From Nostoc linckia FACHB-104 (GTDB taxonomy: Bacteria > Cyanobacteriota > Cyanobacteriia > Cyanobacteriales > Nostocaceae): a DNA stretch of 50,527 nucleotides. Position 1 is the first letter of the stretch; every line of letters begins with the position of its first letter. Location of the stretch: positions 1 to 50,527 of the forward strand of contig NZ_JACJQJ010000061.1 in assembly GCF_014696615.1 (NCBI RefSeq). Direction: 5' to 3'. Below the pieces are notes generated by a model. That model was not told the origin of the DNA, did not search any database, and saw only the letters and a program-made list of their open reading frames with translations. Shown here in pieces: positions 1-50,527 of this stretch. The position numbers were made by a program, and so were the translations under genes.

Positions 1-58
1 AACTAAAACGCCCAAGTATTCTTATGTGCTTGGTTTGATTTGAATTGTCACGGGGTAA

Positions 59-349
59 GGCGCAGCCCTACCCGCTCTTTGTGCCAGTTGCGTAAGTCCT
101 GAATTACTTCGTTCTGGTACCTCAATAGGTGCGAATGTCCGAGAAGCACAATCTGCACAATCTAGCAAAGATTTTATCCATAAATTAGAAATAGCTTTGA
201 AAGAAGCAAGAGAAACACAATATTGGTTAGAAATACTAATTGAATCTGAACTAGTAGAACAACCACAATTTCAACCACTCCTCCAAGAAGCAACCGAAAT
301 TGGTAAAATCCTAGTTGCATCGACCAAACGCCTCAAACGCAAATCATAA
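59..349 (+). pseudogene. 5'-truncated four-helix-bundle (S23/IVS-type) protein
   Basis: The frame open from the stop at 56-58 to TAA 347-349 gives the conserved core of the small four-helix-bundle family first known from 23S rRNA intervening sequences: RSGTSIGANVREAQ, then KDFIHKLEIALKEARETQYW. The family is normally about 115-130 residues; here the first helix is replaced by sequence typical of dispersed repeats (around 50-95), and no ATG, GTG or TTG lies in frame before the conserved core. I therefore call it a broken gene. It converges on dndD, and such genes are often found near phosphorothioation genes. Recognition of the core is firm; its loss of function is inferred from the missing start. 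Confidence 0.65.
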
Positions 350-384
350 TTACGAATTACGAATTACGAATTCCAAATTAGGAA
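350..384. repeat. short tandem repeat ATTACGA
   Basis: Three copies of a 7-base unit (attacga) fill the gap between the two convergent genes. The same unit recurs at 41915-41943. Confidence 0.7.
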
Positions 385-2364
385 TTACCAAAAATAGCCC
401 GGTGTGATTGTTGTTTGGCGGGTGGTAGAGTTGTATTTTAAAAGATATTCGTGAGCGATCGCTTCATTTTCTCTCAGTGTTTCAACTTCTTTTTTACCAA
501 TTTCTGTATCCGTAGACAGCAAAATTACTTGGTGGCTAGCGGAAGGAAAATAACGTTCTACTAAGTTACTGCGGTGGGAAGAGTCGAGTCTGCCAAGGGG
601 GGTGTCAATTGCTACTGGTAAGCGGCGACCGGAAACTCTAGCTAATCCCCAGAGAAAGGCGATCGCCAGTAGTTGTTTTTCGCCAGCAGAAAGGCGATGT
701 TTGGGGACGGGTTTACCGTTTAAGTCGTAAAGCGAAAGGCTGAAGGTGTTGGTGTCAATCGCCACGCGATGAACTAAATCAGATTTATGTAACAGATAGC
801 GGAAGCATTCTGTGACTTCAACTTCTAATTTGTTGAGTTTTCTCAGGGTTAATTTCTCGCGGAAAAGTTTGAGGGTTTCTTGAACTCTAACTGCAGATTC
901 AATAATATGTCCTTTGTTTTGAATTTTAAGACTTGTATCTGTGTAGTTTTCTAAGCTTTTTTTGGTATTTTCAATCTCTGTTACTAATTCATCTAAACGA
1001 CGTTTAGCTATTTCCCAACTAGCTTTAGCTTCTGCAACTTGCTGTTGTGCTTGTTGTAATTCATCAACCAGTCTTTGATATTCTTCTGGTGAGGCGGCGG
1101 TTTGAATTTGTCTTTCTAATGTGATAATCTCTTCTTCTTGAGAATTAAGCAGTGTAATTTTATCTTTCGCCTTGGTTTTGGCATATTCCAGATAATGATG
1201 TATAACATTATCCAAATTATGCAGGGTTTCTGTATCAGCTAATAACCAAGGTTCAGCAATAGCGGCGTTATCTAAATCTTGATTTTCTTGGGAGATAAAT
1301 TCTTTAATTTGAGTTACTGCTGCTTGATCGATAGCTAATTTATTGATCAAATTGAGTAACTTTTTATCTCTCTCAATTAATAAATTATGCGCTACTTTCG
1401 CTTGTTGAATGCGAAACTCTTCTTCGCCTTGGGTGTAAGCTTCATTTAATAGAGGTGCAATCAATCCCAGAGGTAAAAATTCGGCAGCTAAATCACACAG
1501 CGATTGGCGGATTTTTTCTGTTTCAGTGATTCTTTCTTGCTTTTGTTTGTCTAATTGGCTGCGTTCCCCCGCAATTTTGCCACCCTCAGAAATAAATTTA
1601 TGCACAGCTTCTTGTTGTCTAGCTTCGGCGGCTGTTAAATTCTCTTGTAGGGATGTAATTGATTGGGATTCTTGATGGTAAGCCTCTTGTAGTTCTCTCA
1701 ACTTGTCTTCAATTTCTTCAATATCCGCCAAATCTTTAGTATCAGCAAGTTCCTTGCGTTTGCGATTGACTAATATATCTAAATCTACTGCTAATCTATC
1801 TGCCAACTCTAATCCTAAAAGTCCGCTAATGGCATCTACTACAATTGGCGGCGGTATTTCCTGTTCTGCAAGTTCTTTAACTTGTTCACCATCAAATAAA
1901 AATAAGTTAGAAATTCCTAAAGGTAGGAGATTTTCAATATATTCATCCCAAATATTTACTAAAGCTGTATCTAACCATTCATGAGAATCTAAAATTCCTA
2001 AATGGTCTTTACCATCTTTGGGATTTTTTTCCCAGGTACGGACAACTCTATATTTTACTGGCTGATCATTTTCGATATGTTCAAAAAGTAATTCAATGCG
2101 CGTTTTTTCCACTGGGTCGGTTTTGCTATTAACGCATTGCGTCAGGAAATCGCTATAACTTAAATTACCACGAGTTGAACATTGGGCGCGATGACCATAA
2201 AGTGCAAGGCGAATTGCATCCATGAGGGTTGTTTTACCGCCACCATTCATTCCACCTAACAGAATAATTGGACGAGAATTATCATGATTTCTTGGGTCAA
2301 GATTGATTACTTGTTTACCAGTGTAGGGGCCAAAGTTCTGTAATACGAGTTCAAGAAATATCAT
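385..2364 (-). CDS. dndD: DNA phosphorothioation ATPase DndD
   Basis: DndD is the SMC/Rad50-like ATPase of the Dnd system, which replaces a non-bridging phosphate oxygen of DNA with sulfur; it works with DndC and DndE. The 659-aa length is normal for the family. Visible features: N-terminal Walker A GGMNGGGKTT (about residues 37-46) followed by DAIRLALYG; the family block LPLGISNLFLFDGEQ near residue 150; long heptad-rich coiled coil (about 200-520); ABC signature LSAGEKQ near 558 and Walker B LPVAIDTPLGRLD near 585. The start MIFLELVLQNFGPY matches the usual DndD beginning. No dndC or dndB lies upstream (the next 500 bases are gene-free), so the usual B-C-D-E order is broken here. Genes further left are outside the window. 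Confidence 0.88.
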   Translation of the reverse strand: MIFLELVLQNFGPYTGKQVINLDPRNHDNSRPIILLGGMNGGGKTTLMDAIRLALYGHRAQCSTRGNLSYSDFLTQCVNSKTDPVEKTRIELLFEHIENDQPVKYRVVRTWEKNPKDGKDHLGILDSHEWLDTALVNIWDEYIENLLPLGISNLFLFDGEQVKELAEQEIPPPIVVDAISGLLGLELADRLAVDLDILVNRKRKELADTKDLADIEEIEDKLRELQEAYHQESQSITSLQENLTAAEARQQEAVHKFISEGGKIAGERSQLDKQKQERITETEKIRQSLCDLAAEFLPLGLIAPLLNEAYTQGEEEFRIQQAKVAHNLLIERDKKLLNLINKLAIDQAAVTQIKEFISQENQDLDNAAIAEPWLLADTETLHNLDNVIHHYLEYAKTKAKDKITLLNSQEEEIITLERQIQTAASPEEYQRLVDELQQAQQQVAEAKASWEIAKRRLDELVTEIENTKKSLENYTDTSLKIQNKGHIIESAVRVQETLKLFREKLTLRKLNKLEVEVTECFRYLLHKSDLVHRVAIDTNTFSLSLYDLNGKPVPKHRLSAGEKQLLAIAFLWGLARVSGRRLPVAIDTPLGRLDSSHRSNLVERYFPSASHQVILLSTDTEIGKKEVETLRENEAIAHEYLLKYNSTTRQTTITPGYFW

Positions 2365-2878
2365 TTATAGAAATTCGTGTAGGATTTGGGAAATTATTGG
2401 TTGAGTTAGGGAATAAGGGAGAAGACAGAAGTATGCATCAATGTAGTTGTTTTTTTGACAAAGGATTTAGGAAGGCTGCATCTTTGTGAATGGGATGAAA
2501 TCAAGGGGGAAAATAATTTTGTTGGCACAAGGAAGCAATTATAAAACAACGGGATGAACATTGAGCATAAAAAATTTTGTAACTCAATTGCAAATTACGA
2601 TTAAACTCGCCTTACCACAGTTAATCTTAATTGATTTGGATTATTCCTACCCAAAAGAGTTGAGCTAGATTAGAATCTCCATCAAAATCTGATTGTTGAG
2701 TTCTGAGTCCTCTCTTTCACCAATTACCCATTCCCCATTACCCATTCCCCAAACAATACGGGAATCTACGCATTGTATTTTTGCCGTTTTTGTGGCATTC
2801 TCCTTTACATATCTATTTAATACAGTAACTTGATAGAATTAGTGTAGTTTATTTGCGGTCTAGAAGAGGAGAATCTAA
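2365..2878. other. gene-free region, 0.5 kb
   Basis: No ORF of substance and no remnant of dndC was found. It holds a heptamer repeat block (2720-2751) and presumably the divergent promoters for dndD and the leader ORF/NIL genes; no clear promoter boxes were identified. Confidence 0.5.
2720..2751. repeat. short tandem heptamer repeats (CCAATTA/CCCATTC type)
   Basis: Imperfect heptamers such as caattac, ccattcc and ccattac in tandem, the STRR type common in heterocystous cyanobacteria. Confidence 0.7.
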
Positions 2879-2995
2879 ATGAGACTCATATCCAGTCTGG
2901 CAAATTTGGGGAAAGTACAGATTTTTGGCTATAAGTGTTTCCTCTGTGTTGCATTCTGCTTTAACTACCCAATAACTATGGGGGGATTGAGCTAA
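2879..2995 (+). CDS. candidate cysteine-containing leader peptide, 38 aa
   Basis: The ATG follows a near-ideal ribosome site AGGAG (2867-2871) by 7 bases. The peptide runs MRLISSLANLGKVQIFG, then YKCFLCVAFCF with three cysteine codons (tgt, tgt, tgc) within eight codons, and ends with TAA at 2993-2995. The stop shares its last base with the ATG of the tandem NIL gene (TAATG), the arrangement expected for translational coupling. The downstream NIL genes and nearby Crp regulator suggest a sulfur link, so a cysteine-sensing leader is my inference. It could alternatively be a small membrane peptide. No homologue is known to me; coding status rests on the ribosome site and the overlap. Confidence 0.5.
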   Translation: MRLISSLANLGKVQIFGYKCFLCVAFCFNYPITMGGLS

Positions 2996-3660
2996 TGTCT
3001 GCAAATAAAATCAGGAAATCCGCACCAATTCACAGTAGAATTTCCGTACCTACACAGTATCAAAGACAGCCTGTTATCTCGCGGCTGGTATCTCGCTATG
3101 GTATAACAGTAAACATTGTAGCTGCCTCATTAGTATCCGGTAGTGAAAGCAATGGCTGGTTTGATTTAGAACTGTTGGGAAATCCTCAGCAAATAACCAA
3201 TAGCCTATCTTACCTGCAAGAATTGGGAGTGGGTTTAGTAGAGTTGGCGATCGCAAACCACATTCAATTTCACCAACAATTCCAGCCGTTCCCAAAAGCA
3301 GTTAACAAACTAACGCGCAAAGAATTAGAAACATTTAAAAATCAGTGGGCTACAGAATGCCAAAAATGGCTTTCTCATGGACAAACTAATAGACTACATA
3401 TACAATTGTGTATCTTAAAAAGCTACTACAAGAAACCAATAATTTCTCAACTAGTCTCTCGTTTTGGATTAACAGTTAATATCACCAGTGCTTTTCTCAA
3501 TCCCGCTGTAGAAGATGACGGATGGTTTGACTTAGATTTGTGGGGCGAAACTAAGCAAATCCATTCTAGCCTGCGTTATTTAAAAAAACTGGGACTACCA
3601 ATTTGGCCTGATTGGTCTGGTACAGTGCAAAACAGAACTCTAGAACCAATAGTTTTTTAA
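2995..3660 (+). CDS. tandem NIL-domain protein
   Basis: A 221-aa soluble protein with two copies of the ferredoxin-like NIL domain, best known from the C-terminus of the methionine ABC ATPase MetN where it acts as a regulatory, ligand-sensing domain. Copy 1 (about 18-82) carries QPVISRLVSRYGITVNIVAAS and GWFDLELLGNPQQI; copy 2 (about 133-203) carries KPIISQLVSRFGLTVNITSA and GWFDLDLWGETKQI. No ATPase or membrane part is present. It is coupled to the 38-aa leader ORF by a TAATG overlap and followed after 19 bases by another NIL gene. Free-standing NIL proteins are common in cyanobacteria; their role is not established, and a link to sulfur or methionine status is inference. Confidence 0.8.
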   Translation: MSANKIRKSAPIHSRISVPTQYQRQPVISRLVSRYGITVNIVAASLVSGSESNGWFDLELLGNPQQITNSLSYLQELGVGLVELAIANHIQFHQQFQPFPKAVNKLTRKELETFKNQWATECQKWLSHGQTNRLHIQLCILKSYYKKPIISQLVSRFGLTVNITSAFLNPAVEDDGWFDLDLWGETKQIHSSLRYLKKLGLPIWPDWSGTVQNRTLEPIVF

Positions 3661-3679
3661 TTTACTAATTTAGTATCTC

Positions 3680-4018
3680 ATGACAACATTCCATCAAATT
3701 CAATTTAAAACAGCAACCAGATTTTCTTCGGTTCCATCTTTCTCTGAAAAAAGCCAAATTACCAAAGTTCGTATGTGCATATATATTCCTAATTCCTATC
3801 TCAAAGAACCAGTAATTTCTCGCTTAATTTCCCATCATGGTTTAGTTGTGAACATCATTAGCGCCATGCTGGGAAGCACAACAGGAGGCGAAGGACGCTT
3901 TGATTTAGAAATTCGCGGAACCTTGTCACAAATTTCTAGCGGTTTAAATTACCTTGAATCTCTAAATCTAAAAATTGTCGGTAAGCCCAATGTAGATGGG
4001 GATAGTTGGAGTTATTGA
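3680..4018 (+). CDS. single NIL-domain protein
   Basis: A 112-aa protein with one NIL domain from about residue 30 onward (CIYIPNSYLKEPVISRLIS, HGLVVNIISAMLG, GRFDLEIRGTLSQI). Nineteen bases separate it from the tandem NIL gene, so the two are almost certainly cotranscribed. The first ~28 residues (TTFHQIQFKTATRF...) are not conserved domain; a start at the internal methionine just before CIYIP would leave only the domain. It ends close to the end of the convergent Crp-family gene. Function unknown; probably a partner or paralogue of the preceding protein. Confidence 0.78.
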   Translation: MTTFHQIQFKTATRFSSVPSFSEKSQITKVRMCIYIPNSYLKEPVISRLISHHGLVVNIISAMLGSTTGGEGRFDLEIRGTLSQISSGLNYLESLNLKIVGKPNVDGDSWSY

Positions 4019-4098
4019 GGTTAGGGACTGGGGATTGGTGACTAGGGATTGGGATATAAGGGAAAACATTACCATTACCAATTACCCATTACCAAACC
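4019..4098. repeat. short tandem heptamer repeats between convergent genes
   Basis: Runs of ggggatt/gactagg and, on the other side, ccattac/caattac heptamers fill the space between the NIL gene and the Crp-family gene. Confidence 0.65.
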
Positions 4099-4099
4099 C

Positions 4100-4687
4100 C
4101 TAAATTTCATAATACCAAATGTCTTCTTGCTTCAATACTATACGATGCAAAGATAGACGGTTAATTAATCCTTCTTGCTCAAATTGTCCTAAAACGCGGG
4201 TGATGGTGACCCGAGTTGAACCTAATATTTCTGCGAGGTCTTCGTGAGTAAGACGCATATCAATTAAACGTCCTTTTTCAACTTCCGAGCCGAACCTTCT
4301 CGACAACCATGCTAATAATTTAATCAGCATCGTATCTACTTTTTTATAGCTACGAATTACCATCAAATCTTGCGCTTGTTGAATGTGAGCTAATAAAATA
4401 TCTGTAGGTTGATGCCATTCTTCTAAAAGTAAAATTTTTGCTTCTACTTTAGTGAGACACTCCATTTGATAGGGGTCTAGCTTAGATAAACTCTTGCCTA
4501 CTATATCCCCTGGGCCCCACAATCCTAAAGCAACTGTAGTACCATCTTCTAAATATGTAAAAGTGCGAACAAAGCCTGTTTCAATTTTCCACAAAACCCC
4601 TGGATGTTCTGGTAAAAATGACCTACGAGTAAAAATCTGCTTAGTATTTTTACTTGGTTGAGTAGTAACAATTTGTGAGAGAGCCAT
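4100..4687 (-). CDS. Crp/Fnr-family transcription regulator
   Basis: A 195-aa DNA-binding regulator. The N-terminal half shows a shortened cyclic-nucleotide-fold beta-roll (GFVRTFTYLEDGTTVALGLWGPGDIVG, about 38-64). The long dimer helix follows (about 105-130), then a winged helix with the Crp helix-turn-helix LTHEDLAEILGSTRVTITRVL (about 146-166). The family is usually 210-230 aa, so the N-terminal strands are reduced and cAMP contacts are not evident; it may sense something else or nothing. It resembles the cyanobacterial CysR/NtcA branch in layout, but I cannot place it firmly. It converges on the NIL genes, making sulfur or nutrient control a reasonable guess only. Confidence 0.82.
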   Translation of the reverse strand: MALSQIVTTQPSKNTKQIFTRRSFLPEHPGVLWKIETGFVRTFTYLEDGTTVALGLWGPGDIVGKSLSKLDPYQMECLTKVEAKILLLEEWHQPTDILLAHIQQAQDLMVIRSYKKVDTMLIKLLAWLSRRFGSEVEKGRLIDMRLTHEDLAEILGSTRVTITRVLGQFEQEGLINRLSLHRIVLKQEDIWYYEI

Positions 4688-5096
4688 TAGTGGATATATT
4701 ACTGTTATTCGATAGATTAACTGTAGTATACATATATCAGGTTCTTTGCGACTAGAGGTATTACACTCATCCAGGTTTTTTGCTGCAATTGAAGGGTTGA
4801 AGAACTAAACCCAAAATTTGCGTTGTTTTGTTGGGTTGCGCTGCGCTTAACCCAACCTACTTTTTGAATTGGAAAAATACGCTTACCTTCACAGGAAATC
4901 GGCGGGACACTCTGATCCGTGGTAGGGTGCGCGCCCACCAATTTTGGGCTTGTGGTGGGACAAGGTAACTCTTTGCTATGCCCTATGCCCTTACGTTTGG
5001 TATAAGATTATGTCGGCTCAATAAGTGGCACAGTTAGCGCATAATTATACTTTCAGCTATCGAATATTTAAGTATATACTGATACGGCTGCGGCTT
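4688..5096. other. gene-free region, 0.4 kb
   Basis: Contains the palindromic repeat at 4830-4856 and the divergent promoters of the Crp-family gene and the DUF2157-like gene. An in-frame GTG at 5025 extends the latter by 24 residues, but that extension looks non-conserved. No other coding signal seen. Confidence 0.5.
4830..4856. repeat. interspersed palindrome (GTTGGGTT arms)
   Basis: Perfect 8-base arms gttgggtt (4830-4837) and aacccaac (4849-4856) around gcgctgcgctt. This is a common cyanobacterial intergenic hairpin. Confidence 0.6.
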
Positions 5097-8000
5097 ATGT
5101 TACCCGATCGCTCGATTAAATTTGAAGTCAGGTTGCCGTCTTCCCATCCTCAGCTACTAGAGGGGCTAGATCTATGGTTGCGTTTGGGTTTGATATCTCA
5201 TGCCAAAGTGAGGCAGATTTGCGAAGAGAATTTGGTTTGTCCGGTGGTGTTACAACCGCAAGTGGCTGTAGCAATTTCCGATCCGGTGCAACCGTTACCT
5301 GTAGATCTGTTACAGACTGCATCTGTAAAATCTAGCAGTCGCACACAACCAGAACCGAAGTCAGCTAAACCTAACTTTGTAACCACAATGTTACAGTCCT
5401 TAGGGGAAGAATTGAGTGTGCGCTGGCTGCTGTTTTTAGGGGTGTTTTTGGTAGTGGTATCCTCTGGGGTACTCGCTGCAAGCCAGTGGGAAAGGTTTCC
5501 TGCTTCTGGACAGTATGGGGTTTTATTGGCTTATACCTTAAGCTTTTGGGGTTTCAGCTTTTGGGCGGCGAAGCAAAATAACCTGAGATTGACTGCACAA
5601 ACATTGCTGCTGGTGACGCTGTTGTTAGTGCCGGTGAACTTTTGGGCAATGGACAGTTTCAATTTGTGGCACAATCCTTTGGACTGGATGACAGTTGCGA
5701 TCGCAGCACCTACGTTAACAGTCATTACGGTTTTACTTTGCAATAATCGCCTATTTTTTACTAACTTACGCACTGATAAATTATTACTGCTCAATATTCT
5801 TGGATTATCGTTCCTACATTGGGGCTGGAAAATCCCCGGCTTTCCTTTAATTGCTGTATATGCAGCAATGGTAGGAACAACTATAATTACTGTTTATTAC
5901 AATCTTCACCGACAGCCTCAATCCTTAGAAACACCGCCAGATGAAAGCAGTAGCCGCATCAGCTTCGGTATTAACTTACCTGCTGCTGTAATTGTTTATG
6001 CCCTATTAATGCTATTAATGCGGGCAATTTTTATTGTCCAGGTAGATGTCACCAAACTCGGTTTAGCCATTGGTATTTGCGGCTGGCTAATGACTTGGCT
6101 AGCCATGAGAGAGGCAGGGGGCAGGGGGCAGGGAGCAGGGGGACAAGGAGACAAGGAGACAAGGGGACAAGGAGACAAGGAGACAAGGAGACAAGGAGAC
6201 AAGGAGACAAGGGGACAAGGAGACAAGGAGACAAGGGGACAAGGAGAAATAAGTAATTCCCCAATCCCCAATCCCCAACCCCACCTCATCTGGCAACAAC
6301 TTGGCAGCGTGCTACTATTCTTGGGTTGGTTGGTGGCAGTGATTAACTATCCTTGGCAAGCAATAGCTGTGAGTGGCTTGAGTTTGCAGTTTGTTGGTAG
6401 TAGATTGCAGAGATATAGCTTACAGGGCGACTTAGCTGCAGTTTTTATTATTGGCTTACAGACAATTTGGCTGGGTTGGCGATTATTACCGCCGACTGTA
6501 CAACAATCAGCGATCGCATTTGGTACGCAACTCACTAATTCTCAAAATGAACCTTGGGCGTTGCTGGGTGTAGTTTACTTTCCCTACCTCCTGTTTATGG
6601 TGGCGCTGACGGAAGGTTTTTATCGTCGCCAAAAGCGGGAATTGGCGCAATTTGGCGATGCGCTGACGCTGATTTTCGGGACTGGTTTAACAACACTGAC
6701 TTTATTTAATCCGGTATTGCGATCGCTCAATTTGCTATTCTCGACGATGACGCTGGCTTTTGTTACCAAGCAACGTTTACAGCGAGAACCAGAAATCCGG
6801 GCTTTTTCTCCCTTGATTTACATGACTCACGTCATGGGAGTATTTACACTTTGCTCAATCATTGATTGGCTGTTACCAACTTTGGGTAGGGAAGTTTGGG
6901 CAACTATTTTATTAGTTGTGATGGTGGCAGAATGGGGATTTAGTCTCGGTGATGGGCGCTGGCGACAAAGTGCATGGCATATTGGATTAGCTCTAGCCTT
7001 TGCCAGTTATGTTTTATTTTGGGCAAATGCGGAATCATCTTGGTATGGCGCTGCTCAAAGTTATCATCATTGGGGAGTTATTTGGCTAGTTACACCGTTA
7101 ACTCTCACAGGAATTGCTAGCCGCACCACTGGAACACGCCGCAGAATTAGTAGTGGCTTGAGTATCTTGGGTTTAGGAATTGCTCAGTTACTCACTTTAC
7201 AACTACCTGGAACGCGCTTAGTTGGGTTGGCTGTGGCTGCGGTTTTGATGTTGGCGAATACCCGCTATTTGCAATATGAAATCTCCGCCGGGATAAATAT
7301 TGGCTTTGGGCTGAGTTTTATCGGTGTGCTGTTGTGGGAAGGTGTACCAGGGCTACCACATCTTAGCCTTGCCGGTTGGTTTTTTGTCGGTGCGATCGCA
7401 ATTTTAGGTTTATGGTTAGGGCGGACTGTTTTACTTCGCCAAAATCAGCCCTTAGCAACCATTTATGCCAATGCTGGGGATAAATGGGCGATCGCTTTAT
7501 CTAGTGTAGAATTGTTTTTACTCACAGTACATTCCCTGACTGTTTATCAACGAATTAATACACCTGGAGTTTTCTATTTAGCAGCCATCACCATCACCTT
7601 AGGAGCCATTACCTATCGCAGTTGGCGGAAACCAACAAACTGGGGATTTTATGGTATTGGTTGGTGTGTGGAATTGTTGATTGCGGAATTACTTGGCTTT
7701 TGGGGACGTTCTATTATTAATATGGCGATCGCCAATATCGCCTTAGGTTTAATCACCCAATTATTAGGGGAATGGTGGCGACGACGCTATCAAGGAGAGA
7801 ATCTCAAAGTTAGCCTGCATATTCTGCCCTTGATATACGCTGCTTTAAGTATACTTTTACGCTTAGATACCTTTGAAGATTGGACAGGCTTGTGTTCTCT
7901 CGGTGTTGCTTTAATTGTGATTGGTGTAGGGCGACGCAGCGAAAACTTCAAACCTCTGCTGTATTTGGGAATTATCGGTGTTTCCATTTCCGCCTATGAA

Positions 8001-9146
8001 CTGCTGTTTTATCAAATGTCACAGGCGAAAGGCGGCGGTTATGGCGATGGCTTAATTGCGATGGCGGCGCTGGGTACTAGTATCATGTACGCATATCATC
8101 TTTTATCGCCTTGGCTAGGAGATTACTTACACCTGACGCGCCCACAAATTAAAAGTATCGCTCATCTGCACTGGGCTTGGAGCAGTTTTTTATTAATTAC
8201 GGCAATTGGTGCGCCCATCGTGGTTAATCGCCTAGTAGGATTAGGCACAGGCATTGTCTTGATTCAGTATGCCATTTTTGAAGGAAGGCAAATATCTGCT
8301 ACGCGGCGGATTCTGGGTGACATCACCATAGCTGAGATGTGGGTTTACCTGGGGTTATTAGAAGTAGCCGCCATTAGAATTTATTGGCGCGAAACTGCAA
8401 TTGGACAACTTTTAGCAGGGCCATTAGTACCTTGGAAAGGTGCGATCGCTTGCGTCATTGCCTACTTCCTATATATATTACCTTGGGAGAATTGGGGATG
8501 GTCAAAACGACCTTGGCAACGGGCGGCGTACATTATACCTTTGGTAATTTTAGCGGAAACCTATTTAAATGTTTACCCAATTACTTTAGTGATTGCAGCT
8601 GGTTTTTATGTTTTCCTAGCGATAGTTGGTAGCAACATTCGGTTTACATATATCAGCGTAGTGTTAATGGATTGGGCATTATTTCGCTGGTTTGCTGACT
8701 TACATTTAAATGATGCTTTGTGGTATGTCACAATCATTGGATTATCAATACTGTATATTGCTCAAATAGATCCTCTATTCCGGCGAACAGAATATAAAGA
8801 TGCGCGCCACAGTTTAAGAATGTTAGGAAGTGGATTAATTTGTGGTTGGGCAATTATCTTTAATCAAGATACCGCCTTAATACCTGGAATTTTCAGCCTA
8901 ATTACTATTTTTGCTGGCTTAGGTTTGCGGATACGCGCATTTCTGTATGTTGGTACAGCTGGGTTTTTAATTACTAGTATTTACCAATTAGTAATTTTCA
9001 GCTTACGTTATCCGTTTTTAAAATGGGTTGTCGGCTTGTTCGTGGGAATTGTGCTAATTTCTATTGCGGCTAACTTTGAAACTCGCCGCGCTCAAATTAG
9101 TTCCCTATTGCGAAATACTAATGATGAATTTCATGACTGGGAATAA
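5097..9146 (+). CDS. giant polytopic membrane protein, DUF2157-like
   Basis: From the ATG at 5097 the protein has 1349 residues. A soluble N-terminus (FEVRLPSSHPQLLEGLDLWLRLGLISHAKVRQIC) is followed from about residue 105 by a very long series of hydrophobic segments; I estimate more than 25 membrane spans. It belongs to the large cyanobacterial DUF2157-type membrane proteins, of unknown function. A GTG at 5025 would add 24 residues, but MLPDRSIKFEVRLP looks like the family start. About residues 338-390 are low complexity (GQGDKETR octapeptides), encoded by a tandem DNA octamer (6140-6247) that sits between two membrane spans without breaking the frame. It appears monocistronic, with heptamer repeats downstream. 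Confidence 0.72.
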   Translation: MLPDRSIKFEVRLPSSHPQLLEGLDLWLRLGLISHAKVRQICEENLVCPVVLQPQVAVAISDPVQPLPVDLLQTASVKSSSRTQPEPKSAKPNFVTTMLQSLGEELSVRWLLFLGVFLVVVSSGVLAASQWERFPASGQYGVLLAYTLSFWGFSFWAAKQNNLRLTAQTLLLVTLLLVPVNFWAMDSFNLWHNPLDWMTVAIAAPTLTVITVLLCNNRLFFTNLRTDKLLLLNILGLSFLHWGWKIPGFPLIAVYAAMVGTTIITVYYNLHRQPQSLETPPDESSSRISFGINLPAAVIVYALLMLLMRAIFIVQVDVTKLGLAIGICGWLMTWLAMREAGGRGQGAGGQGDKETRGQGDKETRRQGDKETRGQGDKETRGQGEISNSPIPNPQPHLIWQQLGSVLLFLGWLVAVINYPWQAIAVSGLSLQFVGSRLQRYSLQGDLAAVFIIGLQTIWLGWRLLPPTVQQSAIAFGTQLTNSQNEPWALLGVVYFPYLLFMVALTEGFYRRQKRELAQFGDALTLIFGTGLTTLTLFNPVLRSLNLLFSTMTLAFVTKQRLQREPEIRAFSPLIYMTHVMGVFTLCSIIDWLLPTLGREVWATILLVVMVAEWGFSLGDGRWRQSAWHIGLALAFASYVLFWANAESSWYGAAQSYHHWGVIWLVTPLTLTGIASRTTGTRRRISSGLSILGLGIAQLLTLQLPGTRLVGLAVAAVLMLANTRYLQYEISAGINIGFGLSFIGVLLWEGVPGLPHLSLAGWFFVGAIAILGLWLGRTVLLRQNQPLATIYANAGDKWAIALSSVELFLLTVHSLTVYQRINTPGVFYLAAITITLGAITYRSWRKPTNWGFYGIGWCVELLIAELLGFWGRSIINMAIANIALGLITQLLGEWWRRRYQGENLKVSLHILPLIYAALSILLRLDTFEDWTGLCSLGVALIVIGVGRRSENFKPLLYLGIIGVSISAYELLFYQMSQAKGGGYGDGLIAMAALGTSIMYAYHLLSPWLGDYLHLTRPQIKSIAHLHWAWSSFLLITAIGAPIVVNRLVGLGTGIVLIQYAIFEGRQISATRRILGDITIAEMWVYLGLLEVAAIRIYWRETAIGQLLAGPLVPWKGAIACVIAYFLYILPWENWGWSKRPWQRAAYIIPLVILAETYLNVYPITLVIAAGFYVFLAIVGSNIRFTYISVVLMDWALFRWFADLHLNDALWYVTIIGLSILYIAQIDPLFRRTEYKDARHSLRMLGSGLICGWAIIFNQDTALIPGIFSLITIFAGLGLRIRAFLYVGTAGFLITSIYQLVIFSLRYPFLKWVVGLFVGIVLISIAANFETRRAQISSLLRNTNDEFHDWE
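6140..6247. repeat. tandem octamer repeat (GGAGACAA) inside a gene
   Basis: About thirteen copies of an 8-base unit, ggagacaa or ggggacaa. Three units make 24 bases, so the repeat encodes octapeptides (GQGDKETR) and stays open. Related octamers occur at 30166-30230 (opposite strand) and near 47072-47084. Confidence 0.85.
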
Positions 9147-9193
9147 GGAATTATATCATTTCCGTTTGAACACTTATCATATCTGTGAAGGTC

Positions 9194-9270
9194 GGTAATG
9201 GGTAATGGGTAATGGGTAATGGGTAGTGGGAAAAAATACAGTTAACCAATTACCAATTACCAATTACCAC
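9194..9270. repeat. short tandem heptamer repeats (GGTAATG and CCAATTA)
   Basis: Four to five GGTAATG units on one side and three CCAATTA units on the other form a loose inverted pair. Confidence 0.8.
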
Positions 9271-9339
9271 TTCTTTCAATATACAACGGTGTGTTACGCC
9301 GCAGGCTAACGCACCTTTTTGTTGTAATGTACAGCAAAA

Positions 9340-9478
9340 AATTGTAGATTGGGGTAAGTGGAGAGCAACCCAACATGAAGCGTTAATTATTGAGTATTTT
9401 GTTACACCAAATGCACCGCCAACGCGATATATAAGTGGTGTGTTATACCCATTTAATGTGAAGTTGCAAATATCGTGA
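9340..9478 (+). pseudogene. unidentified coding remnant
   Basis: In one frame the segment reads IVDWGKWRATQHEALIIEYF and then TPNAPPTRYISGVLYPFNV before TGA, with protein-like composition. There is no start codon, no ribosome site and nothing continuous upstream, so it looks like the tail of a lost gene. I do not recognise the family. Confidence 0.3.
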
Positions 9479-9717
9479 TCTCCCTCAATCCCCCTTATAA
9501 TGCATAGCTTTTAGGGGGGAGCGAATTCTATACAGCTTCGTAAAAAATTGGTATGAGGCGCTTCAATTATCGTTTTGATTATCAATTATCTGACCATTTG
9601 CGCCTAATACACCCTTGTATATTGAAAGAAGTGGTAAACCGTCACTGGCATTAAGTCAACCAATTATCGCTTATGGTTGAGTTGGTTAGTACTGTAACTC
9701 TTACCCTATCAAGAGAA

Positions 9718-9802
9718 CGGAGAGGGGGGGATTCGAACCCCCGTTGAGTTGCCCCAAAACGCATTTCGAGTGCGTCGCATTCAACCACTCTGCCACCTCT
9801 CC
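9718..9802 (-). tRNA. tRNA-Ser (anticodon CGA)
   Basis: The reverse complement folds as a class II tRNA. The acceptor is ggagagg/cctctcc with discriminator G. The anticodon stem acgca/tgcgt encloses loop ctcgaaa, giving anticodon CGA. There is a long variable arm, and the T-arm has gttcgaat. CCA is not encoded. The long variable arm and discriminator G both fit serine. Confidence 0.95.
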
Positions 9803-10029
9803 AGTTATTTGTTCACAGTTAGAAGTATCTTTTGGCTATCCTAAACCTGTGAATTTTAGGAAATGCTATGACATATCCTAACCAATTATAGCATGATTAT
9901 CGTTAAGCGATATCAATTGGTTTATCTGGCTCATCTTCTGGGAACATTAATTACCGCCTAATTCGTAACTCCCTAGGTAGGACTGTAAGGATAATTCCAT
10001 TGAGAGAAGAATAATGGTAGTGTTTACGC

Positions 10030-10424
10030 ATGAGTCCAGAAGAAAAAGATCGGAAAATCGAGAGGCTAGAGCAGGAAAATGAGGCCTTACGGGAAAAAAT
10101 AGCAGAGCTAGAGAGGCGTTTGGGGTTAGATAGCCACAATAGTTCAAAGCCACCTTTAAGTGACGGACTCAAAAAGAAGGCGACAATAATTCGCACGAAA
10201 AGTTTAAGAGAGAAAGGAAAACGCCCATCAGGGGGACAAAGGAATGGTCGCAAGGTGGCGGACTGGGTTTCTGATTTAATTGGTCGCCCAGTGAGTCGCC
10301 AACGAGGTTGGGAATATCTCAAGCAAATGCGCGGTTAAGAGTTCCGCGACCAGAACATACAGAATCAAGTATCCTATCGCTAAGGGTAGCAGAGGGAGCA
10401 GAAGGAGAGAAAAAATTTGCTTAA
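10030..10424 (+). pseudogene. IS630-like transposase, frameshifted N-terminal remnant
   Basis: The first 102 codons (10030-10338) read RKIERLEQENEALREKIAELE, then SHNSSKPPLSDGLKKK, the coiled-coil/DUF6444-type start shared by IS66 and some IS630 transposases. A winged-helix stretch follows (ADWVSDLIGRPVSRQRGWEYL). The frame stops at TAA near 10336, but the +1 frame continues as LRVPRPEHTESSILSLRVAE to TAA 10422-10424, the natural continuation in this transposase type. So there is a one-base shift around 10333-10340. The catalytic DDE domain is entirely missing. No terminal inverted repeats were found. A dead fragment beside a tRNA gene. Confidence 0.65.
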
Positions 10425-10678
10425 TATCTTCGTCCTTGCTGATTGAATAATTTATTTTCTGGAACTCCCTTAAATTTGTGTTTGGGATTTTTAATTAGTC
10501 AAGACTCGGAGAACACCGCTAATATTAATATCAAAGTTTTCCGTAAACCTGCTAACTCCTAGTGTTGATATATAGAGGGTGAATATATCTATTTCGCTTC
10601 CGTTCTATAAACTCAAGGGTATTTATAATTTTGAATACCCATACAGACTAGTGGTGTGACAATCTGGAGTAAAACCTT

Positions 10679-11623
10679 ATGGAAGCCTTGCTACATAACC
10701 CAATTGCAGATATGTACGGGCCTAACTTCTTACTGTTGTATGCTAGTGTCATTATCGTGACATTGTTATGTTGCTGGAAACTTGTACAAGATCCTACAAA
10801 AAATCAACCCTTACCTTTGATTCCTAGAGAACCAGATCCCTACACAATTGCTTACCTGCGTTTGGGAAAATCAGAAGTGGTAAAGGTAGCAATCTTAAAT
10901 TTAATTCAGAAAAATTTTTTACAAATCACAGAAGAAGGAATTAGCCAAACATCCAATCATGGCGATTTATCAGAACTACAGACGATAGAGAATCAAGTAT
11001 TTTCTAGTTATTCTCCTTCTCCAAGCGTAAAATCCATAGAGTTAATCGCCGACAAAATCCACCTATACTGGGATAATTATGAAGAGCAATTACACAATGA
11101 GCAACTACTATATGCTCAGGAATGGCAAGCAAAGAATATACAAGTTGGCTTAATTGCAGCTACAATTATCTCCAGTTTAGGGCTATATAAGCTACTCATT
11201 GCTTTAGCAAAGGGACGTTATAATGTGGGTTTTCTCATGATTATGGGTGCCCTATCAATTATATGGATTTTTTGGTTTGTCAGTCAGCGATCGCGTCTTA
11301 GCCATCGAGGACAAGCTTACCTCAAACAACTGCAAGAAACATTTGCCCAATTAAAAAACAAAGTAAAGTTTAGTACCCCTTCAGCATTTGACTATAACTT
11401 GTTAGTGGCGCTCTTTGGCGTAGAATTACTTGCTGGTACTGGCTACGACTCATACTACAAAGTTTTTTATCCTCCTACATCTAGAACCAGTAGCCAGCAA
11501 AGCAGATCCTCTGATAGTTCTTGCAGTAGTGGTAGTTCCTGCGGTGGTGGTAGTTCCTGCGGTGGTGGTAGTTCTTGCGGTAGTAGTTGCGGTGGTGGCT
11601 GTGGTGGCTGCAGCGGTGGTTAA
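10679..11623 (+). CDS. TIGR04222-like membrane protein with Cys/Gly-rich tail
   Basis: A 314-aa protein with an N-terminal membrane span (about 17-36), the conserved segment PDPYTIAYLRLGKSEVVKVA (53-71), and a winged-helix-like region (about 65-90). Two more spans follow (about 156-177 and 184-201) and then a globular part. The tail (about 270-314) is Ser/Gly/Cys: cysteines at 282, 288, 294, 300, 304, 308 and 311, separated by SS, GGG or GG. From memory this matches TIGR04222, proteins with low-complexity Gly/Cys C-termini that occur next to DUF692 enzymes. The DUF692 gene follows after 143 bases and its partner overlaps that gene. I infer that the tail is the modified substrate. Its own activity is unknown. 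Confidence 0.8.
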   Translation: MEALLHNPIADMYGPNFLLLYASVIIVTLLCCWKLVQDPTKNQPLPLIPREPDPYTIAYLRLGKSEVVKVAILNLIQKNFLQITEEGISQTSNHGDLSELQTIENQVFSSYSPSPSVKSIELIADKIHLYWDNYEEQLHNEQLLYAQEWQAKNIQVGLIAATIISSLGLYKLLIALAKGRYNVGFLMIMGALSIIWIFWFVSQRSRLSHRGQAYLKQLQETFAQLKNKVKFSTPSAFDYNLLVALFGVELLAGTGYDSYYKVFYPPTSRTSSQQSRSSDSSCSSGSSCGGGSSCGGGSSCGSSCGGGCGGCSGG

Positions 11624-11766
11624 ATACTGAGTTGTCTCATTTATCGCAAAGTACGCGAAGTCAAAAAGGCTTCAAACCATTATTAATGACTAATGACAAA
11701 GCACAAATAACAGCCCTTGCCAGTTATTTTGAATTGTAACGCTCTACTTACTTCATACTTCCAATC

Positions 11767-12600
11767 ATGCTGACTCATTTGCCTAGTTTAGGTGTGGGTT
11801 TAGGTTTTCGAGAACCATTTAAAAGCGACTTGTTTCTTAACCGTCAGCCAGTAGATTTTCTTGAAATTGTTGCTGAACATTATTTAGATGCACCAGCCGC
11901 TAAACAGCAGGAATTAGAATTGCTAGCGGCGCATTTCCCTCTAATTCCCCATGCAATTAATCTGTCTTTAGGTAGTGCTGAAGGTTTGGATAGAGATTAT
12001 TTAGCAAAACTAGCAGCATTAATTAAGCAGCTTAACCCCCCTTGGTGGAGTGAACATCTTTGTTTTACCAAAGCAGGGGGAATTGATATCGGACATTTGT
12101 CACCGCTACCCTATACCCAGGAAGCTGTAGAAGTAGTTTGTCGCAACATAGCTGAAGTACGCCGCTGGATTGATGTGCCATTAATACTAGAAAATATTAC
12201 TTATATGGTGGCGCTTCCTGGTGCGGAGATGACAGAAGCCCAATTTTTAGCGGAAGTAGCAGAACGTGCTGATTGCGGCTTGCTTTTAGATGTTACGAAT
12301 CTCTATACTAATGCTGTCAACCACGGCTATGATGTGCATCAGTTTCTCCAAGAATTACCGCTAGAACGTGTTGTACAGTTGCATTTCGTCGGCGGACATT
12401 GGCATGATGGCGTTTTGATTGATAGCCATTCCCACTCAACGCCAGTAGAAATTTGGCAACTTATGGATGATGTTGTCGCCCGGTTTCCAGTCAAAGGAAT
12501 GGTTCTCGAACGAGATGAAAACTTACCAGCCTTTGCAGAATTAGTAGCAGAACTGCAACAAGCACGACATATTGCCAGGAGTCATGGTAAATGGGTTTAG
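11767..12600 (+). CDS. DUF692 / MNIO-family multinuclear iron oxidase
   Basis: A 277-aa TIM-barrel protein of the DUF692 family (UPF0276), relatives of MbnB and TglH. These use a two- or three-iron centre and O2 to modify cysteine or neighbouring residues of peptides. The polar motifs expected to bind iron are present: EH 37-38, H62 in PHAINLSLG, EH 96-97 in WWSEHLCF, EN 142-143, DVTNLY 175-180, H206 with GGHWHDG (H211, H213), H221/H223, and ERDEN 248-252. Start MLTHLPSLGVGLGFRE matches the family's beginning. The stop overlaps the next gene by 10 bases (ATGGGTTTAG). Upstream lies the cysteine-tail protein, the likely substrate. Family is secure; chemistry and substrate are inferred. Confidence 0.9.
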   Translation: MLTHLPSLGVGLGFREPFKSDLFLNRQPVDFLEIVAEHYLDAPAAKQQELELLAAHFPLIPHAINLSLGSAEGLDRDYLAKLAALIKQLNPPWWSEHLCFTKAGGIDIGHLSPLPYTQEAVEVVCRNIAEVRRWIDVPLILENITYMVALPGAEMTEAQFLAEVAERADCGLLLDVTNLYTNAVNHGYDVHQFLQELPLERVVQLHFVGGHWHDGVLIDSHSHSTPVEIWQLMDDVVARFPVKGMVLERDENLPAFAELVAELQQARHIARSHGKWV

Positions 12601-13172
12601 CACAAACGCAGCAGATTTTAGCCCAACTCTATACTAATACTGAATTAAGGAACAGTTTCTTTGCTAACCCACAAGTCGTTGGTGCAGAATTGGGATTAAG
12701 CGATGCCGAAATAGAGAATTTATCTCAACTTTCTGCGCCGCAAGTCAATCTTTTTGCCAGTTCTCTTAAGTGGAAGCGATTAAATTTATTGTCAAAATTA
12801 CTACCTCTTACAGCAAGCGCCCTCGGTAAAAACTTTAAAACTTTATTTTGGCGGTATGCAGAAACTTATATACCCCAGGGTATCAAGAAACATCGACAAG
12901 ATGCGATCGCCTTTGCTGACTTTATCGTTAAAACCTCACAGCAAGAGGGGTTAGAACCAATTTGGCTGAGTGATTTAGTACGCTACGAACAAGCCTGGCT
13001 ATTAGCCGAGGAACTGAATCGCGGCTTTAAGGTGTGTTGGTTTCGTTATCCCGTTGACAAACTGGGAACTGGTGAACAGAAGATTGATCCGCAACTCACA
13101 ATCGCTGTATGGTGGCGTTTCAGGATGCGATCGCCTCTGCATCATACTGTGCGTAGGCGTAGCCCGTCGTAG
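12591..13172 (+). CDS. MNIO partner protein (DUF2063-like, hypothetical)
   Basis: A 193-aa, mostly helical, soluble protein whose ATG lies inside the last codons of the DUF692 gene (10-base overlap), so translation is coupled. MNIO enzymes usually need such a partner, which binds the peptide substrate. The N-terminal pattern (LYTNTELRNSFFANPQVVG, LGLSDAEIENLSQLS) resembles the helical start of DUF2063-type partners, but the match is by eye. Around residues 145-178 it becomes beta-like (GFKVCWFRYPVD, LTIAVWWRF). The last ~15 residues (MRSPLHHTVRRRSPS) are encoded by a HIP1 site plus the dispersed repeat gcgtaggcgtagcccgtcgtag, so the natural C-terminus has probably been replaced. Confidence 0.68.
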   Translation: MGLAQTQQILAQLYTNTELRNSFFANPQVVGAELGLSDAEIENLSQLSAPQVNLFASSLKWKRLNLLSKLLPLTASALGKNFKTLFWRYAETYIPQGIKKHRQDAIAFADFIVKTSQQEGLEPIWLSDLVRYEQAWLLAEELNRGFKVCWFRYPVDKLGTGEQKIDPQLTIAVWWRFRMRSPLHHTVRRRSPS

Positions 13173-13769
13173 ACATCGATATTTATAAAGTAAAAATTCT
13201 GGAATTACACATTTACTTTAATAAGTAGATTTTAAAGTCTTTATCAAAAATCAGTAATACTTCTCTAATTTACACAGTTTTTTCGGCAGAAATAATTTTG
13301 CTGCTAGTTTTCAATAATCACTTTTACGTTGAAATATCATCTATCTAAAGCAGTAATTATTCTGATGTTTTCCATTGCTGATTGGTTTTTAATCTAAAGA
13401 GAATTGGTTGAATTATCACAGTATTTTCGAGAAACTTTGTTAGTTTAAGGAGCAAACAAGAGTCTGAGAATTTGTTAAACCATCCATTCTTGAAAATCTA
13501 CGCGCATCGTTGATTTGCAAAACATGGTTACAAGTAAAAGATTGTGTTTGTTTGTTATTTGATATTTATGGCGGCAAAACTAGAGCTAAAAAATAATTGA
13601 ACGTTAGGCTTCGTACCCTGCAAAGAGCAGGAATGAGGAAATTTTTCATTTGAATTAGGGTATAAATCAACCCAAATAAAAATACAGTAACAAGAGTGTA
13701 ATTGCAGCAATCAATATTGTTAGCAATCAAATTTTCTTTTTTTAAACGCTGCTCACAAGGATTAAGATC
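13173..13769. other. gene-free region, 0.6 kb, upstream of RTX gene
   Basis: AT-rich, with no coding frame seen. A small hairpin, cctgc-aaaga-gcagg (13617-13631), lies about 140 bases before the RTX gene. The ribosome site of that gene is aagga at about 13757-13761. Probably a long leader or promoter region. Confidence 0.45.
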
Positions 13770-16700
13770 ATGGCGAAAAAAACAGTTTTTTTAACAGGTA
13801 ATGCTGATGTTTGGGGCGGCTGGGAAAACGGTATTGAATATGAAGTTTCCGCCTTCGAGGGTAACGATAAACTGTACGGCTATATTGGCAATGACACTCT
13901 AGATGGTGGCGACGGTGACGACCAAATCTATAGCGGCGGCGGAGATGATATTTTAATCGGTGGATTAGGAAACGATTTATTAGACGCTGGCGACGGAAAT
14001 GACATTTTAGATGGCGGTATAGGTAGTGATACCCTCATGGCTGGTAACGGTGATGATATCGTTTTTGGCGGTGATGGTAATGATTTGCTCAATGGTGGTT
14101 TTGGCAATGATATTCTCAATGGCGACAACGATAATGATGTCATTAATGGTGGTGCAGGATATGACATGATTTCTGGCGGTATGGGAAATGACATCATCGA
14201 TGGTGGTGATGGTAACGATGTTATTTATGCTGGTGAAGGCGATGATGGCTGGATATTCGGTGGTTTAGGTGCAGATAACATCGATGGTGGTATAGGGATT
14301 GATACCTTAGATGGTGGTGAAGGTGATGATACCCTGGCTGGCGGTGATGGTAACGATCTGCTCATGGGTAATAATGGCAATGATTATATCTCTGGTGGGG
14401 AAGGCGACGATAGAATTACAGGCGGTGCTGACAATGACATTATCTGGGGCGATGGTGGCAATGATTACATCAGCGGTGGTCTAGGGTTTGACACAATTTA
14501 TGGCGGTATTGGCAATGACAATATCGATGGTGGTGATGGCAATGATGTCATTAACGGTGGCGACAGTGATGATAGTTGGTTATTTGGCGGTTTAGGCGCA
14601 GACAGAATAGATGGTGAACTAGGTAATGACACCCTAGATGGCGGCGAAGGAGATGATACCCTTACAGGTGGTGATGGTATTGATTTGCTCATGGGTAATA
14701 ATGGCAATGATTCCATCGCTGGTGGTATTGGCAATGACAACATCGAAGGTGGGATAGGTAATGATGCCCTATCTGGTGGGGAAGGTGACGATAGAATTAA
14801 TGGCGGCGCAGACAATGACACCATCTGGGGTGATCTTGGCAATGATTACTTAAGTGGTGGTCTAGGATTTGACACCATTTTTGGTGGTATGGGGAATGAC
14901 ATCATCGATGGTGGTGATGGTAATGATGTCATTGCTGGTGGTGATGGCGATGATAGCTGGCTATTCGGTGGTTTAGGGAATGACAGCATTGATGGCGGTT
15001 TAGGTGCAGACACCCTCGATGGTGGTGATGGTGATGATACCCTCGCTGGCGGTGATGGAATTGATATCCTCACAGGTAATAATGGCAATGATGCTATTTC
15101 TGGTGGAGAAAGCGACGATAAAATTTATGGCGGCGCAGACAATGACACCATTTGGGGTGATGGCGGCAATGATTACATCAGTGGTGGTATAGGTAATGAC
15201 ACTATCAACGGTGGTATAGGTAATGACACTATTGATGGTAGTGATGGCAATGATGTAATTGCTGGTGGCGATGGTGATGATAGCTGGTTATTCGGTGGTT
15301 TGGGTGCAGATAACCTGGATGGTGGTTTAGGTGCAGACACCCTCGATGGCGGTGAAGGCGATGATACCCTCACAGGTGGTGATGGTAACGATTTGCTCAT
15401 GGGTAATAATGGCAACGATCTGCTTTCGGGTGGTGCTGGCAATGATCTCATCTATGGTGGTGGAGGGAATGACACCATCTGGACAGATTCTGGAAATGAT
15501 GTGATCAGTGCTGGTATAGGTAATGACACCATTGGTGGTGGCTTGGGAAGTGACAACATTGATGGTGGCGATGGTAATGATGTCATCTATGGCGGTGAGA
15601 ACGATGATGTTTGGTTATTTGGCGGTTTGGGTGCAGACAAAATAGATGGCGGTATCGGTAATGACACCTTAGATGGTGGTGAAGGTGATGATACCCTCCT
15701 AGGCGGTGACGATAGTGATGTGCTTAGAGGCGGGAACGGCAATGATGCGCTGTATGGTGATGCTGGTAATGACAACATTGATGGTGGTTTTGGACTAGAC
15801 ACCATTGGTGGTGGTGACGGTGACGACAAAATTAATGGCGGCGCTGATGACGATACTATCTGGGGCAATGCTGGCAATGATGCAATTACTGGCGGTTCTG
15901 GAGTAGACAACATTGCTGGTGGCTCTGGAAATGACATTATTGGTGGCGGCGACGGCGACGACAAAATTAATGGCGGCGGTGATGACGATACCATCTGGGG
16001 AGAAGCAGGGAATGATTACCTTGTTGGCTGTATGGGTAATGACACCATTGGCGGTGGTATCGGTAATGACATCATAGATGGTAGCGACGGTAATGATGTC
16101 ATTAGCGGTGGCGACGGTGATGATAGTTGGTTATTTGGTGGTTTAGGTGCCGATAAGATAGATGGTGACTTGGGGAATGATACCCTCGATGGCGGTGAAG
16201 GTAATGATACCCTCACAGGAGGAGAAGGTAATGATGTTCTCATCGGCGGAAATGGCAATGATGCCCTATTTGGTGGTGCTGGAACTAACGTCTTATATGG
16301 TCTTGAAGGTGATGATACCCTCGTAGGCGGTGACAGCACAGATATCCTCAAAGGTGGTAATGGTAATGACAGCATGGATGGTAGTGCTGGTAATGACATT
16401 ATTATTGGCGCTGCAGGAAACGATTACCTTAGGGGTGGGAATGGTAGCGACACCCTTGATGGTGCTGAAGCAGCTATCTTTAGCATTAACTCAATAGATA
16501 CCTTTGTTGGTGGGTTAAATGCTGATATCTTTGTCCTAGGCGATAACCTTAAGAGCTACTACGATGATGAAGACGCTACCACTAACGGCGTAAAAGATTA
16601 CGCTATTATTGAAGATTTCAATCGTTTTGAAGACGTGATTCGCCTTCATGGTTCGCTTGGTGAATATGTTGTTGGTGGGATTTCCGATCAATTCACAACT

Positions 16701-18161
16701 GTATTTAATACTAGTAATGCATCGGGTATTTATGTAGATACCGATAAAAGCGGAAGCTGGAATAATACAGATGAATTAGTCGCAGTTGTGAAGAATTTAA
16801 CTCCTGGTAAATTAGTGCTGAGTGGAGATTATTTTCAATACACCGACACACCAAATACAACTGCTTGGCATCCCAGTAAAGATGCTGGATGGGAACTAGT
16901 ATTTAGCGATGAATTTAATGGGACAAGCCTATCTTTAGATAAGTGGAATACACGCTATACTCTGCAAAATTTGTATGGAGGTAGAACCAACCCCTGGAAT
17001 CAAGAATTGCAATACTATGTTGGCGACAATGAAGTCATCAATGGCACAGTTTATGATGGTTTTGAATTTAAGAATGGCATTGTCAATATTGTAGGAAAAA
17101 AAGTTGATAAGCCAATCACTGCATCAATAGGTGAATTTGCCCTTGGTTTTGATGAGGTGAAAACATTTAATTACACCTCTGGAATGCTAAATACTGAAAA
17201 TAAGGCAGCATTCGCCTATGGCTATATGGAAATTAGCGCTAAAGTAGCTAATGGACAAGGGCTTTGGCCAGCCTTCTGGATGTTACCTTCTTCAGGAAAA
17301 TGGCCCCCAGAAATCGACATTATGGAGACAGTAGGTCAAAAAACCGACGCTGTAATTAACTCATTCCACTACTTAGACTCTGAAGGATTAAAGCAAGATA
17401 CGTCATATCAAACATTCACGGGAATTGATTTCTCTAAAGATTTTCACACTTATGGAGTCAAATGGGAAACAGATAAATTAACTTGGTACATCGATCAACA
17501 CGCTGTATTTGAAACTAAAAATAGTATTCCTGATGTACCGATGTATCTGTTAGCCAATCTTGCTATTGGTGGTAAATTCCCAGGCTCTCCAGATGCAACT
17601 ACTCCCGCAATCAACAATTATGAGATTGATTACATTCGTGTTTACCAAGATGCATCTGGTAGTCTGTACGGTGGCTCTAACGATGATGTATTGGAAAAAC
17701 AATTGGGCAGCATTTTTGGGTTAGCAGGAAATGACATTATCAAAGGTGGAATTGGGAATAACACTCTAGATGGTGGCGATGGCAATGATACTTTGATTGG
17801 CGTAAATAGTACAGTTGCTCAACCTGGTGCTGGTGAAGTAGATACCTTAATAGGTGGTGCAGGTCAAGATAAATTCGTCTTAGGTGACAGTACCAAGTTC
17901 TATTATGACAATCGCAATAATTTGGTAACTGGTTTAGGCGGCTATGCTGTTATCAAGGATTTCAATGCAGCCCAAGATACCATGCAGTTGAATGGTAAAG
18001 CCAGTGATTATGTACTTGGCGCAGTATCTTCTCTGAGTGGTACGGGAATTTATCGGGATATTAACGGCGATCGCACTCTCGGTTCCACAGATGAGTTAAT
18101 CGCAGTAGTTCAAGGGGATACAGGATTGAACTTGACGCAGAATTCCTTCCTGTACGTTTAG
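13770..18161 (+). CDS. RTX calcium-binding repeat protein with GH16 glucanase domain
   Basis: A 1463-aa protein. Residues about 15-900 are nonapeptide RTX repeats (GGxGxDxLx type), which bind calcium and form beta-rolls. A terminal RTX module with [15 protein letters not shown] follows (about 911-1030). Residues about 1041-1295 are a GH16 beta-glucanase domain ([11 protein letters not shown] start; [22 protein letters not shown]) with the catalytic EIDIME at E1181, D1183 and E1186. A few more repeats and a second terminal module ([15 protein letters not shown]) end the protein. No N-terminal signal peptide is present; export by type I secretion is expected, but no transporter lies nearby. Likely substrate is a beta-1,3 or mixed-linkage glucan. 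The repeats show a 109-codon super-period. Confidence 0.92.
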
Positions 18162-18162
18162 G

Positions 18163-18235
18163 TTGGGGAAGGGGGAATGGGGAATGGGGAATGGGTAATT
18201 GTTATTTCTCCCTCATCTCCCTCATCCCCCTCACC
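18163..18235. repeat. short tandem heptamers and CCCTCAT units
   Basis: ggggaat/gggtaat heptamers followed by ccctcat-type units directly after the RTX stop codon. Confidence 0.7.
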
Positions 18236-18384
18236 TTTTTTCTAGCTGTTGGTGTAGGCAAGGTGATGGTATTAATTTAAGCTGATTAAGGCGATCGCTC
18301 TTTTAAAAATGTAAATCGTGAACATCTGACCGACAAAGAGCGACAATTATCTTGCTTTTGTTAATGTCTCATCAATATATAACA

Positions 18385-19416
18385 ATGAAGTTCAGCGAAA
18401 TTATTAACCGATTTGGTGATATTGTTACTGACCACAGCCTCAACAGCAACCCTAACAGCGATCCAGAGATTTCAGGGTTAGCATCTATTGATGAAGCGAC
18501 TAGTAGCACTCTCAGCTATGTAGAAGGGCCGAAATTTTTTTCTTGGGTGGGTAAAACTAATGCTGGTGCGTTAATTTTACCTGAGGAAAAAACATTACAG
18601 ACGCAAGCACAAGAACGGAATATTGTTTGGGTCGCCACCAAAGAACCGCGCTTGTTATTTGCCAAAGCGATCGCACTTTATTATCAACCATACCGCCCCA
18701 GCCCGGAAATTCATCCCACAGCGGTAATTGATCCTACCGCCGAAATTGGTAGTGATGTTTATATTGGCCCCCATGTAGTCATTCAGGAACGAGTAAAAAT
18801 TGGCAATGGTGCGATTATTCACCCGAATGTCGTCATTTATCCCGATGTCACTATTGGCGATCGCACTACCTTACACGCTAACTGTACCATCCACGAACGC
18901 AGCCAAATTGGTGCGGACTGTTTTATACATAGCGGTGTCGTCATTGGTGCTGAAGGTTTCGGCTATGTACCTACACGTACAGGGTGGGTAAAAATGCAAC
19001 AATCCGGCTACACTGTTTTAGAAGACCGTGTAGAAGTTGGTTCTAACAGTGCCATTGACCGCCCTGCGGTGGGAGAAACAAGGATAGGTCACGATACAAT
19101 TATTGACAACTTAGTGCAAATTGGTCACGGTTGCAAAATTGGCTTTGGTTGTGCGATCGCCGGACAAGCTGGAATGGCTGGCGGCGTACAAGTTGGTAAT
19201 CGCGTCATCCTAGCTGGACAAACTGGAATTGCTAATCAAGTCAAAATCGGTGATGGTGCGATCGCATCCGCGCAAGCAGGAGTTCATAATGATGTTGCAC
19301 CAGGAGAAATTGTCTCTGGTACTCCCGCTATTCCCCACAAACTATATCTCAAGGTATGTGCGATTTATAATCGGCTACCAGAAATGTATAAAGCACTGAA
19401 GCAATTTCAACGTTAA
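18385..19416 (+). CDS. lpxD: UDP-3-O-acylglucosamine N-acyltransferase LpxD
   Basis: LpxD adds the N-linked 3-hydroxyacyl chain in lipid A synthesis, using acyl-ACP in the cytoplasm. The 343-aa protein from ATG 18385 (MKFSEIINRFG) has the small N-terminal uridine-binding domain (about 1-100, including DPEISGLASIDEA). A left-handed beta-helix of hexapeptide repeats follows (about 105-320: IHPTAVIDPTAEIGSDVYIG, DNLVQIGHGCKIG), and a C-terminal helix (YNRLPEMYKALKQF). The catalytic His is expected in QIGHGC. An upstream TTG (18352) would add 11 non-conserved residues; I reject it. Cyanobacteria often carry more than one lpxD, and no lpxA, lpxC or fabZ is adjacent, so this may be a stand-alone copy. 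Confidence 0.92.
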   Translation: MKFSEIINRFGDIVTDHSLNSNPNSDPEISGLASIDEATSSTLSYVEGPKFFSWVGKTNAGALILPEEKTLQTQAQERNIVWVATKEPRLLFAKAIALYYQPYRPSPEIHPTAVIDPTAEIGSDVYIGPHVVIQERVKIGNGAIIHPNVVIYPDVTIGDRTTLHANCTIHERSQIGADCFIHSGVVIGAEGFGYVPTRTGWVKMQQSGYTVLEDRVEVGSNSAIDRPAVGETRIGHDTIIDNLVQIGHGCKIGFGCAIAGQAGMAGGVQVGNRVILAGQTGIANQVKIGDGAIASAQAGVHNDVAPGEIVSGTPAIPHKLYLKVCAIYNRLPEMYKALKQFQR

Positions 19417-19463
19417 GAAAAAAAATAATACCAATTTTGAAATACTATTATGACAAATTGGTA

Positions 19464-19490
19464 GGGGCACAGCACTGCTGTGCCTTTATT
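19464..19490 (+). terminator. hairpin after lpxD, possible terminator
   Basis: Stem ggcacagca/tgctgtgcc with a one-base centre, followed by tttattta. The same ggcacagcactgctgtgcc string is a widespread cyanobacterial repeat, so its role as a terminator is uncertain. Confidence 0.5.
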
Positions 19491-19632
19491 TATCGCTTTT
19501 CCGAGGCTTTTTGCTTTATTTACGAATATCCAATGTTGACTCTCGATACAAACTAGTCATTGCAAGTGATGCGATCGCAACGACTGTAAATAGTTTTGCA
19601 CCTGTGGACGGCTCACAGTAGGAAAATCTTCT

Positions 19633-19744
19633 AAGCTAATGCGCGTCTCAATTGCATAACTACTAATATGGGCTGTTAACTGTTGGCTGTTAACGGTCAA
19701 CAGCCCTCACGATGGATTGTGCTACTTAAAAGCAGAATAGCTTA
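19633..19744. repeat. dispersed ~110-bp repeat, copy A (inverted with copy B)
   Basis: Reads aagctaatgcgcgtctcaa, attgcata, ggctgttaac, caacagccctcac, atggattgtgc and acttaaaagcagaatagctta in order. The reverse complement of 30525-30631 shows the same blocks in the same order with few differences. The centre (ggctgttaac ... gtcaacagcc) is itself palindromic. Confidence 0.8.
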
Positions 19745-20127
19745 AAAAATCATTGAGGCGATCGCATCTTCCTTATCTCATCGCCTTTTCTCTCTAAATA
19801 ACCAAACAAAAATCATCCTGTGCAAAAATAGCTTGAAAATCACTGCCAATCACTTTTCAAATAACCTATTAAGCTTTTGTCTACAAATCATTTCTTAGAC
19901 ACAACTTGCTACGATTCGCTTAAGCGATATGATGCAATAGTAAAACGTTTGCTTATGGACTTTAAGTAATATTATTTATTCCCAAAGATAGAGCAAAAAA
20001 AGATGATATGAAAACAGTTTAATATACCTTAGGTATTATATAAGTCATGCTTAAAGCATGAAGTTATTCCGGACTAATCTATAGATAATATAGAGACATC
20101 ATCAATGAAAAAGTGGTAGTTACGGCT

Positions 20128-20325
20128 ATGTTTAACATTGGGGACTATGTGTTAAATCAAAAAACTGGACATCTAGGCAAAGTCATTGGTTATGGGCATC
20201 AAATCATGAATAATGTCTATACCACAACTCTAAAAGTCCTGGTAGATGAAGCTAAGAACTCACAAAGAAAAGAATTAGTAGTAGAAGATATAATTTCTGA
20301 ATGGACTGGTTCTTCACCAGCCTGA
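20128..20325 (+). CDS. conserved small hypothetical protein, 65 aa
   Basis: From ATG 20128 the protein reads MFNIGDYVLNQKTGHLGKVIGYGHQ and ends EDIISEWTGSSPA. The pattern (GDYVLNQKTGHLGKVIGYG, then LKVLV) suggests a small SH3-like barrel. A GTG at 20113 would add five residues, and the data do not decide between them. I recall similar short proteins in filamentous cyanobacteria but no function. It stands alone, 230 bases before the next small gene, with an AT-rich palindromic region upstream. Confidence 0.6.
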   Translation: MFNIGDYVLNQKTGHLGKVIGYGHQIMNNVYTTTLKVLVDEAKNSQRKELVVEDIISEWTGSSPA

Positions 20326-20557
20326 AGTTTCAGTCTCTACATTACCCAGATGTGTCAAACAAAAAAATGGCTTGCTTGTAGATAGAATACCGAAATGATG
20401 ACAACAAAGTAGCAGGCGAAAGCAAAGACAATATTGGATGAAGTTCAGAATAGATGAGGGGTGCGAGTTCCTATCAGCATAATTGCCTTTTGCCTCTACT
20501 TTGATTTATTAACGGTGTACAGTTCAGTCAGCAACAAAAGAAACAAGGTAACTATTT

Positions 20558-20761
20558 ATGGTGCGAGATTTAATGCTTTGTTTGCAAGAGGTTGCTTCGG
20601 AGTTGGTATGTAAAAAATATCGCCTCACTCAACAGGTTGCTGAATGTTTTGTAAATCCGCCCTGTGGATGTATTAACCCAGGTAAGGAACTTGAGTGTGA
20701 GGAATGTTCGCATTTAGAGTCTTGTTTGTCTAATTTAAAATCTCAGGGATATTATAAGTAA
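20558..20761 (+). CDS. small cysteine-rich hypothetical protein, 67 aa
   Basis: Eight cysteines in 67 residues: C8, C18, C30, C36, C38, C47, C50, C56. The CGC and CEEC pairs within NPPCGCINPGKELECEECSH look like a metal- or Fe-S-binding cluster. The helical N-terminus (RDLMLCLQEVASELVCKKY) may dimerise. The start ATG follows aaacaaggtaactattt with a fair ribosome site (aagg). I do not recognise the family. Composition and lone position suggest a small redox or zinc protein, but this is inference. Confidence 0.6.
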   Translation: MVRDLMLCLQEVASELVCKKYRLTQQVAECFVNPPCGCINPGKELECEECSHLESCLSNLKSQGYYK

Positions 20762-20843
20762 TATTTTGTTTAACTTTAAATAATATTAAGTAATTACGCA
20801 GAGAGTGTGCCTCTAATTTATAGAGACGTTAATAAGCGCTAGT

Positions 20844-21617
20844 TTAAGCCAATAAACTCGCAGAGTTACTATCTAAAAATAATGTAGCCTGTGTTTGTTG
20901 GCGCAGAATCGAGGCAGGGCATTTTGTATTAATTGGCCCGTGTAAGATATCCTTGACGATATTTGCTTTACGCCTATCTGGTGCAAGGCAGATAATTTTT
21001 TTAGCTGTACAAATCATTGGTAAGGTGACAGTAAATGCATATTGTGGTACATTTTCCAAACTAGGAAACTGACCAGTATTTACTTGTTGTTGCCGATTGA
21101 TAGCATCTAGTTTTACTAGTTTGACTCTGTAAGGGTCTTGAAAATCTGCTACATAAGGGTCGTTAAAAGCCAAATGTCCATTTTCGCCAACACCAAGACA
21201 GCATAAGTCAATTGGCTGCGCTTGCAGCAGTTTACTATAGCGATCGCACTCTGCTAATGGTTGCAATGCATCACCTTCAATATAGTGAAATTGCTTAGGG
21301 TTGACTCGCTGTTCTACACGTTCTCGCAGATAGCGCCGAAAACTAGCAGCATGATCACTAGAAATTCCTAAATATTCATCTAAATGAAATAGAATAATTC
21401 GCGACCAATCTACACCACCCAAGACAATTAATGCATCAAGAAATTTTAGTTGAGAATTTCCAGTTGCTAACAATACAGCAGCGGTATCTTTGTGCTGAAG
21501 AACGTTCTGTAGATATTGTTGGGTAATTGCTGCAACATCTGGTGCCATCTCGGCTTCACTGTTGTAAATTTGCACCGTCAACTCATCAACGCGAAAACTT
21601 TTTGTGGCGGCTAGCAT
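20844..21617 (-). CDS. nagB: glucosamine-6-phosphate deaminase
   Basis: NagB converts glucosamine 6-phosphate to fructose 6-phosphate and ammonia in amino-sugar breakdown. The 257-aa protein shows the phosphate loop LATGNSQLKFL (50-60), the active-site segment FHLDEYLG with D80 and E81, and the signature LGVGENGHLAFNDP (141-154) with the catalytic His148. C-terminal elements (TVTLPMICTAKKIICLAPDRRKA) also match the NagB/6-phosphogluconolactonase fold. SHLDEY and GENGH favour NagB over Pgl. It is a single gene followed by about 100 bases before a convergent neighbour; no nagA is nearby. Confidence 0.9.
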   Translation of the reverse strand: MLAATKSFRVDELTVQIYNSEAEMAPDVAAITQQYLQNVLQHKDTAAVLLATGNSQLKFLDALIVLGGVDWSRIILFHLDEYLGISSDHAASFRRYLRERVEQRVNPKQFHYIEGDALQPLAECDRYSKLLQAQPIDLCCLGVGENGHLAFNDPYVADFQDPYRVKLVKLDAINRQQQVNTGQFPSLENVPQYAFTVTLPMICTAKKIICLAPDRRKANIVKDILHGPINTKCPASILRQQTQATLFLDSNSASLLA

Positions 21618-21723
21618 TTGGTTATACAGATAGCGATGAATATAGATATAACCTATTCACTTTAGTAAGGATCTGAGGTTTTAACAACCCCCAAATAATT
21701 GAGGCAATTAATACACTTATTAG

Positions 21724-22038
21724 CTAGCTAAAGTTACTAACATTTTTTAATAAACTAGATGCAATTTCTTCCCATTCCTGGTTTAACCCACCAGCAAATT
21801 CTGGCTGATTGCTGCGTCGATACCAGTAGTGTGCATTGCTCAAATCGCCTTCTTTACGATGTAAATAAGCATGAACCCAAGCACTATCATTATCGCTGGC
21901 ATTTTGCACTATTTCATGAGCTTTGTCCCAGTCACCTTTTTTGTCATAAAACAGTGCTTGTAACGCTTTTGATAGGTTTTCCGGACATAAGCGCTGTTGT
22001 GCAATTAACTCTTGAAATTCAGCTAGATTCACCACCAC
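21724..22038 (-). CDS. small helical hypothetical protein, TPR-like
   Basis: A 104-aa protein, all helical by composition. The middle, ALFYDKKGDWDKAHEIVQNA and HAYLHRKEGDLSNAHYWYRRS, reads like one and a half TPR or Sel1 hairpins (GDWDKAHEIVQ, GDLSNAHYWYRR). The family is familiar from cyanobacteria and proteobacteria as an uncharacterised protein. Start MVVNLAEFQELI. It lies between nagB and a secreted protein gene on the same strand, with a hairpin repeat (22109-22142) upstream, so it is probably transcribed alone. Confidence 0.65.
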   Translation of the reverse strand: MVVNLAEFQELIAQQRLCPENLSKALQALFYDKKGDWDKAHEIVQNASDNDSAWVHAYLHRKEGDLSNAHYWYRRSNQPEFAGGLNQEWEEIASSLLKNVSNFS

Positions 22039-22108
22039 TCAGTAAAACAGTATTAACTCTCTGTTTTAAGAATAGGGTAAATCAGTTTATAGCCAGTCAA
22101 ACTTAAGG

Positions 22109-22142
22109 TGGGCATTTGTAAAATTTCCTAGTGCCCACCCTA
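22109..22142. repeat. interspersed hairpin (GTGGGCA arms)
   Basis: Arms gtgggca and tgcccac around about 17 bases. It resembles the intergenic palindromes elsewhere in the window and lacks a clear T run. Confidence 0.5.
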
Positions 22143-22165
22143 CAATAATTACTAACTTTTGGCGG

Positions 22166-22717
22166 CTAAATGCGACTGTCTGACTTCGGCTTCTTCAAGG
22201 GGACAATTTCAAACTCAAAAGATGCAATTAAACGATCCTCAATATAGACCTGTATCTTATGTTTACCATCTGGATCTCCAGGTGCGATCGTCCAAAAGTT
22301 TTGAATCATACCATCGGTAGTTGTTTGCGTGCGCTTTGTCACTGCTTCTTTGCCATCAGGAGAAATTGCCAGGTCTTGCCCAGTATCTACACCCCAGGTT
22401 TCTGGACGTTTTGGCAATCGCAGGATTTCTCGCCATGTCACTGCACCCTTGTAGTCTTTGAGTTGAATTTGCCAGCCGTATTTGCTCCCCTCTTGCAGGG
22501 GCACTCTAAAGGTGGGGATAAAGGTAACTTTACCCTGGGAGCCAACGCGTTGTACCCCAAAATCAGCCTTATTCACAATAATTGGTTGACTATCTTTTTT
22601 TTGAGCTTCCCTTTGTGAAGCAGCCGCTACAGGTTTAATTGGTTCAGCAGCTATAACCCCAGTTGTTAACCAAGAAGAAGTTAGTACAACAGTAACAGCC
22701 CAAATTCTCATCAACAT
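22166..22717 (-). CDS. secreted hypothetical protein
   Basis: 183 aa with a signal peptide (MRIWAVTVVLTSSWLTTGVIA, cleavage likely after VIAA near residue 24). The mature part is beta-rich: PIIVNKADFGVQRVGSQGKV, FIPTFRVPLQEGSKYGWQIQ, RLPKRPETWG, and a C-terminal IQVYIEDRLIASFEFEIVP. The final strands and the pattern of strand-turn repeats suggest an Ig-like periplasmic domain. I do not know a function. It is preceded by 120 bases of AT-rich spacer and not clearly in an operon. Confidence 0.6.
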   Translation of the reverse strand: MLMRIWAVTVVLTSSWLTTGVIAAEPIKPVAAASQREAQKKDSQPIIVNKADFGVQRVGSQGKVTFIPTFRVPLQEGSKYGWQIQLKDYKGAVTWREILRLPKRPETWGVDTGQDLAISPDGKEAVTKRTQTTTDGMIQNFWTIAPGDPDGKHKIQVYIEDRLIASFEFEIVPLKKPKSDSRI

Positions 22718-22837
22718 AATTTTTTGGTCGGATCTTTTGGTACTTATTCAAGTCTTCTAGTCTATCTTCCGGTTGAGGTTGCTAATAATTAAACTGATTT
22801 ATTTTTATTTTAAAATCTCTAAAAATCAAGCAAAAAG

Positions 22838-23437
22838 TTAAATTTTAAACACTAAGTAGACAAGGTAAAAATAAGTTTCTCGTATAAGAAACTGCATCTG
22901 ACTAGAAAAACTGCGGTAGCGAGTTGTTGGTGTAGGTGATGGATAAGCATCCATGCCTAAATTGCGTGCCATAAGTACTGCACGTTTCATGTGCAATGGA
23001 TCGCTGACAATGAGAAATTTATTTAATTGATAAATAGATGCTACTAACTGAGCATTTTTGAGATTCTGGGAAGTAGTTCTAGATTCAGTTTCCGTGAGAA
23101 TATCAGTTACTTTTACTTTGTTTGCCAAAGCATATTTTTTGCCAACTATAGCTTCAGCAGGTTCATTAATTTCACCCACTCCACCAGTAAAAATTAACTT
23201 GTTAACATTCTGATTTTTATACAAATTAATTGCATGATTAATGCGTTCTCGAAAAACTGGTGAGGGTTCTTCTCCCCAAACTGCTGCCCCTAAAATAATA
23301 GCTGCATCTGCTTTTGTCTCAGTAATTTTATTACCGTACAAATAAATACTTGTAGCTGTAGATGTTATTGCTAGTAATAGGGCAGATAAAAAACTGAGTA
23401 AAATTAGCTTCACCCATCGAGGTTTAATTTTTGGCAT
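22838..23437 (-). CDS. YdcF/SanA-like DUF218 membrane protein
   Basis: A 199-aa protein (from ATG 23437, MPKIKPRWVKLI) with one N-terminal membrane anchor (about 8-32) and a DUF218 domain. Visible motifs are ADAAIILGAAVWG, RINHAINLYKNQNVNKLIFTGG, then E-rich TETESRTTSQN and FLIVSDPLHMKRAVLMARNLG. SanA and YdcF relatives are linked to envelope integrity in E. coli; the biochemical role is unsettled. An upstream ATG would add 19 residues (MVIGKIPNTEYQMTNSKYK), but these come from the heptamer-repeat region 23482-23520 and its edge, so I prefer the shorter start. Confidence 0.75.
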   Translation of the reverse strand: MPKIKPRWVKLILLSFLSALLLAITSTATSIYLYGNKITETKADAAIILGAAVWGEEPSPVFRERINHAINLYKNQNVNKLIFTGGVGEINEPAEAIVGKKYALANKVKVTDILTETESRTTSQNLKNAQLVASIYQLNKFLIVSDPLHMKRAVLMARNLGMDAYPSPTPTTRYRSFSSQMQFLIRETYFYLVYLVFKI

Positions 23438-23481
23438 TTTATATTTGCTGTTGGTCATTTGGTATTCGGTGTTAGGAATTT

Positions 23482-23520
23482 TCCCAATTACCAATTACCC
23501 ATTACCAATGACCAATTCCC
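23482..23520. repeat. short tandem heptamer repeats (CCAATTA type)
   Basis: Five to six imperfect heptamers (caattac, ccattac, caatgac) between the DUF218 and VOC genes. Confidence 0.7.
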
Positions 23521-23522
23521 GA

Positions 23523-24551
23523 TCAATTCTCTACCAAAGTCCAGAAGTAGCCATCAGGCGCAGTGAACGAGAAACTCATCTCGCCAAATTCATTGGTGAC
23601 GATGTTAGTGATATTTTGGGCTGAACTGTCGCGAATGCGATCGCAATATGCCTGTATTCCCCGCACTCGGTAGGTATATAATGACATCCCTAGGCTACCA
23701 GGTTGTGCAGCCTCAAACCGCGATTCTAAATTCATGGAATCTGGGAATCGAATAATGTAAAGCCTACCACTGCGTGCAGCTAGGAAGTCAGATACTGAAG
23801 AACGTGGATCGTCAAAGGCGGTAACAATAAACTTTTCCCCAGGGTTAAGGTCAAATAAATCTCGACCTGCTGGAGAAGATTCGTAACTAGTCTCGACATC
23901 GTCACGCACTCGCAGCAATCCCAAAACATCTTCGTAAAATTTCAGAATTTCCTTGCTATCATCCTGAACAATTAACCCCATGTGGGTGAATTGACTAGTC
24001 TTAAATGCTGAATTTTGGTTAATTTGCCCGTAATTTGGTAGGGTATAGCCAAACCTTTGAAATAAAACTTGTCGAGTTAAGGGTTGCAATAACAGCATTT
24101 CTCGCACGCCAACAGCCGGATCGATAAAAGGACGGCTTTTTCTATCTTTGTTGTAGATAATTTCCCAGTAAGGATTACTGTACCTGATATCCCAACCTGC
24201 GGCTTTTGCTTGCTCTGCATGATTTAAGATAGTTAAGGCATCAGCAGTTAAGGTAGTAGCCCAACGATTTCCCTTAACTTTCATTGAACTGATTCCCAAG
24301 CCCTGATTGGTAGGATTTTGCCAAACCATTAACCGAATTAATCCATGATCCGCGTCTTGGTGATAAAGACGAATTGATTTTAAAGACGAATTTACACCAT
24401 ATAATTGTTGGGCAAAATCGGCTGTAAATTCACCTATTTGCCCTATGCGATAACCAAACTGTTCCCAATATTGAATCGCAGAAATTGGTTCGGGAACTCC
24501 AATGCATACTTCATAAATACCCTGAATTGTATTATCTTGAGCCTGAGTCAT
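23523..24551 (-). CDS. VOC-superfamily (glyoxalase-like) two-domain protein
   Basis: 342 aa with two vicinal-oxygen-chelate modules. The N-terminal one (about 8-150) begins IQGIYEVCIGVPEPISAIQYWEQFGYRIG. The C-terminal one (about 185-340) contains FTHMGLIVQDDSKEILKFYEDVLGLLRVRD and ends with the typical SFTAPDGYFWTLVE. The family includes glyoxalases, ring-cleavage dioxygenases and resistance proteins. Probable metal-ligand positions are H189 (THMGL) in the second module and its C-terminal Glu; I see no specific substrate signature. Start MTQAQDNTIQG. It lies downstream of the monooxygenase/SDR pair but 300 bases apart with a palindromic repeat between, so it is probably a separate unit. Confidence 0.75.
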   Translation of the reverse strand: MTQAQDNTIQGIYEVCIGVPEPISAIQYWEQFGYRIGQIGEFTADFAQQLYGVNSSLKSIRLYHQDADHGLIRLMVWQNPTNQGLGISSMKVKGNRWATTLTADALTILNHAEQAKAAGWDIRYSNPYWEIIYNKDRKSRPFIDPAVGVREMLLLQPLTRQVLFQRFGYTLPNYGQINQNSAFKTSQFTHMGLIVQDDSKEILKFYEDVLGLLRVRDDVETSYESSPAGRDLFDLNPGEKFIVTAFDDPRSSVSDFLAARSGRLYIIRFPDSMNLESRFEAAQPGSLGMSLYTYRVRGIQAYCDRIRDSSAQNITNIVTNEFGEMSFSFTAPDGYFWTLVEN

Positions 24552-24862
24552 AATAATTTTGAATATTATATTTTGGTTGTTGTATTTACCAATTTAGTAA
24601 GATACTAATTTGGCAATGATTAACTTGAAAAAAACTTCCAGGAAATCCAAATTATCAAATTTAAACGTAGGGTGTGTTGTCGCCCAACGCAACGCACCGA
24701 TGCATAATCGAAAATACAAGGTGCGTTAGCCTACGGCATAACACACCCTACCTAAAATGTATATTTTTAATATACATTGAAATATTATCTCTGCCTGATA
24801 AAATTTTTCTTACCCTGTTCCCTTACTTACACTGCAATCAAATACTTTTCTGGTTAATTTTA
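24552..24862. other. gene-free region, 0.3 kb, with palindrome
   Basis: Between the monooxygenase and VOC genes. The only clear structure is the palindromic element 24667-24751. Confidence 0.5.
24667..24751. repeat. 85-bp palindromic element (GTAGGGTGTGTT arms)
   Basis: Perfect 12-base terminal inverted repeats: gtagggtgtgtt (24667-24678) and aacacaccctac (24740-24751). Partly complementary inner segments (caacgcac / gtgcgtt) would let it fold into one long hairpin, as in a small non-autonomous (MITE-like) element. Confidence 0.75.
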
Positions 24863-26227
24863 TTAACAACTAAGTTTTTCAGTGTTTTGTGCGGCAGGAA
24901 GCGGTTGATTACGAAAATCAGGATATTTGCTATCAACTTGATGAGCTTTTTTGATTATCCAATTAAATAACCAATTAACGAACTTTACTTGCCTAAAAAT
25001 ATGCTGCGGATCGGCCAGGTGAGTAGTTGGTAATTTTTGCCCCATCTCTTTAAGAACTAAACCAATAGGCACATTGATTTCATCTTGAAGTTTGAGAAAA
25101 CGCATGAACAGGGAATTGCTAGCAGAAATCAGCGAACCTACCCCACCTCTCGCTTGTCCCCAACCAATCACATACAGCCCTTTATAATCTGAGAAAAACG
25201 AGCCGCCATAACATTGCACTGTTGCACCTTTCACACGCTGAAGTTCTAAAGGTAGAAAGGGATAGGCAACATAATAGCCAGTGGCACAAATTATTAAATC
25301 AAATGCTTCTCGGCTACCATCAACAAATTCTACTTCCCAACCATCCAAACGCCGCACCGCAGGTTTAGGAGTAATTCTGCCATGTTTGATGTAATAGGGT
25401 ACTTCGTTATTTAAAGTTGGATGTTTGGCAAAAATTCGATAATTGGGTTGAGGTAAACCGTAACTTTTATGCGTACCAAAGGTCAGGCGGATAATTGCAT
25501 AAGCCAAAAGCCGTTGTAACCATTCTGGCATCCACCATTTTATCAGTTCGGCGGTTGGTACTCCTGCAAAAGACTTGGGAATAAACCACACTGATTCACG
25601 CATACTTAAAACAGATTTAGCACCAACCCGTGCTGCTTCTGCGGCGACATCGCAAGCTGAATTTCCGCCACCAATTACTAGAACGCGTTTACCAGTCAGT
25701 TGTTTTGGATGTTTGTAATCTTTGGAATGAATAATTTCTCCATTAAATTCGCCTGGAAATTGCGGAAACCGCTTGCACCAGTGATGACCATTACAAATCA
25801 ACACGCCTTTATAGATTCGCTGTTCTCCATTAGCAAAAGAAACTTCCCAGAGATTCTTTTCAACTGGTCGTACGTAACTAACTGTACAATTCAGTTCAAT
25901 ATGCTCGCGTAAACTAAAATGATCGGCAAAGGAGTTCAAATAATCCCGCATATTTTGAGCGCTAGGAAAATCGGGATAATCATCTGGCATGGGGAAGTGA
26001 GTAAATTCGGTAATCTTGCGCGACGAAATGATATGTGCAGTTTCGTAAACGCCGTGATACCAATTACCACCGATATCGTCACTAGCATCGACTTGATCGT
26101 AGGGAATATTAGCCGATTTGAGCATTTCAGCCATACCCAATCCGACAAAACCAGCCCCAATAATTAGATGTTTTTCTTGAGTCTCAACTATCTTGTGAGT
26201 TGGACTGAAATTACTGACGTTGAGCAA
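24863..26227 (-). CDS. flavin-containing monooxygenase
   Basis: 454-aa FAD/NADPH enzyme of the class B monooxygenase (FMO/Baeyer-Villiger) group. FAD-binding GAGFVG lies at 24-29, DIGGNWYHGVY at 51-61, the FMO fingerprint FNGEIIHSKDY at 161-171, and NADPH-binding GGGNSA at 186-191. The late ATGY motif (IICATGYYVAYPFLP) is also present. Such enzymes insert one oxygen into nucleophilic N or S or into ketones; the substrate cannot be told. The start overlaps the upstream SDR gene by 17 bases, so the two form an operon and may act in sequence on an alcohol/ketone. The protein is full length. Confidence 0.87.
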   Translation of the reverse strand: MLNVSNFSPTHKIVETQEKHLIIGAGFVGLGMAEMLKSANIPYDQVDASDDIGGNWYHGVYETAHIISSRKITEFTHFPMPDDYPDFPSAQNMRDYLNSFADHFSLREHIELNCTVSYVRPVEKNLWEVSFANGEQRIYKGVLICNGHHWCKRFPQFPGEFNGEIIHSKDYKHPKQLTGKRVLVIGGGNSACDVAAEAARVGAKSVLSMRESVWFIPKSFAGVPTAELIKWWMPEWLQRLLAYAIIRLTFGTHKSYGLPQPNYRIFAKHPTLNNEVPYYIKHGRITPKPAVRRLDGWEVEFVDGSREAFDLIICATGYYVAYPFLPLELQRVKGATVQCYGGSFFSDYKGLYVIGWGQARGGVGSLISASNSLFMRFLKLQDEINVPIGLVLKEMGQKLPTTHLADPQHIFRQVKFVNWLFNWIIKKAHQVDSKYPDFRNQPLPAAQNTEKLSC

Positions 26228-27038
26228 GTTTCAACCTCCTGGTAAATGCATGACTAATCCAGTCCAGTAGTAGCGGTGAATATCTTTTGAGAAGATGGAC
26301 ACTTTTAGCCGTTGGATCGGGAAATACGTGGAGTTTATCGTTAACTATTCCTTGAATGGTGGCGCGCATTACGTCTACTGGATCGGTTGCTAAGCTTTCT
26401 GGAAAGCCTTCTGCTATCAGCTTACTTAAAGTACCAAAGCTTTGCGATCGCAAAATCGGAGTACGACTAAAGAAAGGATAAACAGCCGTAACTTTTACTT
26501 GATGTTCTTTGACTTCATTGAATAGCCCTTCGCTAAATCCTCGTAAGCCGAATTTGCTAGCTGAGTAATGAGCCATCCCCGCACTAGCTGACCAGCCTGC
26601 TAAGGAAGAAATATTAACGATATGACCTTTTTTACGAGCAATCATATCAGCAGCAAATAGGGAACTTAAACGCATTGGTGCTAACAGATTTACCTGCATC
26701 AGTTGCTCCCATATCTCACTAGGAACTTCATCCATGCGACCGAAAAGTCCTATCCCTGCATTATTGATTAATATATCCACTGGGATATCAAGTTTTTTAA
26801 CTTGCTGATAAAGGTTTTCGCTTCCCTCGCGAGTAGCTAAATCTACAGCTAGACAAGCAATCACCTCTCCAGTGGAAATTTCACTTTGAATTGCTTCTAC
26901 TTTTTGATGCAAAATTGCTGCATCTAAATCCGTTAAAATCAGTCGGCTACCAGCCTTTAATAATTGTCGGGTTAATTCCTGTCCAAATCCCCCAGATGCA
27001 CCAGTAATTAGTACAACAGCCTGATATAACTGCGTCAT
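26211..27038 (-). CDS. short-chain dehydrogenase/reductase
   Basis: 275-aa classical SDR. The NAD(P)-binding TGASGGFG is at 12-19, NNAG at 92-95, the catalytic Ser at 144-145 in VNISSLAGWS, and YSASK with Y158 and K162. A long C-terminal helix region (SVHLLKRYSPLLLDWISHAF) is typical of SDRs acting on lipid-like substrates (the DltE/SadH-like group). It is the first gene of a two-gene operon, its stop overlapping the monooxygenase start by 17 bases. Substrate unknown; an alcohol or ketone shared with the monooxygenase is my inference. Confidence 0.9.
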   Translation of the reverse strand: MTQLYQAVVLITGASGGFGQELTRQLLKAGSRLILTDLDAAILHQKVEAIQSEISTGEVIACLAVDLATREGSENLYQQVKKLDIPVDILINNAGIGLFGRMDEVPSEIWEQLMQVNLLAPMRLSSLFAADMIARKKGHIVNISSLAGWSASAGMAHYSASKFGLRGFSEGLFNEVKEHQVKVTAVYPFFSRTPILRSQSFGTLSKLIAEGFPESLATDPVDVMRATIQGIVNDKLHVFPDPTAKSVHLLKRYSPLLLDWISHAFTRRLKLAQRQ

Positions 27039-27150
27039 TTTTTATCAAATTTATTAACAATTCAATGGCAACTCATATAATTTATTTTGACAGAGAATGA
27101 TGCTGATAACTTATAGTAATCTGGTTTAAATGCTAAAAAATATAAGTATT

Positions 27151-27228
27151 GTAGGATGCGTTAGGCGTAACCCGTAACGCATAAAAGGCTCTGGGAAAGA
27201 TGCTTTACGCTGCGCTAACGCATCCTAC
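27151..27228. repeat. 78-bp palindromic element (GTAGGATGCGTTA arms)
   Basis: Perfect 13-base terminal inverted repeats gtaggatgcgtta (27151-27163) and taacgcatcctac (27216-27228). Same architecture as the 24667-24751 element but a different sequence. Confidence 0.75.
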
Positions 27229-27303
27229 ATGAAAAATCAAATAAATAGTTTTATATAAGTTGTTCACCAACGAAATAGGATTGTAACATTAACTTACTGG
27301 CTA

Positions 27304-27750
27304 TTATTCTGCGCTACGATACCAGCCAGCGGGAATGACTTCAAAATCCCAGATATCTTGAAATACATATATCCGGTCTAACATTTCTGATGGCGCAATT
27401 GCATTTTTATTCCCTTCTTTCCAATCTTTTCTATCAACAGTTCCCATTACCATATAATCATTACCAATGATTTTGGGGTCTGCTTGGATAAAACTAGCAG
27501 CCATTAATGATTCAATTTCTTGCTTTTTGGCAATAATCAGGTCACATCTTTCACAATATTTGCATTGCTTATTTAATACAAAAAGCTGTTGCGGCTGAAT
27601 GTGAATGACTAAAGGAAATTTACGAACTTTGGTTTTAATATCACATTTTGGACATTTAGTAAATGCACTATCAGAATAGGGATTGAGAAAAAACTTATGG
27701 CGTTCTTTCCACTTCCGATTTGGTATTTTTGGGGAACTTTTTTTAGGCAT
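27304..27750 (-). CDS. zinc-ribbon hypothetical protein, 148 aa
   Basis: The basic N-terminus (PKKSSPKIPNRKWKERHKF) precedes a treble pair of cysteines: CPKC (about 33-36) and CKYCERC (about 63-69), the spacing of a zinc ribbon. The C-terminal half (GNDYMVMGTVDRKDW, DIWDFEVIPAGWY) is soluble. I do not recognise a function; proteins of this shape occur in cyanobacteria and other bacteria as uncharacterised. It lies downstream of the SDR/monooxygenase promoter region and just left of the CHASE2 kinase gene (60 bases), both on the minus strand, so it may be the last gene transcribed with the kinase. Confidence 0.65.
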   Translation of the reverse strand: MPKKSSPKIPNRKWKERHKFFLNPYSDSAFTKCPKCDIKTKVRKFPLVIHIQPQQLFVLNKQCKYCERCDLIIAKKQEIESLMAASFIQADPKIIGNDYMVMGTVDRKDWKEGNKNAIAPSEMLDRIYVFQDIWDFEVIPAGWYRSAE

Positions 27751-27809
27751 GGTTGTTGCTTAACTTGTTGTTTAAAAAATTTAAGTTAATTAACATTTGT
27801 GCTGAAAAT

Positions 27810-30017
27810 TTACTTTCCCAGCGATTTTAAATCTTGAATTACGTCAATTGCCGATTGATAGCGATCGCTAAAATGATAACGTACCATCCTATCTAAAATT
27901 TCTGCCAGTTCTTCGCTAACTTGGGCGTAAGAACGCCACATAATATTTCCGGTGTCGGGATCTGGGTAAAGTTCCTGTGGTTGTATTCCCGTCAAAGCCT
28001 GAATTCCAATCATCCCCAAAGCGTAAATATCACTGCATAATCGGGGATGACCTGCAAATTGTTCTGGTGGCGCATAACCCCGGGTTCCAATGGCTACTGT
28101 GGCTAATTCTGTTTGTTCGCTATTGGGGGGTTGCATTAATTTGACTGCGCCAAAGTCAATCAATACTAATCGGCGATCGTCAGCAGATCTAATAATATTA
28201 TGGGGTTTAATATCTCGATGAATTACCCGATGCTCATGGACAAATTCTAAAACCTCTAAAACGCCTTTGAGCATATCAATAACTCCAGATTCATGCTTCA
28301 CACCCTTTACAGGTGGTAATTCTTCGTGTAAAGTATGCCCAGGAATGTACTGTTCAACTAAATAAAATTCTTGATTTTCTTCAAAATAAGCCAGCAATTC
28401 TGGTATCTGCTGATGCTTGCCTAGGGCGGCTAAAATCTCGGCTTCACTATTAAATAATCTACGAGCAACCTCTAAAAATTTAGTATCCCGACGCGCTGGC
28501 ATTAACTGTTTCACTACACAAGTAGGATGCCCAGGACGTTGAGTATCATGCGCTAAATAAGAGCAACCAAAGCCCCCAGAACCGAGAATTTTGGTTATTT
28601 GATAACGCCCACCCAAAAGAAAATCACCTGTTATTTTTGGTTTTAAAATTTCGGGGCTTTGGTGATAGTGTTTATCTTGAATTAACTTGTCTGCTTTAGT
28701 TTCTTGTAAGAGGATATCTAACTGTTCAATTACCTCTTTTTGCTTTTCTACTTGCAGAATAATTAAGCGAGTTTGCTGTTGCGTTTGGTATGTAGTGTAA
28801 GTCATGACACTCATACCCGTAATTACTAAAGTTAGGGCAGGTGGGACGAGCGGAACCCATCCAGAAAAGAGAAACAAACCAAAGCAGATGCCCACCAACC
28901 CAATTAATGTTATACCACTTATGGTCACCAATAATAAAGGATGCCGCAGTCGCCATGCTACTGTACCACCTACTAGTGACCAAGCCCATATCCAAAGGAT
29001 TTCAGCCCAGTTCGGCCAGTCCCAAATCAAGGATTTCCCATCCAAGACAGTGCTGATGATTTGACTGGCTATTTGTGCCTGAATGAACACTGCAGCCATT
29101 CTCGCAGGTTCTTCTGGGACTGCGCTATAAGGTGTGTAATAACCAGGATGAACAGTCGCAGCATTAGTACCAATGATGACTAAACGGTCTTTAACTTGTT
29201 CGGGCTTTATTTGATTTTTCAGAACTGCTGTTAAACTAACTTCCTCTGCAAGATTAGCTGGCTGACGGTAATTTAACAGTATTTGGTAGCCTTGGGCATC
29301 CAAGTTTTCATAGCTACCAAAATTACTAGTCAATATGGGAATCATCGTTTTCCCAATCGAGAGATGTTGCTGATCGGGAAAATCTAATTCTAGTCCCGCC
29401 TTCTCTAGGTAAATAATTGCAGCTAAAGCCGCAAAGGAAAATTGTGTAGTACATTTTTTATCTGTAGATTTGCCAAATAACAATGCCCGCCGGACAATTT
29501 GATCGCTTTCATTGTCAGGAATTAAATCGTTAAAGCCGACATTATCTGTAGATAAATTAGATGGTGGTGGTATTTCCGGTCTACCTATAGTACTTTTAGC
29601 GCAAGTACCAATAATATTTTGGGGATTTGCAACTCCCGCAGCCAAATTTTTTTGTTCTGGCCTGTATAGATTTAAAGCAATAACCCGGGGTTGATAAGAC
29701 TCTAATTTTTGTAACAGTTGATTGACAGTATTATCTGATAATGGCCACTTATAGCGCTCTAGATCCTGTTGCGTAATGGTGACTAACAAAATGCGATTGT
29801 TAGGTGGCTGAGTAGGGCGCGATCGCAACATCTGATCGTAGGCTTTTAACTCCCACGACTGCAACCATTTCAGTTCTCGTACTCCCCAGACTAAAGCTGT
29901 AACGCCAAAACTACTGCACAGGAAAATTTGCAGCCACTTCTTGCTGGAGTAAGTGTCACGGGTAATTTTATCTTGGGTAAACGCCGTTCGGAGTTTTTGT
30001 AAGATTCCGCTAATCAC
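27810..30017 (-). CDS. CHASE2-domain serine/threonine protein kinase
   Basis: 735-aa membrane receptor kinase. A first membrane span (about 30-47) is followed by a CHASE2 extracytoplasmic sensor domain (about 50-330; RPTQPPNNRILLVTITQQDLE, FVQAQIASQIIS-type end). Two or three more spans follow (about 335-410), a short coiled coil, and a kinase domain (about 468-735). The kinase has LGSGGFG near 475, CVVKQL lysine, HRDIKPHNI near 600 and DFGAVK near 622. All catalytic residues are present, so it should be active. CHASE2 binds an unknown ligand. Its kinase domain is closely similar to that of the gene at 44418-46349. It probably starts the transcript that may include the zinc-ribbon gene. Confidence 0.92.
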   Translation of the reverse strand: MISGILQKLRTAFTQDKITRDTYSSKKWLQIFLCSSFGVTALVWGVRELKWLQSWELKAYDQMLRSRPTQPPNNRILLVTITQQDLERYKWPLSDNTVNQLLQKLESYQPRVIALNLYRPEQKNLAAGVANPQNIIGTCAKSTIGRPEIPPPSNLSTDNVGFNDLIPDNESDQIVRRALLFGKSTDKKCTTQFSFAALAAIIYLEKAGLELDFPDQQHLSIGKTMIPILTSNFGSYENLDAQGYQILLNYRQPANLAEEVSLTAVLKNQIKPEQVKDRLVIIGTNAATVHPGYYTPYSAVPEEPARMAAVFIQAQIASQIISTVLDGKSLIWDWPNWAEILWIWAWSLVGGTVAWRLRHPLLLVTISGITLIGLVGICFGLFLFSGWVPLVPPALTLVITGMSVMTYTTYQTQQQTRLIILQVEKQKEVIEQLDILLQETKADKLIQDKHYHQSPEILKPKITGDFLLGGRYQITKILGSGGFGCSYLAHDTQRPGHPTCVVKQLMPARRDTKFLEVARRLFNSEAEILAALGKHQQIPELLAYFEENQEFYLVEQYIPGHTLHEELPPVKGVKHESGVIDMLKGVLEVLEFVHEHRVIHRDIKPHNIIRSADDRRLVLIDFGAVKLMQPPNSEQTELATVAIGTRGYAPPEQFAGHPRLCSDIYALGMIGIQALTGIQPQELYPDPDTGNIMWRSYAQVSEELAEILDRMVRYHFSDRYQSAIDVIQDLKSLGK

Positions 30018-30124
30018 AGAGTTGAGGCAATAGCCCGAATGTGGTAGATGTTACAGTCCTGAAACTTCAGATTATAGGCTTTTGGTTAAGTAGCTTTCAC
30101 TAATGCTCTATTTAATTTAGCAAT

Positions 30125-30165
30125 TTGGGGTTGGGTGTTTGGTGTTTGGTGTTTGGTATTGGTAT
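30125..30165. repeat. short tandem heptamers (TTTGGTG)
   Basis: Four to five copies of tttggtg or close variants, just downstream of the small membrane-protein gene. Confidence 0.7.
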
Positions 30166-30470
30166 TAATTATTCCCCTTGTCTCCTTGTCCCCTTGTCTC
30201 TACTGCTTCCCCCTTATCCCCCGTCTCCAGTACCCAGTCCCGAGTCCCTAAAACAGGCACAGATGTAGAATCTAACTGTGATGGTTCAGGCGATCGCTCA
30301 ATAGTTGCATCAATAAAATAAGAACCCACAATCTTGTCGTAGTTAGAAGCAACGGCTAAAAACGCGCCACCTAAAATATAAATCGGTAATGGCAGGCTAA
30401 ATTCCTGTACCCAGTCAAATAGTTCCGCCAAAGCAAACAATACAAAAAAGCAAGCAAGCCAAATCCTCAT
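30165..30470 (-). CDS. small membrane protein with repeat-derived tail
   Basis: From ATG 30470 (MRIWLACFFVLFALAELFDW) it has 101 residues: a membrane span at about 3-18, a second hydrophobic hairpin (LPLPIYILGGAFLAVASNY) and a polar C-terminus. An upstream ATG adds eight residues. The first ~70 residues look like a real cyanobacterial family (two spans, unknown role). The last ~30 (VLGTRDWVLETGDKGEAVET and on) are encoded by ggactgg/acaagggg repeats of the kind seen elsewhere outside genes, so the frame appears to run into repeat DNA. Not obviously in an operon with the kinase. Confidence 0.6.
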   Translation of the reverse strand: MRIWLACFFVLFALAELFDWVQEFSLPLPIYILGGAFLAVASNYDKIVGSYFIDATIERSPEPSQLDSTSVPVLGTRDWVLETGDKGEAVETRGQGDKGNN

Positions 30471-30524
30471 TTTTTCTCTCCCGCGTACAGGCAACTCTAA
30501 TCATAGGTTAGACAGCTTGCATGA

Positions 30525-30631
30525 TAAGCTATTCTGCTTTTAAGTTGCACAATCCATTGTGAGGGCTGTTAACAGTCAACAGTCAACAGCCTTGATTTAG
30601 TCTTTATGCAATTTAGACACGCATTAGCTTA
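30525..30631. repeat. dispersed ~110-bp repeat, copy B
   Basis: Inverted relative to copy A at 19633-19744. Shared blocks include taagctattctgcttttaa, gcacaatccat, gtgagggctgtt, gttaacag, and acgcattagctta. Confidence 0.8.
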
Positions 30632-31086
30632 CTTGGAGTTCATCTGAAGATATCTGTTGCTGTCTTCTACTCAATAGCCTTTATTACCATTAATGTATTT
30701 TATGTTGCAAGGGTTGGTGTTTCATCATCAGTTTGAGTAGCACTGGTGAAGTATCAACTTTTGCTGAATTGAAATTTAAATTTTTATCAGCGACTTGAGA
30801 ACGGATACTTGAGTGCAAATAACCCAACTTACTCGCATAAGTGTTCTTTCTTTGACATGAAGCTCATTAATATTGTTAACTAGCAAAGCCCAGGCTTAAA
30901 TTAAAATCCATCTGATGATCCCGCATTTATCCAACGCGCAATACCAATAATTTTCATTTAGCTTGTCGCCAATAACTATACAGTTAATAGCTAGCGAACT
31001 GAGCAATATTATCAGGTTTTCTTTACAATAACTATAGACTACTCAAAACCGTCATAAGTAGTGTTTTCTCTGCTATCTCCACTAAC

Positions 31087-31120
31087 AGCACTGTAGTGCT
31101 TGTTGAAGATACGTACGTAT
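31087..31120. promoter_or_regulatory. two adjacent palindromes, operator-like
   Basis: agcact-gt-agtgct (31087-31100) and the perfect 12-base palindrome atacgtacgtat (31109-31120) lie nine bases apart. Their placement, 760 bases before the surface cluster, suggests regulator binding, but no regulator is known. Confidence 0.3.
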
Positions 31121-31434
31121 GACAGTTTTATAAGTGGTTTATTGTGATCGGAATCAATGACAACTTCTGTATTTTGGGATATCAGTATATTATTGTTGTC
31201 ATAGTGTTGCAGCTAAAAAGGCAGCCCTTGTGTTTAACTTGGGTACGAATTTGTAAATATGCTTTTCCCGTCAAAATCAAAGCTGAAGACAAAGGAGTAG
31301 TAAAGTGATGTAAAGGGCGTAAGGAGCCATAAACCTTAGCTGAACAACAAAATATCCTCTGGTCTTCAAGGAGAAAATATGATTATATTTCTCTGTTGAA
31401 GATTAGAGAATTTAGTGATGCAAAACCTACTCTT

Positions 31435-31480
31435 TGTAGCATCACCCGGTTTTCGGGGCGATGAAATAGAGGTAGCTACA
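31435..31480 (+). ncRNA. candidate structured leader element
   Basis: Outer stem tgtagc (31435-31440) / gctaca (31475-31480) encloses an inner stem-loop atc-a-cccg-gtttt-cggg-gc-gat. It matches no riboswitch I know; role unknown. Confidence 0.25.
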
Positions 31481-31881
31481 TATAAATATTTTCTATCATT
31501 TGTAGATGATGTATGCAATTTAGGATAGAAATTTGCGTACTATATTTTGTTGTGCAATTGTTTGGTCATAATTGCTAAAAAAATACTCAATAGTATTATC
31601 TGAACTTATATATATGGTTCAAAGTTTCTATTTGGAATTACTTAATCATGGTTAAATGATTAAGTAGCCAGCAAGTTCTGCTTTGGATACAGATTCTGAT
31701 AATATGTCTGAACAACCAAGTAATTAAAGATTTTGTAAAGACACTAGTATTGAGTGCAATTTTGTGAAAGGCTAGAAAGCCTTAACTGTTTTATCAAATT
31801 AAAAAAAATCAAACAAATGCGAGTTTTTCATTAAAAACTCTCAAATTTAAGAAAACTGCTGTTATCGATTGATGCCTTACA

Positions 31882-32808
31882 ATGACATCTACCTTCTTAT
31901 GGTTGAGGTCTAAGAGCCTCTTTTTTGCATTTTTTTCTTTAGGTTTACTTGTTGATGCAAGTATGCCTGTTAATGCCCAAGTATCTGTCATTAGAAATAC
32001 TGCTGGTGCGGGTGCAAATAATCTGCCAAGACGCAGTTCAAACGAAGTGAGATTAACAGCTTCGCAAGCTGCTTTAGAAATTATTAAAACAGGCGATCGC
32101 GCCGCTGCCGAACCAGGCGACACAGTCCTTTATCGTCTTGCTATTAGAAATACTGGTAGATCGCCTGCCAGAAATCTCACAATTACAGACAGGCTACCTT
32201 TAGGATTGCGATTTATCTCTAGATCGCTTCAAGGTTCAATTGCTGGTACATCAGTATCTGTAACCGCTAACACGGGTGCAAATCGCGCGGTGACTATTAC
32301 AGTCAACCCAGCAACAGAATTACAACCAAACCAAACTTTGAATGTAGTTTATGCCGTTGAAGTCACTCCAGACGCGATTCGGGGGACTGGGAGAAACTTA
32401 GCCCAAGCTCAAGCCGGAACTTTAACAAGTAACCAATCCAGCCATCTGTTGCGAATTCGTCCAGGAATTATCTCTGATTGTGGCACCATCATTGGGCGCG
32501 TTTTTGTGGATAAAAACTTTGATGGCGAACAGCAACCCAATGAACCTGGAGTTCCCAACGCCGTAGTGTACATGGATGATGGTAATCGCATTGTTACAGA
32601 TGCTAATGGATTATTCTCCTTGGCAAATGTCATATCGGGTTATCGGTCTGCAACGTTGGACTTGACTAGCTTACCAGGCTATGCACTGGCACCTAACAAC
32701 TACTTCATTGAAAGAAATAGCCAGTCGCGGATGGTGAAATTAGCACCCAGTAGCTTGGTAAGAGTCAATTTTGGCGTAACGCCTGCGTTTTCGGGGGGTA
32801 AGCGATGA
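31882..32808 (+). CDS. secreted DUF11-domain surface protein
   Basis: 308 aa with a signal peptide (TFLWLRSKSLFFAFFSLGLL ... VNAQ, cleavage near residue 33). A DUF11 Ig-like domain follows (about 58-195): AALEIIKTGDRAAAEPGDTV, LYRLAIRNTGRSPARNLTI, DRLPLGLRFI. An SdrD-B/carboxypeptidase-like module comes next (about 199-300): GTIIGRVFVDKNFDGEQQPN, EPGVPNAVVYMDDGN. Such proteins are extracellular scaffolds or adhesins. The stop overlaps the start of the barrel gene by four bases (ATGA), so the two are translationally coupled. First gene of the surface cluster, behind the long leader. Confidence 0.82.
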   Translation: MTSTFLWLRSKSLFFAFFSLGLLVDASMPVNAQVSVIRNTAGAGANNLPRRSSNEVRLTASQAALEIIKTGDRAAAEPGDTVLYRLAIRNTGRSPARNLTITDRLPLGLRFISRSLQGSIAGTSVSVTANTGANRAVTITVNPATELQPNQTLNVVYAVEVTPDAIRGTGRNLAQAQAGTLTSNQSSHLLRIRPGIISDCGTIIGRVFVDKNFDGEQQPNEPGVPNAVVYMDDGNRIVTDANGLFSLANVISGYRSATLDLTSLPGYALAPNNYFIERNSQSRMVKLAPSSLVRVNFGVTPAFSGGKR

Positions 32809-35800
32809 AAACTAGAAAACAAAGAGTGATTTATACCGTAGATCGGAGTGTGATTTCTAAAATCAAATGTACCTTGCCGCTAAGGGATAGCGTCCAAACA
32901 CAAAAATTATCAATTTTGCGCTTGGCTTGGCAAAGTAAGGGTAAAAAAGTCTTATTAATGGCATTTTTGGCATTCATTGCCCCTTCTTGGTTTGGGATCA
33001 AAACCCCTAATAACCAAGCTTTCGCCGCTGAGCCAGAAAACAGCGAATCACCAACTGTTGCTCAACCCGAAGCAGGATCACAAGAGGTGCAAACAGAGGC
33101 TAATGAGGTAATTGCTCAAGCCTTCCCTACTACTACACCTTCCTCCAGCGATCCAGGCTCGATATTTCCCCCAGATCCAGCCACTCAATTTCAGCAAAAT
33201 CCCAACTCTCCAGTTACTCAACCACAAACAATCCCGGTACCCACTCCCACACAGTCACCGCCAGCCGCTACACCCACGACTGGAGCGCCGAGTGCCCAAA
33301 GTAAAGTAAAAATTGATATTCTTCCTGTTGGAGATCCCCGAGTCCAAGCAGATGGCCGCTCTACAATTAGGCTGCAAGGACAAATTACCGATGACCAAGG
33401 TCAACTAATTACTGAAGATTTAATAGTAACTTTGACCACTAGTGCTGGTAAATTTGTTGGTACAGATCAAGATAAAGACCAAAGCGGGTTTCAGGTACGC
33501 GCCATAGATGGGGAATTTACCGCAACTCTGCAATCAGATATTAAACCCCAACAAGTAAGGGTTCGCGCTGCTGTAGAGAAAATCAAAACGAGATCGCCCG
33601 AAATTCAACCCGGAGATTTAGCATTTCCCCAGCAAACAGATACTTCTCTGATTGACAAAATTGGGGAAGCACCCATTGAAGCTTATACCCAAGTTGAATT
33701 CACTACCTATCTGCGTCCTTCCCTCACCACAGGGATAGTTAACTTACGCATTGGGCCTAGAGGAACCGATTACTGGGGCAGTTTTCGCGACTTTCTCAAC
33801 CCCGACAGAACAGGGGGAACCCAAGTTGATTTAACTGCAGCGGTGTTCGCCACAGGTAAAGTCGGAGATTGGTTATTTACGGGAGCATTTAACAGCGAAC
33901 GCCCGATTAACCAAGATTGCGAAGGCAGAAACCGATTATTTGGCGGTGTGCAGTTCTGCGAACAGCAATATCCCGTCTACGGTGACAGTTCCACAGTTAC
34001 ACCCACCACCCCCTCTATTGATAGTTTTTATGCGCGTTTAGAGCGCAGTTCCTCCGTTCCCGGTGCAGAACCAGATTATTTAATGTGGGGGGACTACAAC
34101 ACTCAAGAATTTTCCCGAACTTCCCAACTATTTACAGCCACCTCCCGCCAGTTACATGGCTTCAAAGCTAACTACAACTTCGGCCCATTACAAATTACAG
34201 GGTTATATGCCAACAACATTGAGGGCTTCCAACGAGATACGATAGTCCCCAATGGTGTAAGTGGTAACTATTTCCTCTCCAGAAGGTTGTTGGTTCCAGG
34301 AAGTGAAACCGTTTATCTGGAAGCAGAAGAAATTAATCGCCCCGGTACAGTAATTCAACGTCAACAGTTATTTCGCGGCCCAGATTACGAAATCGACTAC
34401 GATCGCGGCACACTTTTGTTCCGTCGTCCTATATTAGCCACAGAACTTAACCCTTTTGGAGCCACCTTAGTTAGACGTATTGTCGTTACCTACCAAAACG
34501 AAGGCGGAGAGGACAGCAAACTTTACGGTGGACGACTGCAATACAACCTGTCCCATGATTTAGACAACAAATCCTATATAGCTGGAAGTTATTTACAAGA
34601 AGACCAAGGTAGCCAAGATTTTCAACTCTATGGCGCAGACTTTTTATTGTCTTTTGGTAACGCTGGTAGGGTGATTGGGGAGTATGCCCGTTCTAATAGC
34701 ACCCTCGTAAATGGCCAAGATGCCAACGGTTCCGCTTACCGCTTAGAAGCTTTTGGTAAATTAGGCGATCGCTTATTAGGTCAAGCCTACTACCGTGCTG
34801 TAGAACCTAACTTTGCCAACAATTCCACCTTTAGCTTTACACCGGGACAAACACGCTACGGAGCCTCTTTAATAGGGAAAGTCACCGACACCACTAGCTT
34901 GACAGTCGGTTACGACTTTGAAGAGAACTACGGTACTACAGCCACAGGATTAAATAGCGTACTCGGCTTTTTTGACCTCTTCGATCCCCAACCCCAAGCC
35001 CGCCCTGGAGAGACAGTTAACAACACCCTCAAAACGTTCCGCGCAGGGATATTGCAAAGAGTTGGCCCGGCGGATGTGAGTTTAGAGTATGTCAATCGTT
35101 CCCGTGAAGACCGGATTAGCACTCGATTTAGTGGCGATGCCGATCAATTAGTTTCGCGGTTGAAATTGCCCCTAACAGAATCTTTGACCTTCCAAGGGCA
35201 AAATGAACTTAATTTAGGCGATAGCGACCCCCTCTATCCCAACCGCACCACCTTGGGTCTAGATTGGAAAGCCTATCCTGGCGTGACATTCCGCCTAGCG
35301 CACCAATTCTATGACGACAGCAGCTTAATTCCTGGTAACTCCATCACCACCCTAGACACCATCCTCGATCGCAAACTTTCCGAAGATACTAGTTTGATCG
35401 GTCGCTATTCAGTGCTATCAGCATTTAACGGCCTCCAAGGTCAAGGTGCTGTAGGGTTAAATCATCGTTGGGCTGTGGCACCAGGATTGCGTGTTAACCT
35501 TGGTTACGAATACATATTTAAGAACATCTTTAACGGTACTGCTGCTGGTTCCCAGTTTGGGCAATATTATGCAGTCGGGCAAACAGCTTCCACCCTAGGG
35601 CTATTTTCTGGTTCCGTTTATAGCGTCGGGTTTGAGTACACCGATAACCCCGAATTCCAAGCCAGCACCAGGTTTGAATATCGTGATGGCGATGAAAGCA
35701 ATAATTTAGTAATTTCCGCCGCCGCTGCTGGGAAACTTTCACCAGCTTTAACAGCCTTAGTGCGCTACCAACAAGCAGGAGAAGCCAACGTCTTTCTACC

Positions 35801-36578
35801 CTCGACTGTTGGTGTAGTGGCTGAAGGCGTAAGATTCCAAGAACTAGGCGATACCTCCAACTTAAAAATCGGTTTAGCCTACCGCGATCCCCGCAACGAT
35901 AAATTCAACGCCTTACTCAAATACGAGTGGCGGCAAAACTACGACTCCATCCCCGAAACTCAATTAACAGGAAGTACCGCCACAGGACAGATATTTTCTG
36001 CAGAAGCCATATATGCCCCAAGTTGGCGCTGGGAATTTTACGGCAAATACGCCCTACGTAATGGTGTGACATTTTTAGATGGCGATCGCTACGATGCTGA
36101 TGTCAACTTAGCCCAGCTACGGGCAACTTACAGACTTGGTTATCGTACCGATTTAGCAGTAGAAGGACGCTGGATTGGGCAAACCTCTAATAGTGGCACC
36201 AACTACACCGAATTTGGCGTAGCTGTAGAGTCTGGGTATTATTTAACCCCCGATTTACGCATCGGCTTAGGCTACAGTTTTGGTAGTGTCGATGACCGAG
36301 ATTTTACTGGCTACCGTTCCGAAGGTGGCGTTTATCTGAATATCAGCTTGAAGCTGAATGAACTTTTGGGTGGCTTTGGCTTGCAAAAACCTGTACCCAA
36401 GCAAGAACAAGAATCAGAAGTACAACCCGTTGCCCAAGTACAGCCTACATCCCAACGTCAACTAATTAATACTCTCAAACAAGCACAAGCGCTTCCCAAA
36501 GCTCCTGAATCGGACACATCCCAAAGTAAACTCATGCAGCTGATTAAGCGTTTGAAACAGCCACAAGCATCGAACTAA
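32805..36578 (+). CDS. large outer-membrane beta-barrel protein
   Basis: 1257 aa. The N-region is long (about 45 basic/polar residues) before the hydrophobic stretch KKVLLMAFLAFIAPSWFGI and a likely cleavage after AFA near residue 75. A Pro/Gln-rich linker follows (about 95-165), then an invasin-like Ig domain (VKIDILPVGDPRVQADGRST, QGQITDDQGQLI). From about residue 300 to 1190 the sequence alternates aromatic and polar strands typical of an outer-membrane barrel (DYWGSFRDFLNP, LYGGRLQYNLSH, GLGYSFGSVDDRDF). A polar coil ends it. ATGA overlap with the preceding gene. No TonB box or plug motif was seen. Role: probably exports or anchors the neighbouring surface proteins (inference). Confidence 0.8.
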   Translation: MKTRKQRVIYTVDRSVISKIKCTLPLRDSVQTQKLSILRLAWQSKGKKVLLMAFLAFIAPSWFGIKTPNNQAFAAEPENSESPTVAQPEAGSQEVQTEANEVIAQAFPTTTPSSSDPGSIFPPDPATQFQQNPNSPVTQPQTIPVPTPTQSPPAATPTTGAPSAQSKVKIDILPVGDPRVQADGRSTIRLQGQITDDQGQLITEDLIVTLTTSAGKFVGTDQDKDQSGFQVRAIDGEFTATLQSDIKPQQVRVRAAVEKIKTRSPEIQPGDLAFPQQTDTSLIDKIGEAPIEAYTQVEFTTYLRPSLTTGIVNLRIGPRGTDYWGSFRDFLNPDRTGGTQVDLTAAVFATGKVGDWLFTGAFNSERPINQDCEGRNRLFGGVQFCEQQYPVYGDSSTVTPTTPSIDSFYARLERSSSVPGAEPDYLMWGDYNTQEFSRTSQLFTATSRQLHGFKANYNFGPLQITGLYANNIEGFQRDTIVPNGVSGNYFLSRRLLVPGSETVYLEAEEINRPGTVIQRQQLFRGPDYEIDYDRGTLLFRRPILATELNPFGATLVRRIVVTYQNEGGEDSKLYGGRLQYNLSHDLDNKSYIAGSYLQEDQGSQDFQLYGADFLLSFGNAGRVIGEYARSNSTLVNGQDANGSAYRLEAFGKLGDRLLGQAYYRAVEPNFANNSTFSFTPGQTRYGASLIGKVTDTTSLTVGYDFEENYGTTATGLNSVLGFFDLFDPQPQARPGETVNNTLKTFRAGILQRVGPADVSLEYVNRSREDRISTRFSGDADQLVSRLKLPLTESLTFQGQNELNLGDSDPLYPNRTTLGLDWKAYPGVTFRLAHQFYDDSSLIPGNSITTLDTILDRKLSEDTSLIGRYSVLSAFNGLQGQGAVGLNHRWAVAPGLRVNLGYEYIFKNIFNGTAAGSQFGQYYAVGQTASTLGLFSGSVYSVGFEYTDNPEFQASTRFEYRDGDESNNLVISAAAAGKLSPALTALVRYQQAGEANVFLPSTVGVVAEGVRFQELGDTSNLKIGLAYRDPRNDKFNALLKYEWRQNYDSIPETQLTGSTATGQIFSAEAIYAPSWRWEFYGKYALRNGVTFLDGDRYDADVNLAQLRATYRLGYRTDLAVEGRWIGQTSNSGTNYTEFGVAVESGYYLTPDLRIGLGYSFGSVDDRDFTGYRSEGGVYLNISLKLNELLGGFGLQKPVPKQEQESEVQPVAQVQPTSQRQLINTLKQAQALPKAPESDTSQSKLMQLIKRLKQPQASN

Positions 36579-36615
36579 TAACAAAGTCCAGATTCAAGGT
36601 GTATAGGAGTGAGTG

Positions 36616-38976
36616 ATGTCCAATTTTAAAGTTCGTTGGTTACTAGATTTTCCACTGAGGAAAGCAAAAGATTCCCCCGCAAAACAACCAAAATTCCACA
36701 GTCCAAACTTACAAACAAAAAATTTTAATAGCTTAACGCCAAATCTCTCCCAAACTCTTCTTTCTTCATGTTCTACCCTTCGGGAACGACTTCGTCGAAC
36801 GCGCACTTTGCAGTTCGTTTTCCCCCTAACCCTCTGTCTGTTAACATCCGAAGTCGCCTTGAGCCAAACCCCCTCTTTACCCTTACCAATTTCTCTGCGG
36901 GTAATAGTCAACAGCAACCAAGATGGTAATATTCAGCCAGATGCCCAGCTAACCTTACGCGAAGCCATCGAACTAGTAAATGGTACCCTGACAGTTGCCC
37001 AACTCAGCGATGTTGAAAAAGCCCTAGTGCAACCTACCACAGGTAGTTCGCGCATTGAATTTAATTTACCTCCAACCGCCACTACAATTCTTTTACAGCA
37101 ACAACTCCCCGATTTAGCCAGTACGGGATTAGTTATCGATGGTGCTACCCAGCCAGGATATGACGCTGCTGGTTCCGCTACAGCCGAAATTGCCATTCCT
37201 ATTCCCGTAGTTGCGATCGCACCTGCACCAGGTAAAGAAATATTTCGCGGTTTAACTGTGGTAGCTGATGGCGTAACCATTCGCGGTTTGAGCATTTATG
37301 GCTTCAACGCCAGCCCCATTAAGCAGCAATTGGGAAATCTGTTAATTTACGATGGCATACCTAAGCCTGTAACTTTAACAACACCACCAGGAGATATTGT
37401 TATTTCCCATCGCTTCCCGCCTCCCAATACAAAGAAACAGCAACCACCTAATAGTAATTTCCCCTTTTACAACCGGGATGTGCCACCAAAAAACGTGGTG
37501 ATTGAGAATAACTGGTTGGGGTTACCTATAGATGAAAAAGTGCCAGAAGAGACTTCTGCTTTCGGGGTTTACGTATTCAACTCCCAAGGGACAACCATTC
37601 GCCGCAACCGCATCTATTACCATGACGGCAGCGCCATTATTACCTCAGTCCGGGGGGAAAATACCTTAGTCCAAGAAAACATCATTGTCAGCAACGGTTT
37701 GGCGGGAATGCCTGATGCTTTACGCATCGAAGGCGTAGTGAATAATTCCCAAATTACCAGCAATTTAATTTGTGCGAATGATGGGGCTGGTGTGTATTTA
37801 TTTAAACCAGAGGGTAACTTGCAAATCAGTGATAACCGCATTACCTATAACGGCAGACGTTTGCGGCGGGCAGCAGTTTTCTTAACAGGTAGTAACCATC
37901 AAGTAACAAATAATGAAATTTCTTATCAAACTGGGCCTGGGGTAGTGGTAACAGCCTTTCCCCAAAGTCAACGCAACATTATTCAAAATAATACCTTTGC
38001 GGCCTTAGAAGGTTTGAGCATTGACCTCAATGGCCAAAGAAATTTAGATGTGAATGAGTGGCAAAGGGGAGATGGGCCAAATCCCAAACGCAATTCTGGT
38101 AATCGCCGTTTGGATACAGGTAACGCGGCGATTAATGCCCCAGAATTTACAACGCGAGAATTTTTGCCTACAGGTGATACTGTCACCATTCAAGGTAAAG
38201 CCGATCCCGGTTCTGAGGTCACAATTTATCGCCTGGGCGACTATCAACAAGGTAAGCAAGCAATTTATCAAACAGGTTATGGGGCACTTAGCCAACCATT
38301 AACTAGCGTAGCTGTGGATGAGAAGGGGAATTTTAGCGTTACAGTACCCAATGTCAAAGTGGGAGACATCGTGAGTGCGATCGCCACCGATCCCAAATAC
38401 GGCACATCCGAACCTGCGATCGCGGCCTTTATTGGCAAGAGAACTACTACACCCAGCCTACCACCCGCCAGCAGGCAAAACCCCGTACCGCAATGTACTT
38501 CTCGCCCAATACCACCCGAACCACCAGTCCCACCCACAACCCCACCCACCTTAATTCCGCCCACTCCTATCAGGATACGTGTACCCCGGAATGTTCACTT
38601 TGCCTTAGATAAATCCTTCATTAGCCCAGCAAGCGCGAAAGTTCTGGATCGGGTAGTAGAAGTCTTAAAGCAATATCCCTCAATTATCATCGAAATCCAA
38701 GGACACACCGACCCCCGCGCCAGCAACGACTATAATCTAGCCTTGGGTAGAAGAAGGGCCTTATCTACGAGAAATTACTTATTACGGCAAGGTGTACCCC
38801 CAGAACGGATGACTATCCGCAGCTTAGGCGAAACTCAACGTGTCAGCGAAGGTAGTACCCGCGTAGATTACGCACGCGATCGCCGCGCCGAAATCATCTT
38901 TAAAGACGTAAGAGGCGTGGAAATCATCATTGAAGGCCAAGAACAAGACCTGCAATTAGAACCAGAACGAAGGTAG
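36616..38976 (+). CDS. beta-helix protein with C-terminal OmpA domain
   Basis: 786 aa from ATG 36616 (ribosome site taggag). A long N-region, partly repeat-derived (STLRERLRRTRT), precedes a hydrophobic segment LQFVFPLTLCLLTSEVALSQ with cleavage near residue 80. Residues about 88-200 resemble the N-terminal cap of surface right-handed beta-helix proteins (DAQLTLREAIELVNGTL, VIDGATQPGYDAAG). Parallel beta-helix repeats run about 200-480 (VIENNWLGLPI, TIRRNRIYYHDGSA, VTNNEISYQTGPG), then an Ig-like domain and a Pro-rich linker. The OmpA peptidoglycan-binding domain (about 660-770) carries FALDKSFISPASAKVLDRVV, GHTDPRASNDYNLALGRRRA. It anchors to peptidoglycan. It follows the barrel gene by 37 bases. 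Confidence 0.87.
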   Translation: MSNFKVRWLLDFPLRKAKDSPAKQPKFHSPNLQTKNFNSLTPNLSQTLLSSCSTLRERLRRTRTLQFVFPLTLCLLTSEVALSQTPSLPLPISLRVIVNSNQDGNIQPDAQLTLREAIELVNGTLTVAQLSDVEKALVQPTTGSSRIEFNLPPTATTILLQQQLPDLASTGLVIDGATQPGYDAAGSATAEIAIPIPVVAIAPAPGKEIFRGLTVVADGVTIRGLSIYGFNASPIKQQLGNLLIYDGIPKPVTLTTPPGDIVISHRFPPPNTKKQQPPNSNFPFYNRDVPPKNVVIENNWLGLPIDEKVPEETSAFGVYVFNSQGTTIRRNRIYYHDGSAIITSVRGENTLVQENIIVSNGLAGMPDALRIEGVVNNSQITSNLICANDGAGVYLFKPEGNLQISDNRITYNGRRLRRAAVFLTGSNHQVTNNEISYQTGPGVVVTAFPQSQRNIIQNNTFAALEGLSIDLNGQRNLDVNEWQRGDGPNPKRNSGNRRLDTGNAAINAPEFTTREFLPTGDTVTIQGKADPGSEVTIYRLGDYQQGKQAIYQTGYGALSQPLTSVAVDEKGNFSVTVPNVKVGDIVSAIATDPKYGTSEPAIAAFIGKRTTTPSLPPASRQNPVPQCTSRPIPPEPPVPPTTPPTLIPPTPIRIRVPRNVHFALDKSFISPASAKVLDRVVEVLKQYPSIIIEIQGHTDPRASNDYNLALGRRRALSTRNYLLRQGVPPERMTIRSLGETQRVSEGSTRVDYARDRRAEIIFKDVRGVEIIIEGQEQDLQLEPERR

Positions 38977-39088
38977 ATGCGATCGGCATGGGGCATGGGG
39001 GGCATTGTTTATTTCTCCCCCCTGCCCCCCTGCCTCATCCCCCGGCTTTTTTGATCAGAAATTTTACAACTTGTTTAGGAAGCCAATA

Positions 39089-41908
39089 ATGAAACCTTTA
39101 TTAAAAAATGTAGTGAAACCCTTAAGGGGTACATTTCTGACATTACTTTTTACGGTGCCGCAGATTTCCTTGGGAGGCAGCTTTTCCGATAAAAAAGTTT
39201 TGGCGCAAGCACAACTCAGTTGTCCAGATGGTACACAACCCGCCACTTATGACTGGACTCCTACTAACAATTTGGCAGCTTTTGTAGCGCAAAACCTCGT
39301 TGCTAAAGGAGTTCGGGCTACCTTCCAGTTCAGCGATAATCCTGGGCCTTTGGGAACAGTTACAGACACCGCAACTTTCGATCCCAACTCAGATAATCAA
39401 GTTAGCAGAATTGACTCAGGCTTACCTCAAGATATTTACGGTGGGATTTTAGGAACCCATCTGCGTTGGAATATTGGTTTGGGCAAAAGTCCAGCACAAG
39501 GTACTTCTACACTCACTATTAACTTTTCTCAACCAGTCACCTTAGCCACTCCCCTGACATTTCTAGATGTTGACCGCGATGGCGCGCGAGATTTTGGGAG
39601 AATTTTCCAAGATGTAATTACAGTGACAGGATTTAATGGCACTGCACCTGTGCCCTTAACAGGCACTGCTCTCGGCCCCAATACTAGAGTTACTAATAAT
39701 GGTAATAGTGTCGTTGCCGCCGGGGTGAACGAAAATGCTTTTCCTGATTCAAGCAATGGCAACGCTGAAATTAGATTCTCTGGTGCTGTCAGCCAAATCC
39801 GAGTGGTTTACCAAGCAGGTAGAGAATTTGGTGAACCAGGGCAAGATGAAACTGTTGGTCTCAATAGGATCAGTATTTGTCTAGCACCAGCTTCAATTGG
39901 TGATACTGTGTTCAATGACACCAATGCTAACAACATCCAAGACCCTGGCGAACCTGGCATTAGCGGTGTGCAAGTCAATGTCAGAAACAGTAGTGGTACT
40001 GTAGTTGGTACTGCAACTACCGATACTAATGGTAGATACACTGTCCCTAATTTAAATCCTGGTCAATACACAGTTAGCGTTGCACAAACACCTAGTGGTT
40101 TTTCACCGACTCTGACCCAACCCAATCCCATCAACTTGACTTCTGGGCAAAATTTTGATCAGGCTGATTTTGGCTTTACTCAACAGGCACAAGGTACAGG
40201 TTCTATCGGAGATTTTGTCTTTAGCGATACCAATGGTGATAGTATTCCTCAGCCAGGCGAACCGGGAATTCCTAACATTAATCTCGTACTCAGGAATAGT
40301 AACGGTAACGTAGTTGCTACAACCAAAACAGATGCCAATGGGGTTTATCGCTTCCAGAATGTCCCCGTTGGTAATTACACAGTTGCAGTTACCAATCCTC
40401 CGATTAACTTTACTCCAACTCTTACCCAACCTAATGCCATTAGTCTTGCTAATGGACAAAACATTGATACGGTTGATTTTGGTTTCCGCCCGCCTACTAA
40501 TGCTTCTATTGGCGATACAGTTTTTACCGACACCAATGGTAATGGTACACAGGACAATAACGAACCGGGAATTCCTAACGTTACGGTAACACTAACATTA
40601 CCAAATGGAACCACACAAACTGCCACCACCAATGCTAATGGACAATACAGTTTCTCTGGATTAGCCCCTGGTAATTATCAAGTAAGTGCTAATCCGCCTC
40701 AAGGTAATACTCTCACCACTGGTATCAACCCCTTTAATATCAATCTGCTACCCAGCCAACAACTTGATAGTGCTGACTTTGGCTTCCGTGCAGGTAGCTT
40801 TAATGGCACTAGCGGTTCTATCGGTGATACAGTATTCAACGATACTAACAGTAATGGTAGGCAAGACGCTGGCGAAGCAGGAGTTCCCAATGTTCCTGTA
40901 ACGCTGACTAGTCCCGGGCCCGATGGCTTATTGGGCACTAGTGATGATACTACTCAAAGCACAACTACTAACGCCAACGGTAACTACACTTTCTCTAATT
41001 TACCAGCAGCCAACTATCGAGTTTCAATCATTCCTCCTTTCAACTTGCCACAAGTTACCACTGGTAGTTCTCAAATAGAAGTCAACCTGCAATCAGGTCA
41101 AGCATTGACTACCGCTGACTTTGGCTTGCGGCGACAACCAGGTAATGCTGTGGGTGATTTGGTATTCAACGACCAAAATAATAATGCTAGACCAGACCCT
41201 GGTGAAAGCGGCATTCCCAATGTCAACATCACTGTCAGAGATCCTAACGGACAAATAGTTGATACTACTACTACCAACAATAATGGTAACTTTATTTTTA
41301 CAGGTTTACCATCAGGTAACTTTACAGTAGAAGTTACCCCACCCCAGAATTTCACACCCACAACACCGACCAGTGTGCCAGTAAATTTGACTGGTGCTAA
41401 TGCTGAGATTGATAATCTAGACTTTGGTTTTGCTTCTGGAACAGCCAATAATACAGGTGTACAACTAGTCAAACGTATTACTGCGATCGCCAGAACTAAT
41501 GGTCAACGCATCCAATACAGTAATTTTGTGGATGATCCTAACGACCAAAATGATAATGTCATTAGACCTACGCCTCTGGGCCAATTTGAAATTCAGACAC
41601 CCATAGAAAGCGGTGATGAAGTAGAGTACACAATTTATTTCCGTGCTGGTCAGTTATTAGAAAATCTCAACTTCTGTGACTTGATTCCTGCTGGCACAAC
41701 TTATGTACCTAATAGTATTACTGTAAATGGCAGTGGCACTGGCGCAGATCAAGGCAGATTTTTCTCGCCTCTAACACCTTTAGCGTCAGTTCCTGAAAGT
41801 AGTGCTTGTGAAAATACCAACAATGCTAATGGTACAGTGATTGTCAGATTAGGAAATATTCCTAATGGTCAATCTGGTGCTGTTAGCTTCCGTGTCCGAA
41901 TCAATTAG
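39089..41908 (+). CDS. SdrD-like B-repeat surface protein
   Basis: 939 aa from ATG 39089 (MKPLLKNVVKPLRGTF); an upstream TTG frame is mostly repeat DNA. The signal peptide has cleavage near VLAQA (residue ~40). A beta-rich N-terminal domain (about 45-265) contains VTLATPLTFLDVDRDGARDF. Five SdrD-type B repeats of about 95-105 residues follow, each beginning SIGDTVFxDTNxNGxQDxGE and ending ADFGF, with Ca-binding Asp/Asn clusters. A final DUF11-like domain (about 820-939; EYTIYFRAGQLLENLNFCD) closes it. No LPXTG or autotransporter barrel is present. The protein is likely held at the surface by the barrel or OmpA partners. Last gene of the cluster, 112 bases after the OmpA gene. Confidence 0.87.
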   Translation: MKPLLKNVVKPLRGTFLTLLFTVPQISLGGSFSDKKVLAQAQLSCPDGTQPATYDWTPTNNLAAFVAQNLVAKGVRATFQFSDNPGPLGTVTDTATFDPNSDNQVSRIDSGLPQDIYGGILGTHLRWNIGLGKSPAQGTSTLTINFSQPVTLATPLTFLDVDRDGARDFGRIFQDVITVTGFNGTAPVPLTGTALGPNTRVTNNGNSVVAAGVNENAFPDSSNGNAEIRFSGAVSQIRVVYQAGREFGEPGQDETVGLNRISICLAPASIGDTVFNDTNANNIQDPGEPGISGVQVNVRNSSGTVVGTATTDTNGRYTVPNLNPGQYTVSVAQTPSGFSPTLTQPNPINLTSGQNFDQADFGFTQQAQGTGSIGDFVFSDTNGDSIPQPGEPGIPNINLVLRNSNGNVVATTKTDANGVYRFQNVPVGNYTVAVTNPPINFTPTLTQPNAISLANGQNIDTVDFGFRPPTNASIGDTVFTDTNGNGTQDNNEPGIPNVTVTLTLPNGTTQTATTNANGQYSFSGLAPGNYQVSANPPQGNTLTTGINPFNINLLPSQQLDSADFGFRAGSFNGTSGSIGDTVFNDTNSNGRQDAGEAGVPNVPVTLTSPGPDGLLGTSDDTTQSTTTNANGNYTFSNLPAANYRVSIIPPFNLPQVTTGSSQIEVNLQSGQALTTADFGLRRQPGNAVGDLVFNDQNNNARPDPGESGIPNVNITVRDPNGQIVDTTTTNNNGNFIFTGLPSGNFTVEVTPPQNFTPTTPTSVPVNLTGANAEIDNLDFGFASGTANNTGVQLVKRITAIARTNGQRIQYSNFVDDPNDQNDNVIRPTPLGQFEIQTPIESGDEVEYTIYFRAGQLLENLNFCDLIPAGTTYVPNSITVNGSGTGADQGRFFSPLTPLASVPESSACENTNNANGTVIVRLGNIPNGQSGAVSFRVRIN

Positions 41909-42201
41909 TAAATAATTACTAATTCGTAATTCGTAATTCGTAGTTAAAAAAGAGTTGATTGCTCGAAATCTACAGTAATTATGAATTGGGAATTTTTAAT
42001 TATCTAATATGTATTTACGGTGGGTGCTACGTTTTTTAAAGTAATTATAGCTAGCGCCCACATTCATATTCAGATAAATTACACATCTCATAAAAACGAA
42101 TTTTTAGCGTTAATCATAGCAATTTCAAAAGATATTAAATAGAAAATATATTTGTGTAATACAACATAATCTCTCTGTCGCAAAGATTATCAGAACAAGT
42201 C
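41909..42201. other. short spacer with repeats, convergent gene ends
   Basis: ATTACGA/TAATTCG heptamers (41915-41943) and a palindrome with arms gtgggtgct / agcgcccac (42021-42060 region). Nothing coding. Confidence 0.5.
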
Positions 42202-43869
42202 TTATTTAATTACACCTGTATTTACAACACTCCCTATTTGAGAATGTTTGGATGGCAATAAATTCCACTTCAATCGATAGAGTTGTAAAGGCTGGTCTTG
42301 ACCTTTAACTTGCACTAATGGCATTTTTTCTAAAGGTAAATTTAGAGCTTGAATTCGCTCAAATGTAGTTTGAGAGATGACTATTTCCCCCGCTTGGGCA
42401 ACGTTGCAGATTCTACTAGTAACGTTGGTGGTATCGCCAATAGTAGCGTATTGAATCAGTTTCTCTGAACCGATATTTCCTGCGGCTACTTTTCCGGTAT
42501 TCAATCCAATATGAATTTGAATTGGTTGCTTACCCTGTTGCAGCCACTTCTGATTTAACCTCATTACTGCCCACTGCATATCAATTGCTGCTTGTATGGC
42601 CCGTTCTGTATCATCCGCCTTACGATAAGGAGCGCCCCAAATAGCAAATAAGGCATCACCAATATATTTTTCTAAAGTACCCTCATATTGAAAGACAATC
42701 TCTTCTACCATAACCTCGAAATATTCATTTAGCATCGCAATCACTTGACGCGGATGCATAGTCGAAGACATTTTTGTGAAATTACTAATATCAGCAAATA
42801 AAGCTGTAACTTCTGTATCAACAATACCTAAGGTTGTTTCTTCCTTGAGCTTTTTCCTCACAGCTTCAGGAAAGAAACGCTCTAGTTTATTCCGCATTAC
42901 TGCTTCTGCTTCAATTTTCTTGTAGAGATTAGCATTATCAATAGCGATCGCAGCTTGATTAGCCAAAGCAGTCAAAAACTCTACATCTTCGTCAGAATAA
43001 ACATCTGACATCGATAAATTATCAACATATAATACCCCAATGACTTCTTCTCTGGGTTTGAGAGGAATGCACATTGAGGCCCGAATAGCTTGAACAAAAA
43101 TAGATTCAGAAGTATGAAAGCGCTTATCTAAACACGCATCTGTGGTGACAACAGCATTGCCATTTTGATAGACATGATTAGTAATATTTTTACTATAAAA
43201 TTGATTTTCAATAGAAGTTCCCGAACGCAACTTGACTACTCTTTGTTCCAGCTGCTTTGTAGTTTCATTGACCATCAAGATAACTGCTCGATCTACATTG
43301 ATAATCTCGAACAGCAAATCAAGAATTTTCTCTAAAAGGCGATCGGGTTCTTCAGGAGAAGAAAGTTGCTTGCTGACCTCAAGTAATATTTTTAACTTAT
43401 CGACAGTGCGTTGATTACTACCGCGCTGTGATAATCTCAAAAGCGAATCTCTTCTTCCTGGAGCATCCAACAAGTCCTGTATTTTGAAGCGACCTTGTTC
43501 AGTAGAAAACTGTTTGATTATTGTCTCTGGGATAGGTTCTTCTAGGGAATCATCATTACAATCATTTCCAGGTGTGGCGTTAATTTTTTCAACGAATTTG
43601 AACTCTACATTCCCACAATAAATTAAGTCTCCATCCTTGAGTTCGTATTGTTCAATCTTGGCCTCATTGACGAAAGTATGGTTAAGGCTTTGCAAATCTT
43701 TAATAGTAATGCGCTCTTCCGCAATTATAATTTCTGCATGGTAACGGGATAAGCTCTCATCCCCGATTACAATCGTGTTATCTCCGCTACGACCTATAGT
43801 GTTCATCCCCATAATTAATTGATGAACTCTTTCTTGAGGAGTTTTAGGAGCGTAGATTAAATATGGCAT
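42202..43869 (-). CDS. FHA-GAF class III adenylate cyclase
   Basis: 555 aa. An FHA phosphothreonine-binding domain (about 20-90: NTIGRSGDNTIVIGDESLSR, HAEI, LNHTFVN) is followed by a GAF sensor domain (about 165-320; ISVL-type core VGVLYVDNLSMSD) and a cyclase catalytic domain (about 345-530). The first metal-binding Asp lies in VTALFADISNFTK (near 358), the second in EKYIGDALFAIWG, which also holds the substrate Lys. The transition-state Asn and Arg lie in GDTTNVTSRI. All needed residues are present, so it should be active, most likely making cAMP. The FHA domain suggests control by a Ser/Thr kinase, and one is encoded 550 bases upstream on the same strand (44418-46349). Confidence 0.9.
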   Translation of the reverse strand: MPYLIYAPKTPQERVHQLIMGMNTIGRSGDNTIVIGDESLSRYHAEIIIAEERITIKDLQSLNHTFVNEAKIEQYELKDGDLIYCGNVEFKFVEKINATPGNDCNDDSLEEPIPETIIKQFSTEQGRFKIQDLLDAPGRRDSLLRLSQRGSNQRTVDKLKILLEVSKQLSSPEEPDRLLEKILDLLFEIINVDRAVILMVNETTKQLEQRVVKLRSGTSIENQFYSKNITNHVYQNGNAVVTTDACLDKRFHTSESIFVQAIRASMCIPLKPREEVIGVLYVDNLSMSDVYSDEDVEFLTALANQAAIAIDNANLYKKIEAEAVMRNKLERFFPEAVRKKLKEETTLGIVDTEVTALFADISNFTKMSSTMHPRQVIAMLNEYFEVMVEEIVFQYEGTLEKYIGDALFAIWGAPYRKADDTERAIQAAIDMQWAVMRLNQKWLQQGKQPIQIHIGLNTGKVAAGNIGSEKLIQYATIGDTTNVTSRICNVAQAGEIVISQTTFERIQALNLPLEKMPLVQVKGQDQPLQLYRLKWNLLPSKHSQIGSVVNTGVIK

Positions 43870-44417
43870 ATTCCGCCCTCACTTTTCAACATTCTTGAAA
43901 ATTGCTGTTCTGAATCCAAGGATGAACTCCACAATATTAATAGTCTTAAATTCACTATTTTCCCTAGCCATTTCTTATTTTTTAGCTACGTATTGATAAA
44001 ATTTCTCACCAATTTTTAGGTAAATTATGCAACTACAAGTTATCAAATACTGACACAAAAAAATCTGACAAATTTACAAAATTTAAACAGTAGAAATAAC
44101 TAATGACATGAAATATGCCATATTACAAAACATTATTATCCTTACTATTATTCACAGTAATTGATAACTTCGTTATGTAGTTAAATAATGAATTAATTGT
44201 TGTCTAAATATGAATTTTCCAGAGCTACTTTAGTAGCTTGATGAGGAAAGCCAATTTTTACTTTATAAGCATGTTAAGCAAACTCCAACTTAGACAAACT
44301 GTGTAAATTGTTTCAACCTGATACTACTTTAGGTGATAACTAGCTTGGTGTAAATATTTGTCTTGGAGTTGATTAATCAAGTGTAAAAGACAGGATTTTA
44401 GCCTGATTCAGAGATAA
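43870..44417. other. gene-free region, 0.55 kb, AT-rich
   Basis: No ORF, hairpin terminator or repeat of note between the kinase and cyclase genes. Presumably the cyclase promoter. Confidence 0.5.
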
Positions 44418-46349
44418 TTACAAATTGTTGCGGTTATTTTCGACAGCAGGAGAGCTATTTATATTATTTGGTTTTTCTTTGTTGGGGAGACTATTAGTAT
44501 CCTTTTTCTCAAATTGGCTCAGTCCTTGCTTGGCTATATTTTCAGCAGCTTGTTTAAATATTGGTTCTAACTTATCTTGCCAATATTTAATATTTGGCAA
44601 CTTTTCTGGATGTTTTTGATAATCTAAAACCTTATCCCATTGACCTTGCGCCAATGCGGTATTTATATCATTAAATAAAGCATCTGCTTTCGCCCAATCT
44701 TGCTGCCACTGAGCAATCATCGCTGCAGTTTCTTTAAAACCCGAAGAAGCTGTTTGAGGGACAGATTTTAGCAGTGCGATCGCTCCTGCCAAATCGCCTG
44801 AATCATATTTCTTTTTAGCTTGCTCCAAAACCTTAGCTGTGTCAGCATCATTCTGTAATGGCTCTGAGGTTCCAGAGTCAGTAGTAAATGGTTTTGAACT
44901 AAAGGGGTCTGATTGACTAGGTAATTGCCTTGTCACCTCACTAGCTTGAGGTTTTGGTTTTGGGAGTGGTCGAGTAGCAATTAGTTTATTATCATCAACT
45001 GTATTAACTGCGATACCCCTGTCTCGCAAACAAGACACCCATTGTTGATTATTGGCTATCACATCCGAATGGGCCCAAGCTTTACGTCCAGAGTTAGCTT
45101 TCACTTCTACCCAACCCTGTTTTGTGCGCTTCCCAGTAACCTCAAATTTAGTGTCGCTCTTAACTGTCTGCACAATACTATCAGAATTGATAGCTCTTGG
45201 TTCCGAACGAATATTAGAATTACCAACCACAATTGCTAAACACTTATTATCAGCAGTTGGATCGTTACCAGTTAAATTAGCAGCGAAATTTTTTACACTA
45301 GGATAAACATTTGTTACCAAAGCAGCTGCACCACCTGCTAATAACAAACCAATTATTAAGGGTAATGGGTCAGGTTTGCTCGCATCTTGACGCACAGGCT
45401 TGACAACGGGTTTATTCGCTGGCGCAACTGCAACAGTTTGCTGGCGAGAGACTTGAGATGCAGTTTGACTTTGTGGGTAGCTAGAATTTTGACGGGATTT
45501 TTGTACCTGAGAAGCTACAGCCACAGCAGGGGTTAACTCTCTACAAGCTTGCAATGCTTCGGTTGCATTTTGGTAGCGGTCTTTAAAGTGGTAACGCACC
45601 ATCTTATTTAAGACTGCTGCTAACTGAGGATTTACAGAAACTAAATGCTGCCAGAGGAGTTCGCCTGTGTTAGGGTCTTCTTGCAAAGCATTTGCTGCTA
45701 ATCCTGTTAAAGCTTGAATAGCAATGATACCTAATGAGTAAATATCACTATTAGGACGAGGTTTACCTTGTCCTTGTTCTGTTGGCATATAGCCAGGAGT
45801 ACCAATGACTACCGTAGCTGTCGGTTGTCCTCCAGATGTAATCAAGTTTGTCCGCAGCTGCTTAACTGCGCCAAAGTCTACTAAAACTAACTTATTGTCA
45901 CTAGCCCGACGGATAATATTATCTGGCTTGATATCCCTATGAATCACGCCTTGGCTATGTACAAATTCTAGAATACCCAACACTTCCTGCAACAGATGCA
46001 TAACCTGATTTTCACTCCAGTGCTTATCAGGTGAAAGTTCTTCACTTAGGGTATTTCCTTCAATAAATTCTTGTACTAAATAGAATTCTTGATTTTCGTC
46101 AAAATAAGCTAAAAGTCTAGGTATTTGGTCGTGATTTCCTAAAACTTCTAAAGTTTCCGCTTCACTATTAAACAAGCGCTTGGCTGTTTCAAAAACTTTA
46201 GGATCTGAACTAGATGGTTTAAGATGCTTTACCACGCAGATAGGATTACCTGGCCGCCTAGTATCTTGAGCAATGTAAGTTTGCCCAAATCCCCCCGTAG
46301 CCAGCACTTCAATTACTTGGTAACGATGATCTAGAAGCTTGCCTATCAT
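44418..46349 (-). CDS. serine/threonine kinase with SH3-like sensor domain
   Basis: 643 aa. The Hanks-type kinase domain (about 8-270) has the loop ATGGFGQTY (17-25), K41 in CVVKHL, HRDIKPDN (137-144) with catalytic D139, and DFG at 158-160. A Q/P-rich linker is followed by a single membrane span (about 330-348; LPLIIGLLLAGGAAALVTNV). A periplasmic SH3b-like domain follows (about 368-440: NIRSEPRAINSDSIVQTV, QGWVEVKANSGRKAWAHSDV) and then a helical C-terminus with TPR-like content. All catalytic residues are present. The first 110 residues closely match the CHASE2 kinase at 27810-30017. The SH3 domain probably senses the cell wall. Confidence 0.92.
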   Translation of the reverse strand: MIGKLLDHRYQVIEVLATGGFGQTYIAQDTRRPGNPICVVKHLKPSSSDPKVFETAKRLFNSEAETLEVLGNHDQIPRLLAYFDENQEFYLVQEFIEGNTLSEELSPDKHWSENQVMHLLQEVLGILEFVHSQGVIHRDIKPDNIIRRASDNKLVLVDFGAVKQLRTNLITSGGQPTATVVIGTPGYMPTEQGQGKPRPNSDIYSLGIIAIQALTGLAANALQEDPNTGELLWQHLVSVNPQLAAVLNKMVRYHFKDRYQNATEALQACRELTPAVAVASQVQKSRQNSSYPQSQTASQVSRQQTVAVAPANKPVVKPVRQDASKPDPLPLIIGLLLAGGAAALVTNVYPSVKNFAANLTGNDPTADNKCLAIVVGNSNIRSEPRAINSDSIVQTVKSDTKFEVTGKRTKQGWVEVKANSGRKAWAHSDVIANNQQWVSCLRDRGIAVNTVDDNKLIATRPLPKPKPQASEVTRQLPSQSDPFSSKPFTTDSGTSEPLQNDADTAKVLEQAKKKYDSGDLAGAIALLKSVPQTASSGFKETAAMIAQWQQDWAKADALFNDINTALAQGQWDKVLDYQKHPEKLPNIKYWQDKLEPIFKQAAENIAKQGLSQFEKKDTNSLPNKEKPNNINSSPAVENNRNNL

Positions 46350-46513
46350 AATCCCTCCCCAGTGTTAACACCTAATTTTGCAGATGCTAATCAATATCTC
46401 CAAATTTTCCTGCATGAAATCCGCTATCTTGAGAAAAGATTTGAATTTAAAATGCAGTTTTTTAATAAATGCAGATTGTTAATTTTTGTTTAAGCATCCT
46501 TTTTTGATTAGCA

Positions 46514-47008
46514 ATGCCACCCAAAATCAACAACTCTGTCGCATGGCAGCAGGCTGAAATTCTCATGCAGCCTGCCTTTATCCGCGTGGTCGATAATATT
46601 CGCAAGCAACTAGATGTGTCTTCCTGGAAAGGAACGTATCATGATGTCTTGATTTGGCCTGCTAGCACCACCGATCAGACAAAAGCAATTGTGACTCAGC
46701 TGTTGCAAGAAATAGAAACTGCAACGCCAGAACAAGCAGATGAGATTAAAGAGAGTCTTTCTCGTCTGCCAATGCCCCATCCAGGATATCATCTACGTTT
46801 ACAGCGTCAAGAGCAGCAAGTAAATATCGATTTGTGGGAACTATGTTATCAAGTGTGTTTTCTTAACTACAGTCCCGAAAACCCTAATTCCGCAGGTGTT
46901 GATATTGATACTAGTTTAATTGATGAAACTGGAGAAGTAGATTGGTTAACTTTGGAAGCGAAAACTAAAGAGTTAGTGGAGCAAGTGTTTGCCAATTTAC
47001 CTAAGTAA
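46514..47008 (+). CDS. conserved cyanobacterial hypothetical protein, 164 aa
   Basis: Soluble, alpha/beta protein starting MPPKINNSVAWQQAEILMQPA and containing IRKQLDVSSWKGTYHDVLIW, HPGYHLRLQRQEQQVNIDLW and ELCYQVCFLNYSP. I know this pattern as an uncharacterised cyanobacterial family, with no assigned function. It is divergent from the kinase (165 bases apart) and followed after 145 repeat-filled bases by the deacetylase gene. No membrane segment or cofactor motif is seen. Confidence 0.72.
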   Translation: MPPKINNSVAWQQAEILMQPAFIRVVDNIRKQLDVSSWKGTYHDVLIWPASTTDQTKAIVTQLLQEIETATPEQADEIKESLSRLPMPHPGYHLRLQRQEQQVNIDLWELCYQVCFLNYSPENPNSAGVDIDTSLIDETGEVDWLTLEAKTKELVEQVFANLPK

Positions 47009-47017
47009 GGATAACGG

Positions 47018-47148
47018 GAATGGGAAATTGTGGTTGGGGAATGGGGAAAAGGGATTGGGGATTAAGGACTGGGGACAAGGAGATAATTTTCCCTTACCAA
47101 TTAACAATTACCCGATGACAAATACCAAACGCCAAACACCAAAAACCT
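47018..47148. repeat. short tandem repeat block
   Basis: ggggatt/gggaatg units, a ggggacaaggaga octamer, and caattac/ccaaacg units between two codirectional genes. Confidence 0.65.
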
Positions 47149-47153
47149 AATTT

Positions 47154-48074
47154 ATGCTATCAGTCATTTATTCTGATGAGTTTCTAGATCACAAAACTGG
47201 AAATTACCATCCAGAATCACCACAACGCTTAACTGCTATTGTCAATGCTTTAAAGCAAGCGCATTTTGCCGAAAACCTGATCTGGCGATCGCCTACACCA
47301 GCATTAGAAAATTCCCGACTAATGCCGATGTTATCCAAAGCCCACACTCCAGATTACATCGACAAAGTCCAGCGGATTGCCTTTGCTGGAGGCGGTTATT
47401 TAGATGGCGATACGCCAATTTCTCCACGTAGTTATGATGTAGCATTACTAGCTGTTAGCGCTTGGTTGGATGGAGTCGATGTAGTTTTATCCACAGAAAA
47501 TCCAGCTTTCGTGCTATCTCGTCCCCCAGGACACCATGCAGAAAGTGATATGGGTATGGGATTTTGTCTATTTTCTAATGCGGCGATCGCCGCATTCCAT
47601 GCCTTACAAAAACCAGGAATTAATCGTGTAGCTATTTTAGATTGGGATGTACATCACGGTAATGGTACTCAAGCGATCGTGGAATCTGAAGCGCAAATTG
47701 CCTATTGTTCGCTACATCAATACCCTTGCTATCCCGGAACTGGTAGAGCATCTGAACGCGGCTTTCATAATAATGTCTTAAATTTACCCGTACCTCCTGG
47801 TAGCACAATGGCAGTATATCAGCCGCTCTTTGAAAATAAAGTTCTCCCTTTTTTAGCCAATTTTCAAGCAGATTTATTAATTATCAGTGCTGGTTATGAT
47901 GCTAATGCCGCTGATCCCTTAGCCAGCGTTAATTTACAACCAGAAGATTACAGTTACTTGATCAATTATTGTTTAAGCTACACTCGTAAAATTCTTCTTG
48001 GTTTAGAAGGTGGCTATGATTTGCCAGCGCTTTCCCAATCTGTGGTAGCAACAATCGAACGCTGTTTAATGTAA
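47154..48074 (+). CDS. histone-deacetylase-family amidohydrolase
   Basis: 306-aa class II-like deacetylase. Signature blocks: SPQRLTAI (22-29), RPPGHHAESDMGMGFCLFSN with the catalytic His pair 127-128, DWDVHHGNGTQ with zinc ligands D165 and H167, SAGYDANAADPLA with the third ligand D254, and the LEGGYD tyrosine near the end. All active-site residues are present. Bacterial relatives remove acetyl groups from polyamines, lysine or other amines; the native substrate is not determined. Start MLSVIYSDEFLDHKTG is immediately typical of the family. It appears to be a single gene. Confidence 0.92.
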   Translation: MLSVIYSDEFLDHKTGNYHPESPQRLTAIVNALKQAHFAENLIWRSPTPALENSRLMPMLSKAHTPDYIDKVQRIAFAGGGYLDGDTPISPRSYDVALLAVSAWLDGVDVVLSTENPAFVLSRPPGHHAESDMGMGFCLFSNAAIAAFHALQKPGINRVAILDWDVHHGNGTQAIVESEAQIAYCSLHQYPCYPGTGRASERGFHNNVLNLPVPPGSTMAVYQPLFENKVLPFLANFQADLLIISAGYDANAADPLASVNLQPEDYSYLINYCLSYTRKILLGLEGGYDLPALSQSVVATIERCLM

Positions 48075-48791
48075 AGCTTGATCGATAGACGAACCAATGA
48101 GAGTGGCATGATAAATTGCGATCGCTCATAGAAATGTAAAGAAATATGTAGCTTCGCTACAACCAGCAAAGCTACTTAGTCAATTTGACACTAATTTATG
48201 TAGCAAATAATACTAAATCTAGCAAAGAAGCAACCTTTACAAGTCAGAAAAGAGGAATTAGTCTGTATAGGATTTTTATCTGAGTTCTAGTTATTGGAAA
48301 TTTTGTACTTTCTGTAATCCAGAAGCGTCATATTGCTTTTTCGGCAATCTCAAGCTGAATAAATTTTATAAATAAATTTTTAGGTAAGACTAATAACACA
48401 ATTACCTAGAATTTTCTCTTAACCAGTCAAAGTGAGTTTTAAAAGAATTTCATCCCTATCGCCAGATTTAATGGCAGTATCTTGCTAATTTCTTCCCTAG
48501 AGAATAATTCTATTTGTGTTTTTCGATGTTTTTATGGAGACTTAAGTGGTACGTATTATTTCTATAAACTAAGACGGCTATTTTTTTACAGCAAATAATT
48601 TGCAGTATGGTATGCAACCAAATACCAACAAAATTCATGGAATCTTCAGAAAGAAAAACTTTGAGATATATTCTGAAAGAGCTAAAGTTTTGTTAAGATG
48701 CAAATGCTAGGAGTTTTTCAACGGAATACACCTCTCAGGGTGTGGAGAAATAAAGAGCACTAGCAATACAGAGTTATAAAGGTGAAGCATA
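48075..48791. other. gene-free region, 0.7 kb
   Basis: Holds a small hairpin gtagc-ttc-gctac (48148-48160) of the common repeat type, then AT-rich sequence, and a candidate hairpin acacc-tctca-gggtgt about 60 bases before the 45-aa gene. No ORF. Confidence 0.5.
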
Positions 48792-48929
48792 ATGACCACC
48801 TACATTTTTTTCAATGAAGCCCTTCAGATGCTGGCCAATGCCTATCTAATCTCAGCAATAGTGCTAATCGCAGCTTCTGGTATAGGTTTAGCAGTAATAG
48901 AAACGATGGAAAAGACCGGAGAACGCTAA
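48792..48929 (+). CDS. 45-aa single-span membrane protein
   Basis: Starts ATG after a good ribosome site (aaggtgaa, about 48779-48786). Reads MTTYIFFNEALQMLANAYLI, then SAIVLIAASGIGLAVIETME, ending KTGER. A single hydrophobic helix (about 13-36) with a small amphipathic N-terminus gives the look of a low-mass photosynthetic, NDH or respiratory subunit. I cannot match it to PsbX, PsaM, PetM or other known short subunits from memory. TAA at 48927-48929. A hairpin and a long leader precede it. Confidence 0.55.
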   Translation: MTTYIFFNEALQMLANAYLISAIVLIAASGIGLAVIETMEKTGER

Positions 48930-49107
48930 GTTCTCACCTGGCTTTTAGTTCCCACAGACAACCCATGAATCTGTATGTGTTCATTGTGAAGAAATATTGG
49001 GAACACTAAACCATGAAAGTCTCACAGTGTTGCAGATTCACCTGAAAGTCATTGCACATGCAAGGTACTGCTCCCCTATTGAAGACTCAATCAAGGAGCG
49101 CACTACT

Positions 49108-49557
49108 ATGGGTTTATTAGATACAGTATTGGGTACAGAAAGCCAGGTTCAACCTACACTCAGTCCAGCAGAGGCCTTTGCCGCTATTACTCTAGCTGCA
49201 ACAGCAATTGATGGTAATCTTTCAGAGGATGAAGCTCTTTCTATAGCCTCAGTTCTATCTCGGTCTAAGCTGTTTAGAAATTATACTGACGAGATGATGA
49301 ACAAGCTGTTTGATAAAATCCTTGGCATCCTCAGGCGACGGGATGGGATAAATCTTTTATTTAATTCAGCTAAACAAACTTTAACTCAAGAATTGCGTGA
49401 GGCAGCTTTTGCAGTAGCTACAGATTTGGTACTAAATGACGGAATTTTGATGGAAGAGGAAACTAATTTTCTCAACGATCTGTACCTATCCTTGGGTATT
49501 TCCAGCGATCTAGCGCTACAAATTGTGCAAGTTGTACTAATCAAAAACCGTGGCTAA
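49108..49557 (+). CDS. TerB-like tellurite resistance family protein
   Basis: 149 aa from ATG 49108 with ribosome site aaggag 6-10 bases upstream. All-helical with the TerB pattern: LSPAEAFAAITLAATAIDGN (a double-helix with metal-binding acidic residues DGNLSEDEA), then a second AFAVATDLVLNDGILMEEE repeat of the same EF-hand-like motif. TerB is a stress-linked helical bundle that binds calcium or manganese; resistance is not implied. An upstream TTG (48997) would add 37 non-conserved residues. It lies 178 bases after the 45-aa gene, perhaps cotranscribed. Confidence 0.75.
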   Translation: MGLLDTVLGTESQVQPTLSPAEAFAAITLAATAIDGNLSEDEALSIASVLSRSKLFRNYTDEMMNKLFDKILGILRRRDGINLLFNSAKQTLTQELREAAFAVATDLVLNDGILMEEETNFLNDLYLSLGISSDLALQIVQVVLIKNRG

Positions 49558-50428
49558 TATAATTTAGCCAGCTGATTGGCAATTATTATCGCTTTTAGTA
49601 ATTATGCAAGCTTAACCTTCATCAATGCTAATTAGCTACGCGATCGCCATATCATAATTATGTTCACTCAAAGACTGATCTTTAAAGCATCAGAGGAGAG
49701 GATTTTCAGCTTTCAGTAAATATGTGCCAAATCATAACTAAATTTAGTAATTTAGCCGGACATAATATCAACAGGCTATCACCTCTGCATAAATTTAGCA
49801 TATGTATATATGAGGCAAATTAATTTATAGCGGTGTGCAGCTTAATATTTCGCAAAATTAAATATCCTAGGCATTGTCAATCTTCTAGCCATCAGGTCTT
49901 GTCTTTAGCTCAATCGCCCATCCTGGGAATATTTGAAAAATATAGAGTTTAGTAAAAGTCACACACAGCATTAGGCTTGTAGTCGCATAGCATATCTTAT
50001 GGTGAAAAGGCTGAGAGAGGACTTAGAAGTGAGTATAAGCGGGAAAAGGCGTATGGGATTATAAAAATTCTTAGCCATGCTTCTGGCAGACTCAGATATA
50101 AGCATGATGGTCAAGAAAAGGGAGAAATATGAAAACGCCAAAACCCTTGCCAAGTATATGGTTGGTACCTTAATACAGATAGAGAGACTAGCCGGATCAA
50201 AAAAAAGTTGGAGAAAAAGGTTGACGAAACAGATAAAGAGTTGCTACTGTAGATAAGTGCTGAGGCGGAAAGATGCCAAAGCAACCGAACCGAGAAAAAC
50301 AAATACTTTGAAAGCTTCAGAAACAATCCTCGTCAATTAAAGATTGTTGGGGTAAAACCCAAAGAAATCTAAAAAAAGAAATACAGGATTCCGAGACATA
50401 AAGTTATCGGAGCCACAAACTCAAAAAC
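49558..50428. other. gene-free region upstream of rRNA operon, 0.87 kb
   Basis: No ORF. Expected to contain the rRNA promoter(s) and leader. Small inverted repeats occur, but none is decisive. Confidence 0.5.
50221..50250 (+). promoter_or_regulatory. possible rRNA promoter
   Basis: ttgacg (50221-50226) and tactgt (50245-50250) with an 18-base spacer, about 180 bases before the 16S start. Read by eye; other sites are possible. Confidence 0.3.

Positions 50429-50527
<99 letters not shown>

Follow-up and report, generated by a model that had tools for sequence, protein, structure and literature searches.

The closest described relatives of the gene group examined here are clusters in which the gene for a TIGR04222 protein stands beside that for an MNIO enzyme, and the cysteine tails of TIGR04222 proteins have already been proposed as likely MNIO substrates (Antoine et al. 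2025, PMC12452194). In the relevant parts of that survey the tail is predicted to be periplasmic, one third of the genomes with TIGR04222 are described as being without an MNIO, and Asp, Asn and Phe are named as residues on which MNIOs also act. Among the matches listed in a search of the open-licence literature, TIGR04222 was named only in this survey, and there was no report of the cyanobacterial cassette described below or of NHLP-like MNIO partners; the main text of PMC12452194 contains no word beginning with “cyanobacter”. The central idea, that a TIGR04222 tail is the substrate of an MNIO, is not new, while the cyanobacterial cassette and its unusual partner look like new details. An initial annotation of the locus, which had read it as an MNIO system acting on a cysteine tail, was largely right, but mostly in print: the specific conserved unit and the MNIO–partner fold hold up in what follows, and the tail-as-substrate idea had been published (PMC12452194).

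The window, by which we mean the whole stretch of 50,527 nucleotides of Nostoc linckia FACHB-104 that was analysed, contains the following features around the three genes, whose anatomy and family membership were observed directly.

10030..10338, plus strand: DUF6444 fragment (PF20042, 47.5 bits), upstream of the tail protein gene
10679..11623, plus strand: TIGR04222 membrane protein gene, 314 aa, matched by the TIGR04222 profile
11621..11766, no strand: intergenic stretch with a dispersed repeat (repeat matches in its own genome), which lengthens the distance from tail protein to enzyme
11767..12600, plus strand: MNIO enzyme gene (DUF692, PF05114), 277 aa, matched by Pfam and curated models
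12591..13172, plus strand: MNIO partner gene, 193 aa, identified by Foldseek, NF038399 and a structure model

The arrangement at 10679-13172 of a TIGR04222 protein, an MNIO and a partner gene whose start overlaps the MNIO stop by 10 bases, as the annotation had given it, is confirmed by the open reading frames of the window and by profile matches. Its figure of 143 bases between the tail protein gene and the MNIO gene is also right, but the gap contains a dispersed repeat that has 15 matches in its own genome, itself counted. The DUF6444 fragment is presumably the N-terminus of a transposase.

The tail protein scores 87.1 bits against TIGR04222 (cut-off 43) and 25.1 bits against DUF2207_C, which is below the cut-off of 33. 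In its AlphaFold model (pLDDT 79, with the tail below 50) helices at 14-35 (TM1), 147-178 (TM2) and 183-202 (TM3) would cross the membrane, a domain occupies residues 36-146, and two short soluble helices lie at 236-246 and 248-251; from about residue 269 the chain is predicted to be a disordered Ser/Gly/Cys tail. The fold search with this model gave no match at E < 0.001 among 68. The seven tail cysteines stand at 282, 288, 294, 300, 304, 308 and 311, in agreement with the count and the range 282-311 given in the annotation, although their spacing of 6, 6, 6, 4, 4 and 3 is regular rather than strictly even, and further cysteines occur at 31 and 32. Cysteine makes up 83 of the 11,765 residues in the mechanical open reading frames of at least 200 aa in the window, and no other member of that set has more than two in its last 45 residues, where the tail protein has seven.

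The enzyme matches PF05114 over residues 9-270 with 312.4 bits (cut-off 25), and its closest curated models are BufB, at 256.5 bits, and HvfB, at 222.8 bits, both under their equivalog cut-offs of 310 and 360. Aligned with 3BWW, TglH (8HCI/8HI7) and MbnB (7DZ9), it carries E33, H62, N65, H97, E142, N143, D175, N178, H206, D219, H221 and E248, among others, at conserved columns, not every one of these residues being identical in all three relatives. Given the ligand roles assigned to some of these positions in MNIOs, both the Pfam score and the alignment bear out a DUF692 enzyme with the expected iron-ligand motifs. Among 22 MNIOs the columns are on average 84% identical, and among 22 partners 66%.

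The partner had been called a helical protein, and its AlphaFold model (pLDDT 84, pTM 0.72, the five models ranging from 56 to 84) bears this out, being helical over the first 140 residues. The predicted architecture consists of an N-terminus resembling the NHLP clan (6-59), more helices, and an RRE-like end made of a C-terminal helix at 126-140 and three strands. When the model was searched with Foldseek, TglI came out on top (8hi7_A, E 8e-5, probability 1.00, TM 0.65 by query), followed by NGO1945 (3dee, E 0.05, probability 1.00) and by MbnC at E 0.85 and 1.2. No Pfam family matches the window partner above its cut-off, and DUF2063 is absent from the scattered, weak family matches that 22 partner members give at E <= 1. 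Judged by its model, the protein is a PME-type 2 partner in the published sense, that is, one with an NGO1945/TglI-like fold and without a DUF2063 match. Sequence searches against the PDB were less informative: the partner profile found nothing below E 0.16, and the N-terminal piece matched the alpha-chain of nitrile hydratase at E 0.061, ranked below a spurious-looking repeat match at 0.02.

The front of the partner is unusual. NF038399, a model of the NHLP clan, matches the first 60 residues in all 22 full-length partners (best 1.7e-8), as well as each of the 20 N-terminal pieces that were aligned (the 22 less L061 and L063) at E <= 0.01, with a best value of 1.2e-9 and 25.7 bits (E 9.2e-6) for the window; TIGR04509 matches 16 of the same 20 pieces. 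The members are kin, so these matches are not separate pieces of evidence. No partner reaches the curated cut-off of 40 bits, and the N-terminus is best described, from its E-values, as probable kin of the NHLP-clan domain, not as a formal member of it. Searched across the 145 genomes, NF038399 gave 49 rows in 42 of them; the partner accounts for 26 of these rows, and a different gene, in G003, for the only one over the cut-off. Proteins of partner size at other MNIO loci (L076, L098, L099, L103 and L105) gave no NF038399 match at E <= 0.1. Among the named loci, Nostoc carneum NIES-2107 has the closest partner (88%); the alignment shows that the last partner residues in the window depart from those of close relatives, next to a short motif (13153-13166) that occurs once in the window.

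Conservation of the gene group was assessed in 145 genomes sampled from the family, in which TIGR04222 was found over its cut-off in 44 and MNIO in 34. A full-length MNIO of the cassette type, defined by a score of at least 295 bits, is present in 27 genomes, the other seven MNIO genomes having weaker or broken matches; a high-scoring MNIO at G033:C1:6278259, which has no adjoining TIGR04222, was not counted. The conserved adjacency of TIGR04222 and DUF692, which the annotation had proposed to look for across genomes, is observed in all 27: each of these MNIO genes is preceded by a TIGR04222 gene and followed by the partner gene, all on one strand. One tail protein is encoded in 17 cassettes, two in eight and three in two, the second copy in G056 being without a tail. 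The tail protein and the MNIO are 3-6 bases apart in seven cassettes and their mechanical open reading frames overlap in 11, while the longest gaps are those of G108 (886 bases) and G141 (1004), no other cassette exceeding 175; the overlap of MNIO and partner is exactly 10 bases in 20 of the 27, with starts assigned mechanically. The whole gene order is also seen in 23 of 25 named loci, which were fetched with the partner alignment and overlap with the 145-genome set, and which include Nostoc, Calothrix, Tolypothrix, Fortiea, Hassallia and others. The cassette of Mojavia pulchra is decayed, and in Nostoc sp. CMAA1605 an open reading frame that looks by eye like a transposase lies upstream of the MNIO, the single TIGR04222 of that genome being elsewhere. 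An upstream element, TTTCCGTAAA, is present with at most one mismatch in 17 of 29 loci compared with a mean of 0.5 in mononucleotide shuffles; since the loci that carry it are kin, it is only a lead.

The gene for a six-helix K+ channel (Ion_trans 96.8 bits) lies upstream of 22 of the 27 cassettes, the contig beginning at that point in one of the other five. This is old synteny within the family, so adjacency alone is weak evidence. The channel is found in 130 of the 145 genomes (E 1e-60 or better), mostly without the cassette, and the three cassette genes are found together in 27, so that they appear to come and go together. Remnants next to the channel were observed directly: G052 has a tail protein cut short, a fragment of the MNIO and a whole partner, G014 and G063 have MNIO pieces with a stop, and G070, G122 and G002 have partner pieces. 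From these sequences we read repeated loss of the cassette as the probable history; a piece of TIGR04222 also occurs in G135, a genome that is 54% complete. In the genome of the window the channel is on another contig (C104), where there is no cassette, and the usual channel neighbour is missing upstream of the cassette; together with the DUF6444 fragment found upstream instead, this places the break outside the three genes and leaves the cassette whole. Some of the conserved neighbours of the cassette were annotated, none of these as a metal gene, and no protease or transporter gene is labelled in the cassette itself.

The account that we consider probable, with real room for doubt, is that the locus is a three-gene cassette whose MNIO and partner oxidise cysteines in the tail of a membrane-anchored TIGR04222 protein, which is then kept on the membrane, more likely at its cytoplasmic face. 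The TglI-like partner, with its NHLP-like front and RRE-like end, would form a cytosolic complex with the MNIO, and this complex would recruit the TIGR04222 membrane protein. Cysteines in the disordered Ser/Gly tail would be oxidised, probably at Ser-Cys or Gly-Cys steps, and the products may be sulfur heterocycles or related groups, as with bufferin-type MNIOs. Instead of being released, the modified tail would remain attached to the membrane, with the cytoplasmic side as its more likely location, and it may bind a soft metal there or respond to redox state or metals. We infer the substrate, the membrane side, the chemistry and the metal; the gene anatomy, the families, the fold of the partner, the conserved order and the joint presence and decay are what the analysis shows. 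The independent proposal of the same substrate by Antoine et al. 2025 (PMC12452194) counts in favour of this account; the separation of tail protein and enzyme in Nostoc sp. CMAA1605 and the lack of a metal gene among the annotated neighbours count against it.

The side of the membrane on which the tail lies decides between this account and its strongest competitor, in which the system is the same but the tail is periplasmic, as published (Antoine et al. 2025, PMC12452194), and is modified before or during export. Charge counts and a tree took in 43 TIGR04222 proteins, and in the 33 from cassettes the mean number of K and R is 0.09 before TM1 (14 columns) and 1.06 after it (15 columns), a difference which speaks against a periplasmic tail. 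Between TM2 and TM3 the mean is 1.30 in 7 columns, compared with 3.58 in 15 columns after TM3; this test leans towards the cytoplasmic answer because of its unequal columns, and per residue the loop is not much less charged than the segment after TM3, which suits the periplasmic alternative. TM1 and TM3 are both more positive on their C side in 25 of the 33, seven of the other eight tying on one helix and one being negative at TM1, and six of the ten proteins of the MNIO-free group pass the same two-helix test; copies with an extra N-terminal helix have one to four K and R before that helix. In 6 of 38 cassette copies the hydrophobicity threshold for a membrane helix is passed once more, close to the domain's end (GES -1.29 to -2.03), which suits a periplasmic tail, but the model of the window protein has the short helices 236-246 and 248-251 in this region. 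Neither the MNIO nor the partner has a hydrophobic stretch in its first 45 residues (lowest GES mean -0.12 and -0.15, respectively). As the C-terminus is the last part to emerge from the ribosome, modification of a periplasmic tail would have to precede its passage through the membrane. A cytoplasmic tail would be within reach of a cytosolic enzyme on the finished protein. On balance the charges favour a cytoplasmic tail, against the published prediction (PMC12452194), and we regard the periplasmic alternative as possible but doubtful.

The relation between tails and enzyme bears on the remaining alternatives. In 51 cassette-linked tails the mean number of cysteines is 7.7 and 54% of these are preceded by Ser, compared with 5.2 and 5% in 15 tails whose genomes have no detected MNIO; at least one Ser-Cys occurs in 48 of the 51 and in 2 of the 15, or in 3 of 16 when the tail of L092 (G190), which has one, is added by eye. 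The linked set joins two overlapping collections from which equal ends were removed, so that 51 is not a count of genomes, and it is confined to copies longer than 300 aa, which excludes the cut-short copies of L074, L055 and L118. The unlinked set omits G106 (L044, a fragment at a contig end) and G086 (L083, 3 tail Cys, 38% contamination) as well as L092. In L089 the rule misplaced the tail start (331 residues), which makes that length, and the mean tail length of its set, meaningless; two Ser-Cys lie within its last 45 residues. A tree of 43 TIGR04222 domains with their tails removed, in which L089 sits on a very long branch, places the MNIO-free copies outside the cassette clade and requires a single switch in MNIO linkage (support 77/82; the same in 81% of bootstrap trees), so the match with Ser-Cys tails reflects one historical event, not repeated evidence.

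A Cys tail is not a fixed part of every TIGR04222 protein, an idea that we rejected when the MNIO-free L034, L041, L042, L043 and L052 proved to lack a Ser/Gly tail and to carry 0-2 Cys within the last 75 residues. Nor does such a tail need an MNIO: Cys-tailed TIGR04222 occurs without a detected one in ten genomes of the family, as eight proteins of 487-505 aa with 4-7 tail Cys and two of about 450 aa with 2, and in six genomes from a phylum draw of 292 (G371, G155, G152, G356, G276 and G190). The initial annotation had named the regular occurrence of homologous tails in genomes without DUF692 as evidence against its reading; this is borne out in part by these ten and six genomes, but their tails belong to another clade and mostly lack Ser-Cys.

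These MNIO-free tails also lend some support to a second alternative, in which the MNIO and its partner act on something else, such as a different residue or domain within the TIGR04222 protein or a small precursor encoded elsewhere, and the membrane protein serves as carrier, docking site or processing partner. The known action of MNIOs on Asp, Asn or Phe (PMC12452194) would agree with this, as would the presence of one to three tail proteins, whose tails differ, for a single MNIO. Open reading frames of 20-150 aa with at least four Cys do lie within 1.5 kb in 21 of the 27 cassettes (allowing up to 20 bases of overlap with cassette genes), but the recurring ones are a deaminase gene or frames across it, and by eye no small Cys-rich frame recurs within that distance as a same-strand cassette gene. 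We consider this alternative unlikely. It is more improbable still that the tail works unmodified through disulfide, metal or protein contacts, presumably as in the MNIO-free relatives, with the MNIO and partner as neighbours by descent that have a role of their own, since, although the MNIO-free genomes listed above (ten of the family and six of the phylum draw) and the SPFH-like genes (six) and NfeD-like gene (five) near the long MNIO-free family proteins (clusters c8 and c13, labelled from one annotated member each, the NfeD match being just below cut-off) would fit it, those copies lie outside the cassette clade, and the cassette-clade tail protein, MNIO and partner share 27 genomes and are lost jointly where the channel persists.

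Within the cassette account, a more specific version can be suggested for the partner, in which its NHLP-like front does the job of a leader peptide, so that a tail without a leader, on an integral membrane protein, could receive its modification at the cytoplasmic face and remain there anchored and unexcised, one complex serving up to three different tail proteins. This is a speculative extension, and we would not expect it to be right in full. If the account as a whole is true, MNIO chemistry is used for the lasting modification of a membrane protein and not only on excised peptides, and the site could be the cytoplasmic face of the membrane. A leader-like front on the partner would further hint that NHLP leaders, among them a known leader of an MNIO substrate (PMC12636437), are related in evolution to the docking domains of MNIO partners. 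Because the cassette is small, with three genes, and is present in named Nostoc and Calothrix strains, the modification of a TIGR04222 tail without a leader, a question from the 2025 survey, becomes directly testable.

Set beside known systems, the cassette shares with TglHI, which makes 3-thiaglutamate, an MNIO that works with a partner made of a helical N domain and an RRE C domain (PDB 8HI7, PMC10880893), and the partner model matches TglI. The two differ in that the TglA peptide serves as a scaffold to which a Cys is added, whereas the presumed substrate here is a membrane protein, and in that the N domain of TglI is described as being without a structural homologue (PMC10880893), whereas that of the cassette partner matches NHLP models. 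The likeness to bufferins (BufA/BufB/BufC) lies in an MNIO nearest to BufB among curated models, a presumably Cys-rich substrate and possible metal chelation, but bufferin precursors have Sec signal peptides and DUF2063 (type 1) partners (PMC12452194), and the cassette has neither. With a tail protein modelled as a three-helix membrane protein, no DUF2063 and a BufB score of 256.5 bits, below 310, it is not assigned to the bufferin system. The Pfl/Pos RiPPs likewise bring an NHLP/Os1348-type domain together with an MNIO, there as an MNIO-nitroreductase fusion, but their NHLP domain serves as leader within the precursor peptide (PMC12636437), while in the cassette the NHLP-like domain is the front of the partner.

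The nearest comparison is with the TIGR04222-MNIO clusters (PMC12452194), which have in common with the cassette a TIGR04222 protein with a C-terminal Ser/Gly/Cys tail, an adjoining MNIO, a PME-type 2 partner and a precursor without a signal peptide. As described there, those clusters are mostly from Actinomycetota, more than a quarter are without C-proximal Cys, and PME-type 2 partners are predicted in at least 10%. A cyanobacterial variant of these clusters with an unusual partner is well supported as a prediction from sequence and structure model, and what sets it apart from the published clusters (PMC12452194) is a partner in each of the 27 intact cassettes, the NHLP-like front of that partner, and charges that lean towards a cytoplasmic tail.

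TIGR04222 proteins of about 490-505 aa whose tails consist of Gly-Cys repeats were observed at six loci (L032, L033 and L035-L038), which belong to genomes G091, G008, G060, G123, G109 and G057, and a genome-wide search of these genomes did not detect the MNIO (DUF692) enzyme. SPFH/band-7-like genes lie downstream of the long TIGR04222 genes at all six loci, and NfeD-like genes at five of them. As judged from sequence, these loci may represent a second Cys-tail system, one without a known modifier.

In and around the cassette formed by the tail gene, the MNIO and its partner, the following features were noted:

Window 10538-10547: TTTCCGTAAA, upstream of the tail gene
Window 13153-13166: short motif at the partner gene's 3' end
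Window 13770-18161: protein of 1463 aa, rich in RTX-type repeats
L067:3228-4019 and equivalents: K+ channel with six helices, upstream neighbour of the cassette site

The element TTTCCGTAAA, which is possibly a control element, precedes the tail gene with at most one mismatch at 17 of 29 loci, the loci being kin. The motif at 13153-13166 is presumably a cyanobacterial repeat, and in the alignment the C-terminus of the window's partner is unlike that of close relatives. Within the RTX-type protein a region resembling GH16 glycoside hydrolases was noted by eye, and L067 and L073 carry relatives of this protein on the downstream side of their cassettes. The K+ channel, whose filter reads TVGFGD, was found in 130 of the 145 family genomes; a zinc-ribbon-like CxxC pair was noted by eye at its C-terminus.

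MNIO domains also occur elsewhere. In distant members of the phylum (L103, L104 and L105) the domain lies inside proteins of 470-484 aa whose N-terminal part looks by eye like a methyltransferase, and an unassigned gene of partner size follows. In three genomes of one genus (L076, L077 and L078), a different MNIO is accompanied, without TIGR04222, by a 273-aa partner which bears a weak likeness to ApyI.
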